NCBI GenBank assembly: GCA_028693235.1
Contig: JAQUVW010000002.1
Coordinates: 379,298-443,297, forward strand
Reading direction: 5' to 3'
Length of the DNA: 64,000 nt
From: Candidatus Gastranaerophilales bacterium
GTDB taxonomy: Bacteria; Cyanobacteriota; Vampirovibrionia; Gastranaerophilales; Gastranaerophilaceae
The notes under the pieces are model-generated. The model was not told the origin of the DNA. It saw only the letters and a program-made list of their open reading frames with translations, and did no database searches. Both the position numbers and the translations under genes were made by a program. Shown here in pieces: positions 1-64,000 of the stretch. Position 1 is the stretch's first letter. Every line of letters begins with the position of its first letter.

Positions 1-48
1 TTAAAAGTTAGATTATTAGACAGTTTTGAGTCAAGGAGATTTATTATA

Positions 49-645
49 ATGCCAGAATACTTGAGCAAAGAGGAAATTCGTCAATGGAGAAGTTCTTTAG
101 AACGCATCACTTTAGAAGAATTTGCTGCAAGGCTTGGTAAAACAATCCAAGGGGAAAAACAAACAAATGATATGGTTGACAAAGTAATGTCCAGATCATT
201 AAATTCAATGCCTGTTGACACTGATTATCCACGTGTAAAAGCGGAAAAAATACAAACTATTGCGATAAAATCTTTTGAAAAAGAAAAAGAAATTTCAAAA
301 TTAAATAAAGAAGAAAAAACAAAGCAAAATATGCATAGAGAAAAAACTCCTCTTAAACCTATTCAGGAAAAGAAACCTGAATTGAAAAGAGAAGTTCTTC
401 CGGAAATTATTACATCTAAAAACGATGCTTTTTATTCTTTTAAAAAGAATTTGACCGCTCGTGAACAAATGATTTTTGACCACTTCTTGGCTAATAAAAA
501 TTCTATTGTTTACGCTAAAGATTTGGCTAAGATTTTAGATTTGCCAAGAGATTACGTATATAAATATATCAAAAATTTAAGAAGTAAATTAAATGAAGAT
601 GTGCTTTATAATGCTGATAACGGCGGATATGTTTTAAAGTTCTAA
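49..645 (+). CDS. Hypothetical protein with C-terminal winged-helix domain
   Basis: A 198-residue protein of unknown function. The N-terminal 60 residues are helical, the middle (about 80-125) is a Lys/Glu-rich low-complexity linker, and the last 65 residues look like a winged helix of the OmpR/PhoB effector type: a helix after LTAREQMIF, a helix-turn-helix around AKDLAKILDLPRDYVYKYI, and a closing hairpin ending GGYVLKF. This suggests DNA binding, but there is no receiver domain. The start is supported by AAGGAGA at 34-40. The stop lies four bases before the next gene, so the two are probably cotranscribed. The family was not recognised; the fold assignment is inference. Confidence 0.7.
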   Translation: MPEYLSKEEIRQWRSSLERITLEEFAARLGKTIQGEKQTNDMVDKVMSRSLNSMPVDTDYPRVKAEKIQTIAIKSFEKEKEISKLNKEEKTKQNMHREKTPLKPIQEKKPELKREVLPEIITSKNDAFYSFKKNLTAREQMIFDHFLANKNSIVYAKDLAKILDLPRDYVYKYIKNLRSKLNEDVLYNADNGGYVLKF

Positions 646-649
646 TATA

Positions 650-1792
650 ATGAAACAAGAAAAAGACAAAATTAAAGTTGCATTCCCTCATATGGGAAAT
701 ATATATATAGCTTGGGCGTCTGCACTTAGAAAAATGGGGGTCGAGCCTTTTGTTCCTCCTTATTCTAATAAGAAAACGATTTCTTTGGGAGCAAAATATA
801 GCCCCGAGTCTATTTGTTTGCCTTATAAATTAATATTAGGGAACTTTATTGAAGCATCTGAAGCCGGTGCTGATTATGTTGCGATGATTTCATCTCCCGG
901 TATTTGTAGGCTTGGCGAATATGGTCAAAGCATAAAACATATTTTAAACGACTTGAATTACGATACAAAATATATTGAACTCGAATTGTATGATGGCTTT
1001 AACGGTATGTATAGGTTCTTGCATGAGCTTACGGGTGTTAATAATCCTATCAGATTGGTTAAATCCATATATGCTGCAATAAGTAAAGTCTTTGTCTTGG
1101 ACAAAATAGAAGATGAACTGGCTTATTATAGAGCTCGTGAGAGGGAAATCGGTACTGCCGAAAAGCATTATAAAAAAGCTTTGAAAATGATTTATGATGC
1201 TGAAAATACAAGGCAGTTGAAAAAAGCTAAAAAAATGGCTCTTGAAGAAATCAGAAAGACTCCGATTGACGAAAAAAGAGAAATTCTTAAAGTTGATTTA
1301 ACAGGTGAGATTTATCTTGTTCAGGACCCTTTTTCTAATCAATTTGTCGAAAGAGAATTGGGTAGAATGGGTGTGCAAACAAGAAGAAGCCTTACAGTAT
1401 CAAGCTTTTTAAAAGATGCGATTATACCAAAAATATTTCGCAAAGGTGAAACCCATTTGGAAAGGGCGGAACGTTTGGCTGCCCCTTATTTGAAACGAGA
1501 TATTGGAGGAGATGCCTTAGAGTCAGTGAGCGACGTTGCTTACGCTGACGAAAGAGGTATCGACGGTATTATTCATATAAGTCCGTTTACCTGTATGCCT
1601 GAGATTATGTCACAAAATATTTTTCCAACGATTAGAGAAAATTGTGATATTCCTATTTTATGCATGATTATGGATGAACAATCAGGTAGGGCAGGTTATA
1701 TTACTCGTTTAGAAGCATTTGTTGACTTAATGCGTAGAAGAAAACGTAAAAAAACAGATCCTAAAAAAGCTTCGCAAACACTTCAATCCTAG
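650..1792 (+). CDS. 2-hydroxyacyl-CoA dehydratase D-component/activase-like protein (DUF2229 type)
   Basis: A 380-residue protein resembling the HgdB-like/DUF2229 proteins associated with the activator of 2-hydroxyglutaryl-CoA dehydratase (COG3580/3581 type). The start KVAFPHMGNIYIAW is typical, and single cysteines sit in SICLPYK, PGICRLG and SPFTCMPEI, positions compatible with Fe-S cluster ligands. No activase ATPase or second dehydratase subunit is adjacent, so the substrate cannot be named. It follows the winged-helix gene by four bases. Related proteins often occur as stand-alone genes of unknown role. The C-terminus is a basic tail (RRRKRKKTDPKK). The family call is fairly secure; the function is not. 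Confidence 0.7.
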   Translation: MKQEKDKIKVAFPHMGNIYIAWASALRKMGVEPFVPPYSNKKTISLGAKYSPESICLPYKLILGNFIEASEAGADYVAMISSPGICRLGEYGQSIKHILNDLNYDTKYIELELYDGFNGMYRFLHELTGVNNPIRLVKSIYAAISKVFVLDKIEDELAYYRAREREIGTAEKHYKKALKMIYDAENTRQLKKAKKMALEEIRKTPIDEKREILKVDLTGEIYLVQDPFSNQFVERELGRMGVQTRRSLTVSSFLKDAIIPKIFRKGETHLERAERLAAPYLKRDIGGDALESVSDVAYADERGIDGIIHISPFTCMPEIMSQNIFPTIRENCDIPILCMIMDEQSGRAGYITRLEAFVDLMRRRKRKKTDPKKASQTLQS

Positions 1793-1897
1793 GCTGTAAA
1801 ATATAAAACTCATCTATATAAATGATTACTAAAATTCATTTATCATTACAATTATAGTATGGTCACGTTTGTTGACATACTTGGGGATAAGACTTAG

Positions 1898-2722
1898 ATG
1901 AGTGAAGAAATACAATACAACTCATATAACAACATCAAGCGAATTTCTGATGATGAGCTCGCTGCTCTTTGGGGCGAGTTTTTGAAAAATCGTTCTGATA
2001 AAAAGCTCAGAGATGAGTTGATTGTTCAATATATTTATTTGACAAGATATGTAATTGGCAGGGTAAAAGTAAGTTTGCCTCCATCTTATAGTTTGGAAGA
2101 TATTGCAAGTTTTGGAGTTGAAGGATTAATAGATGCTATTGAAAAATTTTCTCCCGATAAAGGTGCAAGGTTTGAAACCTATGCGATAATGAGAATTCGT
2201 GGCACTATTATTGATAAAATAAGAGCTCAAGATTGGCTTCCTAGAAGTGCAAGAAAAAAAATTAAAGATGTTAAACAAGCAGCTGAAATTTTAAGGCAAA
2301 AATTAGGCAGAGCTCCTACTTCTCAAGAAATCGGAGATAGTATGGGCATTGAAAAAGAAAAAATTGATGCGATTCTTGCTGATGATACCTCCGTTACTTC
2401 TTTATATGATAAAAAAGGAACTTCCGAAGAAAGTGTTGAAATTATTGACACTATTGAGGATAAAAATTCGATTAATCCTTTAGAAAAATTGGAAGAAAAA
2501 GACGCAAAAAAAGAACTTCAACAGGCCTTAAAATGTTTGCCGGAAAGAGAAAGAATGATAATGGTCTTGTATTATCATGAAAATATGACTTTAAAAGAAA
2601 TCGGTGAAACAATTGAAGTTTCTGAGTCAAGAGTCTGTCAGTTGCATGCTCAAGCTATTATGAAATTAAGAAATATATTAACCAGCAATAGAGCTGAAAG
2701 ACTTAAAAAAAGCATAGTTTAA
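1898..2722 (+). CDS. fliA: RNA polymerase sigma factor, FliA/WhiG (sigma-28) family
   Basis: A 274-residue sigma factor. Region 2 is in SLEDIASFGVEGLIDAIEKF and ARFETYAIMRIRGTIID, followed by DWLPRSARKK, a hallmark of FliA/WhiG proteins. Region 3 has LGRAPTSQEIGDSMGI, and region 4 ends LKEIGETIEVSESRVCQLH. Region 1.1 is absent, as expected for the group. FliA directs flagellar and chemotaxis genes in motile bacteria; motAB lie 4.5 kb downstream on the other strand, but no filament or basal-body gene is in the window. The gene stops two bases before the convergent malic enzyme. The ribosome binding site is weak (GGGGATAAG, distant). Confidence 0.85.
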   Translation: MSEEIQYNSYNNIKRISDDELAALWGEFLKNRSDKKLRDELIVQYIYLTRYVIGRVKVSLPPSYSLEDIASFGVEGLIDAIEKFSPDKGARFETYAIMRIRGTIIDKIRAQDWLPRSARKKIKDVKQAAEILRQKLGRAPTSQEIGDSMGIEKEKIDAILADDTSVTSLYDKKGTSEESVEIIDTIEDKNSINPLEKLEEKDAKKELQQALKCLPERERMIMVLYYHENMTLKEIGETIEVSESRVCQLHAQAIMKLRNILTSNRAERLKKSIV

Positions 2723-2724
2723 CT

Positions 2725-4230
2725 TTATTGAACACAAATATTTTCAGCAACAATTTTGGCAACTTGTGGGTCTAAAGCATCTGGAATAATGTATTCCTGA
2801 GAAAGCTCGCTATCTTTGATTAAAGATGCTATAGCAAATGAACAATTGAGCTTCATTTCTGTGGTTATTTTGATTACATTATTATCTAAAACACCTTTAA
2901 ACAAACCGGGAAATGCTAGGGAATTGTTTACTTGGTTTGGGAAATCGCTTCTTCCGGAGGCTGCTATAAAGGCTCCATATTCAAGTGCTTTTGAGGGCAA
3001 TATCTCAGGAGTCGGATTAGCTAAAGCAAAGATGATAGGCTTTTTTGCCATTGATTTAATCATTTCTTTTGTGACTAAATCAGGAGCAGAGAGCCCTATA
3101 AAAACATCTGCGTTTTTGATTACATCTTTAAGCGTACCATTAATGTTAGATTTATTTGTTACTTCTGCTATTTCTTCAAGAGAAGAATTATTTTCTTTCC
3201 GTCCTTTGTAGATTGCCCCGTTGATATCGCAAAGGGTTATGTCTTTTACACCTGCTGCAAGCAGTAGTTTTGTGACGGCTATTGCCGCAGCTCCTGCTCC
3301 GGAAAATGCTATTTTTATTTCGTCGATTTTTTTATTTGCTACGCTAACGGCGTTTAATAAAGCAGCAAGGACAACAATTGCAGTTCCGTGCTGGTCGTCG
3401 TGAAAAATTGGAATATTAGCTTTTTCGATTAAAGTATTTTCCACTTCAAAACAATTTGGAGCACAAATATCTTCAAGGTTTACAGCAGAGAAGGAATTTT
3501 CAAGCAATAAAATAAGCTCAATTACCTCTTTTGGATTTTGAGTTTTGAAACAAAGAGGCATCGCACTAACATCACCAAGAGAGCTGAACAGAACCGCTTT
3601 ACCTTCCATTACGGGAAGACCTGCGAGTCCTCCAATGTTGCCTAAGCCTAATACGGCAGAGCCATCTGAGGCAATTGCGACCGGTTTAATATGCTCATTT
3701 TCTGATAATTCAGTTTCAATAACTCCACCTGCTTTGAGTCTTAAATCTAAAGATTTTTTTGAGGTTGTTCCTTCAAGTTTATTAATGTCAAACATAAATA
3801 AATTTTTTGAAACGCATAAGAAGAATTTTTTTAAATCGGGTACATTTGACGTTAAAACAGGTATTTTAACATCAAAGGTAACGTCTGCAACATCTTCTTT
3901 AATAAGGCTTAAATCTATAGCACAAAAAGTTGGTTCTATATTTTCGACAACAAATTTTATTTTATCAATCGGGCATTCTTTTAATTCTAAAGGGTAAGCA
4001 TCAATTCCAAGAGTGCTTTTTAAAAATATAGCTCTTTTTAGTGCTTCAGAGTAGTCGAAAGCGATTACGGCTACCGAGTTTTCTCTATTGGTATAGTCAA
4101 AAGATTTTTCTTCATCTTTTGAAATTTCCAAGCAAGAAGCAGCAACTCCGGGAGTGTAAACGAGTGCAAGAGTTTCTTTATCTTCGACATATATTTTAGG
4201 GGTAATTTTAATACTTTTGTATAAAGTCAT
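2725..4230 (-). CDS. NAD(P)-dependent malic enzyme (oxaloacetate-decarboxylating)
   Basis: A 501-residue malic enzyme converting malate to pyruvate and CO2 with reduction of NAD(P). Family signatures are YTPGVAASC near residue 27, DDQHGTA (metal/substrate site), and a Rossmann segment IAFSGAGAAAIAVTKLLLAAG followed by DINGAIYKG. It is somewhat longer than the usual 390-450 residues of short bacterial forms because of extra sequence between the N-terminal domain and the DDQHGT motif; that insert (around residues 60-240) contains a second GGLAGLPVMEGKAVLF-type element. Its start overlaps the plsY stop by one base, so it is the last gene of a der-plsY-malic enzyme operon. Confidence 0.88.
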   Translation of the reverse strand: MTLYKSIKITPKIYVEDKETLALVYTPGVAASCLEISKDEEKSFDYTNRENSVAVIAFDYSEALKRAIFLKSTLGIDAYPLELKECPIDKIKFVVENIEPTFCAIDLSLIKEDVADVTFDVKIPVLTSNVPDLKKFFLCVSKNLFMFDINKLEGTTSKKSLDLRLKAGGVIETELSENEHIKPVAIASDGSAVLGLGNIGGLAGLPVMEGKAVLFSSLGDVSAMPLCFKTQNPKEVIELILLLENSFSAVNLEDICAPNCFEVENTLIEKANIPIFHDDQHGTAIVVLAALLNAVSVANKKIDEIKIAFSGAGAAAIAVTKLLLAAGVKDITLCDINGAIYKGRKENNSSLEEIAEVTNKSNINGTLKDVIKNADVFIGLSAPDLVTKEMIKSMAKKPIIFALANPTPEILPSKALEYGAFIAASGRSDFPNQVNNSLAFPGLFKGVLDNNVIKITTEMKLNCSFAIASLIKDSELSQEYIIPDALDPQVAKIVAENICVQ

Positions 4231-4856
4231 TATCTTACTTTGCTTTCTGTGCCGTCAAACAATCTTTTGACATTTTCTCTGTGTAAGTATATTACGTATG
4301 CAGCTCCGATTGCACAATATGATACGTAGAAAGGAGGTTGTTTAAATAAAGTCATCAAAATAGGGGTGCAAGTTAGAGCTATTATTGAGCCTAGCGATAC
4401 ATATTTTGAGAAATAAGTGATTACGCCCCAAATGGCTGCCGTTATGAGTCCTACGGGCCAGCAAAGAGCGATTATAGTTCCGACACCAGAGGCAACACAT
4501 TTGCCACCCGTGAATTTTAGGAATACAGATTTGCTGTGTCCAAGCAAAACGAAAATGGCAGCAACTACAGCGGGAATTCCCCACTCGTAGAAAGCATAAG
4601 AAACATTTGCCGCAACGAAAACGGGTAAAAAGCCTTTAAAGGCGTCTAAAAGCATTACAGCAAAGAACCATTCTTTGCCCAATACTCTTTTTACGTTGGT
4701 AGCTCCTGTTGAACCGCTTCCGATATTTCTAATATCTTCATTTTTGATTAATTTAACAACGAGATATCCCGTTGGAACTGAGCCGATAATATAGGATACA
4801 AAAGCGATTACCCCCAATTCAATTAACATTTTTTGTGAAATTGCATCTATTATCAT
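4230..4856 (-). CDS. plsY: Acyl-phosphate:glycerol-3-phosphate acyltransferase PlsY
   Basis: A 208-residue integral membrane acyltransferase that makes lysophosphatidate from acyl-phosphate and glycerol-3-phosphate, the first step of phospholipid synthesis. It has about five hydrophobic segments and the three PlsY motifs: GSGSTGATNVKRVLG, the GHSKSVFLKFTGGKCVASGVG glycine-rich loop, and a conserved C-terminal segment ending HRENVKRLFDGTESKV. Its length is typical. It overlaps the der gene by four bases and the malic enzyme gene by one, so translational coupling is likely. No PlsX is in the window. Confidence 0.95.
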   Translation of the reverse strand: MIIDAISQKMLIELGVIAFVSYIIGSVPTGYLVVKLIKNEDIRNIGSGSTGATNVKRVLGKEWFFAVMLLDAFKGFLPVFVAANVSYAFYEWGIPAVVAAIFVLLGHSKSVFLKFTGGKCVASGVGTIIALCWPVGLITAAIWGVITYFSKYVSLGSIIALTCTPILMTLFKQPPFYVSYCAIGAAYVIYLHRENVKRLFDGTESKVR

Positions 4857-6184
4857 TTTTCTTTTCCTTGTTTTTCTCTAGCTGACAATCTGATTGGAGT
4901 TCCGAAGAATCCGAAAGCCTCTCTTAAACGGTTTTCCAAATATCTTTTATAACTGTCTTTTAAAAGATCTTCATTATTTACAAATAGAACGAATGTAGGT
5001 GGAGCTGTTTTCACTTGCGTTGCATAAAGGATACGTAACCTTTTGCCTTTGTATGTAGTTGGCGGGTTTATAGCAAGTGCATCTAAAAGAACTCTGTTTA
5101 AAATACTTGTAGAAACTCTTTTGTTGCATTGTTCATATACTTTTACAGCTTCTTTGTAAATGCTTACAAGTCTTTGTTTTGTTTTTGCACTTATAAATAT
5201 TTTAGGTGCAAAGCTCAAGAAAGGAACTTCATGTTCAAGTTCTTTTTCAAATTTATTGATGGTAGTAGTTTCTTTATTTTCAATTAAATCCCATTTGTTG
5301 ATGGCAACGATTAGACCTTTGCCTGCTTCTACGACAAGACTTGAGATTTTTTTGTCTTGGTCGGTGATGCCGTCAGTTGCGTCTATTACGAGGACGGCGA
5401 TATCGCAGTCACGAATGGCTCTAATTGCTCTATCTACGGCAAATTTTTCTATGCCCCAATCAACTTTGGCTTTTTTCCTTATGCCTGCGGTATCAACTAG
5501 AGTAAATTCTTGGTTTTCGTACTTGACTTTTGAGTTGATAGAATCCCTTGTTGTACCTGAAACATCAGATACAATAACACGGTCTTTACCTAGTAAGGCG
5601 TTTATAATAGAAGATTTTCCCGCATTAGGTTTTCCTACTATAGCGATTTTAATAGTGTTAGATTTTTCTTCATCTTCAACAATTTCGAAATTTTGTGTTA
5701 TTTCATCGAGCAAATCTCCCACACCACCAGAGCCGTGCAATGCCGAAACTGCGTGAGGTTCACCAAGAGAAAGCTCGTAGAAATCTGCAGTCATAGCCAT
5801 TCTTTCAGGAGAGTCAATTTTGTTGACTGCAAGATAGATTGGCTTACCGCTTCTTCTTAAGATATTAGCTATATCATAATCGATGGGGTTGATACCTTCT
5901 TTTCCATCAACTAAAAATACAATAGAGTCAGCTTCTTCGCAGGCTACTTTTGCTTGAGTGAAGATATTTAGCATAATTTCATCTTCATCGCCAGGGATTA
6001 TGCCGCCTGTGTCAATGACGGTAAATTCTTTATTTTGCCATTCGACATCAAAATAAATTCTATCACGAGTGACTCCTGCGATATCATCCACTATGGCGTT
6101 TCTGTTACCTGTAAGGCGATTTACAAAAGTCGATTTTCCGACATTTGGTCTTCCGACGACTGCTACTATGGGTCTTTGTGACAT
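4853..6184 (-). CDS. der: Ribosome biogenesis GTPase Der (EngA)
   Basis: A 443-residue tandem-GTPase required for late 50S assembly. The first G domain has GRPNVGKST, DTGGI and NKID; the second has GKPNAGKSS, DTAGIRKKAKVDWGIEKF and NKWD. The C-terminal 100 residues form the KH-like domain (RVLLDALAINPPTTYKGKRLRILYATQ). Length and domain order are canonical. It heads the der-plsY-malic enzyme operon; 69 bases separate it from the upstream motB stop. Confidence 0.97.
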   Translation of the reverse strand: MSQRPIVAVVGRPNVGKSTFVNRLTGNRNAIVDDIAGVTRDRIYFDVEWQNKEFTVIDTGGIIPGDEDEIMLNIFTQAKVACEEADSIVFLVDGKEGINPIDYDIANILRRSGKPIYLAVNKIDSPERMAMTADFYELSLGEPHAVSALHGSGGVGDLLDEITQNFEIVEDEEKSNTIKIAIVGKPNAGKSSIINALLGKDRVIVSDVSGTTRDSINSKVKYENQEFTLVDTAGIRKKAKVDWGIEKFAVDRAIRAIRDCDIAVLVIDATDGITDQDKKISSLVVEAGKGLIVAINKWDLIENKETTTINKFEKELEHEVPFLSFAPKIFISAKTKQRLVSIYKEAVKVYEQCNKRVSTSILNRVLLDALAINPPTTYKGKRLRILYATQVKTAPPTFVLFVNNEDLLKDSYKRYLENRLREAFGFFGTPIRLSAREKQGKEK

Positions 6185-6253
6185 AATTTACCTGCTTTAA
6201 ACAATACTCTAACCGAGAACAATTTTAATACAAAAAAACAGATAATGCTATAG

Positions 6254-7195
6254 TTATTGTTTTTCTGTATCAAGTATGATGACATTTTTATCATCGGCTT
6301 CATCGCTGGTTAATTGTTTTGCCGCATCGCTAAGACCCAAAACGCTGTTTACTGTTTTGAGTTGTTGTTCTTTCATTTTACGTTGAGAAGATTTGTCCAT
6401 TTTAATAATAGAGTCTTGAGAGTTTTCAACGGTTTTGAATTTATTTCTCAAAACAACAATGTCGACCCTTCGGTTTTTTACTTTGTTTGCTGCACTTGTA
6501 TTAGGAACTTTTGGTCTTGTGTCTGCAAATCCTACAGCTGTAAATAATTCTGGTTTATAGTTAAATCTTAATATTAGATAGCGAATAATAGAGCTGGCTC
6601 TTGCTGCAGACAATTCCCAATTAGAAGGGTATTTGTCATCAGAAGTTAATGGGTCACTGTCAGTGTGGCCTTCCACTCTTATCAAGTGCAAGATGAATTT
6701 TTGTCCGATTATTGCACCTATTTTATCTAGTTTTACTTTCGCTTCGGGGTTTATTGTTGCAGAACCTGGTTGGAAAAGAAGAGCTTTTTCAGATAAGGTT
6801 ATAATAAGTCCTCTGTCATCAATCTTTGCTTCAACGCCTGATAATTCTTTTTTGTTTATAAGCTTTTGGATTTCTTCTTCAATTTTTTCAAAAGATGTTT
6901 GTTCATATTTTGGGCTAATATATTCCAGTAAAAGAGATTCCATTATGGAGTCTGCTGATTTCGAATCAATAGGAGATTCGCCTTGACCGTCCATCATACC
7001 CGAAGAGCCTTCAATGATTGAAGGGTTGAAGGCACCTTCAAGAGAGGCACCTAGCTTTTCGAATTGTCCGGCATCTGTTTGGGATAATGCGTATAAGACA
7101 ACAAAAGTAGCAAAAAGAAGTGTAATGAAGTCGCCGTATGAAACGAGCCAGCGTTCTAAGTTTTCATGTTCTTCAGGTGGTTTTTTTCTTCCCAT
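6254..7195 (-). CDS. motB: MotB-like stator protein, OmpA/MotB domain
   Basis: A 313-residue inner-membrane protein with one N-terminal transmembrane helix (YGDFITLLFATFVVLYALS) carrying the conserved Asp of the ion pathway, followed by a plug/linker and a periplasmic OmpA-like peptidoglycan-binding domain (residues about 135-250, with RVEGHTDSDPL and NRRVDIVV). The last 60 residues are a hydrophilic extension. It overlaps motA by one base. With MotA it forms the flagellar stator, or an ExbBD-like ion-driven motor. No flagellar rod, hook or filament genes are nearby, so the motor it drives cannot be identified here. Confidence 0.92.
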   Translation of the reverse strand: MGRKKPPEEHENLERWLVSYGDFITLLFATFVVLYALSQTDAGQFEKLGASLEGAFNPSIIEGSSGMMDGQGESPIDSKSADSIMESLLLEYISPKYEQTSFEKIEEEIQKLINKKELSGVEAKIDDRGLIITLSEKALLFQPGSATINPEAKVKLDKIGAIIGQKFILHLIRVEGHTDSDPLTSDDKYPSNWELSAARASSIIRYLILRFNYKPELFTAVGFADTRPKVPNTSAANKVKNRRVDIVVLRNKFKTVENSQDSIIKMDKSSQRKMKEQQLKTVNSVLGLSDAAKQLTSDEADDKNVIILDTEKQ

Positions 7196-7965
7196 TATTT
7201 ATCTTCTTTTCCTTCTTTATCATCAGATAATAAGAAAGTTTGTAGTTTTCGTTCAATCAAAGCAGGGCTTTCACCTGCCTGAATAGCCAAGACTCCTTCT
7301 ATAATTATTTCTTTTTTCAAGAAAACTTTTGCATATTTTGATTTAATTTTCGTACCGGATGGAATGAAAACCAAGTTAGCCGCAAACAAACCATAAATAG
7401 TTGCAACGAAAGCAACTGCAATGCCGGCACCTAATTTAGAGGGGTCAGATAGATTTTGCATGACTTGAATTAACCCCATTACGGCACCGATGATACCGAA
7501 AGTCGGTGCATAGCCTCCGGCTGATTCCCAGACTTTAGCACCAGTGTTTATTTTTTCTTCAAGCTGCCCGAGTTGATTTTCCATCATTTCTTTAACTAAT
7601 GTAGGGTCAGCACCGTCACTTACTGCTTCTAAGCCAAGTTTAAGAATGGGGTCAGATGCGTTTTTTGCTTCTTTTTCAAGAGCTATGATGCCTTCTTTTC
7701 TTGCTTTTTGTGCGAATTTTAAAATTTCGGCAATAACTTCGTCAAAATCGACTTTGCATTGGAAGAATACATCTTTGAGTAACAATACACCATTTTTTAA
7801 AGTCTCAACAGGGAAGCTGACAACTACGGCACCAAAAGTTCCGCCGAATACAATCATAGCAGCTGTAACTTGTAGAAGGTCAGTAACTTTTCCGCCTTCT
7901 AAAGCTTGCCCCATGAGTATCAAGCCTATGCCGCCTATTAAACCTATAACTGAGGAAAAATCCAT
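7195..7965 (-). CDS. motA: MotA-like stator protein (MotA/TolQ/ExbB family)
   Basis: A 256-residue membrane protein with four predicted transmembrane segments. Two are near the N-terminus (VIGLIGGIGLILMGQ and AAMIVFGGTFGAVVVSFP); two follow a cytoplasmic region, with the TM3 motif PTFGIIGAVMGLIQVMQNL and TM4 GAGIAVAFVATIYGLFAANLVF. These are the classic MotA signatures. AAGGAG precedes the ATG. A good sigma-70-type promoter lies upstream (8030-8058), rather than an obvious sigma-28 promoter. The stop overlaps the motB start. Confidence 0.93.
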   Translation of the reverse strand: MDFSSVIGLIGGIGLILMGQALEGGKVTDLLQVTAAMIVFGGTFGAVVVSFPVETLKNGVLLLKDVFFQCKVDFDEVIAEILKFAQKARKEGIIALEKEAKNASDPILKLGLEAVSDGADPTLVKEMMENQLGQLEEKINTGAKVWESAGGYAPTFGIIGAVMGLIQVMQNLSDPSKLGAGIAVAFVATIYGLFAANLVFIPSGTKIKSKYAKVFLKKEIIIEGVLAIQAGESPALIERKLQTFLLSDDKEGKEDK

Positions 7966-8029
7966 TAAAGAGCTCCTTGCCTGTTTTCACTTTGCTATGT
8001 ATATAATTAGCCACTCTATTATCATTTGA

Positions 8030-8058
8030 ATTATATAATAGTTTTCGCTTTGAGTAAA
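8030..8058 (-). promoter_or_regulatory. Sigma-70-type promoter of motAB
   Basis: Read on the minus strand: TTTACT (8053-8058), 17-base spacer, TATAAT (8030-8035). The predicted start leaves a leader of about 58 bases before the motA ATG. The -10 is a perfect consensus. No TAAA-N15-CCGATAA sigma-28 element was seen. Confidence 0.6.
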
Positions 8059-8079
8059 TCATTAAAATGTTGGATATAT

Positions 8080-8970
8080 TCAGACCTTGTCGGAAAGATA
8101 TTTCGTCATGTCGATGTTTATAAGTTTGAATTTTTCTATTTGTTTTTTTGAAGGCGTGAAACAATAATCGGAGTTTGCGGCTATAGTTATTATGTTTGTT
8201 ATGTCGATAACTCTTTTGTCAATATTGAAGAAGCTCTTGTAATATACTTCGTCAGAATAATTGCCTTTGTAGACAGAAAAATATGGAAAAGTCGAGTTGA
8301 ACTTTTCTTTCAGTGCCTTAAAGAAATAGTTTTTAGGATGTTCAAGTTGGGCACTGGCACATAAGTTGGAGACGAAAATTCCTTTTGGAGAAAGTGCATT
8401 TTTTATCTCATCAAAATAACTGTCTTCAAAAAACCTCGCATCTATTCCGTCATTGTTTGCGACATCTACCACAATCAGGTCGTATTTCGTTTTTGTGTTG
8501 CGTAAAAATATCCGTCCGTCTTGGAGGTGAAAATTAAAAAGTTTCGATTCTTTGAAATCAAAATATTCTTTTGCGATAGGCAAAATATTTTCTTCAATAT
8601 CAACAACGTCAATTTTTTTGAGTTTATCAAACATTATTTCAAAGTCGTTGACGATTTTTCCTGTTCCCATACCGATAAGGAGTATTTTCTTGATATCAGG
8701 GTTCATGAAATACGGGATAAGAAAATAATTAATATAAGGCAGATTTCCTTTATAAAAAGAAGTATCAATAAAACCTGCTTGATAAGTATCTTTGTAGTGC
8801 AAAAAACGACCGATTTCATTTTCGATTACTTTAATTTGATGAAAATCGGAGTCTGTCTCAAAAAGGATTTTGTCCTTAAATGTTTTTGAATTTATTTTTT
8901 CAAGAAGCTCCTCATTCGGCTCTAAGATTGCAAGTGCTTCAGGAATTATTACATTATATTCGTTGCTCAT
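8080..8970 (-). CDS. Spermidine synthase-like protein (class I methyltransferase fold)
   Basis: A 296-residue protein resembling the SpeE/polyamine aminopropyltransferase family. It has the nucleotide-binding loop ILLIGMGTGKIV, an acidic strand end VVDIEE, and the post-strand segment LQDGRIFLRNT followed by YDLIVVDVANNDGID. Genuine spermidine synthases usually have GGGDG in the loop and two Asp in the catalytic region; here the loop is GMGTG and the segment reads QDG, so substrate and even aminopropyl transfer are uncertain. It is monocistronic, about 110 bases upstream of the motAB promoter region, on the same strand. No SpeD (AdoMet decarboxylase) is in the window. Confidence 0.65.
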   Translation of the reverse strand: MSNEYNVIIPEALAILEPNEELLEKINSKTFKDKILFETDSDFHQIKVIENEIGRFLHYKDTYQAGFIDTSFYKGNLPYINYFLIPYFMNPDIKKILLIGMGTGKIVNDFEIMFDKLKKIDVVDIEENILPIAKEYFDFKESKLFNFHLQDGRIFLRNTKTKYDLIVVDVANNDGIDARFFEDSYFDEIKNALSPKGIFVSNLCASAQLEHPKNYFFKALKEKFNSTFPYFSVYKGNYSDEVYYKSFFNIDKRVIDITNIITIAANSDYCFTPSKKQIEKFKLINIDMTKYLSDKV

Positions 8971-9041
8971 AAGATAATTATATATTATTTTCCTTGTTAA
9001 TGATAAAATTATAACGCAATAAGATGAATTTTGGAGGAAAA

Positions 9042-10535
9042 ATGCAAGAATCTAACGAAACAGCAACCCAACAAACAGACAGAATCAGAAATACCAGAAT
9101 ACAAAAATTAGCAGATTTGGCTGATAAAGGCATAAATCCGTATCCGTATTCATTTGATAAAAATATAAGTGCCCATGTTTTGCAAGAAAAATATAAAGAC
9201 TTGCCTGCAGGGGAAGATACTCAAGACTCTTACGCTGTTGCTGGCAGGATTATGGCAATGAGAAATTCCGGCATGTTCATTGACTTGATGGATGATTCAG
9301 GGAAAGTCCAAATATTTTGTCATAAAGAAAATATGGGGCAAGATAAATTTAAAACATTAAAACTCGTTGATATCGGCGATGTTATTGGCTTCTACGGTAC
9401 TGTAAGAAGAACTCCTAGAGGCGAGTTGAGCATAAAAGCTAACGACTATAAATTGCTATCAAAAGCATTGAAACCACTACCTGAAAAGTTTCATGGATTG
9501 ACTGATGTTGAACTTCGTTATCGCCAAAGATATGTGGATTTGATTATGAACGAAGATTCTAAAGACAAATTGAAAAAAAGAAGCTTAATTGTTCAAAAAT
9601 TCAGAGAATATTTGACAAAGCAAGGCTTTTTAGAAGTTGAAACGCCTATGCTTCATCCTCAAGCAAGCGGAGCTAATGCAAAACCTTTTATTACTCATCA
9701 TAACGCTCTTGATATGGATATGGTTTTGAGAATTGCTCCTGAACTATATTTGAAGAGATTAATTGTTGGCGGAATATCTGAAAAAATCTTTGAAATAAAC
9801 AGAAGTTTTAGAAACGAAGGTATTGATACTCGTCATAACCCGGAATTTACTATGATGGAGCTTTATCAAGCATATGTTGACTATAACGAAATGATGGCGT
9901 TGGTTGAAAATCTTGTTTCTTCTGTGGCACAAGATGTTTTAGGCACAATGAAAATTCCTTATGGCGATAAAGAAATCGATTTGACTCCGCCTTGGGATAG
10001 AAAAACAATGCTTGGTGCTATTAAAGAATATACAGGTGTCGATTTTAATGACTATTATACAAAAGAAGAAGCTTCTGAAAAAGCTGAAGAACTCGGCATT
10101 GATGTTTCAGATTGCGATAGCTGGGGAAAAGTTCTTGATGCTATTTTTGAAGAAAAAGTTGAGCCTCATTTGATTCAACCTATTCATATTATCGATTACC
10201 CGAGAGATATATCTCCATTGGCAAAAGTCCACAGAGATAACCCGAGATTGACTGAAAGATTTGAATCTCGTATCAACGGTTGGGAAATTTGTAACGCATT
10301 TTCTGAACTTACTGACCCGATTGATCAAAGAAATCGATTTGAAGCACAAGCAAGAGCAAAAGCAGCAGGTGATGAAGAAGCATGTGATATTGATGAAGAT
10401 TTTATTAATGCTTTGGAATACGGCATGCCTCCTGCAGGTGGTTTGGGTGTAGGCATTGACAGGATTGTAATGTTGCTTACTAATTCCCCTACAATTCGCG
10501 ACGTTATTGCTTTTCCGACCATGAAACAAAAATAA
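9042..10535 (+). CDS. lysS: Lysyl-tRNA synthetase, class II
   Basis: A 497-residue class II LysRS charging tRNA-Lys. The N-terminal OB-fold anticodon-binding domain (about residues 50-150) includes VAGRIMAMRNSGMFIDLMD. The catalytic core has motif 1 around GFLEVETPMLH, motif 2 FRNEGIDTRHNPEFTM, and motif 3 GGLGVGIDRIVML. An in-frame ATG at 9024 gives six more residues, but GGAGG at 9033-9037 lies just upstream of the ATG at 9042 and supports this start. Followed by the HU gene with its own promoter. Confidence 0.97.
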   Translation: MQESNETATQQTDRIRNTRIQKLADLADKGINPYPYSFDKNISAHVLQEKYKDLPAGEDTQDSYAVAGRIMAMRNSGMFIDLMDDSGKVQIFCHKENMGQDKFKTLKLVDIGDVIGFYGTVRRTPRGELSIKANDYKLLSKALKPLPEKFHGLTDVELRYRQRYVDLIMNEDSKDKLKKRSLIVQKFREYLTKQGFLEVETPMLHPQASGANAKPFITHHNALDMDMVLRIAPELYLKRLIVGGISEKIFEINRSFRNEGIDTRHNPEFTMMELYQAYVDYNEMMALVENLVSSVAQDVLGTMKIPYGDKEIDLTPPWDRKTMLGAIKEYTGVDFNDYYTKEEASEKAEELGIDVSDCDSWGKVLDAIFEEKVEPHLIQPIHIIDYPRDISPLAKVHRDNPRLTERFESRINGWEICNAFSELTDPIDQRNRFEAQARAKAAGDEEACDIDEDFINALEYGMPPAGGLGVGIDRIVMLLTNSPTIRDVIAFPTMKQK

Positions 10536-10573
10536 AAAAGCCAGAAAACCTACATATATATGAAAAAAACCTC

Positions 10574-10601
10574 TTGCATAATTTGAAAAAACAAATATAA
10601 T
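10574..10601 (+). promoter_or_regulatory. Promoter of the HU gene
   Basis: TTGCAT (10574-10579), 16-base spacer, TATAAT (10596-10601). The predicted start is about 30 bases before the HU ATG, with AAAGGGG as ribosome binding site just after 10620. Confidence 0.6.
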
Positions 10602-10637
10602 AAGAGTTGTACACATTATGAAAGGGGTTTAATCCAC

Positions 10638-10913
10638 ATGAACAAAGAAGAATTAGTACAAGAAGTATCAAAAAAAGCTAAAGTTACTCAAAAAGATGCA
10701 GCTGAAGTTATCAATGCATTTATGGATACAGTAGAAAAAACATTGGCTAAAGGTAAAAAAGTTACTTTAGTTGGTTTCGGTACATTTGAACCAAGAAAAA
10801 GAGCTGCAAGAACTGGTCGTAATCCTCAAACCGGTGCTCAAATTAAAATTGCTGCTAAAGTTGCTCCTATCTTTACTGCAGGAAAGAAATTTAAAGAAAC
10901 AGTTAACGCATAG
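10638..10913 (+). CDS. hup: HU family DNA-binding protein
   Basis: A 91-residue nucleoid protein. It starts MNKEELVQEVSKKAKVTQKDA, has the core GFGTFEPRKRAARTGRNPQTG (arm region) and ends with the conserved KVAPIFTAGKKFKETV. Length and sequence are standard for HU. It is monocistronic, with a strong promoter upstream and an intrinsic terminator downstream, as expected for an abundant architectural protein that bends DNA non-specifically. Confidence 0.97.
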   Translation: MNKEELVQEVSKKAKVTQKDAAEVINAFMDTVEKTLAKGKKVTLVGFGTFEPRKRAARTGRNPQTGAQIKIAAKVAPIFTAGKKFKETVNA

Positions 10914-10936
10914 TTACAGTTTTGAAAAAACATTTA

Positions 10937-10972
10937 AAAGGTCGTTTGAAATTTCAAGCGACCTTTGTTTTA
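10937..10972 (+). terminator. Intrinsic terminator after HU, probably bidirectional
   Basis: AAAGGTCG at 10937-10944 pairs with CGACCTTT at 10959-10966, and the pairing continues inward (TTTGAAA/TTTCAAG, one wobble). A T-rich tail follows. The left flank is A-rich, so it can also end the convergent DAHP synthase transcript. Confidence 0.8.
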
Positions 10973-10992
10973 TATAAAGATTTTGTATTTAG

Positions 10993-12006
10993 TTAAATTA
11001 TTTTTTTGCCGACTATAGGAGCAATTTGTTTTATTTCGTTGTAGAGTTTTTCAAAGCCTTGCGGGAATAAAGATTGAGCTCCATCGCACAAAGCGTTTTC
11101 AGGGTCGTCGTGGACTTCTATTATTAAACCGTCACAACCTCCTGCGACAGAAGCTTTACTCATTGGAGGCACGCTATCTCTTAATCCGGTAGCGTGACTG
11201 GGGTCAACGATTACAGGCAAGTGGCTTAATTTCTTAACGACGGGTATTGCTGATAGGTCGAGGGTATTTCTTGTCGCTTTTTCGTAGGTTCTTATACCTC
11301 TTTCGCAAAGAATAACCTCTCGGTTTCCTCCTGCCATAATATATTCTGCTGCCATTAGCCACTCTTGAATAGTTGCACTAAGACCTCTTTTTATAATAAC
11401 AGGTTTGTTAATTGTTCCGAGTTCTCTTAAAAGGTTGAAGTTTTGCATGTTTCTTGCACCCACTTGCAAAATATCTACGTATTCAAGGAATAAAGGAATT
11501 TGAGATATTTCCATGACTTCGCATGTAACAGCCATATTATATTTATCAGCGACTTTTCTTATTATGTGAAGCCCTTCTTCTCCCAATCCTTGAAAGGCAT
11601 AAGGAGAGGTTCTTGGTTTAAAAGCACCGCCACGTAATATCTTAACACCATAAGATGAAAGTTTTTTGGCTACAGCGTCCATTTGCTCGTAGGTCTCAAT
11701 CGTGCAGGGACCGGCTATTACACCTATATTGTTATCTCCGAATTTAACTCCATTGATTTCTATAACTGTATCGTTTTGCTGAAAAACACGGCTAACAAGT
11801 TTGTATGGAGAGCTAATCCTAATTACTTCTTCAACGCCTTCAATAAGCTCGATATCTCTCGGGTCAATTATTTTCCCCCCGACAGCTCCGATTACCGTAT
11901 GTATTTCACCGTGAGAAACATGTGCGTCAAACCCTTTTTTCTTGATAAAAGCAATAACTTTTTCAATTTGTTCGTCTTTAGCCAATGGCTTCATTATGAT
12001 TAACAT
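10993..12006 (-). CDS. aroF: 3-deoxy-7-phosphoheptulonate (DAHP) synthase
   Basis: A 337-residue class I DAHP synthase of the Thermotoga/Bacillus type with an N-terminal ferredoxin-like regulatory domain (about residues 1-70, including VIGAVGGKIIDPRDIE). The catalytic TIM barrel starts about residue 85 (NIGVIAGPCTIETYEQM) and includes GGAFKPRTSPYAFQGLGEEGL, LQVGARNMQNF and VIVDPSHATGLRD. It catalyses the first step of the shikimate pathway from phosphoenolpyruvate and erythrose-4-phosphate; aroA lies 36 kb away. AAGGAG precedes the chosen ATG. The N-terminal domain suggests feedback inhibition by aromatic products, as in the family. Confidence 0.95.
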   Translation of the reverse strand: MLIIMKPLAKDEQIEKVIAFIKKKGFDAHVSHGEIHTVIGAVGGKIIDPRDIELIEGVEEVIRISSPYKLVSRVFQQNDTVIEINGVKFGDNNIGVIAGPCTIETYEQMDAVAKKLSSYGVKILRGGAFKPRTSPYAFQGLGEEGLHIIRKVADKYNMAVTCEVMEISQIPLFLEYVDILQVGARNMQNFNLLRELGTINKPVIIKRGLSATIQEWLMAAEYIMAGGNREVILCERGIRTYEKATRNTLDLSAIPVVKKLSHLPVIVDPSHATGLRDSVPPMSKASVAGGCDGLIIEVHDDPENALCDGAQSLFPQGFEKLYNEIKQIAPIVGKKII

Positions 12007-12125
12007 AATACACTCTCCTTACTGAGTAATATTATCACGGATAATTTTAAATTAACAGTATCGCAAAAAGCTTGTATTTCTTTGCTTAATTTGATAAGAT
12101 TATTTTGCAAATGATGGAGGAAAAA

Positions 12126-12581
12126 ATGAAAAATTTAAAACTCGCAGTTACAGCTTTAGCATTGTTGTTCTTTACTAATTTGGCTGCTAATGCTGATACT
12201 ATTGCTTATGCAAACTTTAAAAAAATCGAATCAGAATATGCTTACGCAAAAGATTCTTATAAACAGATTGATAATAAGGTTCTTGAGCTTCAACAATATG
12301 TTATAGACAAAGATAAACAGTTCAAGGCTATTGATTCACCTATTCAAAAGAAAAATTTTGAAGAAAAAATCCAAAAAGAGTATAAAGACAAAGAAGATAC
12401 TGTTTTGAAGATGAAAATGCAAAAAGAAGATGAAATATATCAAAACATTATGGCTGCTACAAAAGCAGTTGCCGCAATTAAAAAATATGATGTCGTTCTT
12501 GATTATAGAGTTGTCTTTACAGGCGGCATAGATATTTCTAATGACATTATACAATATCTGAATTCTGCACCAAGAAAATAG
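12126..12581 (+). CDS. OmpH/Skp-like periplasmic chaperone
   Basis: A 151-residue secreted protein. The start at 12126 has GGAGG at 12116-12120; an upstream in-frame ATG at 12105 lacks a site. The signal peptide is KNLKLAVTALALLFFTNLAANA with cleavage before DTIAYANF. The mature part begins with a beta strand, then a long charged helical hairpin (about residues 35-110), and ends VVLDYRVVFTGGIDISNDII, the OmpH/Skp pattern. Such proteins hold unfolded outer-membrane proteins in the periplasm, implying a didermal envelope. It is monocistronic with a short hairpin downstream. Confidence 0.8.
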   Translation: MKNLKLAVTALALLFFTNLAANADTIAYANFKKIESEYAYAKDSYKQIDNKVLELQQYVIDKDKQFKAIDSPIQKKNFEEKIQKEYKDKEDTVLKMKMQKEDEIYQNIMAATKAVAAIKKYDVVLDYRVVFTGGIDISNDIIQYLNSAPRK

Positions 12582-12604
12582 TATATAGATAGTTTTAATC
12601 ACAT

Positions 12605-12633
12605 AGAGAAGCGGTTTTATCGAGTCGCTTCTC
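12605..12633 (+). terminator. Hairpin between OmpH-like gene and pyrimidine-nucleoside phosphorylase gene
   Basis: AGAGAAGCG (12605-12613) pairs perfectly with CGCTTCTCT (12625-12633), loop 11 bases. No clear T tract follows, so it may be a weak terminator or a leader structure for the gene starting at 12661. Confidence 0.45.
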
Positions 12634-12660
12634 TTGTGGCTCTAAAGAAAGAGGTCTCTG

Positions 12661-13965
12661 ATGAAAATAGTTGATTTAATTGAAAAAAAGAAAAAAGGTC
12701 TGTCACTTTCCGAAAAAGAAATTAAGTTCTTTATCGATGGAATTATGAATAATACCATTGAAGATTATCAAACAAGTGCGTTGTTGATGGCTATATATTT
12801 TAAGGGAATGGATTTGGATGAAACCACATATTTGACTAAATATATGGTTGAGTCAGGTGAAATTCTTGACTTGTCTGATATTTCTAACAATATTATCGAT
12901 AAACATTCAACAGGCGGCGTTGGTGACAAAATTACGGTTATGTTCTTGCCTTTAGTGGCTGCAGCGGGTATTCATTCTGCTAAGTTGTCAGGGCGTGGTT
13001 TGGGACATACTGGCGGAACCATTGACAAATTGGATTCAATTCCGGGCTTTAAAACAAATTTAGATATCGATGATTTTAAGAAAAAAGTCAAAGAGGTTGG
13101 GGCGGCTATTGCTTCTCAAACCTTATCCTTAGCTCCTGCTGACGGCAAATTGTATGCATTGAGAGATGTTACATCAACCGTTGATATTATTCCTTTGATT
13201 GCATCTTCTGTTGTGTCTAAAAAAATTGCATCAGGTGCAAATCATATTATTTTAGATGTTAAATACGGCTCAGGTGCATTTATTAAAACTCCCGAAGAAG
13301 CGGAAAAACTTTCTACGATAATGGTGGAGGTCGGTAAGCGTTTAGGGAGAAATATTTGTGCTGTTATAAGTTCGATGAATCAACCTTTGGGGCGTGCTGT
13401 CGGTAACGCAATTGAAATTAAAGAAGTAATTGAGTTCTTAAAAGGTAATATGTCTGAAGACTTGGAAGAATTAACCTTCGAGCTTGCTGGTGTAAGCTTT
13501 GTTAAAACAGGCATGTTCAAGGAAATTCATGAAGGAAAAGCTTATCTTGAAGAGTTGATTAAAAGCGGAAAGGCTTTAGAAAAGTTAAAAGAAATCATTG
13601 TTTCTCAATATGGAAATCCTGATGTAATCAACGATTACAGCTTGCTTCCTCAGGCGAAATATACGTATGAGCTTAAGGCTGAAAATTCAGGATTTGTTAA
13701 AAATATTGATGCTCTTTCTATTGCAAAAGCCTCTAAGGCATTAGGTGCAGGCAGAGAAAAGAAAACAGATTCTATAGATTATGCTGTAGGTGTTTATTTG
13801 GATAAAAAATATGGCGAAGAAGTGAAAAAAGGTGAAACTTATGCCACTATATATGCCAATAATGAAGCTTTGATACCTGATTCAGAAGCTTTGATAAAGG
13901 AAGCTTTTGCGTTTACTGCTGAAAAACCACCGAAGCAAAGTTTGGTTTATAAAATTATTAACTAA
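12661..13965 (+). CDS. pdp: Pyrimidine-nucleoside phosphorylase
   Basis: A 434-residue nucleoside phosphorylase of the DeoA/Pdp family that splits uridine/thymidine with phosphate for salvage. Diagnostic are KHSTGGVGDKIT (phosphate loop), KLSGRGLGHTGGTIDKLDSI, and KIASGANHIILDVKYGSGAF. The C-terminal alpha/beta domain is complete. Length matches Firmicutes Pdp (about 433) rather than the slightly longer Gram-negative DeoA, so Pdp is preferred; the specificity assignment is inference. GAGG at 12651-12654 is the ribosome binding site. The de novo pyrimidine operon is 35 kb away. Confidence 0.9.
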   Translation: MKIVDLIEKKKKGLSLSEKEIKFFIDGIMNNTIEDYQTSALLMAIYFKGMDLDETTYLTKYMVESGEILDLSDISNNIIDKHSTGGVGDKITVMFLPLVAAAGIHSAKLSGRGLGHTGGTIDKLDSIPGFKTNLDIDDFKKKVKEVGAAIASQTLSLAPADGKLYALRDVTSTVDIIPLIASSVVSKKIASGANHIILDVKYGSGAFIKTPEEAEKLSTIMVEVGKRLGRNICAVISSMNQPLGRAVGNAIEIKEVIEFLKGNMSEDLEELTFELAGVSFVKTGMFKEIHEGKAYLEELIKSGKALEKLKEIIVSQYGNPDVINDYSLLPQAKYTYELKAENSGFVKNIDALSIAKASKALGAGREKKTDSIDYAVGVYLDKKYGEEVKKGETYATIYANNEALIPDSEALIKEAFAFTAEKPPKQSLVYKIIN

Positions 13966-14047
13966 CGTAAAGCGATTAACTTAAAAATAGAAACAATTCT
14001 CATTAATTCTCGTCAAACTACTTATAAACCGAAGGAGAGTAGTTGAT

Positions 14048-15040
14048 ATGAGTGTAAAAAACATTCGTGGAGAAGTGATGGGAGTTTGTTTTGCAGAATC
14101 TTATGAAAACAAATATTCAGCAAACGCATTGAAGAATGATTTTATTATTAAAGGAAGTGACGACGAAGAAAATGTAGAAGAAGTATCATTTAACAGTATT
14201 GCTCACAAAGACGATTTATTGCAAATGTATTTGAAAGATGTTGGCAAGGTTCGTCTTTTAAAAGCCGAAGATGAAAAAACGTTAGGAAAGACCATTCAAG
14301 AAGGTGATATAAAAAGTGCTTTAGTTGCTAAGAAAAAACTTGTACAAGCTAATCTAAGGCTTGTGGTTAGTATCGCTAAAAAATATGTCGGTCAGGGCGT
14401 TCTTTTTATGGATTTGGTTCAAGAGGGGTCATTGGGGTTAATCAGGGCAGCAGAGAGATTTGACTATAAAAGAGGATTCAAGTTCAGTACCTATGCGACT
14501 TGGTGGATAAAACAAACCATTGTCAGGGCTATTGCAAATAATTCACGCACAATAAGAATTCCGGTTCACATGGCTGATAAAATAAGAGCTTTAAGACGTG
14601 CTAATTTGACTCTTTCTTGTGAACTCGGCAGAGAGCCTACAGATGAAGAACTGGCAAAGGCTATGAAGCTTACCCCTAAAAAAATCAGCGTAATAAAAAA
14701 AGCCATGATGCGTGAGCCGATAAGTTTGGATACGCCGGTTGCGGACAATTTAGTTCTTGAAGATTATATTCCTGATGAGGTTTTTAAATCGCCTGATTTT
14801 AAGGCTCAAAAATATTTTTTGAGCTACGATATAAAGAAGCTATTAGATGAGTTGAATGAAAAAGAACGTATTATATTAATAAACAGATTTGGGCTTGATG
14901 GTATGCAGCCCAAGACATTAGAGGAGCTAGGGAGAAAATTAGGGTTCTCAAAGGAGAGAATTAGGCAAATAGAAGGAACTGCAATCAAAAAGTTGAGAGG
15001 AAGGGAAGAGTTTTATCATCTTAAAGATTATCTCAATTGA
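14048..15040 (+). CDS. RNA polymerase sigma factor, RpoD/SigA family
   Basis: A 330-residue sigma-70 factor with regions 1.2 to 4.2 but no region 1.1. Region 1.2 is [21 protein letters not shown]; region 2 has [32 protein letters not shown]; region 3 has [13 protein letters not shown]; region 4.2 has [23 protein letters not shown]. The missing 1.1, and somewhat relaxed region 3/4 sequence, fit a group 2 cyanobacterial-type sigma factor, but a short primary sigma cannot be excluded. GGAG lies 11 bases before the ATG. Monocistronic, closed by a strong terminator. Confidence 0.88.
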
Positions 15041-15081
15041 TAATACAAAAGATGGTGAATATAACTCGAACCGGTTTAATG

Positions 15082-15106
15082 GGCGGAAATCTCCGCCTTT
15101 TTTTTT
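15082..15106 (+). terminator. Intrinsic terminator after the sigma factor gene
   Basis: GGCGGA (15082-15087) pairs with TCCGCC (15092-15097), four-base loop, followed by nine Ts. Confidence 0.9.
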
Positions 15107-15149
15107 ATTTCTACACTTAAAAGATGATAACAAAGTATAAAAAATATGC

Positions 15150-15194
15150 TAGAATTCGTGTGTTCTGTTTCGTATGACTAAATACAGGAAACAG
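15150..15194 (+). promoter_or_regulatory. Extended -10 and dyad upstream of the kinase-like gene
   Basis: TGCTAGAAT ends at 15155 and looks like an extended -10 element. Ten bases later lies the dyad CTGTTTC (15165-15171)/GAAACAG (15188-15194), at the start of the predicted leader. It could be a leader hairpin or an operator. Weak evidence. Confidence 0.35.
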
Positions 15195-15221
15195 AGACGA
15201 TAGATTAGATAGGTATTTTCT

Positions 15222-16394
15222 ATGGGTCTTTTTAAACAATTGTTCTCAAAACAGTCTGCAATCCTTGATTTTTGTCCCGAGGCTGTCTTTATTACAGATG
15301 TTGAGTGTAATGTATCTTACGCCAATCCTGCGGCTTTGTTTTTGTGTGGAGCTGAAGTGTCAGAAATAACAAGTTTGTACGATTTTTTCCCGAATGAGGA
15401 TATAAAATTAAACGAGGAAAAACAGCTTAAACGAATTTTCTTTTTGAAATCAAAAAAAGGCGATGAAAAATACGTTGAGATTAAATCAGAAAAATTGCCC
15501 GACGAAGATAAATATTTGGTTGTTATTTTAGATGTGACGTCAAATCATAAAATGGTCAAATCCCTTGAGCGAAAAATTGAAGAAGACGAAAAAGTTAAAT
15601 ATAATAAAAATGAATTTTTGCACAAAATGTCTAACAATTTAACCTCACCTTTGCATTCTATTATCGGCTTTTCTCAAGCTATTTTAGAAGGTTTGGGGGG
15701 CGATATTAATGACAAACAAGAAAAATATTTGAAAATTATACACAAAAACTCATCCGAGTTGCTTCAACTTTTAGATAAAGTTATAAATTTGTCCCAAATC
15801 GAAGCCGATTTGTATGAAATAAGTTTTAAAAACTTTGATATTACCAATACTGCAAGCATTGCGATAAATGAAGTTAAGGCAAAGCTTGACGAAAAAAGAC
15901 TTTCAATAGATTTGGATACAGAAGAACTGACGAGAAAAAATTGTTATTCTGATGAAACTGTTGTCAAAACTATTTTGCTTAATCTGTTAGAAAATGCTGT
16001 TCTTTCTTGCGATTTGGGTGGCGTTAAGGTAAAACTTGCAAATCCAGAATTTGAATATTTTATTGAAAAAGGAATAAAAGTTCCTACTGATTCAGAAAAA
16101 AATGAATTTTTATTGATACAAGTCCGAGATACTGGTTCCGGTATTTCGAAAGATGAAATGAAAGACATTTTTGATCCATATATACAAATTGATAAAAATG
16201 CTAAAAAGCATTTGTTGAGAGGACTTTTATTGGGAATAACAAAAGAATTTGTTAAACAATTAAAAGGATTAATTTGGGTTGATTCTGAGCTTTTAAAAGA
16301 GTCTGTTTATTCTATAATTATTCCAGTAGAAAAAAATCCTGTGCAACTTGAGTATTTAGACGATGCAGAAAAAAATGACTCTCAAGTTTGCTAA
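15222..16394 (+). CDS. PAS-domain histidine-kinase-like protein lacking the phospho-acceptor His
   Basis: A 390-residue cytoplasmic protein with a PAS-like sensor (about residues 12-108), a dimerisation helix pair (about 128-195) and a HATPase domain (about 225-370). The H-box reads FLHKMSNNLTSPLHSIIGF: the position that is His in the usual M-S-H-E-L-R-T-P-L is Asn138 (AAC at 15633-15635). The N-box (LLNLLENAV) and G1 box (VRDTGSGIS) are good, but the G2 region reads RGLLLGITK instead of G-T-G-L-G-L. No transmembrane helix and no response regulator adjoins. It may be a sensory pseudokinase; the nearby His in FLHK or PLHS might substitute. An ABC ATPase gene follows after 16 bases. Confidence 0.8.
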   Translation: MGLFKQLFSKQSAILDFCPEAVFITDVECNVSYANPAALFLCGAEVSEITSLYDFFPNEDIKLNEEKQLKRIFFLKSKKGDEKYVEIKSEKLPDEDKYLVVILDVTSNHKMVKSLERKIEEDEKVKYNKNEFLHKMSNNLTSPLHSIIGFSQAILEGLGGDINDKQEKYLKIIHKNSSELLQLLDKVINLSQIEADLYEISFKNFDITNTASIAINEVKAKLDEKRLSIDLDTEELTRKNCYSDETVVKTILLNLLENAVLSCDLGGVKVKLANPEFEYFIEKGIKVPTDSEKNEFLLIQVRDTGSGISKDEMKDIFDPYIQIDKNAKKHLLRGLLLGITKEFVKQLKGLIWVDSELLKESVYSIIIPVEKNPVQLEYLDDAEKNDSQVC

Positions 16395-16410
16395 GAAAGA
16401 ATAGTATAAA

Positions 16411-17472
16411 ATGGCAAAAGTTGAATTAAAAAATGTATCAAAAATATACGATAATAGCGACAAAAAGGTTATAAATAAAGTTAGTTTGTCGATTGAAGAT
16501 AAAGAATTTTTGGTGCTTGTCGGCTCATCAGGGTGCGGCAAATCTACCCTTTTGCGAATGATTGCAGGGCTTGAAAATATAACAGACGGTGAAATCTTTA
16601 TCGAGGATAAATGTGTAAATAATATTCACCCAAAAGATAGAGATATAGCTTTTGTTTTCCAGAGTTATGCGTTGTATCCTCACATGACCGTATTTGAAAA
16701 TATTGCATTTCCGTTAAAAATGCGTGGATATAAAAAAGATGAAATTAAAGAAAAAGTTTTGAAAGTTGCCGGTTCATTAGATTTAGATGAATTGTTGGAT
16801 AGAAAGCCTAAGCAATTATCCGGCGGACAAAGGCAAAGAGTTGCTTTGGGCAGAGCTATCGTGCGTGAACCAAAGGTATTTTTAATGGATGAGCCGTTAT
16901 CTAATCTTGATGCAAAATTAAGGGTTCAAATGAGAGCTGAAATCAAAAAATTACATCAAAAACTCCAAACAACGTTTATATATGTAACCCATGACCAAAC
17001 GGAAGCTCTTACGATGGGCGATAGAATCGCTGTTATTGATAAGGGAATTATTCAACAAGTTGATACTCCTGATAAGATTTACAATCTACCGGCAAATACT
17101 TTCGTGGGTGGCTTTTTAGGTTCTCCTGCTATGAATTTTATTCCTTCTGAAATTATTGAGGGTGCTGTTGAAATCAATGGGGTTAAGATTTATTTGAATG
17201 ATGAACAAAAACATCTTTTGTCAGGATATAATGAAGTTTTAATTGGAATAAGAGCTGAAAATTTATCAGAATATGTTCCTAATTGCGAGTTTAAAGCACC
17301 TGTTGATATCTCGGAGATGTTAGGTAGTGAAAGAGTTGTGTATTTCATAGCAAACGGCAAAAAATGTTGTGCTAAAATGCCTCCAATGACAGATGTTTCC
17401 GGGGATATAACGTTGAAAGCAGACTCAAATAAATTTTTATTCTTTGATACTAAAACATTGAATAGAATATAA
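16411..17472 (+). CDS. ABC transporter ATP-binding protein, MalK/UgpC/MsmX type
   Basis: A 353-residue ATPase with Walker [11 protein letters not shown]-loop [12 protein letters not shown], signature [19 protein letters not shown], Walker B VFLMDEP, the D-loop SNLDAKLR, and switch His in [12 protein letters not shown]. The C-terminal 110 residues form a TOBE-like regulatory domain. This is the carbohydrate importer (CUT1) class. No permease or binding protein adjoins, so it may serve several importers in the manner of MsmX; that is inference. It lies 16 bases after the kinase-like gene and is convergent with the next gene (two bases between stops). Confidence 0.9.
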
Positions 17473-17474
17473 CT

Positions 17475-18716
17475 TTATTCTTTTTCATGTTTTGCAAGTT
17501 CGTCTAAAATGCCACGGATTGCAATTTTTACATGGGCGTAATTTAGCCCGCCTTGCATATAAGCAGCGTAAGGCGGACGAACAGGGCCGTCAGCTGAAAG
17601 TTCAATTGTGGAGCCTTCAATAAAAGAGCCACCTGCCATGATTAATTTGTTATCATACCCGGGGACTTCATCAGGAATTGGGGTTAAATATGATTCCACC
17701 GGAGATAATGATTGAAGCGTTTTACAAAAAGCTAAAAGTGGTTTTTCTTCACCAAATTTTATTGTTTGGATTATGTCTGTTCTGTGTTCTGTCGGGAGCG
17801 GCGTTGAATTAAAGCCTATATCTTCAAAAACTTGAGAAGCTAATATTGCCCCTTTAACTGATTCTGCAACAATTGACGGTGCCATAAAAAGACCTTGGAA
17901 CATCAATCTTGATTGGTTGTACATGGCACCCCCTTCTGTTCCAATGCCTGGTGCTGTAAGTCGGTATGCGGTTTGGTCAACATATTCTTTTTTCCCTGCA
18001 ACATAGCCACCTGCTTCTACAAGTCCACCACCGGGGTTTTTAATTAATGACCCTGCAATCAAGTCTGCTCCTACTTCAAGTGGTTCTAAGGCTTCGACAA
18101 ACTCGCCGTAGCAGTTGTCTACAAAACAAATGCAATTAGGATTATTCTTTTTTGTTATTTCGACAATTTTTTTAATTGTTTCAATGCTCAAAGAGCGTCT
18201 TTGAGAGTAACCTCTTGAACGTTGGATAAGAATCATTGTTGTGTTTTTATCAATAGCCTTGTCAATGCCTTCAAAATCTATGTCAATGCCGTCTTTTAGC
18301 GGTACTTCATCATAAAGAACGCCATGCCCAATTAGAGAGGATTTTTTATCACCTCTTTTTCCGATAACTTCTTCCATTGTGTCATAAGGAGCACCGGCTA
18401 CGGAAATGAGTTTGTCGCCATGTCTTAAATTGCCGAACAGACAGCAAGCAAGCGTGTGAGTTCCTGATACAAATTGAGGGCGAGCCATTGCTTTTTCTGC
18501 CTTGAAAACATCTGCAAATACTCTATCTAAGACATCACGCCCCATATCATCGTGACCATAGCCTGACACTGATGCGAAATGTTCTGCTCCGACTTTATTT
18601 TTTATGAAAGCTTTTAAGACTTTTTCTTGATTAATTTCTTTAATTTCATCAACAATTTTAAATTGATTAAAAACTTTATCTTCTGCTTGTTTAATTATTA
18701 ACTTAGAGTCTTTCAT
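17475..18716 (-). CDS. PLP-dependent methionine gamma-lyase family protein (YnbB/COG4100)
   Basis: A 413-residue fold-type I PLP enzyme of the 'aluminium resistance/methionine gamma-lyase family' group. The probable Schiff-base Lys is in AGSLIKNPGGGLVEAGGY; the cofactor Asp is in CFVDNCYGEFVE; FVSGTHTLACCLFGNL and QRSRGYSQRRSL are typical of this group. Its reaction is poorly established, so no substrate is assigned. Monocistronic and convergent with the ABC ATPase gene. In Firmicutes relatives often sit near glnR or the miaA/hfq region; nothing similar is seen here. Confidence 0.82.
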   Translation of the reverse strand: MKDSKLIIKQAEDKVFNQFKIVDEIKEINQEKVLKAFIKNKVGAEHFASVSGYGHDDMGRDVLDRVFADVFKAEKAMARPQFVSGTHTLACCLFGNLRHGDKLISVAGAPYDTMEEVIGKRGDKKSSLIGHGVLYDEVPLKDGIDIDFEGIDKAIDKNTTMILIQRSRGYSQRRSLSIETIKKIVEITKKNNPNCICFVDNCYGEFVEALEPLEVGADLIAGSLIKNPGGGLVEAGGYVAGKKEYVDQTAYRLTAPGIGTEGGAMYNQSRLMFQGLFMAPSIVAESVKGAILASQVFEDIGFNSTPLPTEHRTDIIQTIKFGEEKPLLAFCKTLQSLSPVESYLTPIPDEVPGYDNKLIMAGGSFIEGSTIELSADGPVRPPYAAYMQGGLNYAHVKIAIRGILDELAKHEKE

Positions 18717-18821
18717 TCTTCGTCCCTTAGAATCGTATCAATACACACTTTCAACCATAACTCAAAATTAATTTAACTTCAATTGCAAAATTTCTGTAAA
18801 ATAATTCATTGCTACTATTTG

Positions 18822-18852
18822 TAATAATATTTTTTGAAGTAAAATATTATTA
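18822..18852. repeat. Perfect 12-bp inverted repeat in the divergent region before the LCP gene
   Basis: TAATAATATTTT (18822-18833) and AAAATATTATTA (18841-18852) with a seven-base loop, in the 186-base divergent gap between the PLP-enzyme gene and the LCP gene. It has no G or C in the stem, so it may be a cruciform or operator-like site rather than a terminator. Confidence 0.6.
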
Positions 18853-18902
18853 TTAAATTAATATTATTTATAAATATAACGAGAGTAGAGAGCTAGAAAC
18901 AT

Positions 18903-20213
18903 ATGAAAGAACTTAGAAATAAAGAAGATCAGTATAATGCTTTTTTGAATTATAACGAAACGAGGAAAAAGCCAAAAGATAATTTCGGCAAGACGATAAT
19001 GGTACTCGTGTTGATATCAGTGGTGATGTCAGTGAGTGCTTTTTTGTATTATGTATTTACAAATGATTCAGAAGAAGCTATGGCGTTGAAAGAGTCTTTG
19101 ATGGCATTTGTCCAAAAATACTTACCTTCAGATTCTAAAAATTTCAATTTGCAATTTTTAAACAGAAAACAAAATATTTTGGTATTGGGCGTTGATTCAA
19201 ACGGTGAAAACAGTGATCCTTTTAAAGGTACTCGCTCAGATACAATATTGTTGTTTAATATAGACCCTCATACTCATAGTGTCAATGCAATATCAATTCC
19301 TAGAGATAGCAAGGTCTATGTCGCAAACGGGCATGGTGTGCAAAAAATTAACGCCGCACATGCTTTGGGTGGAGTTGAGACGACTAAAAAAACTATAGAA
19401 GATACTTTGGGCGTAAGAATTGATAACTATATTGTTATTAGCACTGCCGGAGTTCGTAAACTTGTTGATACAATAGGTGGAGTTCCTATTTATATTGAAA
19501 AAGATATGTATTATAACGACAATGCAGGCGGATTGCATATCAACTTGAACAAGGGTGTTCATGTTTTATACGGCAAAGATGTTGAAGGATATCTTCGTTA
19601 CAGAAAAGACGGACTCGGCGATATCGGAAGGACTTCAAGACAGCAATGGTTCTTGAAAGCGTTAATGGAAAAATTGCAAACACCCGAAGCCATTACGAAG
19701 ATTCCGGAAGCTTTAAAAATAGCAAATTCTTACATAAAAACCGATATGAATTTGTATCAGTTATCTCAATATGCTGCTCTAATGCGTGGTATCGATTTGG
19801 ATAGCATTGAGGTTGCAACTCTACCGGGTGCTCCAAATAAAAAAGGGTATATAAGTTATTGGATTTTAGACCCTGAAAAAACTCAAGAAGTTGTAGATAG
19901 AATGATATACAGGCACAAAGCTTCTTATGAAGATAAACAGCTGGTAGCAGGTATTATGTATTCATTTGACAAAGAAGCAGAAGCAATGCGAATAAAAGAA
20001 GAGCTTAAAGAAAACGGCTACGAAGTTAATTGTATAGGTAGAGCACACTTGCCGCATTCTCAAGTTATCGGACATAATGCAGCGGTTACGGGTGAGTTTG
20101 TAAATTCGTTAAAGAAGAAGATTCCTGAAGTAAAACATTCTCAATTCGTCTACGACCCCATCAGAACTTATTGCGTAAAGAGTGATTTTACAATCATTGT
20201 TTCAGGTTCATAA
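18903..20213 (+). CDS. LytR-CpsA-Psr (LCP) family cell-envelope protein
   Basis: A 436-residue type II membrane protein: cytoplasmic N-terminus (about 28 residues), one transmembrane helix (IMVLVLISVVMSVSAFLYYVF), then an LCP domain (about residues 95-275). It has ILVLGVDSNGE, RSDTILLFNID, the active-site-like IPRDSKVYVANGHGVQKINAAHALGG, and GYLRYRKDGLGDIGRTSRQQ. The last 90 residues resemble a LytR_C domain. LCP enzymes transfer polyprenyl-linked glycopolymers to peptidoglycan or other acceptors; the polymer here is unknown. Ribosome binding site weak. Closed by a terminator shared with the next, convergent gene. Confidence 0.92.
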   Translation: MKELRNKEDQYNAFLNYNETRKKPKDNFGKTIMVLVLISVVMSVSAFLYYVFTNDSEEAMALKESLMAFVQKYLPSDSKNFNLQFLNRKQNILVLGVDSNGENSDPFKGTRSDTILLFNIDPHTHSVNAISIPRDSKVYVANGHGVQKINAAHALGGVETTKKTIEDTLGVRIDNYIVISTAGVRKLVDTIGGVPIYIEKDMYYNDNAGGLHINLNKGVHVLYGKDVEGYLRYRKDGLGDIGRTSRQQWFLKALMEKLQTPEAITKIPEALKIANSYIKTDMNLYQLSQYAALMRGIDLDSIEVATLPGAPNKKGYISYWILDPEKTQEVVDRMIYRHKASYEDKQLVAGIMYSFDKEAEAMRIKEELKENGYEVNCIGRAHLPHSQVIGHNAAVTGEFVNSLKKKIPEVKHSQFVYDPIRTYCVKSDFTIIVSGS

Positions 20214-20243
20214 GTAGCTGTTAAATAAAATAAAAAGAAAAAG

Positions 20244-20275
20244 AAAAGACCTTGTTGAAAGGTCTTTTTCTTTTA
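20244..20275. terminator. Bidirectional intrinsic terminator
   Basis: AAAAGACCTT (20244-20253) pairs with AAGGTCTTTT (20259-20268). T-rich on the right and A-rich on the left, so it serves both the LCP gene and the convergent small gene. Confidence 0.88.
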
Positions 20276-20578
20276 AACCATTATGTCTTCAACTATATCA
20301 TCTGCAGATTTGCTAAAAGAAGACATTACATCATCAGCTTGTTTTGCAAGTTTATCAGGTTTGCCTTTTAAAATCATAAGACCGGCAGTAACCAAAGCTG
20401 CAATACTACCAATAACAACTATATTTTTAGCTGTTTGAGCTTTTTTTTCACTTATGAAAGAGTCACTTTCAATATGTTGTGAAGCTATAGGTGTTGATTG
20501 AAAATGTTTATTATTTTCATTTCTGTTAGGTTGAAACGGACCAAAGACATTGTTTTGGTCAACTGCGTTAATTTTCAT
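20273..20578 (-). CDS. Small single-pass membrane protein, unknown
   Basis: A 101-residue protein with a polar, Asn/Gln-rich N-terminus (about 45 residues, starting MKINAVDQNNVFG), a hydrophobic helix (NIVVIGSIAALVTAGLMIL), and a C-terminal amphipathic segment with two DD pairs (KQADDVMSSFSKSADDIVED). No family was recognised. The N-terminus (MKI...FG) is reminiscent of the gene at 63130-63789 (MKIAFTPSFGK). A good ribosome binding site (GGGGTA) precedes the ATG. It shares a terminator with the convergent LCP gene. Confidence 0.65.
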   Translation of the reverse strand: MKINAVDQNNVFGPFQPNRNENNKHFQSTPIASQHIESDSFISEKKAQTAKNIVVIGSIAALVTAGLMILKGKPDKLAKQADDVMSSFSKSADDIVEDIMV

Positions 20579-20773
20579 ATTACCCCTTTTCTTTTATTAA
20601 GTAGTAAGTATGCCTCGTGTTCTCAATATTGAGTAAAATAGTTATATTAATTGGAGTTTATGCTTAAATTTCATCGTTCATTATAGCATATTTTTTTGTT
20701 ATGGCAACTACTCTTCTGGCTTTTTGTTAGTTGTGGTAGAATAAGAGCATGAGATAAAAGAAAAAGGGAAAAT

Positions 20774-21640
20774 ATGGAAGTTTTAAGAATTGCTATTCCT
20801 AATAAAGGAAGATTGTCAGAAAAAATATATGATTTGTTGAATTGTTCAGGATTGAATTTTCCGACAAAAGGTGATAGAACGCTTCAAGTAACAACTAAAG
20901 ACGGCAAATATTCTATTATTTTTGTAAGAACGCAAGATATTCCGAGATTTGTAGAGGATAATGTAGCAGATTTAGGATTTACCGGCTTTGATATTGTAAC
21001 TGAACTAAAGGCAGATGTAGACAAAATTATGGACTTGGATTTCGGTTATTGTGAAATGGTTGTAGCTGTAAAGGAAGAAGACGGGTACAATGATACTGAA
21101 AGTTTGCCTGAAAATATCAAAGTTGCAACATCTTTCCCTAATATTGCACGAGATTATTTAGAGTCAAAGGGTAAAAAACCAAAAATTATTGAAGTTTCCG
21201 GTGCAACAGAAATTACTCCTCGTTTGGGATTGTCTGATGTTGTTGTTGATATTACGTCTTCAGGGTCAACTTTGAAGTCTAATAGATTGAAAATTATTGA
21301 TAAAATCCTTGAATCAACCGCTATTGTTATTGCAAGAAAAAATTTAACTCAAGAACAAAGCCAAATGACAAAGAGCTTGTTAAGAGCCATGGAATCTGTG
21401 ATTAACGCCAAAGAAAAAAAATATTTGATGGTAAATATTCCAAAAGCCTCTTTAGGAAAGTTGAAAGAATTTTTACCAGGGCTTTCAGCTCCCACTGTAA
21501 CAACTCTTTTAGGAAATGAAGATATGGCTGTAGTTCATGTTGTTGTTGATAAAGAAAAAGTATATGATAGTATTGAACACCTTAAGGCTATTGGCGGTCA
21601 AGGTATTTTGATAATGACAGTGGATCAAATGGTGAAATAA
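20774..21640 (+). CDS. hisG: ATP phosphoribosyltransferase, long form
   Basis: A 288-residue HisG catalysing the first step of histidine synthesis (ATP + PRPP). The catalytic domain has LRIAIPNKGRLSEKI, VEDNVADLGFTGFDIV and the PRPP-binding VVDITSSGSTLKSNRLK. The C-terminal 75 residues (MVNIPKASLGKLKEFLPGLSAPTVT...) are the regulatory domain of long HisG, so HisZ is not needed and feedback by histidine is expected. The mazG gene begins directly after its stop. The other his genes in the window (hisD, hisA-hisI-hisE) are 40 kb away. An extended -10 (TGGTAGAAT) lies about 35 bases upstream. Confidence 0.96.
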   Translation: MEVLRIAIPNKGRLSEKIYDLLNCSGLNFPTKGDRTLQVTTKDGKYSIIFVRTQDIPRFVEDNVADLGFTGFDIVTELKADVDKIMDLDFGYCEMVVAVKEEDGYNDTESLPENIKVATSFPNIARDYLESKGKKPKIIEVSGATEITPRLGLSDVVVDITSSGSTLKSNRLKIIDKILESTAIVIARKNLTQEQSQMTKSLLRAMESVINAKEKKYLMVNIPKASLGKLKEFLPGLSAPTVTTLLGNEDMAVVHVVVDKEKVYDSIEHLKAIGGQGILIMTVDQMVK

Positions 21641-22414
21641 ATGAGTAATTATCCGAATTTAGAAGAATTGATTAAAGTAATAGAAACGCTTCGCTCAGAG
21701 AATGGTTGTGCTTGGGATAGAGAGCAAACTCATTCTTCGTTGAAACGCAATATGCTTGAAGAAGCCTACGAAGCTGTAGATGCCATTGATAACAATGATT
21801 CCAAACACTTGCAAGAAGAACTCGGTGATGTTTTGCTGCAGGTTATTTTGCATTCTCAAATTGCAAAAGAAGATAATGAATTTAATATCGAAGATGTCGC
21901 AGATAACATTAAGACCAAGCTGATACACCGACACCCACATGTATTCGGAGATGTGAAAGTTAAAAATACACAAGAAATCCTTGATAATTGGGAAAAATTG
22001 AAAAAACAAGAAAAACCGCATAGAACCTCCTTAATGGATGGCGTTTCTAAGTCGCAAGCGGCTTTAATGAGTGCTCAAAAAATCAGTAAAAAGGCTGTAA
22101 CCGTCGGCTTTGAATGGCAAAATGAGCAGCAGTTGCTAGATTGCGTTCATTCAGAGTTGCAAGAGTTTCAAGAAGCCCAAACTAAAGAACACAAAGAAGA
22201 AGAACTAGGCGATTTATTATTTGCAATAGTTAATCTTGCACGTTGGAACAAAATTGACGCTGAACAAGCTTTATTAAAAGCTAATAAAAAATTTATCAAA
22301 CGATTTAAAACAATGGAAGTATTGTGTGATAAAAATTTATCCGATAATTCTTTTGAAGAATGGGATTGTCTTTGGAAAAAAGCTAAAAAGCAATGTTTAA
22401 AAGACTCAGATTAA
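21641..22414 (+). CDS. mazG: Nucleoside triphosphate pyrophosphohydrolase MazG
   Basis: A 257-residue two-domain MazG that hydrolyses NTPs to NMP and PPi. Each half carries the EExxD-type metal motif: LEEAYEAVDAID...LQEELGDVLLQV in the first half, and ELQEFQEAQ...KEEELGDLLFAIVNLAR in the second. The central CAWDREQTHSSLKRNMLEEAYE is the family signature. The ATG directly abuts the hisG TAA, indicating a bicistronic unit; HisE belongs to the same all-alpha pyrophosphohydrolase superfamily, so pairing with hisG may not be random. Its 3' end overlaps the convergent small gene by nine bases. Confidence 0.93.
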   Translation: MSNYPNLEELIKVIETLRSENGCAWDREQTHSSLKRNMLEEAYEAVDAIDNNDSKHLQEELGDVLLQVILHSQIAKEDNEFNIEDVADNIKTKLIHRHPHVFGDVKVKNTQEILDNWEKLKKQEKPHRTSLMDGVSKSQAALMSAQKISKKAVTVGFEWQNEQQLLDCVHSELQEFQEAQTKEHKEEELGDLLFAIVNLARWNKIDAEQALLKANKKFIKRFKTMEVLCDKNLSDNSFEEWDCLWKKAKKQCLKDSD

Positions 22415-22720
22415 TTTTTGTAAAAAATCAGGAGTGCAATATTCAATAGCTTTTTCGTTTTGCGAATAAACTTCGTTTGTAGTAATTTTGATTATTCTTG
22501 AAATATATTTATCTATATTATTTTGGCAAAGCCATATTTTTACAATTTCGCAATTCAGTTCAGTAAATAAAATTATCTCAAAATGGCTAAATGTGCTTTT
22601 TAAAAAAGATAATGTTTCATCTTTGAGCGGTGGAAATGGAATATCTTGAGATAATATATTTTGTATATTTAAAATCCAATTGATATCTATTATTAACTTT
22701 GATTTCATATTTTCATTCAA
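22406..22720 (-). CDS. Small HAD-like protein, degenerate
   Basis: A 104-residue protein with the layout of small HAD-superfamily proteins: KSKLIIDINWIL at motif I (D-x-N instead of D-x-D), PFPPLKDETLSFLKS at the squiggle/cap position, and FEIILFTELNCEIVKIWL at motif II. The second Asp of motif I is missing and there is no clear motif IV, so catalysis is doubtful. It is divergent from the XRE regulator at 22775 (54 bases apart) and overlaps the mazG end by nine bases. The HAD assignment is inference from pattern only. Confidence 0.5.
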   Translation of the reverse strand: MNENMKSKLIIDINWILNIQNILSQDIPFPPLKDETLSFLKSTFSHFEIILFTELNCEIVKIWLCQNNIDKYISRIIKITTNEVYSQNEKAIEYCTPDFLQKLI

Positions 22721-22744
22721 CTTCTATTGTTTTTATATTATACC

Positions 22745-22770
22745 CTACGTACGTATAGTTAGAACGTATA
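22745..22770. promoter_or_regulatory. Operator-like repeats upstream of the XRE gene
   Basis: CTACGTACGTATAG (22745-22758) contains the palindrome ACGTACGT; ACGTATA occurs at 22751-22757 and again at 22764-22770, 13 bases apart. An AT-rich TATTATA lies just upstream as a possible -10. The position between two divergent genes, one encoding an XRE protein, suits autoregulation. Confidence 0.4.
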
Positions 22771-22774
22771 TTTA

Positions 22775-23014
22775 ATGAAAGTTTACGTTTATGCTGAAAA
22801 TATGCATGAACAGTTTTATGTAAAATTGGGTAGAAGGATAAAAGAACGACGCTTAGAACTCGATATTACACAACAAGAACTCGCAGATAGGATAAATAAA
22901 GGCATTAATTTTGTGGGAAAAATAGAAGTAGCCTACTCGCGACCTTCATTAAATACCTTGTTGGATATATCAAAAGCCCTTAAAATAGATTTGAAAGATT
23001 TAGTTAATTTTTAG
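22775..23014 (+). CDS. XRE-family helix-turn-helix regulator
   Basis: A 79-residue single-domain HTH protein: KLGRRIKERRLELDITQQELADRINKGINFVGKIE, then a fourth/fifth helix ending LLDISKALKIDLKDLVNF. The start is uncertain: neither the ATG at 22775 nor the one at 22802 (giving 70 residues) has a clear ribosome binding site. ACGTATA repeats lie immediately upstream and could be its operator. Its divergent partner is the small HAD-like protein. No toxin-like partner is recognised, so it is not called an antitoxin. Confidence 0.78.
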   Translation: MKVYVYAENMHEQFYVKLGRRIKERRLELDITQQELADRINKGINFVGKIEVAYSRPSLNTLLDISKALKIDLKDLVNF

Positions 23015-23042
23015 TGTGAAGTTTAGTTTTTTAAAACCGTTT

Positions 23043-24308
23043 TTATTCCAAATAGTTAAATTCAATATGTCCTATTTTTACGTTGTCACCGTCTTTGACA
23101 CCGGCATTTTTTAGTGCTTCGTAGACGCCCATGGCGTTTAAGATATTCCGAAATCTATATAATTGGTCAGTATTTCTAGTGTCGGTAACGTTAGCAAGTC
23201 GAAGAAGTTTTCCTCCATCTACTACGAAAGAGTTTTTATCAACTTTATAGATGCTATAAGCACTGTCATCGTTATCAAAAGCACCAGTATCTTCTTCCAC
23301 TTCAACTTCGCTTTCGGGTTTGGGTATTTCGTCAACTTTCTGAATAACAAAATCAAGGAAAGGTTTTATGTTTTGGTTTGTGGCTGCAGAAATCAAGAAT
23401 ACATCGTTAGCTAATTCTTTGAATTTTTTCAAGTATTTTTGAGCAGTTTCTTCATCTATGGAGTCAATTTTATTTAAAGCAACAACTTGATATACTTCAG
23501 ACAATCTGGTGCCGTGTTTTGCAAGTTCATTATTTATGGTGTTGAAATTTTCGATAGGGTTATCTTGAGTCAAGTCGACGACGTGAATAAGGAATCTGCA
23601 TCTTTCTACGTGGCGTAGAAATTCATGCCCCAAACCTATCCCGTCAGATGCACCCTCAATGAGTCCGGGGATATCAGCGACAACAAATCCATCGCCATCA
23701 GGCTTTTTTACAACCCCAAGATGAGGAACGAGTGTTGTAAAAGGGTAATCTGCGATTTTAGGTTTAGCAGAACTAATTACGCTTATGATAGTTGACTTGC
23801 CGGCGTTAGGCATACCTAATAAACCGACATCTGCGATAAGTTTCAATTCAAGTTCAATGCTTCTTTCGACTCCTGGTTCACCCGGTTCGCAGAATTGTGG
23901 AGCTCTTTTTTGAGATGTTGCAAAACGAATATTTCCACGACCGCCACGACCACCTTTAGCTATAAGTATAGTTTGTTCAGGAGTTGTAAAGTCAGCAATG
24001 ATTTTGCCTGTTTCTAAATCTTTAACAATGGTTCCAATCGGTACTTTTACATAGAGGTCTTTACCGCCACGACCTATTTGGCTTTTTCCTCTGCCGTTTT
24101 CGCCGTCGTCTGCTTTAAATATTGATTTGAATTTAAAATCCATAAGCGTAGTCATGCTTTCGTCTGCGACAAGATAGATATCTCCGCCACGACCACCGTC
24201 ACCACCTGCCGGTCCGCCTTTGTCGACAAATTTTTCTCTTCTCCAAGCGACCATACCATTTCCGCCTGTACCTGATAGTAACTTAATTTTAGCTTTATCT
24301 AAAAACAT
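23043..24308 (-). CDS. obgE: GTPase ObgE/CgtA
   Basis: A 421-residue Obg GTPase involved in 50S assembly and stress control. The N-terminal Obg fold (about 1-158) is glycine rich (KGGPAGGDGGRGGDI, GKGGRGGRGNIRF); the G domain has GMPNAGKST, DIPGLIEGASDGIGLGHEFLRH and NKID; the C-terminal OCT domain (about 340-421) contains FVVDGGKLLRLANVTD. This three-domain architecture, with the C-terminal OCT domain, is shared with Bacillus and Thermus Obg. It lies 114 bases downstream of the acyl-CoA synthetase gene, with a hairpin between. Confidence 0.96.
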   Translation of the reverse strand: MFLDKAKIKLLSGTGGNGMVAWRREKFVDKGGPAGGDGGRGGDIYLVADESMTTLMDFKFKSIFKADDGENGRGKSQIGRGGKDLYVKVPIGTIVKDLETGKIIADFTTPEQTILIAKGGRGGRGNIRFATSQKRAPQFCEPGEPGVERSIELELKLIADVGLLGMPNAGKSTIISVISSAKPKIADYPFTTLVPHLGVVKKPDGDGFVVADIPGLIEGASDGIGLGHEFLRHVERCRFLIHVVDLTQDNPIENFNTINNELAKHGTRLSEVYQVVALNKIDSIDEETAQKYLKKFKELANDVFLISAATNQNIKPFLDFVIQKVDEIPKPESEVEVEEDTGAFDNDDSAYSIYKVDKNSFVVDGGKLLRLANVTDTRNTDQLYRFRNILNAMGVYEALKNAGVKDGDNVKIGHIEFNYLE

Positions 24309-24341
24309 TTAAAATCCTTTTTGTTATTTTGTATTTAAAGA

Positions 24342-24371
24342 AGAAGATTTCGTCCTGAAACGAAATCTTCT
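24342..24371 (-). terminator. Hairpin between acyl-CoA synthetase gene and obgE
   Basis: AGAAGATTTCGT (24342-24353) and ACGAAATCTTCT (24360-24371) form a perfect 12-bp stem with a six-base loop. On the minus strand a pyrimidine-rich TTCTTTAAA tail follows, so it is a moderate terminator or a processing hairpin before obgE. Confidence 0.6.
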
Positions 24372-24422
24372 GACTTAAAAATATTATAAACTAAACATAA
24401 GATGGCGTAACGCCTGTGTAAA

Positions 24423-26252
24423 CTATTTATACATTGCATCAATTTTTTCTTTATATTTTTCGTAGACGACATTCTTTTTAATTTTTGCAGTCATAGTCAT
24501 CATGCCGTTTTGGGGAGTAAATTCTTCCTCAACGAAATCGAAATTGGCAAGTCTTTCGTGGCTTCTGAAAGTTTCTCTGTTTTGGACTTTTGTTCTTAAC
24601 TCTTTTAATATTTCATTTTTAAGTTGTGAATTATTCAAAGGATTGGTGATATGTCTTTTTTGAGCTATTTCGTTGATTGCTTCCATGTTAGGTACAATGA
24701 GGGCACTTAGGGCATTTTTATCTTGCCCGGCGATAACGACTTGTTTAACAAAGGGGCTGGTCATGCAGCTTTGTTCAATTGCTTCAGGTTCAATGTTTTC
24801 GCCGTTAGAAAGGACGATGATATCTTTAGCTCTTCCTGTTAAAACTAGGTAGTTATCTTCTGTAAGCCATCCGATATCTCCTGTGTTTAAGTAGCCGTTT
24901 GCCAATTTTACTTTAGCTGTAGCTTCAGGGTTTTTGTAGTAGCCTTTCATTATTTGAGGACCTTTGACCAAAACTAAACCTTTTTCGCCTTTATTTAGAG
25001 GTTTCATAGTTTCTGTGTCAACAATCATAAATTGAGTATCTTTGAAAGCAGGTCCGGATGAATATGCTTTGCAATTACTTTGTCTTCTGACGGATAAAAC
25101 CGGTGAAGTTTCAGTCAAACCGTAGCCTACACAAACTTGAATTCCGACTGCTTTGAAGAAGTCTTCTATATGTTTTGCCATAGCTCCGCCGCCGGCGATG
25201 CCGGTAACGCAACGACCACCCATAGCTTCTTTAAATTTTTTGTAAATAACAAATTTGCCGAGAGCATCGATTGGTGATAGTGATAAAGATATAATTTGAC
25301 TACACAATTTTTGAATAAATGTAGGATTTTGGTTATAAATGCAAGTTCCTTCAAGTATTCTTCTTGCGATTTCCCGTTTGCTTGAGGCGGAAATTATTGC
25401 ATTAATAATATTTTGAGCAAATTGAGGTTTTTTCCTTAATTCTGATTGAATTCCGTCATAAACAGCCTCGTAAAGTCTGGGAACCGCAATGAGGTAGTGA
25501 GGTCTGTAGCGTTTTAAATCTTTTTTGAAATTTTTGACGTTTGTATAGCAAACATGAGAACCTATTGAGAAGATGTAATATTCGCAAGTTCTTTCGTAGG
25601 CGTGCCAAATCGGAAGGACAGCGGTTAGAGTTTTTGTTTCTTTAAGGTCAAGAGCTGCATTGCAACCTTCAATTTGTGAGGCAAGATTATATTGAGTAAG
25701 CATAGCACCTTTTGGGTTCCCAGTTGTGCCTGAGGTGTAGATTAAAGAAGCTACATCTTCGCCTTTAATTTCGACCGGTTGGAACTCTTTGTTTTCGCCC
25801 AAAGCCAAAAGGGAATCAAAGGTTTCAATTTTAAAATTATAATTTTTTTGAATTTTTTCATTACCGATATAGATGACAAATCTGGCAGAGTCGAGCAAAT
25901 GGCTCAATCCGTCAATGACTTTCAAGCTATCAGTGACGAGGGCTTGGCTATCAGAGTGATTGTATATGTATTCAAGTTCTGCAATTGGAGCCAAAGAGCC
26001 TCGCAAGATATTAATTGCTGCGTTGTTAAAAATTCCTTGGTCTACAACAAGCCACTTGGAAGAATTTTCGCTGAATTGAGCGATATGGATACCTTTTTCG
26101 ATATTTAATGCTTGAAGTCCGGAAGCGGCTTTCATAATGTCGTTATATAATTGGCGGTATGTTGCAGTGTAACCTGAATATGAATCTTCTACGGCGATGC
26201 AGCTACCGTATTTTTTTGCATTTGTTTTGAAAATTTCGTGGATAAATTTCAA
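24423..26252 (-). CDS. Long-chain acyl-CoA synthetase (AMP-dependent)
   Basis: A 609-residue adenylate-forming enzyme that activates fatty acids to acyl-CoA. Motifs: LIYTSGTTGNPKGAMLT (P-loop), YGLTETSPVL (A5), GYLNTGDIGWLTEDNYLVLTGRAKDIIV (A7/A8). The length fits eukaryote-like/cyanobacterial long-chain synthetases. The open frame extends to a GTG at 26273, but AGGAG lies inside that extension, nine bases before an in-frame TTG at 26252 (LKFIHEIF), which is the likelier start. No other fatty-acid genes adjoin. Confidence 0.9.
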   Translation of the reverse strand: MKFIHEIFKTNAKKYGSCIAVEDSYSGYTATYRQLYNDIMKAASGLQALNIEKGIHIAQFSENSSKWLVVDQGIFNNAAINILRGSLAPIAELEYIYNHSDSQALVTDSLKVIDGLSHLLDSARFVIYIGNEKIQKNYNFKIETFDSLLALGENKEFQPVEIKGEDVASLIYTSGTTGNPKGAMLTQYNLASQIEGCNAALDLKETKTLTAVLPIWHAYERTCEYYIFSIGSHVCYTNVKNFKKDLKRYRPHYLIAVPRLYEAVYDGIQSELRKKPQFAQNIINAIISASSKREIARRILEGTCIYNQNPTFIQKLCSQIISLSLSPIDALGKFVIYKKFKEAMGGRCVTGIAGGGAMAKHIEDFFKAVGIQVCVGYGLTETSPVLSVRRQSNCKAYSSGPAFKDTQFMIVDTETMKPLNKGEKGLVLVKGPQIMKGYYKNPEATAKVKLANGYLNTGDIGWLTEDNYLVLTGRAKDIIVLSNGENIEPEAIEQSCMTSPFVKQVVIAGQDKNALSALIVPNMEAINEIAQKRHITNPLNNSQLKNEILKELRTKVQNRETFRSHERLANFDFVEEEFTPQNGMMTMTAKIKKNVVYEKYKEKIDAMYK

Positions 26253-26370
26253 TTTTCTAACTCCTATTCTCACTGATTGCTAAAAAGGGTATAAACACAC
26301 AAAGTTGCTAAAATCGTTTATTTTTTGTAAACTAATGTTAAATTTCGCAGGCAAAAATAAGCTTAAAAAG

Positions 26371-27315
26371 CTAGTTATGATTAGAGTCTGCTCTTCTGTC
26401 AGGTTTTAAGACTTGAATATTTCTTGTTTCAGAGAGTTCGTGTCTTGCGTTTTTGATTTTTTCTTTTATTTCTTCTTTTAGGCTCAAACCTGATGCGAGT
26501 CTGTCGATAAAGCCATGATTTAGTTTAACGGCTTTGTTTAGAGCACCGATTTCGTCTAAAACATCTTTAATTTCCATAAAATCATATCCGAAACCGTGTT
26601 TTAGTTGGTAGACAAGAGTTTCGCCTGAAGTAGAGGTGATAGGTTCACCGCCTTCTTCAAAATATAGCTTGAAGATAGATTTCAAATCTTGCATTTCAGC
26701 TTGAAGTGTTTGTACGGCACCTTGAATTCTCAAATATCTCTCAAAGAGATATTCGACGTTGTCGATTTGCTGAAGTTGCCAAGCGTATTTTTTTTCATAG
26801 AGTTTTTTAAGCTTAGGGTATGCCATTGCAAGTCCTACGGTATCAGCCATTGCTCTATGTCTTGTATCGTATTTGACATCGAATTTTTTCATAAGTGCTT
26901 CAAGTCCGCAAGATTCGAGGTCGGGATAGATTTCTTTAAACATCATTTGGCTGTCAATGCGTTGATTTTGGATACCTTTTCCGAATTGACGAAGGCAGGC
27001 TTCGTTGATATAGCTCCAGTCGAAAATTGCGTTGTGGGCAACTATAGGGTACTCACCGATAAATTCCATAATTTTCGGCATAATTTCAGCTTCCGTAGGG
27101 GCGTCTTTAACCATGTCTTCTGTAATACCGTGAATGGCAATGCTTGATTTCCTTATATGTTGTTCAGGATTGATGAGTGTTTGAAATTCATCTTTAATTT
27201 TGCCGTTTTCAAGCCTAACGGCAGCAAATTCAACCATTTTTTCTCTGGTATAATCCAGTCCTGTAGTTTCAACATCCAGTACAATTTCAATAATTTTCTT
27301 TCTTGGCATTGACAA
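26371..27315 (-). CDS. DnaQ-like 3'-5' exonuclease (DNA polymerase III epsilon-type)
   Basis: A 314-residue protein. Residues about 8-175 are a DEDDh exonuclease: LDVETTGLDY (ExoI), VAHNAIFDWSYI (ExoII), and HRAMADTVGLAMAY (ExoIII, with catalytic His). Residues about 180-314 form a largely helical extension (LQAEMQDLKSIFKLYFEE...) not typical of E. coli DnaQ. It could be a proofreading subunit or a stand-alone nuclease; no polymerase gene is nearby. Monocistronic between the acyl-CoA synthetase and acetyltransferase genes. Confidence 0.85.
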   Translation of the reverse strand: MSMPRKKIIEIVLDVETTGLDYTREKMVEFAAVRLENGKIKDEFQTLINPEQHIRKSSIAIHGITEDMVKDAPTEAEIMPKIMEFIGEYPIVAHNAIFDWSYINEACLRQFGKGIQNQRIDSQMMFKEIYPDLESCGLEALMKKFDVKYDTRHRAMADTVGLAMAYPKLKKLYEKKYAWQLQQIDNVEYLFERYLRIQGAVQTLQAEMQDLKSIFKLYFEEGGEPITSTSGETLVYQLKHGFGYDFMEIKDVLDEIGALNKAVKLNHGFIDRLASGLSLKEEIKEKIKNARHELSETRNIQVLKPDRRADSNHN

Positions 27316-27391
27316 ATACCCCTCTCCGATTAAATTTTAGCATAAAATAATAAAAGTCACAAAAAAGTAATACTGGTATAAATTTTGTTAA

Positions 27392-27895
27392 TTAAAAATT
27401 TAAAACCATGACAAAGTCATCCATGACAAAATTGTTGCCGATGGGCGTAATTATTGAGTTTTCTATTATGAACCCATATTTTTTGTAAGCGTTTATGGAA
27501 TTAATATTATGTTTATTTACTGTTAAGAATAAGGTTTTTAGCCCCAGCGAAACAGCTTTTCTTTTGAGAAAAGCGATAGTTTTTGCACCAATACCTTTGT
27601 GTTGAAATTCATCAAGGAGGTATATTTTAGAGATAAAAAGGCTTTTCTTGTCCGGTTTGTATGCGAAGTAGCCGATAGTTTTGTTGTTTTCAGATATTAT
27701 AAAATATGAATAATCTTCATTTTTTATTTGGTCTTTAATGGCGTCTTCTGATTGAAATTTTGCCAACATGTAGTCAATTTGGGCTTGTGTCAGGATTTTT
27801 GAGTAATGTTTGTTCCATATTTTTTTGCTGATATTAGCTATTTCTATATATTGGCTTTGCTCAATAGCTTCTGTGTAGGTCAAAGTGGTAGTCAT
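27392..27895 (-). CDS. GNAT-family N-acetyltransferase
   Basis: A 167-residue acetyltransferase: FIISENNKTIGYFAYKPD (strands), then the acetyl-CoA site ISKIYLLDEFQHKGIGAKTIAFLKRKA with the Q-x-x-G-I-G loop, and LTVNKHNINSINAYKKYGFI. The frame opens at 27913, but AGAAAGG lies inside that extension, just before the ATG at 27895, which is preferred. The substrate is not predictable. Divergent from the kor operon. Confidence 0.85.
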   Translation of the reverse strand: MTTTLTYTEAIEQSQYIEIANISKKIWNKHYSKILTQAQIDYMLAKFQSEDAIKDQIKNEDYSYFIISENNKTIGYFAYKPDKKSLFISKIYLLDEFQHKGIGAKTIAFLKRKAVSLGLKTLFLTVNKHNINSINAYKKYGFIIENSIITPIGNNFVMDDFVMVLNF

Positions 27896-28039
27896 TGTTG
27901 CCTTTCTTGTCATTTGTCACGATTAACGGCTTACATGTGTTATTGTTCACGAAATAAGAAGATTTGTAAATATGGACTTTTATTTATTTGTTTGGAGTAT
28001 AATATTGTTGATATAGAATATTGTGCTAGGAAATCCGTT

Positions 28040-28246
28040 ATGGGTAGAATTATTGTAAACAGGGAAAGATGCAAAGCGTGCTATTTATGCCTTGATGTGT
28101 GCCCTAAAAAATGTATTGAGAAAGACACTTCATTAAATATGAAAGGGTGTTATCCGATAACGTTTAACGAAGAAAAAGGATGTATCGGTTGTGCCGTGTG
28201 TGCCAAGACCTGTCCTGATTTAGCTATTGAAAAGGTCTATAGATAA
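28040..28246 (+). CDS. korD: 2-oxoacid:ferredoxin oxidoreductase delta subunit (2[4Fe-4S] ferredoxin)
   Basis: A 68-residue ferredoxin with two C-x2-C-x2-C-x3-C clusters: CKACYLCLDVCP and CIGCAVCAKTCP. The ATG at 28040 is preferred, with AGG at 28028-28030; the upstream open frame to 27806 is not ferredoxin-like. It is the first gene of a korDABC (oorDABC-like) operon; the next ATG abuts its stop. A -10 TATAAT at 27998-28003 fits a start near 28010. It passes electrons from the TPP enzyme to ferredoxin. Confidence 0.9.
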   Translation: MGRIIVNRERCKACYLCLDVCPKKCIEKDTSLNMKGCYPITFNEEKGCIGCAVCAKTCPDLAIEKVYR

Positions 28247-29317
28247 ATGATTAAAGAAAAAGAACTTTTAAAGGGTAATTATGCGATGGCTCAAGCGGCT
28301 CTCAATGCCGGTTGTCAAGCTTATTTCGGTTATCCGATTACGCCGCAAACAGAGGTCGGGGAATACTTGAGTGGAAAAATGCCTGAAATGGGCAGAGCTT
28401 TTGTATCGGCAGAAAGTGAAGTGGCTGCTATAAATATGTTGATAGGTGCAGGTTCGACAGGTATAAAAGCTATGACCTCATCTTCATCTTGTGCAATCGG
28501 ACTTATGCAAGAAGGTTTATCTTTTTTGTGTGGTGACGAAGTGCCTTGCGTCTTGATGAGCGTTATGAGAGGCGGTCCGGGGCTCGGTTATATTCATCCG
28601 TCCCAAGGTGATTATTTTCAAGCTACCAAAGGTGGTGGCAACGGCGATTACAAACTTATCGTTTTTGCTCCTTCAAACGTTCAAGAAAGTATCGATTTAA
28701 CTTATAAATGTTTTTATGTTTCTCAAAAATACAGAACGCCTGTATGCTTGTTAGCTGATGGAATGATTGGGCAGATGATGGAGCCTGCTGTTTTCGGAGA
28801 ATATCCTTATCCTGAAATCGATCAATCTTCTTGGGCATTAGACGGTGCGAAAGATAGAGAGCCCAGATGTATTCGCACTATTGAGCGAGATCCTGTTGTG
28901 CTTGAAAGACGAGTTGAAAAACTATTCAGAAAATATGAACAAATCGCACAAGAAGAAAATATGTTTGAAGAATATAAACTTGATGATGCGAAGCTTGCAG
29001 TTACTGCTTTTGGAAGTATTGCAAGAATTACAAAATCCGCAATACGAAAAGCAAGAGAAAATGGAATGAAAGTCGGACTTTTCAGACCGATTATGTTAAA
29101 TCCGTTCCCACAAAAAGAGATTGCAAAATTGGCATCTAAAGTCGATATGATATTAGATGTTGAACTCAATATGGGACAAATGGTTCAAGACGTCAGAGCT
29201 TCTGTCGAGACGGCTACTCCTGTAAAATTCTACGGTAGAGCTGCCGGCAAAATGATGACAGTCGAAGAAATATATGCTCAAATAGAAGATGCTTATACAG
29301 AAATGAGTGCAAAATAA
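28247..29317 (+). CDS. korA: 2-oxoacid:ferredoxin oxidoreductase alpha subunit
   Basis: A 356-residue alpha subunit. Start LLKGNYAMAQAALNAGCQAYFGYPITPQTEVGEYL is the family N-terminus, followed by MTSSSSCAIGLMQEGLSFL and GPGLGYIHPSQGDYFQATKGG, then a C-terminal domain ending with EIYAQIEDAY. The D-A-B-C gene order matches oorDABC of Campylobacter/Helicobacter (2-oxoglutarate) and is also seen for branched-chain (Vor) enzymes. Substrate preference cannot be read from the sequence with confidence. Stop overlaps the korB start. Confidence 0.9.
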   Translation: MIKEKELLKGNYAMAQAALNAGCQAYFGYPITPQTEVGEYLSGKMPEMGRAFVSAESEVAAINMLIGAGSTGIKAMTSSSSCAIGLMQEGLSFLCGDEVPCVLMSVMRGGPGLGYIHPSQGDYFQATKGGGNGDYKLIVFAPSNVQESIDLTYKCFYVSQKYRTPVCLLADGMIGQMMEPAVFGEYPYPEIDQSSWALDGAKDREPRCIRTIERDPVVLERRVEKLFRKYEQIAQEENMFEEYKLDDAKLAVTAFGSIARITKSAIRKARENGMKVGLFRPIMLNPFPQKEIAKLASKVDMILDVELNMGQMVQDVRASVETATPVKFYGRAAGKMMTVEEIYAQIEDAYTEMSAK

Positions 29318-30069
29318 TGGAACAATTAGTTTTTGAAAAACCTAAATCAATAAGAGATGATTTTAAATTCAGTTTTTGCCCGGGTTGCGACCATGGTGTC
29401 GTCTTAAAACTGGTTGCAGAAGTTTTGGACGAACTAGGAGTCAGAGAAAATACTATTGCAGTTGCTTCAGTCGGGTGTTCGGTATTCTTAGATGATTATT
29501 TGAACCTTGATATAGTTGAAGCTCCTCATGGTAGAGCAACCGCAGTTGCAACAGGGGTTAAACGCTCAAAACCTGATAAATTTGTATTTACATATCAAGG
29601 TGATGGCGACTTTGCTTCAATCGGAATGGGTGAGTCTGTGCACACAGCTTCTCGTAACGAAAAAGTAAGTTCAATATGTATTAATAATACAACTTACGGC
29701 ATGACTGGAGGACAAGCAGGTCCTACAACTTTGTTAGGGCAGGTCACAACAACAACTCCGAAGGGAAGAAAAGTTGAGATTTCAGGTTATCCTGTTAGAG
29801 TGTCAGAAGTTATATCTCAAGCTGAAGGAGCCGCTTATGTGGCAAGAGTCAGTGTTGATAATCCAAAAGCTATCAATGAAACAAAAAAAGCTATTAAAAA
29901 AGCTTTTGAGGCACAAGTTAAAGGCTTAGGATTTGGTTTTGTAGAAGTATTGGCAAGTTGTCCAACCAATTGGAAAATGACTCCTCAAGAGGCTCACGAA
30001 AGAGTTCGTGGCGAAATGAGTGAAGTCTTTGTGCCTGGTGTTTATAAAGATATATCAGAGGGAGTTTAA
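29317..30069 (+). CDS. korB: 2-oxoacid:ferredoxin oxidoreductase beta subunit (TPP-binding)
   Basis: A 250-residue TPP-binding subunit. It has FCPGCDHGVVLKLVAEVL (N-terminal Cys motif), HGRATAVATGVK, and the TPP/Mg motif GDGDFASIGMGESVHTASRNE followed by NNTTYGMTGGQAGPTT. Together with KorA it decarboxylates a 2-oxoacid and forms acyl-CoA with reduction of ferredoxin, an oxygen-sensitive reaction that suggests anaerobic metabolism. It overlaps korA by one base, and korC begins one base after its stop. Confidence 0.9.
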   Translation: MEQLVFEKPKSIRDDFKFSFCPGCDHGVVLKLVAEVLDELGVRENTIAVASVGCSVFLDDYLNLDIVEAPHGRATAVATGVKRSKPDKFVFTYQGDGDFASIGMGESVHTASRNEKVSSICINNTTYGMTGGQAGPTTLLGQVTTTTPKGRKVEISGYPVRVSEVISQAEGAAYVARVSVDNPKAINETKKAIKKAFEAQVKGLGFGFVEVLASCPTNWKMTPQEAHERVRGEMSEVFVPGVYKDISEGV

Positions 30070-30070
30070 A

Positions 30071-30631
30071 ATGGATTCAAGTTTGGTCATAGCCGGTTTC
30101 GGCGGTCAAGGAGTCTTGCTGGCAGGACAAATTATAGCGAAAGCATTAATGCTTGAAGGATTAAATATTAGTTGGTTACCTGCTTATGGTGCAGAAATGC
30201 GTGGTGGTACGGTAAACTGTACGGTTTCGTTTTCTGATGATGAAGTTGCATCTGCGTATATAGAAGTTCCTGAAAATGTCATAGCTTTGAATTTACCTTC
30301 ATTTGAAAGGTTTGAATCGCAGGTTAAAACCGGTGGTACAATGCTTGTAAATTCTTCATTGGTAGATGCAAAGCCAAGAAGAAAAGATATTAATTACAAA
30401 TTTATACCATTGACTGAAATTGCGAATAAGGTAGGCGAAATAAGAACTACAAACGTGGCGGCTATCGGTGCATTTTTTGCAACTTTGCCAAATTTTAAAT
30501 TAGACAATGTAAAAAACGTGATTACAAATGTTTTAAAGAATAAAAAATCTCAATTAATTGATAAAAATCTAAAAGCATTGCAATCCGGCTACGAGTTTAT
30601 AAAATCTAAAGCGACAGCTTTAGCAAAATAG
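30071..30631 (+). CDS. korC: 2-oxoacid:ferredoxin oxidoreductase gamma subunit
   Basis: A 186-residue gamma subunit: VIAGFGGQGVLLAGQIIAKA, SWLPAYGAEMRGGTVNCTV and LPSFERFESQVKTGGTMLVN are the family motifs. The ATG at 30071 has GGGAG just upstream and follows the korB stop by one base; an open frame from 30020 only overlaps korB. Last gene of the operon; the secreted protein at 30633 is convergent, one base away. Confidence 0.9.
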   Translation: MDSSLVIAGFGGQGVLLAGQIIAKALMLEGLNISWLPAYGAEMRGGTVNCTVSFSDDEVASAYIEVPENVIALNLPSFERFESQVKTGGTMLVNSSLVDAKPRRKDINYKFIPLTEIANKVGEIRTTNVAAIGAFFATLPNFKLDNVKNVITNVLKNKKSQLIDKNLKALQSGYEFIKSKATALAK

Positions 30632-30632
30632 T

Positions 30633-31127
30633 TTAATTATATTCATACCATTCAGGGTCTACCTCGTCTCTTTGGCGGCGGTATTCTTTGAGTTGGTTGT
30701 ATAAATCAGGACGCCATGCTCTCAATAGACCATCGATTAAGCCGACGTCATCAGATTTATTCAGGGCGAAAGTCTGGATATCCCGTTGCCTAAAGTATCT
30801 GCTTGTCATGACGGGTATAGAACTTCCTGAGATAGCATTTCTTGAACTTGCAAGTTTAAGGGCTTCTATTCTTTGAGAGGCGGTGTTTTTGGGTGAATTA
30901 ATACCGAGGGTATGTTCTAAAATTTCAATTCGGCTTAAAAAATCATTGGAGTCTTTTGCTTTACCCCAAAGTCTTTTTTCCATTGTGCATAAAGCTTTAA
31001 TTTGTTCAGGAGCCAGATTTATTGCTTCAGTGGCTTGCTCTTGGGGGATATATTCTTGCATTTCTCCAGCGATGGCAGTCGATGTAAAAAGACAAACAAT
31101 AAATATATATGCAACTAATTTTTTCAC
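30633..31127 (-). CDS. Secreted protein with E-x-x-L-x-G-type repeats, unknown function
   Basis: A 164-residue protein with a signal peptide (KKLVAYIFIVCLFTSTAIA, cleavage before GEMQEY). Residues about 45-90 contain two helical units, TMEKRLWGKAKDSNDFLSRIE and LEHTLGINSPKNTASQRIE, in the E-x-x-L-x-G...R-I/L-E style common in secreted cyanobacterial and melainabacterial proteins. The C-terminus is charged (KEYRRQRDEVDPEWYEYN). No enzymatic motif is visible. Confidence 0.7.
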   Translation of the reverse strand: MKKLVAYIFIVCLFTSTAIAGEMQEYIPQEQATEAINLAPEQIKALCTMEKRLWGKAKDSNDFLSRIEILEHTLGINSPKNTASQRIEALKLASSRNAISGSSIPVMTSRYFRQRDIQTFALNKSDDVGLIDGLLRAWRPDLYNQLKEYRRQRDEVDPEWYEYN

Positions 31128-31212
31128 ACTAAATCACCTGTAATATTTAGATATTACAAGCGGAAATAAATAATTATAACCTCTTGGAAGCTTTCAGAAA
31201 GGATATACAGAT

Positions 31213-31662
31213 TTATCTTAGAGGTTCAATTTCAATTTGCACAGAGTTTTTATTACCTTCGTTGATGGAGTAAGTTACAATGCCGCCATCAGGGTCTTGG
31301 GAGTCTATATTCACTAATACAGAGGGATAACCGTTCTTTTGGTAAAACTGCATAAGCTCGCGACGCATTGTATTTATGTCGACGGGGGTAACGGTTGTGC
31401 CTAATTTTTTTTCAAAAACCTGTTCAAGTTCAGAGAAAGTGAAGGCATGGTTATTTACAAAATTGACTCTTTCAAGTACAAAACCTTGTTGTTCTTTGTT
31501 GTCTTGAAGAATTTTGGGTATTTCTTTTTGTCTGGCAAAGTTTCTTATATCTTGCATGTACATGCTGTTAATAGCACCTGCGTCGTATGAGCCCATATTT
31601 ATGTATGCAAATGCAGGTGTTGCGATAGTTAAAGCAAAAATAAGAACAAATAAATTTTTCAT
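31213..31662 (-). CDS. Secreted single-POTRA-like protein
   Basis: A 149-residue protein with a signal peptide (NLFVLIFALTIATPAFA before YINMG). Residues about 60-140 match a POTRA_2 pattern: FVLERVNFVNNHAFTFSELEQVFEKKL, then MRRELMQFYQKNGYPSVLVNI, and VTYSINEG. POTRA domains usually precede a TpsB/BamA barrel, but here the protein ends right after the domain. It may be a solitary periplasmic POTRA protein or a remnant. No barrel gene is in the window. Confidence 0.7.
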   Translation of the reverse strand: MKNLFVLIFALTIATPAFAYINMGSYDAGAINSMYMQDIRNFARQKEIPKILQDNKEQQGFVLERVNFVNNHAFTFSELEQVFEKKLGTTVTPVDINTMRRELMQFYQKNGYPSVLVNIDSQDPDGGIVTYSINEGNKNSVQIEIEPLR

Positions 31663-31784
31663 AAAATATCCTTTTGAATGTTTTTAATATTATACCATGT
31701 TTATAGGTGCTTTGTGCAGTCAAACTCGACCGTATCTAGTATTTTTTGTAAAATGTTTCGTATTATTACATTTTTGTTTTATAA

Positions 31785-31808
31785 TAGTTACTATAATTAC
31801 AGTAACTA
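31785..31808. repeat. 8-bp dyad at the tig promoter
   Basis: TAGTTACT (31785-31792) and AGTAACTA (31801-31808) are perfect inverted repeats with an eight-base spacer. TATAAT occurs at 31780-31785 and again inside the dyad, so it overlaps the likely -10 and start region of tig-clpP-clpX. It could be an operator or a 5' leader hairpin. Confidence 0.5.
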
Positions 31809-31825
31809 TGTGAAAAGGTGAACTA

Positions 31826-33133
31826 ATGAGTATAGAAATTGAAAAACTTGACAACAATGAAGTCAAATTAAACATTGCAGTAGATGCGAAAACAGCGTCA
31901 AAAGAATATGACAAGGCATGTAAAAAATTATCAGAAAGAGTAAATATACCGGGATTTAGACCTGGGAAAGCTCCAAAACCTGTTTTGGAAAAACATATTG
32001 GCGTGGACGCAATTCAACGTGAAGTTTTAGAAAACATTTTGCCAAATATATTTGCAAAAGCTATATATGAAAATAAATTGGATATCGTAACAGAACCGTC
32101 TGTTGAAGAATTTGCATTTGCTGATGATAAAGCTTTGACAGTTGTTGCTAAATTAGAATTAAGACCTGAAGTCAATCTTTGTGACTATAAAGGAGTTGAA
32201 ATCGAAATTGAAGAATTTAAAAATGATGATGATTCCTTAGATAAAGAATTGGCTGTTTTAGCAGATAAATATGCAGAATTTAAAACAGTTGAGGGCAGAA
32301 AATCAAATGCTACAGATATTGTAAATATTGATTTTGATGGTGAAGTTGACGGCGAAAAAATCAAAGGCGGAGCTGCAAAAGGCTATACTCTTGATTTGGG
32401 TAACAGCACATTTATACCGGGCTTTGCTGAACAACTTGTTGATAAAGAAGTAGGTTCTGAATTTACTATTGATGTGAAATTCCCAGATAACTACCATGAT
32501 GAAACAATTAAAGGCAAAGATGCAAAATTTGCTATCAAATTAAATGAAATTAAAGAAAAAGTCGCTCCTGAAATTAATGATGAATTTGCTAAAAAAGTCG
32601 GTAATTTCAAAAATGTAGATGAACTAAAAGCCGATATCCAAAAATATTTGGATAACACAGCAAAAATGGAAAATGACAAAAGAATTTCTACAAAACTATT
32701 TGAAAAAATCACAGGCGATGTTGATGTAAATATTCAAGAATCTATGATAAAACGTGAAGCTCGTGCTTTAATGGGTGAATTCCAACAAAGAGTTGCTATG
32801 CAAGGCGGAAATTGGGATGAAATGCTTGAAAAAGAAGGGCATGAAAAAGTTTGGGAAGAGCTAAGTACTGAAGCTAAAACCAGAATAAAAAGTTCTTTAA
32901 TTATTGCAAAAATTGCTCAAGAAGAAAAAATAATGGTTGAACCGATGGATTTAGAAAGAAAAGTAGAAGAAATTGCAAAAATTTATCAAACAGATAAAAT
33001 GAATATCGTAAAAGAACTTCAAAAAAATCAAAACTTGATAAATTCATTATCACAACAAATTTTGAGCCAAAAAGTTACTCAATTTTTGATTGATAACGCA
33101 AAAGTGAAGTATAATACTACTGACAAAAAATAA
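31826..33133 (+). CDS. tig: Trigger factor
   Basis: A 435-residue ribosome-bound chaperone and prolyl isomerase. The N-terminal ribosome-binding domain contains VNIPGFRPGKAPKPVLEKHIG, the GFRxGK signature. The FKBP-type domain (about 150-245) has DIVNIDFDGEVDG and FIPGFAEQLVDKEVGSEF. The C-terminal domain is helical. It heads tig-clpP-clpX, the classical protein quality-control cluster. AAGGTG precedes the ATG. Confidence 0.96.
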   Translation: MSIEIEKLDNNEVKLNIAVDAKTASKEYDKACKKLSERVNIPGFRPGKAPKPVLEKHIGVDAIQREVLENILPNIFAKAIYENKLDIVTEPSVEEFAFADDKALTVVAKLELRPEVNLCDYKGVEIEIEEFKNDDDSLDKELAVLADKYAEFKTVEGRKSNATDIVNIDFDGEVDGEKIKGGAAKGYTLDLGNSTFIPGFAEQLVDKEVGSEFTIDVKFPDNYHDETIKGKDAKFAIKLNEIKEKVAPEINDEFAKKVGNFKNVDELKADIQKYLDNTAKMENDKRISTKLFEKITGDVDVNIQESMIKREARALMGEFQQRVAMQGGNWDEMLEKEGHEKVWEELSTEAKTRIKSSLIIAKIAQEEKIMVEPMDLERKVEEIAKIYQTDKMNIVKELQKNQNLINSLSQQILSQKVTQFLIDNAKVKYNTTDKK

Positions 33134-33169
33134 AAGATAAGTATACTTATATAAGAAAGGTAAAAAAAT

Positions 33170-33766
33170 ATGAGCTTTGTACCTGTTGTTATTGAACAAT
33201 CAAGCCGTGGCGAAAGATCATTTGACATCTTTTCAAGATTATTGAGAGAAAGAATTATATTCTTGGGAACCCCTGTTGATGATATGGTAGCAAATTTAAT
33301 AGTTGCTCAATTGTTGCTATTAGATAGTGAAAATCCTGAAAAAGACATTATGTTGTATATTAACTCCCCCGGAGGTAGTGTTACAGCGGGTTTTGCAATC
33401 TTTGATACTATGCAACACATAAGAGCAGATGTTTCAACAATCTGTTTAGGTCAAGCAGCATCAATGGGTGCTTTCTTGCTTGCAGCAGGAACAAAAGGTA
33501 AACGTATGGCTTTACCTCATTCAAGAGTATTGATTCACCAACCTTTAGGTGGTGCTCAAGGTCAAGCAACTGATATTGAAATTCAAGCTGCAGAAATTGT
33601 AAGAATTAAAAAATCATTGAATGAAATCTTGGCTAAAAATACAGGACAATCATTGAAAAAAATTGAAAAAGATACAGACAGAGATTATATCATGACTCCT
33701 GAGGAAGCTCTTGAATATGGTATGATTGATAAAGTTATCAGTATTGAAAAAAATAGAAACGACTAA
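33170..33766 (+). CDS. clpP: ATP-dependent Clp protease proteolytic subunit
   Basis: A 198-residue serine protease. The catalytic Ser is in [14 protein letters not shown] and the His in [21 protein letters not shown]; the Asp is in [18 protein letters not shown]. It begins [32 protein letters not shown], typical of ClpP. AAAGG precedes the ATG; clpX follows after 15 bases, so the barrel and its unfoldase are coexpressed. Confidence 0.97.
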
Positions 33767-33781
33767 AACTAGGAGAAAAGA

Positions 33782-35128
33782 ATGGTTAACCACGATGACA
33801 GTCGCCTAAAATGTTCATTTTGCGGAAAAACTCAAGACCAAGTAAAAAAACTTATTGCTGGTCCTGAAGTATATATCTGCGACGAGTGTGTCGAATTGTG
33901 TAACGAAATCTTAGATGAAGAATTTTTCGAGAACAAAGATAAAAAAGAAGCAGCAGAAGAACAAAAAGAGGCTGACATTACCAGTGTTCCAAAACCGCAT
34001 GAAATAAAGACATATCTTGATGAATTTATTGTTGGACAAGATGATGCAAAAAAGGTGTTATCAGTTGCCGTGTATAATCACTATAAACGTATAGCACATA
34101 ATGCTGTAGCAAAAGGAAAAGACGAAGCAGGCGTAGAAATTCAAAAAAGTAACATCTTGCTTGTCGGACCTACAGGAAGCGGAAAAACATTGCTTGCTCA
34201 AACGCTGGCAAAAATGTTAGATGTTCCGTTTGCTGTTGCAGATGCAACAACGTTGACAGAGGCAGGTTATGTCGGAGATGACGTCGAAAATATCCTTTTG
34301 AGATTGTATCAAAGTGCAGATTACGACTCACAAAAGGCAGAACGGGGCATTATTTATATCGACGAAATCGACAAAATTGCAAGAAAATCTGAAAACCCGA
34401 GCATTACTCGTGATGTTTCAGGTGAAGGTGTTCAGCAAGCATTGCTCAAGATGATTGAAGGTACAGTGGCGAATGTTCCTCCTCAAGGTGGAAGAAAACA
34501 TCCTCACCAAGAATTCATTCAAATTGATACAAGCAATATTTTGTTCATAGTCGGTGGTGCTTTTGTCGGATTGGAAAAAATTGTCGAAAGAAGAGCAGGC
34601 GAGGGTAGTTCTTTAGGATTTGGAGCTGCCAAACCTAAAACTCAGGCTGAAAAAGAGATTGAGTCAGGTAAATTACTCAAAAAATTGCAACCTGAAGATT
34701 TGCTTAAATTCGGCTTAATTCCTGAATTTATCGGACGTGTTCCTATTTATGCAGTTCTTGATTCGTTAGACGAAGATACGTTGAAGATGATTTTGACTAA
34801 GCCAAAGAATGCATTGTTGAAACAATATCAATGTTTGTTGAATATGGATGGAGTTGAACTCAAATTTGACGACGATGCTGTCAATTTGATAGCTGCAGAG
34901 GCTATTAAACGTAAGACTGGTGCAAGGGCATTGCGTTCAATTGTAGAAGAATTGATGCTTGATATTATGTATGATATTCCGTCACAAGAAGACTTGAAAG
35001 AGTACGTTGTAACGGCAGATATGGTGAAAAAGCGTAATAGTGGTGCAGATGTTGTGTCTTTAACAAGCAAAAAGTTGGAAGAAGCAAAACCTGCTACAAC
35101 TGTTGAACCAAAAGAAGATATCGCATAA
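33782..35128 (+). CDS. clpX: ATP-dependent Clp protease ATP-binding subunit ClpX
   Basis: A 448-residue AAA+ unfoldase. The N-terminal zinc-binding domain has [15 protein letters not shown] and [11 protein letters not shown]. The AAA+ core has [15 protein letters not shown] (Walker A), [10 protein letters not shown] (Walker B), and sensor/arginine motifs around [12 protein letters not shown] (RKH/IGF region) and [12 protein letters not shown]. Canonical length and order. Closed by a strong terminator. Confidence 0.97.
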
Positions 35129-35145
35129 GCCTGATAGAATGATAT

Positions 35146-35179
35146 AAAAAGAGAACTGCCTAAGAGTGGTTCTCTTTTT
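35146..35179. terminator. Bidirectional intrinsic terminator after clpX
   Basis: AAAAAGAGAAC (35146-35156) pairs with GTTCTCTTTTT (35169-35179), 12-base loop. A/T tracts on both sides let it stop clpX and the convergent GDPD gene. Confidence 0.9.
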
Positions 35180-35190
35180 GTTTCAGAAGT

Positions 35191-36264
35191 TTATTTTATG
35201 TCACTTTTTAAAAAATATTCATTCACATCATCGTTTGTAAAATAATTGGTAGTTATACCTCTGCAATTGAGCGAGGAAAGTTTGTCAAGTTCGTCAGGTG
35301 TATCGACGGTCCATGCTTCAAAATAAAAGCCAGAATCCTGAATGCTTTCACTGGATTTGTCATCAATGGCAGCAGCTTTAATGTCTAAAAAGACCTCATT
35401 AAAGGTCGTATTTAGATATTGTAGAGTGCTTATAGTGTCAGATGAAAAATCTTTTGTTAAATATCCTAATCGGCAATTTTCGGATTGTTCATTTATGAGT
35501 TTTAGATAATCAGCGTTGAAGCTTATCCAGGTGACATCATTTTCAAGACCTGCTTCTTTTACGTAGTTGACAAGCATTTCGGCTTTTTCAGAGTCAAAGC
35601 CTTTTGTTTCTTTGAGCTCTATGTAGGGTTGCAAATTATTTTCTTTGCAGCAGTCGATAAATTCAGCAAATGTAGGGATTTTTGTATTTTTATATTGGGA
35701 ACCTTTCCAGCTTCCGAAATCATAATCCAATAATTCATTATAGTTTAAATTGCTGCATTTTTTAGGGAGAATGAGTGGAAACCCGTTTTTGCGAGAGGCT
35801 GTCCTGTTAATTGTTTCATCGTGTAATAGAACAGGTACGGAGTCTTTAGTCCAGCTTACATCGCATTCAACCTTTTTAAAACCGTGTTGAGCTGCGGCAA
35901 CGAAGGCAGGAATAGTGTTTTCAGGGGCTATATGGCTATAGCCTCTGTGGGCTATTGCCGATACATTTTCGCTGTTTTCGTTATAGTGTTTTGAGTTTTC
36001 AATATTTGGCGGTGCAACGATTGTGATGTCTGAATAGTCTTTGTTTTCATCCATTTGTGAGCTTTCTTCAATTATATAAGGTGGATTTTCGTTTCTTTTC
36101 AGGGCTAAAGACATATTCTGAGCCGATAAAATCGCAAGAGTAATTAATAAAGCTTGTGGAATGAGTTGCTTTTTGTTTTGCGAAAGTTCTTTAAAAGAAG
36201 GAGTTTTCTTTTTGTGACTTCTACATTCATTAATTTTTGTTTCAGGCAAAAGAGGGTTTATCAT
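35191..36264 (-). CDS. Glycerophosphodiester phosphodiesterase family protein, N-terminally anchored
   Basis: A 357-residue protein. An N-terminal hydrophilic stretch (about 38 residues) precedes one hydrophobic helix (LIPQALLITLAILSAQNM), then a spacer and a GDPD TIM barrel from about residue 105: SAIAHRGYSHIAPENTIPAF holds the catalytic HRG and the E-N pair, followed by ECDVSWTKDSVPVLLHDETINRT with the ExD metal site and second His. It hydrolyses glycerophosphodiesters from lipids. The helix and spacer suggest an extracytoplasmic, anchored enzyme; a lipobox is absent. Confidence 0.88.
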   Translation of the reverse strand: MINPLLPETKINECRSHKKKTPSFKELSQNKKQLIPQALLITLAILSAQNMSLALKRNENPPYIIEESSQMDENKDYSDITIVAPPNIENSKHYNENSENVSAIAHRGYSHIAPENTIPAFVAAAQHGFKKVECDVSWTKDSVPVLLHDETINRTASRKNGFPLILPKKCSNLNYNELLDYDFGSWKGSQYKNTKIPTFAEFIDCCKENNLQPYIELKETKGFDSEKAEMLVNYVKEAGLENDVTWISFNADYLKLINEQSENCRLGYLTKDFSSDTISTLQYLNTTFNEVFLDIKAAAIDDKSSESIQDSGFYFEAWTVDTPDELDKLSSLNCRGITTNYFTNDDVNEYFLKSDIK

Positions 36265-36371
36265 TATTACTTACTATTTCATGAAATTTGGCTACAAAAA
36301 TATAAGTATTGAAAAGGGCAAAAATGAACGATAAAAAAATGATACTTAATTATTATTTACAATCATAAAAT

Positions 36372-37715
36372 TTAGTCGGCGACAGAGTCAATCAATTTTT
36401 TTAGATTTCGGCTCCATTTAGATTCCCAATTTTTGATTATCAAATCAGCAGGACACATGTTCTGATTAATCAGTTCTTGTAAGGGCTCAAGGTATTTATT
36501 TTCGTTTTTGCCTTCTTTTCTTAAATAAATGGAAGCAATTTTCAATAATTCTTTTGCAATATTGTGAAGTTTATAACTTCCCAGTTGTGCTTCAAGAGCG
36601 AGCCTTGGGACTGATTCTCTTGCGAATGCGAAATCCGAATAATTGAATTTTTTAAACAATTCCATAGTATCGCTAATTGAACGAGTGTTAAAGAAAATAC
36701 CTTTATATAATGCGGCAAGAGCATATTTCATAGTACCTTTTTGAGAATCGTGGTTTCTGAATTCAAGATAGTTGTTTAATCGAACTTCCGGAAAAAACAG
36801 ACTTGCGTGTAAAAGATAGTCATAGAAATTGGCATTGTGCCCTTGAAATCCTTGATTTAAAAAGGTTTCAAAGTCTATTTGTTGAGAAAATTCAATGATT
36901 TTGTTATCTCTCATTATGTAAAGCATTGGTATTTTGAGGATTTTGTTTATATAATCATCAAAAGACAAATCTATATTATTAAAGAAGAATTTTTCATTAA
37001 TCAAACCGCATCTTTTGTTGTCAGTAAAGAGCCAAGCAAGTGCACGATAGCTTTTGTAGCCGGAGAGTTTACCGTTATAGATAGGCGAATTGGCAAACAT
37101 CGCACAAATGACGGGCGAGAGTTTTAACCCGAGTTGCAGCTTTTTCATAGCGTCAGTTTCGGTTTCGTAATCCATTGTTACTTGAAGCCCTGCCGTTTCT
37201 CGCATCATGTTAGAGTGATGGTCGCCTAGGAGTTCTCTCGACATTATTTCATAGCGTCTTTTGGGAATAAGCGAAATATCTTTGTAGGTTTTTAGGGGTG
37301 AAATTCCGTAGCTTAAGAAAGAAATATTAAGATTTTTTGCAATGTCGTTAGTTTTTTTTGTTAATTTTTCAAGTTCTTTTTCAAGTTCTTTGATAGAAAA
37401 TTGAGCAGCGACGCTAATTTCAAACTGGCCACCGGGTTCTAATGTTATTGTCGATTGTCCTTTTTTTAGTCCTACGACTTGCCCGAAATCGACTAAATAG
37501 CTCCATTCATCTTTGAATGCAATCTGCCTTAAGAGCCTGAATATGCTTTTTTCGCCGTGATAAGGAATTATGGAGAAATCATTTTTGTTTGTTGTTATTC
37601 TTTCATATTCCATTCCGAATTTGTGTAAATGTTTAGGCTTTGCACCAGTTAGGTAATAATCCCTAATTTCTTTTTTACTTGTTAATTCTTTATTTTTAAT
37701 ATTAATCATGCTCAT
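36372..37715 (-). CDS. gshA: Glutamate-cysteine ligase, plant/alphaproteobacterial type (GCS2)
   Basis: A 447-residue ligase making gamma-glutamylcysteine, precursor of glutathione. GMEYERI, TLEPGGQFEISV, RETAGLQVTMDYE and YLEFRNHDSQKG are the GCS2-family motifs. The start ATG is not strongly preceded by a Shine-Dalgarno; an in-frame ATG two codons further is possible. No gshB is adjacent. Divergent from rsmA with a 65-base gap. Confidence 0.88.
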   Translation of the reverse strand: MSMINIKNKELTSKKEIRDYYLTGAKPKHLHKFGMEYERITTNKNDFSIIPYHGEKSIFRLLRQIAFKDEWSYLVDFGQVVGLKKGQSTITLEPGGQFEISVAAQFSIKELEKELEKLTKKTNDIAKNLNISFLSYGISPLKTYKDISLIPKRRYEIMSRELLGDHHSNMMRETAGLQVTMDYETETDAMKKLQLGLKLSPVICAMFANSPIYNGKLSGYKSYRALAWLFTDNKRCGLINEKFFFNNIDLSFDDYINKILKIPMLYIMRDNKIIEFSQQIDFETFLNQGFQGHNANFYDYLLHASLFFPEVRLNNYLEFRNHDSQKGTMKYALAALYKGIFFNTRSISDTMELFKKFNYSDFAFARESVPRLALEAQLGSYKLHNIAKELLKIASIYLRKEGKNENKYLEPLQELINQNMCPADLIIKNWESKWSRNLKKLIDSVAD

Positions 37716-37780
37716 ATATGAAATTTACCAGAATTAATGTATTAAAACATTTAGCTATTTGTATTATTATATAAGTACAC

Positions 37781-38617
37781 ATGAACTACTTCGAAAGAGC
37801 AAAGAAATTCAGAGCAAAAAAAAGACTCGGTCAAAATTTTTTAGTTGACGAGTCAGCCTTAGATGCTATTTTTGAGACAAGCGGTATAACTAAAGAAGAT
37901 ACGGTTATAGAAATCGGTCCAGGGCTTGGCTTTGTTACAGAAAGGCTTGTTAAGGAGGCAAAAAAGGTAATTGCGATAGAGCTTGACGAGGACATGGTCA
38001 AAGAGATAAAAAAAATAGATGCTGACAATTTGGAGATTGTCCATGCTGATGTTTTGAAGACTGATATCTCTCAGTTTGGCAACAATTTAAAGGTTGTAGC
38101 CAATATCCCTTATTATATTACAAGCCCGATTTTGGCACATTTGTTGGGCGAAGTCGATGACTTGGATAATAAAAACAGAAATTCTATTTCTCAAATTACG
38201 TTGATGGTTCAGTTTGAAGTTGCCAAAAGGCTTGTCGCTACTGAAAAATCTATGGGTAAAGATTTTGGATTGTTGACTATTTTGGCTCAATTTTGGGCTA
38301 ATCCTGAGATTGTTAGAAAAGTTGGTGCAAGAAGCTTTTTCCCTGCTCCGAAAGTTGATTCTGCTATTATAAAATTAGAGGTCAACAAAGAACCGCTTTT
38401 GAGTTTGCAAAACTATACTTTTTTCAAAAAAGTTTCAAAAGCTTGTTTCGCCACGAGAAGAAAAAACATAAAAAATTCTTTGATAAATGCAGGTTTTTCT
38501 AAAGATGCAGTTGAAGAAACGCTGACAGAATTAAATATTCCTCAAGAGATACGAGGTGAAACCTTGTCGATAAAGGCGATAGGTGAGTTGTCAGAAAAAT
38601 TGAAAGAAAATTTATGA
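37781..38617 (+). CDS. rsmA: 16S rRNA (adenine1518/1519-N6)-dimethyltransferase
   Basis: A 278-residue KsgA/RsmA methyltransferase: KKRLGQNFLVDESALDAIF, the SAM motif IEIGPGLGFVTE, acidic IELDEDMV, and the target-base motif VANIPYYITSPIL. No ribosome binding site is visible; instead TATTAT at 37762-37767 or 37765-37770 lies so close to the ATG at 37781 that the mRNA may be leaderless. It overlaps ispE by four bases (rsmA-ispE-murQ unit). Confidence 0.95.
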   Translation: MNYFERAKKFRAKKRLGQNFLVDESALDAIFETSGITKEDTVIEIGPGLGFVTERLVKEAKKVIAIELDEDMVKEIKKIDADNLEIVHADVLKTDISQFGNNLKVVANIPYYITSPILAHLLGEVDDLDNKNRNSISQITLMVQFEVAKRLVATEKSMGKDFGLLTILAQFWANPEIVRKVGARSFFPAPKVDSAIIKLEVNKEPLLSLQNYTFFKKVSKACFATRRKNIKNSLINAGFSKDAVEETLTELNIPQEIRGETLSIKAIGELSEKLKENL

Positions 38618-39465
38618 AAAAAATAAAAGTAAAAGCACCCGCAAAAATAAATTTAACACTTGAGGTTTTAAATAAAAGGGAAGATGGGTTCCATAATCTT
38701 CAAAGTATTATGCAGGCGGTTGATTTGTACGATTATTTAACTGTCGAAGTTGATGAAAATGAAACCGGTATAAATATTATACTTACGGGGAATTCCATTG
38801 AAATTCCTTATAATGAGCACAATCTTGTTTTTAAAGCGGCTCATAAATATTTTGAAAAAGCCGGAATTAAAAATATTTATTTAAAGGTAAATATAGAAAA
38901 AAATATTCCGGTGGCAGCAGGATTAGCCGGTGGAAGCACTGATGGTGCTGCTGTTTTGTATGCGTTAAATAAATTGTTAAACTCTTTATCTGATGATGAG
39001 ATTGATGGAATTTGTGCTTCTTTGGGCTCTGATTTGAATTTTTGCCTAAAAGGTGGCTGTGCATTATGCACATCTCGTGGGGAAAAAATAGAAGCTATAC
39101 CTTTTGTTCAATTTGACGTTTCACTGGTAAAACCGTGTAAATTTGGCATTTCAGCTAAGGAAGCTTATACAAAATTTGCACAGCTAAAAGATAAAACATC
39201 TCCTGATAATACCCATAAAATGTTAGAAAAATTGAAAAAAGGTGAGTTTGATGCCTCTTTGTTGTATAACAGCTTGGAAAATGCCGTTATCAATGATTAT
39301 GAGGAGCTTCAATTTATGAAAAAATCCGTAAAGGGCTCAATGATGTCAGGTAGCGGTCCAACTTTTTTTGTTGTAAAAAAACGAATAAATTATGAATTTG
39401 ATACAGAAAAATTTATAGTGATAAATGGACTAAAGTCAATAAATACAGGTGTTGAGGTATGCTAG
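38614..39465 (+). CDS. ispE: 4-diphosphocytidyl-2-C-methyl-D-erythritol kinase
   Basis: A 283-residue GHMP kinase of the MEP isoprenoid pathway. The family ATP loop is PVAAGLAGGSTDGAAVLYAL; the start KVKAPAKINLTLEVLNKREDGFHNL and the C-terminal MSGSGPTFFV are also diagnostic. The start overlaps the rsmA stop by four bases; its own stop overlaps murQ by seven bases. Confidence 0.95.
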   Translation: MKKIKVKAPAKINLTLEVLNKREDGFHNLQSIMQAVDLYDYLTVEVDENETGINIILTGNSIEIPYNEHNLVFKAAHKYFEKAGIKNIYLKVNIEKNIPVAAGLAGGSTDGAAVLYALNKLLNSLSDDEIDGICASLGSDLNFCLKGGCALCTSRGEKIEAIPFVQFDVSLVKPCKFGISAKEAYTKFAQLKDKTSPDNTHKMLEKLKKGEFDASLLYNSLENAVINDYEELQFMKKSVKGSMMSGSGPTFFVVKKRINYEFDTEKFIVINGLKSINTGVEVC

Positions 39466-40358
39466 AACTTAGTAAAACAGAAGCTGTTAATCCTTTATCA
39501 AAAGATATTGATAAACTTGAATCTTTAGAAATTGTCAAAATAATCAATGATGAAGATAAAAAAGTTGCTCAAACAATAGAAACGGAATTACCTTCAATAG
39601 CCAAGGCGGTTGATATAATTTCAGAAAATTTTTTGCAAAATGGAAGATTGATATATTTTGGAGCAGGCACAAGCGGAAGATTGGGCGTCTTAGATGCTTC
39701 AGAGTGCCCACCTACATTTAATGTCCCATCTTCAATGGTTGTTGGTGTTATAGCTGGTGGTGATATCGCTTTAAGAAATGCAATTGAAGGAGCAGAAGAT
39801 TCTGTTGAACTCGCAAAAACTGATTTTAAAAAATTGCAAGTATCTTCAAATGATACAATCTGTGTAATTTCTGCGAGCGGAAATGCAAATTACGTTGTTG
39901 AAATCTTAAAAATAGCTACAAAATCAGGCTGCAAACGTATTTCCGTGTCGTCAAATAGAAATGCAAAGATAAAACAAAATACAGATGTCTTTATTTGCGT
40001 TGAAACAGGTGCCGAAGTGGTTACGGGTTCTACTCGAATGAAAGCAGGTACTTCTCAAAAGCTTGTTTTGAATATGCTTACGACAGCTTCAATGATTAAA
40101 ATCGGAAAAACTTATGAAAATTATATGATAGATGTAAAACCTACAAATATAAAACTAAAAGATAGAGCAGAAAGAATAGTTTCGGCGATTGTTGGCATTG
40201 AGCAAAATAAAGCAAAAACTGTTCTTCAAGACAATGGATATAAAGTAAAAGAAGCTGTTTTGACTCTTAAATACGGTGTTGAAACGAGCGTTGCTACAGA
40301 GCTTTTAGCTTCAAACAATGGAGTTTTAAGGAAAGTTTTCGAAAAACTTGATGTTTAG
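39459..40358 (+). CDS. murQ: N-acetylmuramic acid 6-phosphate etherase
   Basis: A 299-residue SIS-domain lyase that removes lactate from MurNAc-6-phosphate during peptidoglycan recycling. FGAGTSGRLGVLDASECPPTF, GEVVTGSTRMKAGTSQKL and the helical C-terminus (VAKIVG-type DRAERIVSAIVG) are diagnostic. Last gene of rsmA-ispE-murQ, overlapping ispE by seven bases. No MurNAc phosphotransferase gene is nearby, so the substrate likely comes from another recycling route. Confidence 0.93.
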   Translation: MLELSKTEAVNPLSKDIDKLESLEIVKIINDEDKKVAQTIETELPSIAKAVDIISENFLQNGRLIYFGAGTSGRLGVLDASECPPTFNVPSSMVVGVIAGGDIALRNAIEGAEDSVELAKTDFKKLQVSSNDTICVISASGNANYVVEILKIATKSGCKRISVSSNRNAKIKQNTDVFICVETGAEVVTGSTRMKAGTSQKLVLNMLTTASMIKIGKTYENYMIDVKPTNIKLKDRAERIVSAIVGIEQNKAKTVLQDNGYKVKEAVLTLKYGVETSVATELLASNNGVLRKVFEKLDV

Positions 40359-40435
40359 TTTTGAGTGATAACAATGTTTTACACCACTCTGGATTAGTTG
40401 TCATTGTGAACGTAATCAAGCCTGTTAGGAAAACT

Positions 40436-43141
40436 TTAGTCTTCATCCAGATATGAAACAATCCTTGCAATATTTTTCTCAAATTTTGCTAGTTGATGCT
40501 CCATAACTTCCATTTTTTGGTTTAAAACCTTGTTGTTAATAGAGTTTTCATTTGCAGAAATCACTTGAGAAGCGATGAAATCCATAACAGTCTTCATTTC
40601 AGCAAGTTCGTTAGGTGTGTTTTCTTCAGGTTCTTCATCAGCTTTTGCGACAAGTTTTGCAAGTTTTTCATCGATAGAATTCAACTTGTTTTCAAGACTA
40701 TCCATTTTTGTTTCAAGATTTTCAACTCTGTTTTGAATACCTGAAATCGCAGTGATTACAGCTGTTTTGTTTTCTTCTTGCTTAGACGTAATATCTTTAT
40801 TAAGCGAAGTCATTTCAATTTTTACTTCGTTTTTAATATCATTTTTTTGATTGTCTAAAGCAGAAGCCATGGTTAATTTGAGCTGATTGACATTTGATGA
40901 AATCAATTCTGTTTTTTCTTTTGAGATAGAATTTAATTTTTCGACAAGGTCATCAAATTTAACTTTTAATTCAATAATATCAACTTTAGAAGAGTTTTCT
41001 TCGATATTATTCATTTGAGCTTTCATAACGTCTAGTTGCGGAGTGACATTGATAACATTTTCTTGGATTGAATTTATGATAGAGCCTGTAGAATCAACCC
41101 ATTCAGCAAGGTAGATAAAAGCTTCGTTTAAACTTTTACTTGAGGCAAGGTTTGAAGCCACTAGTTTTTTTATGGTGTTGGCTTTATTTTCAAGTAGAGA
41201 ATATTGTTTAATTGGGTTAAAAGCAGCGATTTTTTTGTGTAAATCATCAATAAGTTTTGAAAATTCAAACAAATGATTGTTGAAGGTTTTGTTTGCTTCA
41301 TCAGAGGTCAAAATCAATTTGTTGGTTCTTTTGCTGATGCTAGAAATATCGTCGTTCAATTCTTCAAAGCAATTTTTGATGACTTGAATATCTTCAACAG
41401 TATTGGTCGAAACCTCAGTGATATTTTCTAAGAATTCTTTTTTTTCTTGCTCTTTTTCTTCAAGAGCACAGTGAAGTTTAGCAAAGTCAGATTCAATATC
41501 CAAAAGAGTGTAGATATATTCATCAGTATCATCTTTAGTTGCAGTTGTAATGATTTCAAATTCGTTAGAAAGGTTTTCTAGTTTTTCTCTAATTTCTTCG
41601 ATTTTAAATCCCCAACTGGAGATGTTAGATACCTCGTCATTAACAGAGTCAAGAGTATTAGCCCAACCGTTAAGAAGAGAGATATTTTCATAAATAATAT
41701 CAATTTTATCAGAGTTAGCTTCTTCGTCTTCTGTTGGTTGAGCGTATAGTTCAACTTTTGAGTCCAAAGTTGATAATTGTTCATCAATTTTTTGTAATTG
41801 AGAGGATGTTTTTTGAGCCAATTTAGAGTCTATTTCGGCGACTTGTTTGTCGATGTTATCCAGTTTTTTAGCCCAGATGTTAAGGTTTGAAATGTTTTCG
41901 TAAATAACGTCAACTTTATCAGAAGTATCATCGTCTATTTTGGCATTGATGGCGTCAAGTTTTTGAGCCCATTCGTTTAAAGAAGAAACGTTTTCGTAGA
42001 TAATATCAACTTTGTCTGTTGTTGAATCGTCGAGTTTAGCGTCAATATTATCAAGTTTTTCAGAGCATTCGCTCAAGACAGAAATATTGTTGTAAACCGC
42101 ATTAACTTTGTTTTGAACGTCAGGGAAGTTTTCAATTTTAGCACTTACAGAGCTCAAGTTTTCTTTTATTAAATCGATTTTTTCGACCCAGCTGTTTAAA
42201 ATGCTGATGTTGTCGTAGATTACATCTAATTTGTTGATTTTTTCGACCAAATCTAAGTCTTCAAAGATTTCATTTTGTTCTTTTAATTTTTTGATAATAT
42301 CTTTTGTTTGCTCGATAGAATCTTCTTGAATTTGAGATAAAAATTGTTGAATTCCGTCAGTATTTTTAATAGAAACGGCTTTTAATATTTGGATATCCTG
42401 CTTGTCAGAAGCAGTTGTAATCATTTCTTTGAGTTCAGCGGACAAACTTTCATGGAGAGAAGCGAGTTTTTGTTTAACTTCCTCTAGAAGAATGGACGTA
42501 TCAGATTCTTTAAACTCCTCAAGGTCAGAGGACATTTTAGCCAAGGACTCTTTTTGGGAATTAACGGCTTCAATAACGTCTTTAACAAGGTTATTATTGT
42601 AGGTTTCGAAGGTAGAATTAAGCTCATTCAGTTTGTCGAGAACATTTTCGACAAGACCTTGAAATGAGGTATTAACGCCTTCAAAATTAACTTTAAAGCT
42701 GTCCGAGATTTCTTCTTGAGATTTTTCGATAGTATCTCTAAGCTCGTCAAAAACCTCGTCGATATATTTGCTGTTTTCAGAGTCATTATGTTGAACTTCT
42801 TCTTTAAGTTTAGAGATTTGGTAGGATAGGTCAGTCAAAAAGGTTTGCAGTTTGATGATAGAGCTATGGTCTGTAGAGGACAATTTTTCAATCATAGAAG
42901 AAGTTTTGTCGATAAGATTTTTCATAGTAGTTTTCATATCAGAGTTTGTGTTATCGAGAGATTTGATTTTGTCTTTAATTTCAGAGAAATTTTCGACAGA
43001 ATTTTCTTGAGCCATTGTATCTGTAATTTCTCGCAATTTATTTTTCAATTCAATAATATCGCCTTCATCAAGTGCCGCGATTTTATCGAGTTGGATTTGA
43101 ATTTTTTCTAAAACGTTTTTGAATTCCTTATCTTCTGACAT
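40436..43141 (-). CDS. Large coiled-coil protein with internal 32-residue repeats, unknown
   Basis: A 901-residue, strongly acidic (Glu/Asp/Lys-rich) soluble protein without signal peptide or transmembrane helix. Most of it is predicted coiled coil. Residues about 301-504 hold five repeats with core K-V-D-I-I-Y-E-N-I-S-x-L-N-x-W-x-x-K-L-D. Three consecutive copies begin exactly 32 residues apart (345, 377, 409), an interval that is not a multiple of seven. The C-terminal 200 residues are another coiled coil with LETKMDSLENKLNSIDEKL. No family was recognised; it might be a cytoskeletal or envelope-spanning filament. Monocistronic. Confidence 0.75.
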   Translation of the reverse strand: MSEDKEFKNVLEKIQIQLDKIAALDEGDIIELKNKLREITDTMAQENSVENFSEIKDKIKSLDNTNSDMKTTMKNLIDKTSSMIEKLSSTDHSSIIKLQTFLTDLSYQISKLKEEVQHNDSENSKYIDEVFDELRDTIEKSQEEISDSFKVNFEGVNTSFQGLVENVLDKLNELNSTFETYNNNLVKDVIEAVNSQKESLAKMSSDLEEFKESDTSILLEEVKQKLASLHESLSAELKEMITTASDKQDIQILKAVSIKNTDGIQQFLSQIQEDSIEQTKDIIKKLKEQNEIFEDLDLVEKINKLDVIYDNISILNSWVEKIDLIKENLSSVSAKIENFPDVQNKVNAVYNNISVLSECSEKLDNIDAKLDDSTTDKVDIIYENVSSLNEWAQKLDAINAKIDDDTSDKVDVIYENISNLNIWAKKLDNIDKQVAEIDSKLAQKTSSQLQKIDEQLSTLDSKVELYAQPTEDEEANSDKIDIIYENISLLNGWANTLDSVNDEVSNISSWGFKIEEIREKLENLSNEFEIITTATKDDTDEYIYTLLDIESDFAKLHCALEEKEQEKKEFLENITEVSTNTVEDIQVIKNCFEELNDDISSISKRTNKLILTSDEANKTFNNHLFEFSKLIDDLHKKIAAFNPIKQYSLLENKANTIKKLVASNLASSKSLNEAFIYLAEWVDSTGSIINSIQENVINVTPQLDVMKAQMNNIEENSSKVDIIELKVKFDDLVEKLNSISKEKTELISSNVNQLKLTMASALDNQKNDIKNEVKIEMTSLNKDITSKQEENKTAVITAISGIQNRVENLETKMDSLENKLNSIDEKLAKLVAKADEEPEENTPNELAEMKTVMDFIASQVISANENSINNKVLNQKMEVMEHQLAKFEKNIARIVSYLDED
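41630..42232 (-). repeat. Five in-frame degenerate repeats inside the 901-residue protein gene
   Basis: Units start at codons 304, 345, 377, 409 and 479. The middle three are spaced by exactly 32 codons; the outer spacings are 41 and 70. Conserved are a Tyr, an Asn and, in four of five, a Trp (WVEKID, WAQKLD, WAKKLD, WANTLD); copy two has Cys instead. Confidence 0.8.
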
Positions 43142-43319
43142 ATTTTCTCTCTAGACTGTTATAACTACAATATACATATTTTATCAGACTCAAGCCGATG
43201 GTGCATTAATTGAGGATTTAAGCTGGAATAAATAATGGTAATATTGCAAAAATCTTGCTATGATGGGGGTTGGGGCGTTTTGAAATATTACAATTTTTTA
43301 AGCAAATCTTATAAAAAAT

Positions 43320-43943
43320 TTAATTGTTGGAGTAAGCGACCTTTTTAATTTCGATTAAATCTTGTTTAGTGAGCCATCTTGGAGAATTTTCTTCAAGTGA
43401 ATGGTTTCTCAACAGATAAGAGGGGTGAAAAATTGCAATGGACTTTATGTTGCCGAATAGGGTGGACCATTGACCTCTAATTTGAGAAATTTTAATTTTA
43501 TCCCCGAGGAAAGTTTTAGCGGCAGTAGCACCGCAAAGGACAATGACTTTTGGACGAACAATATTGATTTGTGCAGATAGAAAGGAAGAGCAGGTTTGTT
43601 TTTCTTCATCAGTCGGCACTCTGTTCTCTGGGGGTCTGCATTTAACAGTGTTGCAGATATAGAGGTCTTTGTTTCTGTCGATATTACATTCTTGAAGGAG
43701 GTCATTCAGCAATCTGCCGGCTCTACCTACGAAAGGGGTACCTGAGGCATCTTCTTCTGCTCCGGGGGCTTCGCCGATTAGCATAATTTTTGCATTGGGG
43801 TTCCCATCTGAGAAGACCAAATTATCTCTGGTTTTGCCGAGAGGGCAACTATAGCATTGGTTGCAAACTTTAAGGATTTGGTTGATAGATTTTTGTTTTA
43901 GTTCAGGAGTGAGCTCCTGTTCGTTAAAGTTCAGATATTGCAT
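43320..43943 (-). CDS. Type 4 uracil-DNA glycosylase (Fe-S)
   Basis: A 207-residue family 4 UDG removing uracil from DNA. Four cysteines for a [4Fe-4S] cluster are in [10 protein letters not shown] and further on in [17 protein letters not shown]; active-site motifs are [25 protein letters not shown] and [10 protein letters not shown]. The N-terminal extension (about 25 residues) is slightly longer than in Thermus UDGa. Monocistronic, 468 bases downstream of the divergent trkA start. Confidence 0.93.
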
Positions 43944-44029
43944 ATAATCTCCAAGTCTAATGAGATTATTTTATTTCAAAAAAGAATATAAATCAAAAGT
44001 TGTTTTAATTAACCGAAATGCTTATAGCT

Positions 44030-44153
44030 TAAAATAGCCGTCAAGTGGAATGTTTCGAGGGGGTAAAACAAGTATGATGTGAGAGTAAATCCTCAACTCT
44101 TCTGATTGCTTATGCTTAGTGCTCAACCCCTTCTTCGGAAGGGGATTTTTTTG
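44030..44153 (+). ncRNA. Candidate structured RNA in the 468-base gap before trkA
   Basis: The gap 43944-44411 has no gene on the track-sized scale. A possible promoter (TTGTTT, 17 bases, TATAGC ending about 44030) is followed by about 115 bases that end in a strong terminator. Within them GAGAGT pairs with ACTCTT, and GGGGGT at 44060-44065 could compete for the ACCCC of the terminator left arm, as in a conditional terminator. CTCAACTCTTCT and CTCAACCCCTTCT form a near direct repeat. No known riboswitch, 6S, SRP or RNase P consensus was recognised. It could be a trkA leader or an independent small RNA. Confidence 0.4.
44127..44153 (+). terminator. Intrinsic terminator with C(UUCG)G tetraloop
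   Basis: CCCCTTC (44127-44133) pairs with GAAGGGG (44138-44144), loop TTCG, followed by ATTTTTTT. There is no T tract on the other strand, so it terminates plus-strand transcription 260 bases upstream of trkA, with no plus-strand gene before it. Confidence 0.88.
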
Positions 44154-44185
44154 ACTTTTTCGAGGTGAGTACTGAGCCGTAAAAA

Positions 44186-44287
44186 ATGGCGTCACGACAA
44201 ACAAATAGGCTTAGACTTTTAAAACAGTTTAATATTCGTTCAATGTTGATTATAGCACTTTGTGTTGTTGCTTTTTTATGGTTTTAG
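44186..44287 (+). CDS. Possible 33-residue single-pass membrane microprotein
   Basis: Short ORF starting MASRQTNRLRLLKQF, basic, followed by a hydrophobic segment (MLIIALCVVAFLWF) that ends at the stop. The Arg/Lys-rich N-terminus and the tail helix fit an inner-membrane microprotein. The ribosome binding site is poor (GAGGTGAG is 17 or more bases upstream). The rest of the gap to trkA contains a weak hairpin (AAATACT 44294-44300 with AGTATTT 44321-44327). Low confidence. Confidence 0.3.
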   Translation: MASRQTNRLRLLKQFNIRSMLIIALCVVAFLWF

Positions 44288-44411
44288 TCTTTTAAATACT
44301 CTTTGTTCTTAGCGAAGTGAAGTATTTTAGCCTATTCAATCTCCTCCAACACTTAAATAAGTTGAAAAGATATTGTATTTAGTTTATAAATTAATAGAAT
44401 AAGGATAATTT

Positions 44412-45752
44412 ATGCGAATTGTAATTTTTGGTGCAAATGAACTTGGTTGCTTGATTGCGACAGAACTCTTTGAAGACCACGATATAACAATAATAGACAA
44501 AGAAGAAAACAGAAGCGATGATTTTAATAAACTTGATATAAGCTTCGTCCACGGAAACGGCTCCAATATAAAAGTCTTGGAAACCGCACAAATACAAAAT
44601 GCAGACGTGTTTATTGCTTGCACGGATATGGAGGAGGCAAACATAGTCGCTTGCCTAACCGCCAAAAGCATGAGCCCTGTAAAAACCGTATGTTTCGTGA
44701 AAAAACAAGAATATTTGGAATCATTGTCATTGGTAAAAGGTTCAAAATATCAAGCAGAGCTGTTGATTGACCATGTGATATGGCCTGAAGAGCTTTTAAC
44801 TCAAGAAATTTTTAGAATAATAACGGTTCCAAATGCGATTGACGTTGAAAATTTTGCCCAAGGTAAAGCTCGACTTTTTGAGTATAGAATTAAGGAAGAA
44901 TCCAAAATTTTGAATAAAACAATCAAAGATTGTTGTTTCCCTGATGAAACATTGATTGTGGGTATAACGAGAGATGCAAAATTGTTTATTCCTGATGGTG
45001 AAACGACTTTGGAACTTAATGATAAAGTCATTTTTATGGGGTCTGCCTATTCGTTAGATATATTGGCAGGTGAATTTTTCCAACGTGCCGAGATGATTAA
45101 ATCCGTAAGTATTATTGGTGGAGGAAGTGTCGGAATGATGCTTGCTCAAAATTTAGAAAAAATGAACATCAGAACTAAAATCATCGAAAAAGATTATAAA
45201 AGATGTGAATTTTTGACGGAAAATTTGAAGAAAACATTGGTTTTGCATGGTGATGGTACTAACTTGGAGCTTTTAGAGTCTGAGTCTATAGGAGAGAGTG
45301 AAGTCGTTGTTAGTGTTACGAATAATGATGAAAAAAATCTTTTATGCTCGTTACTTGCAAAGCAATTAGGGGTAAGTAAAATAATTACAAGGGTTTCAAA
45401 AGATGCAAATGCGGCGTTGTTTGAAAAAGTCGGAATTGATGTAGCTGTTTCTCCTAATGAAGCTGCTATAGATGAGATTGAAAACCACTTGATTGAAACA
45501 GATGTGGATATTTTGGCAACAGTAGAACGTGGTCAGGGCGAAATTATCGAAATCACGGTTCCTCAAAAATTCGAGTATAAAAGGATTATGGATTTGCAGT
45601 TACCCGTAAAAGCAATCATTGCAATAATTCAAAGATGGAATAAGGTAATAATTCCAAAAGGTACAACGCATGTTATGGCGAATGATAATTTGATTATATT
45701 TACCACCAAAGAAAACTCAAATACGATAAAAGAGTTTTTTAAGAAAGCTTGA
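44412..45752 (+). CDS. trkA: Trk system potassium uptake protein TrkA
   Basis: A 446-residue cytoplasmic regulator with two RCK halves. Each has a Rossmann NAD site (VIFGANELGCLIATEL and SIIGGGSVGMMLAQNL) and a TrkA_C domain. It gates the TrkH channel in response to nucleotides. AAGGA lies upstream; the stop is three bases before trkH, so both subunits are coexpressed. Confidence 0.95.
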   Translation: MRIVIFGANELGCLIATELFEDHDITIIDKEENRSDDFNKLDISFVHGNGSNIKVLETAQIQNADVFIACTDMEEANIVACLTAKSMSPVKTVCFVKKQEYLESLSLVKGSKYQAELLIDHVIWPEELLTQEIFRIITVPNAIDVENFAQGKARLFEYRIKEESKILNKTIKDCCFPDETLIVGITRDAKLFIPDGETTLELNDKVIFMGSAYSLDILAGEFFQRAEMIKSVSIIGGGSVGMMLAQNLEKMNIRTKIIEKDYKRCEFLTENLKKTLVLHGDGTNLELLESESIGESEVVVSVTNNDEKNLLCSLLAKQLGVSKIITRVSKDANAALFEKVGIDVAVSPNEAAIDEIENHLIETDVDILATVERGQGEIIEITVPQKFEYKRIMDLQLPVKAIIAIIQRWNKVIIPKGTTHVMANDNLIIFTTKENSNTIKEFFKKA

Positions 45753-45755
45753 TAA

Positions 45756-47216
45756 ATGAGAACGTCACACATACTTATAGCAATCAGTTTAGTATTAAAA
45801 TACATAGCATTGGTGATATTGGCACCTTGCTTGGTTGCATTGTATTACAAGGATTATTATTCATTGATACCCTTTATAATGGCGTCATTCAGCTCTTATA
45901 CGATTGGTGTTTTTTGTAATCCAAAAAAGGTTGACGGAAATAAATTGAACGACTTAAAAAAGTCAGAGGCATTATTTATAGTAGCCCTTTCTTGGATTAT
46001 TTTCGGAGTAGTATCAGCGGTGCCGTATTTGTTTTATAATATAAGCCCTTTAAATGCTTTGTTTGAGGCGGTTTCAGGGATTACGACTACGGGTGCCACT
46101 ATTTTGTCGGATTTTTCTTTGTACCCGAAAACAATGTTTTTCTGGCGTTCAATGAGCCAATGGCTTGGAGGTATGGGGATAATAGTTTTGTTTATAGCCA
46201 TTTTGCCCCAATTTGCAGTTGCTGGCAGACAAATGTTTTTTGCAGAAGCACCTGGACCTACCGAGGACAAATTTACGCCCAGAATACGACATACGGCAAC
46301 AGCCTTGTGGAAAATATATATAATATTAACCATATTAGAAATAGTGATATTGAAATTATGTGGAATGCCTTGGTTTGATTCATTTTGCAATTCATTTTCC
46401 ACATTAGCGGCAGGTGGATTTTCGCCTAACCCGAAAAGCATATGGGGCTATAATTGTCCGATATATGTTTGGGTTATTTCGTTATTTATGTTTTTGTCGG
46501 GTGCAAACTTTGCGTTGCAATATAAAATTATTACAAAACGAAAACCTATGAGCTTGTTTAAAGATGAGGAGTTCAATTGGTATTCTGTAATAGTATTAGG
46601 GTTTGCGTGTGTAATTGCGTTGATATTGTTTTTAAATCACGAATATGGTTTTGTTGCATCTTTTAGAGAATCTTTATTTCAGGTTATAAGTATAATAACC
46701 ACAACCGGATTTGCGTCTGCTGATTTTAATTTATGGGCATTCAGTGCGAAGGCATTTTTATTTGTTTTGATGTTTGTTGGTGGTTGTGCAGGCTCTGCAG
46801 GTGGTGGCGTTAAGGTAGTTAGGCTTGTATTTATTTTTAAATATATTAAGCGTCAAATAACTCAAATCCATCATCCGAACGGGGTTTATCCTATTAGGAT
46901 AAACAAAGTTTCTATTTCAAGCGAGATAGTTAAACAGTTGCTTGGGTTTGTGATTTTTTATTATTTAATTTTTGCAGTTTCAGCTTTTGTGACAAGTATA
47001 ATTGAACATAATCTTATAATCGGAATGACTGGTGCTATTACTACTTTAGGTAACATTGGCCCGGGTTTTGGCTTGATTGGTCCTATGGGAAGCTTTGTTG
47101 TTTTGAGTCCTTTAACAAAGATTATTTATATAATAAATATGCTTGTCGGAAGATTAGAGCTTATTCCGTTTTTGGCACTTTTACACCCTGATTTTTGGAC
47201 TAATGTAAAAAGATAA
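45756..47216 (+). CDS. trkH: Trk system potassium uptake protein TrkH
   Basis: A 486-residue K+ channel-like membrane protein with four repeats, each contributing a selectivity-filter loop: GITTTGATILSDFS, STLAAGGFSPNPKSIW, ISIITTTGFASADFN and ITTLGNIGPGFGLIGP. About 10-12 transmembrane segments. It takes up potassium with TrkA bound on the cytoplasmic side. Placed three bases after trkA. Confidence 0.95.
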   Translation: MRTSHILIAISLVLKYIALVILAPCLVALYYKDYYSLIPFIMASFSSYTIGVFCNPKKVDGNKLNDLKKSEALFIVALSWIIFGVVSAVPYLFYNISPLNALFEAVSGITTTGATILSDFSLYPKTMFFWRSMSQWLGGMGIIVLFIAILPQFAVAGRQMFFAEAPGPTEDKFTPRIRHTATALWKIYIILTILEIVILKLCGMPWFDSFCNSFSTLAAGGFSPNPKSIWGYNCPIYVWVISLFMFLSGANFALQYKIITKRKPMSLFKDEEFNWYSVIVLGFACVIALILFLNHEYGFVASFRESLFQVISIITTTGFASADFNLWAFSAKAFLFVLMFVGGCAGSAGGGVKVVRLVFIFKYIKRQITQIHHPNGVYPIRINKVSISSEIVKQLLGFVIFYYLIFAVSAFVTSIIEHNLIIGMTGAITTLGNIGPGFGLIGPMGSFVVLSPLTKIIYIINMLVGRLELIPFLALLHPDFWTNVKR

Positions 47217-47221
47217 ATTTG

Positions 47222-47251
47222 TTGCGATTGCAAAAAATAGAGGACTATAGT
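47222..47251 (+). promoter_or_regulatory. Possible aroA promoter giving a very short leader
   Basis: TTGCGA (47222-47227), 18-base spacer, TATAGT (47246-47251). The palindrome GACTATAGTC covers the -10. The predicted start is only about five bases before the aroA ATG at 47263. Confidence 0.4.
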
Positions 47252-47262
47252 CTAATATAGCT

Positions 47263-48534
47263 ATGGATATTACGATAGAAAAACGAAAAACTCCACTTAA
47301 AGGCGTTATAGAGATACCTTCAGATAAGTCGATAAGTCATAGAGCCGCAATGTTTTCCGCTTTAACGGGTGGACGAGTTAAAATATCAAATTTTTCAAAA
47401 GGAGCAGATTGTCATAGCTCTTTAAATATTGTTAAAAAGCTTGGGTGCAAAGTTGATTTTTTAGACGATAAAACAGTCATAGTTGATGCTTCAAAGGCTT
47501 TGAATGCACCTGATGCTGTTCTTGATTGTGGAAATTCAGGCACGACAATGAGATTGATGTCTGGGATTTTGGCAGGGCAAAGTTTTAATTCTGAACTTGT
47601 TGGTGATGTTAGCCTTTCGAAAAGACCTATGAAGCGGGTTATTTCGCCGCTGGAACTTATGGGGGCTAAGCTGGAGCATAAAGATTATAAGGCACCTTTG
47701 AAGATACAGGGGCAAAAGCTAAATGGTGTAGATTATGTGTCGCAATTATCGTCAGCACAAGTCAAGTCTTGTGTCTTGTTGGCAGGGCTTTTTTCAGAGG
47801 GGGTTACTTCGTTTGTTGAACCTTTCAAATCAAGAAATCATACAGAATTGATGCTTAAATATCTCGGAGCAGATATAAAAGTTGACGGAAATAAGGTTTC
47901 GATAAAGAAATCCAAGCTTCAAGCAAAAGATATTTCTATCTGCGGAGATATTTCATCAGCTGCATTTTTTATGGTGGCGGCGAGTATTGTTCCAGACTCC
48001 GATATAACCTTGATAAATGTGGGGGTAAATGAAACCCGCTCCGGAATAATCGATGCTTTGATACAAATGAATGCAGATATTCAAGTTTTAAATGAACGAG
48101 AAATTTCAGGCGAAAAAGTTGCAGATATAAGGGTTCGATATTCAAATTTGAAAGCCACTACTATTGAGGGAGCAATTATTCCAAGGTTGATAGATGAAAT
48201 TCCTGTTCTTGCAGTAGCAGCTACACAGGCAGAAGGGACAACCGTGATAAAAGACGCCCAAGACCTTAGAAATAAAGAAGCCGATAGAATTAAATGTGTT
48301 AGTGATGAACTGAAAAAACTCGGAGCCGACGTTGAAGAAACACCGGACGGCTTTTTGATAAAGGGCAAAAGTTCATTAAGTGGCGATTCAACTCATGAAT
48401 GTTACCACGACCATAGAATTGCGATGAGCCTTTATGTAGCAGGTTTGATTGCAGAAACCCCAATAACTGTAAATGAATTTCAGTGGGTTGATATATCATT
48501 TCCTGAGTTCTTGGACTTGATGTCTGATATCTAG
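47263..48534 (+). CDS. aroA: 3-phosphoshikimate 1-carboxyvinyltransferase (EPSP synthase)
   Basis: A 423-residue shikimate-pathway enzyme. IPSDKSISHRAAMFSAL, CGNSGTTMRLMSG, SKRPMKRVISPL, RNHTELMLKYLGA and CYHDHRIAMSL are the diagnostic motifs. No Shine-Dalgarno is close to the ATG (AGAGG is about 18 bases upstream), which fits the short-leader promoter proposed. Its stop overlaps the convergent pilin remnant by four bases. Confidence 0.95.
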   Translation: MDITIEKRKTPLKGVIEIPSDKSISHRAAMFSALTGGRVKISNFSKGADCHSSLNIVKKLGCKVDFLDDKTVIVDASKALNAPDAVLDCGNSGTTMRLMSGILAGQSFNSELVGDVSLSKRPMKRVISPLELMGAKLEHKDYKAPLKIQGQKLNGVDYVSQLSSAQVKSCVLLAGLFSEGVTSFVEPFKSRNHTELMLKYLGADIKVDGNKVSIKKSKLQAKDISICGDISSAAFFMVAASIVPDSDITLINVGVNETRSGIIDALIQMNADIQVLNEREISGEKVADIRVRYSNLKATTIEGAIIPRLIDEIPVLAVAATQAEGTTVIKDAQDLRNKEADRIKCVSDELKKLGADVEETPDGFLIKGKSSLSGDSTHECYHDHRIAMSLYVAGLIAETPITVNEFQWVDISFPEFLDLMSDI

Positions 48535-49085
48535 TTTGGAGGTGGAGGTGGAGGTGGAGGTAATTGATTTTCACTCAAATCTATAGCACAATTTCTTGAG
48601 CTATTTCCCTCGATAATACATGCGGCAGGTCCTGCTAATGCTACGACAGCAGCTCCATTCATGTAATCTCCGGTTATGTTATTAAAGCTTTGTAGCCCAA
48701 TAGTATAACCGTCTTTCAAATCGTCTTTAGACAGGGTAAATTTATTAGGCTTTTTATCTCCATTAACGTCAATAGTAATTGCACAAAAACTGTTGTGTCC
48801 TTCAATTGAAAAAGCCATACCGTCAGCAGTATAGAATGTAATATCTCCACTATAACGCCAACCTTCATTCACAGCTTTGCTTGAGGATGATGGCATTGAG
48901 CTTACTATATTGAATCTTTTTTTAAAAAAGTTGTCGTACCAATCTTGACTGGTTGGACCCATGTCAATGCTTGTTCGTCCTGTTTCTGCATATTCAAGGT
49001 TGGATGCTTGTTGAAGCATTGAAACAGCTTTTTTCAGGGATGTTTTATATTCTTCTTGGTTTGTTTTGTTGATTAAAGATGGAAT
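48531..49085 (-). pseudogene. 5'-truncated type IV/type II pseudopilin
   Basis: The region encodes the C-terminal 185 residues of a pseudopilin-like protein: IPSLINKTNQEEYKTSLKKA is the mid-helix continuation of a prepilin N-terminus, and ITIDVNGDKKPNKF is the acidic loop typical of pseudopilins of this lineage. The FTLAEVLI-type cleavage segment expected upstream of IPSLI is missing; the open frame continues to 49160 with unrelated sequence that is antisense to an XRE gene. It ends in eight prolines plus Asn from a hexanucleotide repeat. Unless a new start is used, it is a broken gene. Confidence 0.65.
48538..48561. repeat. Hexanucleotide tandem repeat (GGAGGT) x4
   Basis: Four perfect copies of GGAGGT at the 3' end of the pilin remnant, coding on the minus strand for eight prolines. 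Such arrays can expand and contract by slippage; in-frame changes would alter proline number by two per unit. Confidence 0.9.
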
Positions 49086-49275
49086 TTTCGGGAAAACATT
49101 GAAGCGGCTCAGAATGGAAAAGAAAAACGTGAGCTTAAATGAATTTGCACTTATGAACAATATAAGCAGGGGGCATCTGAGTAATATAGAAAAGGGAAAG
49201 CGAAATATTCAGTTGACAACTTTGTGGCGAATTGTTGGTGCTTTAGGGATGTCTTTTTCTGAATTTGCAGCATAA
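49066..49275 (+). CDS. XRE-family HTH protein, possibly with a foreign 5' end
   Basis: A 69-residue reading frame. IFGKTLKRLRMEKKNVSLNEFALMNNISRGHLSNIEKGKRN is a complete XRE HTH, ending LGMSFSEFAA. Recognisable homology begins at about 49081, exactly where the antisense pilin homology ends (49085). The available starts are TTG codons at 49066/49069, which lie inside the pilin fragment, with no good ribosome binding site. So the original N-terminus may have been lost in a rearrangement. Expression is uncertain. Confidence 0.6.
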   Translation: MLIKDGIFGKTLKRLRMEKKNVSLNEFALMNNISRGHLSNIEKGKRNIQLTTLWRIVGALGMSFSEFAA

Positions 49276-49394
49276 TTTCAAAATACATTGCCGTAGGGCT
49301 TTGATTTGGATAATTATTTTGAGAGCTAGAAGAGCCTGAAAAAGGTGAGTGCAATGAGGCTATAGAAACCGTCATAGCACTACACCATATCAAT

Positions 49395-52300
49395 TTAAAC
49401 TAAAGCAGGTTCTTTATCTCTGTAGATTTCTATGCTGTTGTATGTTAGGGTTTCGTTTTGGTTGAAGAACTTTAATGCCTCGAGGTACGCACGAGCTGTA
49501 TCTAAGGCTGTAAAACAAGGAGTTGAATACATTTCAGCTATTGTTCTTATTAAGAAACCTCTGTCTTGAGAGCCGTATCTTTTTGGGTCGTTGTTTGTCG
49601 TAGGGGCGTTTATTATGAAGCTTAGTTCTTTGTTTTTCATATTTCGTTGAATTTTTTCGATGTCGAAATTTTCGATTTCTTTAGAGTCAATTCCATATTG
49701 CGATAGGAAGTTATGAGTTCCTGTAGTTGCGATTAGTGTGTACCCCATTTCTGTAAGGGTTTGAGCGACATCAATGCAATCTTTTTTAAAGTGGTCATTT
49801 ATAGAAATCAAAACATTGCCTCTTTTGTTGCTCATTTCATAACCGGCTGCTAAAAATCCTTTTATGAGAGCTTTTTCGTAGGTAGTGTCTATACCGAGGA
49901 CTTCCCCTGTAGACTTCATCTCAGGGGCTAAAGCGGGGTCAATTCTGTTTAGTTTTTGGAATGAGAAGATAGGGACTTTTGCACAAACAAGGTTTGTTTC
50001 TTTAGCGAGTCCTGTTTTGTATCCTTGCTCTATTATTGAGTTTCCGAGGATTGCGTTTATGGCAATGTCGACCATCGGAATACCTGTTACTTTGCTCAAA
50101 ATCGGCACTGTTCTTGAGGCTCTCGGGTTTACTTCAATGACATAGGGAATATTGTCTTTAAGGACAAATTGTATGTTCATTAAACCTTTTATTTGGAGCT
50201 CTTTTGCGATTTTTTCTGTATAAGAGATTAATTTTTCTTTGATTTCATTAGAGAGTTTTTGTGTAGGATAAATTGCAATACTGTCACCGGAGTGTATTCC
50301 TGCACGTTCTATATGCTCTGTTATCGCAGGAATAAGGACATTTTCGCCATCAGAAATTGCATCGAGTTCCATTTCAGAACCTTCAATATATTGGTCAATA
50401 AGGATAGGATGTTTGCCTGAAAATTTCAAAGCATTTTCTATGTAGCTTTCGAGCTCTTTTTTGTTGTAAACAACTTGCATACCACGTCCGCCTATTACGT
50501 AAGATGGGCGAACAAGTACAGGATAACCGAGCTCAAGAGCTTTTTGGCGAGCTTCGTCAATCGTGTAAACGGCACCACCTTTAGGTTGCGGGATATTCAA
50601 TTTTCTCAAAAGTTGTTCAAATAGTTTTCTGTCTTCTGCTATATTTATTGATTCAAGACTGGTTCCGAGTATTTTTACGCCTCTTTTTTCGAGTTTAGAG
50701 GCGAGGTTGATAGCGGTTTGACCGCCAAATTGAACCATAACGCCACTTGGCGATTCTTTTTCAATTATGTTCATTATGTTTTCAATGTACATCGGCTCGA
50801 AAAACAATTTGTCAGCGACGTCGAAATCTGTGCTTAATGTTTCCGGGTTAGAGTTTACTATTATTGATTCGTAGCCGTTTTTACGAACAGACCAGGCAGC
50901 GTGGACGGAACAGTAGTCAAATTCGATGCCTTGCCCTATTCTGATTGGACCTGAGCCTAAAATCATTATGCTGTCTTTTTCGCTGACTTGATTTTCGTCA
51001 AATTCGTTATATGTTGAGTAGTAGTAAGGAGTGTAGGCTTTAAATTCAGCAGCACAGGTGTCCACCATTTTGAATGAGGCTTTTATGTTGTTTTGAGAGC
51101 GAAAATCTTCTATTTCTTTTTGTTCACGGCAAGAGATAGAGGCTATTTCAGAGTCAAGGAAGCCTTTTTCTTTCGCTTCAATGTATAGAGCTTTTGTAAG
51201 TTCTTCTGATTTTAATCTTTGTTCAAAATCGACAAGATTTTTCATTTTGTTGATGAACCACTTATCAATTTTCGTGATTTTGTTTATTTCGTTTACGGAA
51301 ATGCCTCTGCTCAAAGCTTCTGCTACTCTAAAGATTCGCCTGTCGTCTTGGACGTGGAGTAGGGCTTTTAATTCATCTTCACCGCAGTCCATGTGACAGC
51401 CTCTGAGAATCCCTGTAAATTTTGATTCTATAGAGGTTACAGCTTTTTTGAAGGAACTTTCGAAGGTTCTGCCAATTGCCATAACTTCGCCGGTCGCTTT
51501 CATTTTTGTACCGAGGATTCTGTCGCCGTGGGCAAATTTGTCAAAAGGCCACTTTGGGATTTTAGTTACAACGTAGTCTAATGCTGGTTCAAAAGCTGCT
51601 ACGGTTTTTTGAGTTATTGAGTTTGTAATTTCGTGCAGGTTGTAACCGATAGCGATTTTTGTTGTGACTTTTGCTATTGGGTAGCCGGTTGCTTTAGAGG
51701 CTAAAGCTGATGAACGGCTGACTCTGGGATTGACTTCTATTACGTAATATTGGTTGCTTACAGGGTCTAGAGCGTATTGAACGTTGCAACCGCCTTCAAT
51801 TTTTAAGGCTCTGATTATTTTTATGGAGGAGCTTCTGAGCATTTGATATTCTTTGTTTGTTAGGGTTTGAGATGGTGCTACAACATAGCTGTCACCTGTG
51901 TGAATACCGATTGGGTCTATATTTTCCATGTTGCAAATTGTAATGCACGTGTCATTAGAATCACGCATAACCTCATATTCAATTTCTTTGTATCCGGCGA
52001 TACTTTTTTCAACGAGCACTTGGGATATAGGGCTCATAGCAAGTCCTGTGCCGACAATATCTTCGAATTCTTCCATGTTGGAGGCGATGCCACCACCGGA
52101 ACCGCCAAGAGTGTATGCGGGGCGAACTATTATCGGGAAGCCTATTTTTTGAGCGAATTTTTTTGCGTCATCAAAGCTTGAAACGCAGTCGCTTTCTGGG
52201 ATTGGCTCATTTATTTCCATCATGAGATTTTTAAAGAGTTCACGGTCTTCTGCGTTTTGGATAGAGTCTATATTAGTGCCTAAAAGTTTCACATTGTATT

Positions 52301-52628
52301 TGTCGAAAACACCTTGTTCGCTTAGCTCTACAGCGAGGTTTAAACCTGTTTGACCGCCTAGAGTTGCAATTATTCCGTCAGGGCGTTCTTTTTTTATAAT
52401 GAAGGTCAAAGCTTCTATGGTTAGGGGCTCAATGTAGACTTTGTCAGCGATGTCTTCATCGGTCATGATTGTTGCTGGGTTTGAGTTTACGAGGATTACT
52501 TTTAGATTTTCTTCTTTAAGAGCTCTGCAAGCTTGAACTCCAGCGTAATCAAATTCCGCTGCTTGTCCTATCACTATTGGACCTGAACCTATTACAAGAA
52601 CTTTTTTTATATCTAAATTTTTTGGCAT
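49395..52628 (-). CDS. carB: Carbamoyl-phosphate synthase large subunit
   Basis: A 1077-residue CarB. Two ATP-grasp halves are visible: VLVIGSGPIVIGQAAEFDYAG...(first) and IMILGSGPIRIGQGIEFDYCSVHAA (second). The last 130 residues are the allosteric methylglyoxal-synthase-like domain (TLTEMGYTLIATTGTHNFL). It combines bicarbonate, ATP and glutamine-derived ammonia into carbamoyl phosphate. The start overlaps the end of the pyrF-carA gene by 16 bases. Last gene of the operon; the remnant region follows. Confidence 0.96.
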   Translation of the reverse strand: MPKNLDIKKVLVIGSGPIVIGQAAEFDYAGVQACRALKEENLKVILVNSNPATIMTDEDIADKVYIEPLTIEALTFIIKKERPDGIIATLGGQTGLNLAVELSEQGVFDKYNVKLLGTNIDSIQNAEDRELFKNLMMEINEPIPESDCVSSFDDAKKFAQKIGFPIIVRPAYTLGGSGGGIASNMEEFEDIVGTGLAMSPISQVLVEKSIAGYKEIEYEVMRDSNDTCITICNMENIDPIGIHTGDSYVVAPSQTLTNKEYQMLRSSSIKIIRALKIEGGCNVQYALDPVSNQYYVIEVNPRVSRSSALASKATGYPIAKVTTKIAIGYNLHEITNSITQKTVAAFEPALDYVVTKIPKWPFDKFAHGDRILGTKMKATGEVMAIGRTFESSFKKAVTSIESKFTGILRGCHMDCGEDELKALLHVQDDRRIFRVAEALSRGISVNEINKITKIDKWFINKMKNLVDFEQRLKSEELTKALYIEAKEKGFLDSEIASISCREQKEIEDFRSQNNIKASFKMVDTCAAEFKAYTPYYYSTYNEFDENQVSEKDSIMILGSGPIRIGQGIEFDYCSVHAAWSVRKNGYESIIVNSNPETLSTDFDVADKLFFEPMYIENIMNIIEKESPSGVMVQFGGQTAINLASKLEKRGVKILGTSLESINIAEDRKLFEQLLRKLNIPQPKGGAVYTIDEARQKALELGYPVLVRPSYVIGGRGMQVVYNKKELESYIENALKFSGKHPILIDQYIEGSEMELDAISDGENVLIPAITEHIERAGIHSGDSIAIYPTQKLSNEIKEKLISYTEKIAKELQIKGLMNIQFVLKDNIPYVIEVNPRASRTVPILSKVTGIPMVDIAINAILGNSIIEQGYKTGLAKETNLVCAKVPIFSFQKLNRIDPALAPEMKSTGEVLGIDTTYEKALIKGFLAAGYEMSNKRGNVLISINDHFKKDCIDVAQTLTEMGYTLIATTGTHNFLSQYGIDSKEIENFDIEKIQRNMKNKELSFIINAPTTNNDPKRYGSQDRGFLIRTIAEMYSTPCFTALDTARAYLEALKFFNQNETLTYNSIEIYRDKEPALV

Positions 52629-54454
52629 AATTCACTCTCTTTTCTAATATTTTGAATCCAATTTTTAAATATTATATCAGTGTCGTTTGGACCGGGTGCG
52701 GCTTCTGGGTGAAATTGTACTGATTCTAGTTTGTATTTGTCAGATTTAATTCCCTCGATTGTGCCGTCGTTGAGATTTCTGTATGTTACTTCTACGCAAT
52801 CAGGCAGACTCCCGTCTTTTATAGCGTAGCCGTGATTTTGTGCGGTCATAAACACTTTGTTTGATTGAAGGTTTATAACAGGGTGATTTCCGCCTCTGTG
52901 CCCGTATTTGAGCTTGTAGGTTTGAGCACCTGTTACTATTGCTAAAATCTGATGGCCTAAACAAATTCCGTAGAGCGAAATTTTTCCTAACAGATTTTTT
53001 GCTGTTTCTATTGTCTTTGTTGCATCTTTTGGGTCGCCTGGACCATTTGACAATATTACTGCGTCAAATTCTTCCTCTAAAATCACTTTAGAGTCAATGT
53101 CTGCAGGGAAGATAGTTATATCTGCGTTATATTTTTTTAAGTTTTCTATAATACTTTTTTTCGCTCCTAGGTCTATTATGGCGACCTTTACGCCACATCC
53201 AGCTATTTTTTCTTTTTTGTATGTCGAAACCTCAAGAGTTATGTTGTTGCTGACTTTGAATTTTTTTATATTTTCTTTTAATTCACGAGTAATTTCATTT
53301 GTTGTTATTGCACAACTCATATCGCCTGATTCTCTTATTATTTTGGTCAACAAACGTGTGTCGACTTTGTTTAGAGCAATAATGTTGTTTTGTTTGAGGT
53401 AATCAGATATGTTCATAATGCTTTTGTAGTGGCTTTCTTGCGAGCATGCATTTTTCACGATGAGACCTTTTGCCTGAACTTTTCCGCATTCAGAATCCTC
53501 TTTGTTTATGCCGTAGTTCCCGATTTCAGGGTAAGTCATAACTATGATTTGTTCGGCGTAAGACGGATCGGTTAAAATTTCCTGATAGCCGCTCATTGAA
53601 GTGTTAAAAACGATTTCGCCGTAGGCTATTCCTGTGGCACCAATTGATTCTCCTTCAAAAATCATACCGTTTTCGAGGATTAATTTGGCTGTAGAATTCG
53701 GAGAAGATTCATTTTGGGTTAGCATTGTATTTTCGATTTCGTCATAGATTTTTTTCATAGCTTCGACTCTGTTTTCATAGGCTGTTACGGCTCTTCCGAT
53801 GACTAAATAATCGGCACCTTCTTGTATTGCTTTTTTAGGTGTTGCCAATCTTTTCTGGTCGTTTTTTGAAGCCCATTCCGGACGAATTCCGGGGCAAAGG
53901 ACTTTGAAATCTTTTCCGCAGGCTTGTTTTATTCTTCTAGCTTCCCAAACGCTTGCAACCACGCCGTCTAAGGAGCTTTCTTTTGCGAGTTTTGCAAGTT
54001 CTGTTACGTAGTCATTTGATTTTAGGGGCACTTTTAGTTGGTTGTTTAATGTATCATCACTAATGCTGGTGAGGACTGTTACGCCTAGAACTATAGGCTT
54101 TTTTGCACCGATTTCAAGGGCTGTTTTTCTTGCTGAAATTGCTGATTTTCTCATCATTTCAGAGCCACCCATCGTGTGAACATTGTAAAAAGCAGCACCG
54201 TTTCTGATGATATTTTCTGAGGCTTTTGCGACAGTGTTCGGGATATCTAAAAGCTTTACATCAAAGAAAAAATCGATGTTTTGCTCTTTCATAAATTTAA
54301 ATATTTCCCCGCCGTTAGCGGTGTAAAGCTGTAAACCTATTTTAAAAACGCCGACGTAATCTTTAAGCTCCAAAATCATTTCTTTTGCTTTTGATATGTT
54401 GTCAACATCTAGTGCGAGAACGATTTTCTCTTTTATTTTCGGGTCGATTTCCAT
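52613..54454 (-). CDS. pyrF-carA: Fusion protein: orotidine-5'-phosphate decarboxylase (PyrF) - carbamoyl-phosphate synthase small subunit (CarA)
   Basis: A 613-residue fusion. Residues 1-243 are PyrF: VLALDVDNISKAKEM, catalytic FDVKLLDIPNTV (D-x-K-x-x-D type), GVTVLTS, VLCPGIRPEW and VIGRAVTAYENRVEAM. After a short hydrophilic linker (about 244-255) residues 256-613 are CarA: AKLILENGMIFEGESIG, the glutaminase nucleophile in YGICLGHQILAIV, HRGGNHPV, and SVQFHPEAAPGP. There is no stop or ribosome binding site at the junction (near 53725; the Met there is preceded by GAAAATACA). It joins the first-step and last-step enzymes of UMP synthesis. Overlaps pyrC and carB. Confidence 0.92.
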   Translation of the reverse strand: MEIDPKIKEKIVLALDVDNISKAKEMILELKDYVGVFKIGLQLYTANGGEIFKFMKEQNIDFFFDVKLLDIPNTVAKASENIIRNGAAFYNVHTMGGSEMMRKSAISARKTALEIGAKKPIVLGVTVLTSISDDTLNNQLKVPLKSNDYVTELAKLAKESSLDGVVASVWEARRIKQACGKDFKVLCPGIRPEWASKNDQKRLATPKKAIQEGADYLVIGRAVTAYENRVEAMKKIYDEIENTMLTQNESSPNSTAKLILENGMIFEGESIGATGIAYGEIVFNTSMSGYQEILTDPSYAEQIIVMTYPEIGNYGINKEDSECGKVQAKGLIVKNACSQESHYKSIMNISDYLKQNNIIALNKVDTRLLTKIIRESGDMSCAITTNEITRELKENIKKFKVSNNITLEVSTYKKEKIAGCGVKVAIIDLGAKKSIIENLKKYNADITIFPADIDSKVILEEEFDAVILSNGPGDPKDATKTIETAKNLLGKISLYGICLGHQILAIVTGAQTYKLKYGHRGGNHPVINLQSNKVFMTAQNHGYAIKDGSLPDCVEVTYRNLNDGTIEGIKSDKYKLESVQFHPEAAPGPNDTDIIFKNWIQNIRKESELCQKI

Positions 54455-55728
54455 TATGTATTCTCCTCTAAGTTTATAAATTCTCCGTTGATAAAACTTC
54501 CTATTGCTTTACCTTTTAATTTTTTACCTTCAAATGGCGATATTTTACATTTTGATTTAAAGTTTTTTGCATTGACTGTCCACTCCAAATCGGGGTCAAT
54601 TATTGTTAAATTTGCGATTTTTCCTATTTCGATTGTGCCTTGATTTTTCAATTTAAGAATTTTTGCAGGGCTAAATGTCAATTTTTCAATGAGAATAGGA
54701 AGTTCGACCCTGCCTGACAGTGCTAAGGTTAGTGCCAAGGCTGTTTCGAGCCCTACTATACCGAAGGGTGATTCTTCAATAGGTAAATTTTTTTCATAAA
54801 TAGTGTGAGGCGCGTGGTCAGTAGCGATTACGTCTATTGTACCATCTGAAAGCCCCTCTATTACTGCTTCAAGGTCATCTTGCGTGCGAAGTGGCGGATT
54901 CATTTTGAATATTCCGTTTTGGGGATTTATGTCGTTTTCTGTAAGTGTGAAATAATGTGGAGCCGTTTCACAAGTGACTTTTAGTCCTTCTGCTTTTGCT
55001 TTTCTTATCAAATCTATACTTTTTCTTGTGGAAATGTGTGCAAAATGGTATGGGGCTTGGGTTTTTCTGATAATATCAAGCTCTTTAGCTACTGCTGTAT
55101 ATTCTACGGCTGTTGGAATTCCTTTAATTCCATATTTTTTGCTGGTTTCGCCCTCATTTATTGAACCGCCTTGAGAGAGTTCTAAAATTTCAGAGTGTGA
55201 AATTACCAAAACGTCTAAATCCCTTGTATAGCTTAAAATATTTTCTAATAATGTCATGTCTTCAATCGGCTTGCCATCGTTTGAAAAAGCTACTGCTCCA
55301 AGCTTTTTAAGCTCTTTTATGTTTACTATTTTTTCCCCTTGAAGCTCTTTTGTGACGGCACAAACAGGATAGAAGCCTATGCCTTTTGCTTTTTCAGAAG
55401 ATTTGAACATATCTTTTAAGGTTAAAACATTGTCGTTACAGGGTTTTGTGTTTGCCATCGGACAGATGGCGGTGTAGCCTCCTGCAATTGCTGCATTTAT
55501 GCCTGTTTCTATTGTTTCTTTGTCTGTGAATCCGGGTTCTCTTAAATGAGTGTGCAGGTCGATTAAGCCGGGAGTGATTATTTTTCCGCTAAAATCAAGG
55601 ATTATTTCCATTTCATTTGCTTCAATATTTTTTGCGATTTTAGTTATAATTTTGTTTTCTATTCTTATATCTAAAACCTTATCAATGTTGCTTTTAGGGT
55701 CAATTATTCTTGCACCTTTAAGAAGCAT
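54454..55728 (-). CDS. pyrC: Dihydroorotase, class I
   Basis: A 424-residue amidohydrolase. The metal-binding start is GLIDLHTHLREPGFTDKETIETG; KPCNDN, VISHSEILEL, YHFAHISTRKSIDLI and IATDHAPHTIYEK follow. Length fits the class I (Bacillus-type) DHOase rather than the E. coli type. It overlaps pyrB by 11 bases at its start and abuts pyrF-carA by one base at its end. Confidence 0.95.
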   Translation of the reverse strand: MLLKGARIIDPKSNIDKVLDIRIENKIITKIAKNIEANEMEIILDFSGKIITPGLIDLHTHLREPGFTDKETIETGINAAIAGGYTAICPMANTKPCNDNVLTLKDMFKSSEKAKGIGFYPVCAVTKELQGEKIVNIKELKKLGAVAFSNDGKPIEDMTLLENILSYTRDLDVLVISHSEILELSQGGSINEGETSKKYGIKGIPTAVEYTAVAKELDIIRKTQAPYHFAHISTRKSIDLIRKAKAEGLKVTCETAPHYFTLTENDINPQNGIFKMNPPLRTQDDLEAVIEGLSDGTIDVIATDHAPHTIYEKNLPIEESPFGIVGLETALALTLALSGRVELPILIEKLTFSPAKILKLKNQGTIEIGKIANLTIIDPDLEWTVNAKNFKSKCKISPFEGKKLKGKAIGSFINGEFINLEENT

Positions 55729-56647
55729 AAATAGCCTCCTGTTTTTTTGAATTTGCGATTAAATTTAAAATTGCCATTCTGATAAAAACGCCGTTTTGAG
55801 CTTGTTCTAAAATAGTTTTTCCTTTTTCTGAATCAATTAGATTTGAGGTTAATTCAATACCCCTGTTAACAGGTCCTGGATGCATTAATATTGAGTTTGG
55901 GGCATATTGTGCCAGAATTTTTTTATTAATCTGAAAATCTTTTTTATAATCTTCAATATCAAGACCGAAATCCGCCTCAAGTCTTTCTTTTTGTATCCTC
56001 AAAGTCATTACGATATCGGAATCGATAATTGCATCAATCAGGTTTTTGTGAAAAGTTACACCCTCAAAATCTGCTTTTTCAGGCATAAAATATTTCGGCC
56101 CTGCAATATGAATGTCAGCTCCAAACCTGCTTAATAAGGCTATATTTGACTTTGCGACTCTGCTATCTTTTATGTCGCCGACGATTGTGATTTTTTTGTT
56201 TTTGACAGTTCCTAATTTTTCTAGCATTGTAAAATAATCCAAAAGAGCTTGTGTTGGGTGCGAATGGCTTCCTGTGCCTGCGTTTACGAACTTTATATCC
56301 GCTTTAATTTTTCTTTTTATAGTATTGATTATATTGTTTTCGTTGTGACGCAAGACTATTACCTCAACTCCTAGTGCGGTAAGGTTTTCAATCGTGTCTT
56401 CCAATGATTCGCCTTTTGAAAGTGAAGATGATTTTGTGTCGAAAATCGTCGTAATCATATTTAGTCTTTTAGCCGCAATTTCAAAGCTGCAACGGGTTCT
56501 TGTTGAATTTTCATAAAACATCAATGCTACGATTGTGCTTTTCAAATCAGCTTGTAAAAGCCCTGATTTAAAGTCTTGAGCGGTTTTAATGATTAAATTA
56601 ATATTATCATTCGTTAATGATTTTATATCGATTAAATCTTTTAGCAT
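55718..56647 (-). CDS. pyrB: Aspartate carbamoyltransferase catalytic subunit
   Basis: A 309-residue ATCase. ENSTRTRCSFEIAAKRL (carbamoyl-phosphate site), GTGSHSHPTQALLDYFTM, and LMHPGPVNRGIEL (aspartate site) are diagnostic. No pyrI regulatory subunit is in the operon, so it is probably a plain trimer or a PyrC complex. Overlaps pyrE by seven bases at its start and pyrC at its end. Confidence 0.96.
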   Translation of the reverse strand: MLKDLIDIKSLTNDNINLIIKTAQDFKSGLLQADLKSTIVALMFYENSTRTRCSFEIAAKRLNMITTIFDTKSSSLSKGESLEDTIENLTALGVEVIVLRHNENNIINTIKRKIKADIKFVNAGTGSHSHPTQALLDYFTMLEKLGTVKNKKITIVGDIKDSRVAKSNIALLSRFGADIHIAGPKYFMPEKADFEGVTFHKNLIDAIIDSDIVMTLRIQKERLEADFGLDIEDYKKDFQINKKILAQYAPNSILMHPGPVNRGIELTSNLIDSEKGKTILEQAQNGVFIRMAILNLIANSKKQEAIYAS

Positions 56648-57228
56648 TTTGCAAGAACCTTATCATTATTGCGGCTGCCCGGTTTTTCAATGGGGATATT
56701 TTCTTTGCAAAGCGGGCAATTTTCAGCTTTGTAAAGTACCGGAGTCATTTGAATTACGGATTTTATGTCGTAGTCAGTTTTCCCTGCTGTTCTGTCGACG
56801 ATACAGCCTACAGCGACAAGCTCGGCGTCATATTCTTTGATTGCGTCTAACGTTTCATTAATTGTGCGGGCTGTTGTTATCACATCTTCAACTATGACTA
56901 TTCTTTCTCCTCTTTTTAAGCTATAGCCTCGTCTAAGCTCCATTTTTCCGTCTTTTCTTTCGACAAAAAGACTGCGTTTTTTGGCTTGTTTGGCGGTTTC
57001 GTAGCCCATTATTACTGCACCTACGGCAGGTGCTATAATTGTGTCAAAATCAAGCGTGGAAAGTTTTTCTGCTAATGATTTTGCAATTTTTTCTGTGATT
57101 TCAGGATATTGATATAGTTTTGCACATTGAAAATATGTATCAGAATGTAATCCAGAAGTAAGGCAGAAATGTCCTTTTAGCATTCCTTGAGTTTCTTTTA
57201 GAAGGTCTAAAGCCTCGTTATTATTCAT
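56641..57228 (-). CDS. pyrE: Orotate phosphoribosyltransferase
   Basis: A 195-residue phosphoribosyltransferase. The PRPP motif is IVIVEDVITTARTINETLDAI, with FVERKDGKMELRRGYSLKRGE upstream. The C-terminal CPLCKENIPIEKPG adds two cysteines after the usual fold. It transfers ribose-5-phosphate to orotate; PyrF (in the fusion) then decarboxylates the product. Overlaps pyrD by eight bases. Confidence 0.94.
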   Translation of the reverse strand: MNNNEALDLLKETQGMLKGHFCLTSGLHSDTYFQCAKLYQYPEITEKIAKSLAEKLSTLDFDTIIAPAVGAVIMGYETAKQAKKRSLFVERKDGKMELRRGYSLKRGERIVIVEDVITTARTINETLDAIKEYDAELVAVGCIVDRTAGKTDYDIKSVIQMTPVLYKAENCPLCKENIPIEKPGSRNNDKVLAKC

Positions 57229-58162
57229 TTATAGCTCCTTTCAAATTTGTTTTTAATTCTTTAATATTTTTAAATCCGTTTTTGCTCATAAAGCTCTGGA
57301 GGTCCGCTATTATTGACTCTGAAATGTCAGGGTGAGTAAAATTTGCAGTTCCTATTTGAATTGCGTCTGCTCCTACTGTAAAAAATTCTAATACATCTTG
57401 CAATTTTGAAATTCCGCCCATTCCGATTATCGGAATATCGACAGTTTTGCTCAGACGAAATACAGCACCAAGGGCGATTGGTTTTATTGCTTCTCCTGAA
57501 AAACCTCCTGTAACCATTTCCTTTTGAAATTTTCCATTTGAAAAAGTCAACTTTAGCCCCAATCCTTTAACAGTATTAATGGCTGAAATAATGTCTGCAC
57601 CTGCTTTTTGAGCGGCTATACCTATTTTTTCGATTGAAGTTACATTGGGAGTTAGCTTGACAATCAGTGTGCCTGAAAATTCGTTTCTAACTCGTTTTAC
57701 CAAATTTTCGAGAGTTTTTTCGTCTGTTCCAAATTCCAAACAGCCGGATTTTACATTCGGGCACGACACATTTAGTTCAATTGCTTTGAGGTCGTTTTGT
57801 TCAGACATTTTAGCCAGCTCTACATATTCGTTTTCGTCAGCTCCTGCCATGTTCATAATAAATTCAATATTTTTTTCTTTCATCATAGGAACTTTCTCCT
57901 CGAAAAACCTTTCTGCTCCAAGGTTTTCAAGCCCTATTGAGTTAATAATTCCGCTTTTTACTTCAATAAGACGATTTGTTTTGTTCCCTTCTCTCGGTAG
58001 TAGTGTGACAGCTTTTGTCACCACTGCACCAAGTTTTTTTACATCGACAAAGTCTTCAAATTCGTCGCCAAATCCGAAGGTTCCTGACGCAGTCAAAATA
58101 GGGTTTTTTAGCTCAAGTCCGTTTAAATTTACGCTTAAGTCAGCTTTTTCAATTGCTACCAT
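57221..58162 (-). CDS. pyrD: Dihydroorotate dehydrogenase, class 1B catalytic subunit
   Basis: A 313-residue FMN enzyme. NPILTASGTFGFGDEFED, catalytic Cys in IELNVSCPNVKSG, INTVKGLGLKL and IPIIGMGGI are typical. With the adjacent pyrK it makes an NAD-linked class 1B enzyme, suited to anaerobic growth. Overlaps pyrK by seven bases. Confidence 0.95.
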   Translation of the reverse strand: MVAIEKADLSVNLNGLELKNPILTASGTFGFGDEFEDFVDVKKLGAVVTKAVTLLPREGNKTNRLIEVKSGIINSIGLENLGAERFFEEKVPMMKEKNIEFIMNMAGADENEYVELAKMSEQNDLKAIELNVSCPNVKSGCLEFGTDEKTLENLVKRVRNEFSGTLIVKLTPNVTSIEKIGIAAQKAGADIISAINTVKGLGLKLTFSNGKFQKEMVTGGFSGEAIKPIALGAVFRLSKTVDIPIIGMGGISKLQDVLEFFTVGADAIQIGTANFTHPDISESIIADLQSFMSKNGFKNIKELKTNLKGAINE

Positions 58163-58929
58163 ACTACCTCCTCGCCTTTAAAAACCGGTCCGTCCTTACA
58201 AACAGTTGCGTTTTGCTCCTTGCCGTTTTTGATAATTCTAATTACGCAGCCTCTACATACTCCGATTCCGCAAGCCATAACTTTTTCCATCGCTATTTGT
58301 GAAGCAATATGGTGCTTTTGTGCGAGTTGAGCGGTTTTTTGTAAGACTATTCTCGGTCCGCAGGCATAAATAATTTTTGGTTTGTAATTTTCTATTATTT
58401 CTTCAAGGTAATCAACAACGCTTCCTTTTTTGCCGAAAGAGCCGTCGTCTGTAAAAATACAGCCAAGGTCAAATCTTTGTGGGATATCACTTTTAGATGA
58501 AAAACCAGAATACATTTTGTAATCAATATTTAATTCTTCAAGTTTATTTTTCATATAAAAAATAGGAGCGACACCAACGCCTGCTCCTATTAACAAAGAT
58601 TTTTCGTTTCGGATATTAAATCTATTGCCTAAAGCTCCAATAAAATCGATATTATCTCCGACAGTCAGGCTTTTTATGAATTTTGTTCCTTCACCTTTTT
58701 CTTTAAAAAGAACGCCTATTCTGTCCTGCTTGTTGAAAGCAATGCTGAATGGGCGTCTAAGGCTTAAATTGTTACATAAAATCGATACGTATTGACCAGG
58801 GTTGGAAAAAAATGGCTTTTCTGTTTCAAATTCAATGTAATGAGTGTTTTTTGAAACCTGCTCTATCCTCGTAACCGAGCCTTTATGCGACTTCGTCGCT
58901 CTTATATTTTTTTCTTTTTCTTTTAACAT
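58156..58929 (-). CDS. pyrK: Dihydroorotate dehydrogenase electron-transfer subunit PyrK
   Basis: A 257-residue ferredoxin-reductase-like subunit. LRRPFSIAFNKQD binds FAD; LLIGAGVGVAPIFYM binds NAD; CGIGVCRGCVIRI with a fourth Cys in ATVCKDGP holds the [2Fe-2S] cluster. It heads the pyr operon, preceded by GAGGA, and passes electrons from PyrD to NAD. The first 15 residues are an N-terminal extension not needed for the fold. Confidence 0.93.
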   Translation of the reverse strand: MLKEKEKNIRATKSHKGSVTRIEQVSKNTHYIEFETEKPFFSNPGQYVSILCNNLSLRRPFSIAFNKQDRIGVLFKEKGEGTKFIKSLTVGDNIDFIGALGNRFNIRNEKSLLIGAGVGVAPIFYMKNKLEELNIDYKMYSGFSSKSDIPQRFDLGCIFTDDGSFGKKGSVVDYLEEIIENYKPKIIYACGPRIVLQKTAQLAQKHHIASQIAMEKVMACGIGVCRGCVIRIIKNGKEQNATVCKDGPVFKGEEVVW

Positions 58930-58943
58930 TTTGTCCTCATAAT

Positions 58944-58998
58944 CTCTTGCGTTTCGGTCTTGCTCTTCGCAAGCCCTTTAGCCTCTGCTCGCAATCCG
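58944..58998 (-). repeat. Degenerate REP-like palindromic element in the pyr leader
   Basis: On the minus strand the segment starts GGATTGCGAGC and ends ACGCAAG, with an inner hairpin CTTGC/GCAAG. It resembles the dispersed GTCATTGCGAG...GAAGCAATC palindromes found in many bacterial genomes. Related fragments occur at 60095 and 63908. It lies between the attenuator terminator and pyrK. Confidence 0.4.
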
Positions 58999-58999
58999 T

Positions 59000-59030
59000 A
59001 AAAAAGGGAAAACAAAAAGTTTTCCCTTTT
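59000..59030 (-). terminator. Leader terminator (attenuator) of the pyr operon
   Basis: On the minus strand AAAAGGGAAAA (59030 to 59020) ... the loop CTTTTTG ... TTTTCCCTTTT (59012 to 59002) followed by a T run to 59000. The left arm starts at the stop codon of the 13-codon leader ORF, so a ribosome there would prevent the hairpin from forming. Confidence 0.75.
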
Positions 59031-59070
59031 AAAATCTATATTCAATTGTGCTTGACAATCTTTTTTTCAT
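59029..59070 (-). CDS. 13-residue leader peptide of the pyr operon
   Basis: Encodes MKKRLSSTIEYRF with GAGGA at 59075-59079, a good ribosome binding site five bases from the ATG. The stop codon overlaps the left arm of the downstream terminator hairpin. This arrangement is analogous to E. coli pyrBI, where coupling of a ribosome to UTP-sensitive RNA polymerase abolishes termination; the sequence is too short for a track entry. No pyrimidine-codon bias or amino acid run is needed in that mechanism. Confidence 0.6.
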   Translation of the reverse strand: MKKRLSSTIEYRF

Positions 59071-59096
59071 TTTTTCCTCAAATTTAATCTTGTATT

Positions 59097-59125
59097 ACGA
59101 TAATAGCTCTACTTGAAAAAGTCAA
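59097..59125 (-). promoter_or_regulatory. Promoter of the pyr operon
   Basis: On the minus strand TTGACT (59125-59120), 17-base spacer, TATCGT (59102-59097). The start would fall near 59090, about 20 bases before the leader-peptide ATG. The 291-base divergent gap between pyrK and the gene at 59222 holds this, the leader peptide, the attenuator and a REP-like fragment. Confidence 0.5.
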
Positions 59126-59221
59126 GGAAATAATTAATTTATGTAAAAATTTCATCCATTACACAACAACTATTTTGGAAAAATGTTTTTATAAGTATAG
59201 GAAAAGGAAGAAGGTAGTGCT

Positions 59222-59605
59222 ATGTCTATAGGCTTTAGTTCAGGCTCTGGCTTGTCGCCTCAAGATTTGAAGGTAGAAAATCAAAAACGATATAAAGACG
59301 TTTATGCTCACGAACTCGCTCATAAGTCTAAAGCAGGCTCGTTGGGCGGTGGTATTGTTATCGACAAAGATGGTTCGGGGCTAATTACCGGTGGGCATGT
59401 TGATATCAAAATGCCTGGTTTGAACAAGACAAAACCTGAATTGACAATAAAACAAGCTCAACAGGTCATTGATTCGGCTATGGCTCCTTCTGACCCTTCT
59501 GCTCAAGATTACAAAGTCGCTGCAGAGGCTCGCAGTGTCCTTGCTATGGCTAATGATGAGGCTAAAAACAAACAATCCGGCAACAAGCTTGATATCATGG
59601 GGTAA
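59222..59605 (+). CDS. Small SprA-related putative metalloprotease (HELAH motif)
   Basis: A 127-residue protein with HExxH in YAHELAHKSKAGSLGGG, followed by IDKDGSGLITGGHVDIKMPG, the arrangement of SprA-related/CJM1_0395-type putative zinc metalloproteases. It lacks a signal peptide. The third zinc ligand and any proteolytic activity are not evident. Ribosome binding site GAAGG. A hairpin follows before the rhodanese gene. Confidence 0.6.
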   Translation: MSIGFSSGSGLSPQDLKVENQKRYKDVYAHELAHKSKAGSLGGGIVIDKDGSGLITGGHVDIKMPGLNKTKPELTIKQAQQVIDSAMAPSDPSAQDYKVAAEARSVLAMANDEAKNKQSGNKLDIMG

Positions 59606-59638
59606 CCATACTGTCGGTTTAAAAAAATTATAAGAAAT

Positions 59639-59674
59639 AATAGACTCTTGATGTTACATTATCAGGAGTCTGTT
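59639..59674 (+). promoter_or_regulatory. Stem-loop enclosing the ribosome binding site of the rhodanese gene
   Basis: AATAGACTCTTGAT (59639-59652) pairs with ATCAGGAGTCTGTT (59661-59674), 14 pairs with two wobbles, loop GTTACATT. The right arm contains AGGAG, the Shine-Dalgarno of the ATG at 59678, and ends in Ts. It may sequester the site, terminate the upstream gene, or do both. Confidence 0.65.
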
Positions 59675-59677
59675 TTT

Positions 59678-60079
59678 ATGTTTAAGTATATTGAAATTAC
59701 CAATGATTTAGAACGTTCTATTGATTATTTTGAAAATGAGTTGGCTTATACAATGAGTCCTTATGACCTCGAAAAAGAAATGGATGATTATTTGAATTTC
59801 TTTAATTTGGTCGATGTTCGTCACTACGAGGATTATATTTCAGGGCACATCCCCTTTGCGGTTCATATACCTTTTGAAAATCTTGTTGAAAATTTGAAAA
59901 TTATTGATAAATCAAAACCGACAATTGTTTATTGCTACAATGCAACTTGTCATTTGGGCAAAAAAGCAGCGTTGATTATGGTTCAACACGGATATTCGGT
60001 TCTGGAATTGTCAGGTGGTTTCGAGTCATGGGCTAACCATGGATATGAAATCGTAAAAACAAAAGCCAACGAAGGGTAG
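59678..60079 (+). CDS. Rhodanese-like domain protein
   Basis: A 133-residue protein with a rhodanese domain: LVDVRHYEDYISGHIPFAVHIP, the active-site loop VYCYNATCHLGKKAALI, and VLELSGGFESWANHGYEI. The N-terminal 35 residues are an extension. The ATG at 59678 has GGAG nine bases upstream; an ATG at 59648 is inside the hairpin. Sulfur transfer is likely, but neither the sulfur donor nor acceptor is known. The loop's Cys could be either C-Y-N-A-T-C residue. Confidence 0.82.
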   Translation: MFKYIEITNDLERSIDYFENELAYTMSPYDLEKEMDDYLNFFNLVDVRHYEDYISGHIPFAVHIPFENLVENLKIIDKSKPTIVYCYNATCHLGKKAALIMVQHGYSVLELSGGFESWANHGYEIVKTKANEG

Positions 60080-60094
60080 TTCTTGAAGCCCTTT

Positions 60095-60113
60095 TCCCAT
60101 TGCTTCGTAATGA
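60095..60113. repeat. REP-like fragment
   Basis: CCCATTGCTTCGTAATGAC, a short remnant matching the GTCATTRCGAAGCAATGGG type on the minus strand. Located between the rhodanese gene and hisD. Confidence 0.4.
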
Positions 60114-60146
60114 CATTAAACTGTATTAACAATTGTGCCTATTATA

Positions 60147-61403
60147 TCAATGCTTTCTTACGTCTGCGGCAAGCTTGTGAGCAAATAATCCTTCATTTTT
60201 AGCTAAATTGCTTGCGTTTGCCGCTATTTGATTTATTGCGGTTTTGCTTATAATTTGATATGTTTGAATTTTTATATAGTCAAAAACGCTTAATCCGCCT
60301 GAATATTTTGCAACTTGATTGGTAGGCAGTGTATGATTTGTGCCTGATACGTAATCTCCGAAAACTTCTGCTGAATAATTTCCGATAAACATAGAGCCGT
60401 AATTTTTAAATTTTTCTATGGTATCAGTTGCATTTTCAAAGCACAATTCAAGATGCTCAGGAGCTCTTTCTTCCGATAATTCAACAGCTTCTCCAATGCT
60501 ATTTACAACTATTGCTATGGATTTTGCAAATGATATCTTGGCAATTTCTGCGGTTTCAAGTTCGTTTAAAAATGCTTCTGCTTCTTCTTTTACTTTCGTT
60601 GCAAAATCTGCTGAAAAACAAATGAGATAAGCTCTTGCATCTTTATCATGTTCACATTGTGCCAACATATCTGCGGCTACAAATTTCGGATTTGCTTTTT
60701 CATCTGCGATTATTAAAACTTCAGATGGCCCTGCTAAAAAGTCAATTCCGCATTCGCCAAATACTTGTTTTTTAGCGGAGGTTACATATTTATTGCCGGG
60801 GCCTACAATTTTGTTTACTTTCGGAAGGGTTTCTGTCCCATAAGCTAGTCCTGCAACAGCTTGAACGCCGCCAACCTTGAATATCTTCGTCGCCCCTGCG
60901 AGTTTACAAGCGGCAATTGTCACCGGTTTGATTTTGGGAGATACTGCAATGATATTTTTTACCCCAGCTACTTTTGCAGGCGTAATTGTCATAATTGCGG
61001 TGCTCGGTAGCGGATAATTTCCACCCGGAATATAGCAACCCACAGACTCTAAGGGGACTATTTTGTGCCCCAATGTCGAACCTGCTATTTGCGTTTCAAG
61101 CTCTTTTATGCAAGAAAGTTGCTTTTCGGCAAATTCTTTTACATTTTCAATAGCGAAATTTAATGTATCAATAGTTTTTTTATCTACTTTTGAAATTGCA
61201 TTTTGGATTTCATCTTCGGTAAGTTCAATTGTATCAATTTCGCCGTCGCCGAATTGTTTGGAATATCGTTTTAACGCTTCGTCGCCGTTTTTTCTCACGT
61301 CTTTTATGATATCTGTTACGGAAGAAAGATTTTCAAACTCAATTTTTTGAAGAAAATTTTGTTTCTTCTCCTCTGTAAGTTCTGAAATATTTATGATTTC
61401 CAT
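60147..61403 (-). CDS. hisD: Histidinol dehydrogenase
   Basis: A 418-residue zinc enzyme converting histidinol to histidine. [78 protein letters not shown] (catalytic Glu-His) and [17 protein letters not shown] are present. Its ATG begins nine bases after the stop of the hisA-hisI-hisE fusion, whose stop TAG abuts its Shine-Dalgarno (AGGAA), implying translational coupling. Length and motifs are complete. Confidence 0.95.
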
Positions 61404-61412
61404 CGTTTTTTC

Positions 61413-62639
61413 CTATTTTGTACGTGAGGCAAGGTTGCTTACTATATCAGCAGGGGTGACGTTGTGTTTTGCCATAAATGTGAGCACAAAGTATGCAAGG
61501 TCACTTGCTTCCCATTCTAAGCCGTCGCCGCATTCAGGGTTTACGGTTTCAAATGCTTCTTCCATTATTTTTCTTTTTAGGTAAAATTCGTTTTTAAATA
61601 ATTTTGTTGTAAACGAACCCTCCGGCAAATTCTCTTTTCTGTCTAAAAGCAAGTCATAGAGTTCGTTTATGCAGAACATTTTGTCTTCAAAACAAGAAAA
61701 TCTTTCAAGGTGACAAGCATTTCCTTTTTGATTGACTTGGAAAAGCAATGCGTCTTGGTCGCAGTCAAATTTAGCATTCACAAGTTCTTGAGTATTACCG
61801 CTTGTAAGCCCTTTTGTCCATAATTCTTTTCTCGAACGGCTGTAATATGTACCTAAACCTTCTGAAAGTGCTTTCTTTAAAGATTCCGGGGTTGAGTATG
61901 CTAACATCAAAACTTGTTTTGTTTTTATATCTTGAACAATTGTCGGAATTAATCCGTCTTGCTTTTCAAAATCCATTACGGCACAAAAAGCGTCTTCAAG
62001 TTTTACCGCATTAGTGTAGATGCACATTCCGAGCTGCGTTGACACGTTCATCTTAACAAGTTCTTTTATCTCGTCAACAGAAGAAATTCCGCCGGCTGCG
62101 ATAAGTTCTTTTTTCGTTAATTTGCGAATTTTTTTGATAGCTTCAAGGTTTGTACCCTTCATCATTCCTTCGTTTTCAACGATGGTATATAAATATCCTG
62201 AGCATAAGTCGTCAAAACGCTTTACAAAGTCCTCGGGGGTGGAATTTACTTCTTTTGTCCAGCCTTCAGTGGTTACTTTCCCGTTTTTAGCGTCGATTGC
62301 AACTATCACTTTATCCTTTGGAAGCTGGGCTAAAAATTCTTCATCAGCAGCTGTTCCGATTATGATTTTTTTAGCTCCCAATGCAAGCATTTTCTTTGCT
62401 TTATCTCTTGTTCTTATCCCTCCTCCGACTCGGCAATGGGCTATTTGGCAAATTCTTCTTATTAATTCTTCGTTTTCGCCTTTTCCCATTGCAGCATCAA
62501 TGTCGATAACCGCAATTTCTCCGAAACGAGAATAATATTTTGCTAATTCAAGAACATCTTCACGTTCTAAAACTTTTTCTTTGCCTTGCTTTAGTTGAAC
62601 AGCTTTCCCATTCATCAAGTCAATACTAGGAATAATCAT
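61413..62639 (-). CDS. hisA-hisIE: Trifunctional HisA-HisI-HisE fusion
   Basis: A 408-residue protein. Residues 1-222 are a HisA-type TIM barrel (catalytic Asp7 in PSIDLMNGKAVQLKQG, Asp116 in VAIDAKNGK, GGGIRT, AAGGISSVDEI); the usual T-D-I-x-R-D-G segment reads YTIVENEGMMKG, so Asp is replaced by Glu157. Residues 225-317 are HisI (YYSRSRKELWTKGLTSGN; DCDQDALLF; CHL; SCF). Residues 322-408 are HisE (PEGSFTTKLF, EEAFET, LEWEASDLAYF). The ATG at 62639 follows GGAG; the open frame extends 57 bases further. The order HisI-HisE with hisD after it resembles fungal HIS4. Confidence 0.92.
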   Translation of the reverse strand: MIIPSIDLMNGKAVQLKQGKEKVLEREDVLELAKYYSRFGEIAVIDIDAAMGKGENEELIRRICQIAHCRVGGGIRTRDKAKKMLALGAKKIIIGTAADEEFLAQLPKDKVIVAIDAKNGKVTTEGWTKEVNSTPEDFVKRFDDLCSGYLYTIVENEGMMKGTNLEAIKKIRKLTKKELIAAGGISSVDEIKELVKMNVSTQLGMCIYTNAVKLEDAFCAVMDFEKQDGLIPTIVQDIKTKQVLMLAYSTPESLKKALSEGLGTYYSRSRKELWTKGLTSGNTQELVNAKFDCDQDALLFQVNQKGNACHLERFSCFEDKMFCINELYDLLLDRKENLPEGSFTTKLFKNEFYLKRKIMEEAFETVNPECGDGLEWEASDLAYFVLTFMAKHNVTPADIVSNLASRTK

Positions 62640-62834
62640 ATTTTCTCCAATCTTTATTGTCTGGCTCCATTGTACCTCAAAAATCGTCCTTTTCAAATCC
62701 TAGTGGCTATATATCTTTGCTAAAATTCTACCCAAGAGGCTAGTAGAATTATGTTCGCAGGCATGGGATAAATAAGTTGTTGATTTACTCCCCTTTATAT
62801 ATATGATAAATACAAGTAACCAAAGGAGTCACTT

Positions 62835-63119
62835 ATGTTTGACTGCACTTACAAGTTTACGAATTTTATCTTACATAAAAAAAAGAAATATACTTCAAAA
62901 GACAATAATAATTTTAAAAAAAACAACTCAATGACAGATATATTAGCCGACAAAAACTGTAAAATCGTTGTTTATCCCGATTCTGATTTGAAAGAAGTCT
63001 ATCAAATAATGAATTGCATGAAATTAGAAAAGTTACCTGTGGTTCAAAATCCTTGGAATAAAAAGTTCCTCGGCTATTATATTACCAAAAAAAATATTGA
63101 AGACGCTAATATAGCCTAA
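62835..63119 (+). CDS. Small protein with a single CBS-like motif
   Basis: A 94-residue protein. Residues about 42-90 (KIVVYPDSDLKEVYQIMNC...KLPVVQNPWNKKFLGYYITKKNI) match one CBS motif; the usual pair would need about 120 residues. The N-terminal 40 residues are Lys/Asn-rich and unstructured. AAGGAG lies ten bases before the ATG. A homodimer could make a CBS pair, or it may be a fragment of a channel or IMPDH-type protein. Convergent with the next gene. Confidence 0.6.
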   Translation: MFDCTYKFTNFILHKKKKYTSKDNNNFKKNNSMTDILADKNCKIVVYPDSDLKEVYQIMNCMKLEKLPVVQNPWNKKFLGYYITKKNIEDANIA

Positions 63120-63129
63120 TCTAAGTCGC

Positions 63130-63789
63130 TTATCGGTTTAGCTCTAACGGTTCAAAGTCTATCCCCTTTATGGTGATGTCCGTTTTTGTGCCTTTGCCTT
63201 TTTTCGGTAGTTCTTGTTTGTCAGCATAGATTACAATCCCTAAATTGTTTCCGTATTTGTTTTTGAGTCTTAAATTCGGATTTGCGATTAAACCGGTTTT
63301 TGTATAGGCAAAATCTCGTTTTGATTTTGTTATAGCATATCTGTCTTCGTTATAATCTCTTACAAGTGCTCGTGCTCCACCTATGTTTTTCCCTGACTCA
63401 AAGTAATCTTGGGCGTCTTTGCCTGTTAATATATAATTTCTATCTCCTGTATAACAAGGTCTTATCCTTGAGTTTTCGCTTGACGGAATTGGCTTTGCGG
63501 GTATTTTGTAATCATTATCAACATTAGCAAATGCGTTTCGTATCATATTGTTAAGGGCGTTTTTATATGTATGTTCTTCGGCTCCGTCATTTCGTAAAAG
63601 CACTCTATTCAATGCTTGAATGACTTTTTTAGATAAATCAGGCGAACAAGATGTGTCCACTTTTTCAGTGTTTCCGCTGTATGAATCAAATGTTATTTGT
63701 TCATAGTTTACACAGGCATTATCATTATTAATTACGATTTTCTTTACAGGTATTACCTTGCCGAAAGATGGGGTAAACGCTATTTTCAT
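63130..63789 (-). CDS. Hypothetical protein with MKI...SFGK N-terminus
   Basis: A 219-residue protein of unknown function. It begins MKIAFTPSFGKVIPVKKIVIN, a style of N-terminus I associate with proteins of this lineage. The middle contains DYFESGKNIGGARALVRDYNEDR and a basic C-terminal half (LRLKNKYGNNLGIVIYAD). Neither a signal peptide nor a transmembrane helix is seen. No homology could be assigned. Its upstream region on the plus strand has an extended -10. Confidence 0.6.
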   Translation of the reverse strand: MKIAFTPSFGKVIPVKKIVINNDNACVNYEQITFDSYSGNTEKVDTSCSPDLSKKVIQALNRVLLRNDGAEEHTYKNALNNMIRNAFANVDNDYKIPAKPIPSSENSRIRPCYTGDRNYILTGKDAQDYFESGKNIGGARALVRDYNEDRYAITKSKRDFAYTKTGLIANPNLRLKNKYGNNLGIVIYADKQELPKKGKGTKTDITIKGIDFEPLELNR

Positions 63790-63885
63790 GTTATATCCTC
63801 TTTTGTTTATTAAAATAACCCTAAATGTTATTATTTGTTAATTTATTTATACTCTTTTTACATGTTTTAATATAATATTTTTATA

Positions 63886-63894
63886 TGGTATAAT
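63886..63894 (+). promoter_or_regulatory. Extended -10 near the window end
   Basis: TGGTATAAT (63886-63894) is a perfect extended -10; no good -35. It would start transcription near 63902, just before a REP-like palindrome and the partial ORF. Confidence 0.5.
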
Positions 63895-63907
63895 TCTATC
63901 AAAATGG

Positions 63908-63928
63908 GTCGTTGCGTCATGCAATGAC
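63908..63928. repeat. REP-like palindrome
   Basis: GTCGTTGC (63908-63915) pairs with GCAATGAC (63921-63928) with one wobble, spacer GTCAT. Best-preserved of the three related elements in the window. Confidence 0.45.
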
Positions 63929-63948
63929 GAGTTGAACAAGACAGGGTA

Positions 63949-64000
63949 ATGAGAGTAAAAAATTTTATAAATAAAGCGGGAATTTTGTTAATATGGGGAT
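63949..64000 (+). CDS. Partial ORF, N-terminus of an unknown protein running off the window
   Basis: ATG at 63949 opens a frame to the window end, reading MRVKNFINKAGILLIWG, a basic start followed by a hydrophobic stretch that could be a signal or transmembrane segment. CAGGG lies very close upstream, so the start is uncertain. Nothing more can be said from 17 codons. Confidence 0.35.
   Translation, partial: MRVKNFINKAGILLIWG

Follow-up and report, generated by a model that had tools for sequence, protein, structure and literature searches.

A probable ribosome-coupled attenuator in front of the pyrimidine operon of Gastranaerophilales

How might a bacterium with its genes for UMP synthesis packed into a single cluster decide when to express them? 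The question is raised by a 64,000-nucleotide stretch of DNA from a Candidatus Gastranaerophilales bacterium (here called the window), in which a short open reading frame (ORF) and a terminator-like hairpin precede a run of pyr genes. UTP-sensitive, ribosome-coupled attenuation is the textbook case from the pyrBI and pyrE genes of E. coli, and a literature search of limited reach found no report of pyr attenuation in Gastranaerophilales or Melainabacteria. We argue below that the leader controls the whole UMP operon by ribosome-coupled attenuation of transcription in response to pyrimidines, a reading to which we give a probability of roughly 70%.

The genes that would be controlled all lie on the minus strand. 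The first is pyrK (58156 to 58929; Pfam PF10418 and PF00970), for the electron-transfer subunit of dihydroorotate dehydrogenase, followed with a 7-nt overlap by pyrD (57221 to 58162; PF01180). Next come pyrE (56641 to 57228; PF00156), a phosphoribosyltransferase gene named by its position and overlapping pyrD, then pyrB (55718 to 56647; PF02729 and PF00185), which overlaps pyrE, and pyrC (54454 to 55728; PF01979 and PF12890), which overlaps pyrB. A pyrF-carA fusion (52613 to 54454), with PF00215, PF00988 and PF00117 inside one ORF, leads with a 16-nt overlap into carB (49395 to 52628; PF02786 and PF02787), the last gene of the operon. Because successive ORFs overlap, pyrK-D-E-B-C-[F-carA]-carB looks like one transcript that carries all of the functions for UMP. 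The earlier note on this DNA had counted eight catalytic activities under one switch; the eight gene functions are indeed there, but they are encoded by seven ORFs and make up six steps to UMP. As to the fusion itself, among the loci checked 28 give a single match that spans pyrF and carA, and 55 have the two as separate neighbours. Another apparent fusion, for histidine biosynthesis, lies elsewhere in the window (ORF 61413 to 62696, minus strand); judged by eye from its translation, it starts like HisA and ends like HisI/HisE.

The leader elements are all found on the minus strand, at the coordinates first reported and in the order promoter, Shine-Dalgarno motif, ORF, terminator hairpin and pyrK. 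The -35 element, TTGACT (59120 to 59125), is also the commonest -35 sequence among the leaders of relatives, and it is separated by a 17-nt spacer from the -10 element, TATCGT (59097 to 59102), in whose place the relatives have TATAAT, GATAAT or CATAAT. The Shine-Dalgarno motif GAGGA (59075 to 59079) precedes a leader ORF of 13 codons plus TAA (59029 to 59070; MKKRLSSTIEYRF*), which begins with an ATG at 59070 and ends with its stop codon at 59031-59029. That stop codon overlaps the left arm of a predicted intrinsic terminator hairpin (59000 to 59030), the putative attenuator, which has a 12-bp stem, a loop of five U residues, an all-pyrimidine right arm and a U run; the left arm is AAAAGGGAAAAC (59030-59019), the loop TTTTT and the right arm GTTTTCCCTTTT (59013-59002), after which the U run extends to 59000. 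The ATG of pyrK, at 58929, follows 71 nt past the U run. Every element that the earlier note had read from this leader, from TTGACT-17-TATCGT and GAGGA to the 13-codon ORF, the stop on the left arm of the terminator, the T run and pyrK, is thus present in the sequence. When the leader is folded it yields the terminator hairpin, and the whole leader is moderately more stable than shuffled versions of itself (z = -2.6). The adjoining gene, at 59222, faces away, and since the hairpin therefore sits in a divergent intergenic region, it is not the 3' terminator of another gene.

Could such an arrangement have come together by chance? Sequence upstream of pyrK was collected from 125 genomes of three families (f1, f6 and f7), and a terminator-type hairpin was found there in 119 of them; of the six misses, three turn out on visual inspection to have the layout, and in the remaining three the usable upstream sequence is insufficient. 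In 104 of the 116 testable leaders an ORF opens with ATG or GTG 30-52 nt ahead of the hairpin core and has its stop at the hairpin, compared with 17.4 expected from dinucleotide shuffles, and with a Shine-Dalgarno-like motif added to the ORF the count is 78 of 116 against 4.4 expected. The ORF-to-hairpin layout is seen in 19 of 20 genera, a level of counting that matters in that sequences within one genus are not independent. Promoters with at least 10 of 12 matches precede 51% of 110 leaders and 4% of shuffles; a spacing of 17 nt is the most frequent, and the distance from the -10 element to the ATG is mostly 21-22 nt. A promoter scan of the window by itself was not above chance (1 found, 1.6 expected), so that the window promoter, though unconvincing alone, is credible because it is conserved in relatives. 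The layout is also specific to its place. It is found once in the 64-kb window, a search of 464 kb of the genome (20 stretches and the window) returned nothing else except one spurious match, and nearly all matches in 909 kb of the relatives' loci are the pyr leader. In two further families of the same order (f2 and f3), pyrK is present and the leader was not found upstream of it.

In an alignment of the window with genus g41, 3 of 8 stem pairs are changed on both sides. Covariation across genera is limited, in that the hairpins do not align and the cross-genus set is too divergent for a consensus structure. In g41 (L054, L056 and L062), long GC-rich repeats (GCGTAGGGTGAAATCGAGCGAAGCGAGTG...) are also found between the attenuator and pyrK; they stretch that gap to several hundred bases and leave the attenuator intact. 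On these comparisons, the predicted attenuator is conserved and real, not a product of chance. An ORF lost in relatives that keep the hairpin, an outcome that would have counted against the proposal, was looked for and not seen; the ORF is retained across about 20 genera. The same numbers bear on the idea that the hairpin is a mere mRNA-stabilizing element at the 5' end, or a weak constitutive terminator, and the ORF incidental to it. It is difficult to reconcile that idea with an ORF six times commoner than expected and fixed in position relative to the hairpin, and we consider it quite unlikely.

What is it about the leader ORF that has been kept? Lengths in the relatives are mostly 9-15 codons, with 12 the most frequent. 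In 65 leaders (about half) at most 5 nt separate the end of the stop codon from the hairpin core that follows, and in 103 the stop falls between -15 and +17 nt relative to the core; a few reading frames continue into the hairpin or right across it. The encoded peptide is another matter, since position and length are conserved and sequence is not. The amino-acid composition of the leader peptides is that expected from base composition, and synonymous changes are in weak and inconsistent excess, present in g41 (66 compared with 42.8 expected), g27 and g30 and absent in g36. The conserved feature of the ORF thus appears to be its position, with only weak conservation of peptide sequence.

This pattern speaks against classical attenuation of the trp/his type, in which stalling of a ribosome at regulatory codons lets an antiterminator form. 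The trp and his leaders do share with the present one a short leader ORF, translated there and proposed to be translated here, followed by a terminator. However, no enrichment of regulatory codons and no conserved run of them was found in the leader ORFs, and the pathway substrates Asp and Gln are actually depleted in the peptides, to 0.67 and 0.36 of expectation. Nor did the leader folds reveal any competing antiterminator structure: until the right arm has been transcribed, the left arm of the hairpin stays largely single-stranded (median pairing 0.22). Finally, the stop codon is too near the terminator: it lies within 5 nt of the hairpin, where amino-acid attenuators keep the two more than 20 bp apart (PMC4824070). 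Amino-acid attenuation is therefore hardly credible here.

A stop codon at the hairpin fits instead the logic of pyrBI and pyrE. Where a terminator lies a few bases past a stop codon, the ribosome represses it and leaves it nearly silent, and the folding of a hairpin requires 10-15 nt of free RNA (PMC4824070). Distances between ribosome and polymerase are 25-26 nt for complexes in contact, 26-34 nt for collided complexes and 41-47 nt for factor-coupled ones (PMC10953045). From the stop codon to the end of the U tract, the median distance is 36 nt in the leaders and 32 nt in the window; this falls within 25-47 nt, so a ribosome following closely could still occupy the stop codon when polymerase reaches the point of release.

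The simplest proposal is as follows. Polymerase would start about 20 nt upstream of the short ORF, whose stop codon lies on the terminator's left arm. With pyrimidine nucleotides plentiful, it would complete the hairpin ahead of the first ribosome, and transcription would stop. With UTP (and CTP) scarce, polymerase would slow at the last leader codons, in the U-rich loop and along the all-pyrimidine right arm; a ribosome at the stop codon would meanwhile cover the left arm so that the hairpin could not close, and polymerase would then continue through pyrK-D-E-B-C-[F-carA]-carB. The putative signal (UTP and CTP), the predicted termination at the hairpin and the presumed translation of the ORF are all three deduced from sequence. 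Within those bounds, the pyrBI-like, translation-coupled attenuation suggested in the earlier note is the best reading, with the position of stop relative to hairpin conserved and the peptide and its codons not.

Where would pyrimidines be sensed? Ahead of the hairpin the leader is rich in A (52% A, 29% T) and lacks a U-rich pausing region, its longest pyrimidine run there having a median of 3 nt. The hairpin is quite different in composition. Its right arm and tail make up one unbroken pyrimidine run, generally 13-16 nt long. In the window this run is 13 nt, and the last 20 nt are 95% pyrimidine; across relatives, the genus medians of the run are 10.5-16.5 nt, and the median is at least 13 nt in 19 of 20 genera. 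The run is longer than in 53 control terminators of the same genome, drawn from the 20 stretches and the window (464 kb; control median 7, p = 7e-10), and longer than in terminators of the relatives (control median 10, p = 2e-6), a conservative comparison, since a number of those controls are the same hairpin read on the opposite strand. U makes up 75% of the last 20 nt in leader hairpins and 55% in controls. After the ribosome-binding site has been exposed, polymerase has about 5 U additions to make before the hairpin and about 15 in the loop, right arm and tail. This concentration of U residues suggests that the pyrimidine sensor is located in the terminator itself, perhaps in its loop, right arm and tail. 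Two other ideas about the leader were rejected, namely that the left arm acts as a Shine-Dalgarno-like element (the motif is in only 22 of 110 left arms) and that transcription is reiterative at the start site (no conserved U or C run is seen at the presumed start).

In a toy kinetic model with assumed rates, moderate UTP limitation raised readthrough from 0.12 to 0.45 and severe limitation lowered it again, because in the model the ribosome leaves before the slow polymerase escapes. If the model is a fair guide, sensing inside the hairpin would require a long dwell of the ribosome, or its re-loading. The lack of a simple monotonic response to UTP lends something to the main rival explanation, which holds that the attenuator is ribosome-coupled but follows translation capacity (initiation rate, ribosome availability or growth state) rather than pyrimidines specifically. 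The same anatomy would suffice for such a device, and an A-rich leader is in keeping with it. On the other hand, a general sensor would have no need of an all-pyrimidine right arm, a feature uncommon in this genome's other terminators, and the layout stands in front of pyr, with just the one spurious match elsewhere in 464 kb. We regard a translation-capacity sensor as unlikely, if worth keeping in mind, and return to the pyrimidine-responsive attenuator.

The proposal also dispenses with a regulatory protein. Attenuation by PyrR, an RNA-binding regulator, is common for the pyr operons of Gram-positive bacteria, and this makes PyrR, or some other riboswitch-like RNA, an obvious candidate; the Bacillus-type systems share with the present proposal transcription attenuation of a pyr operon. 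Unlike those systems, the locus has a leader ORF, no PyrR over the cut-off and no Rfam match. The earlier note had reported no PyrR-binding loop, and our searches agree with it: an Rfam scan of the leader gave no match at the gathering threshold, and a permissive scan only a 13.8-bit chance match. As for the protein, none of 59 genomes has a PyrR over the curated cut-off, and the best match in this genome scores 26 bits against a cut-off of 138. One relative (G011, locus L157) has a protein that scores 78.5 bits with the PyrR model, below the cut-off and well above all others. Beyond the hairpin, moreover, the leaders share no conserved primary sequence. We judge a PyrR-type or riboswitch-like mechanism to be very improbable.

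How close, then, is the likeness to E. coli? As in pyrBI, with its leader ORF pyrL, there is a promoter, a leader ORF that reaches an intrinsic terminator, pyr genes downstream and no regulatory protein. In pyrBI the position of the ribosome decides termination, and by analogy we propose the same logic here. In the E. coli case, a template that calls for U slows polymerase when UTP is low, which allows the ribosome to catch up (PMC10135430). The differences are nonetheless considerable. At 44 codons, E. coli pyrL extends over the entire terminator, whereas the ORFs here have mostly 9-15 codons and usually stop at the left arm; the few relatives' frames that enter or cross the hairpin resemble pyrL. 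The pyrimidine-rich tract of pyrL (GTTTTTCTTCCCG) lies upstream of the hairpin, while here the tract is in the hairpin and the upstream leader is A-rich. The pyrimidine-sensing half of the proposal, which we infer, would therefore differ in detail from pyrL, with the U-rich stretch in the loop and right arm. The pyrBI attenuator, moreover, controls one enzyme, as against all steps to UMP here.

The rph-pyrE system of E. coli provides a second comparison. There, the distance from stop codon to hairpin sets the expression of the pyr gene, and as in the present leaders a reading frame ends near a terminator. The rph-pyrE leader is a full protein gene (rph), however, in place of a short ORF, and in MG1655 65 nt separate the annotated rph stop from the U-tract end, compared with 32 nt here. 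Taken as a whole, the scheme would be a distinct one, in which the terminator itself is the sensor, its all-pyrimidine right arm slowing polymerase at low UTP/CTP just where the hairpin would be closed. An ORF of 9-15 codons would bring the ribosome onto the purine-rich left arm, no protein regulator would take part, and the full UMP pathway would be controlled across the lineage; we advance this fuller version tentatively, at somewhat less than even odds.

The operon is by no means universal in the family. Of 383 family genomes, 124 have a pyrK of this type and 259 do not, and sampled genomes that lack it almost always lack a detectable pyrB as well. Because pyrK and pyrB are absent together in those genomes, the family members without pyrK are probably pyrimidine auxotrophs, and gut Gastranaerophilales have likely lost pyrimidine synthesis more than once.

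In those that retain the pathway, UMP synthesis would probably be switched on only under pyrimidine shortage. A compact form of the attenuator in about 20 Gastranaerophilales genera, placed before a complete UMP operon, would point to repressor-free repression having arisen, or having been maintained, in bacteria remote from the enterobacteria. With more than 100 natural variants that differ in stop-to-hairpin distance and in the length of the pyrimidine run, models of coupling could be put to the test. The arrangement would also imply tight coupling of transcription and translation in the mostly uncultured Gastranaerophilales and, if the proposal is true, a single switch governs the entire UMP pathway in these non-photosynthetic relatives of cyanobacteria.
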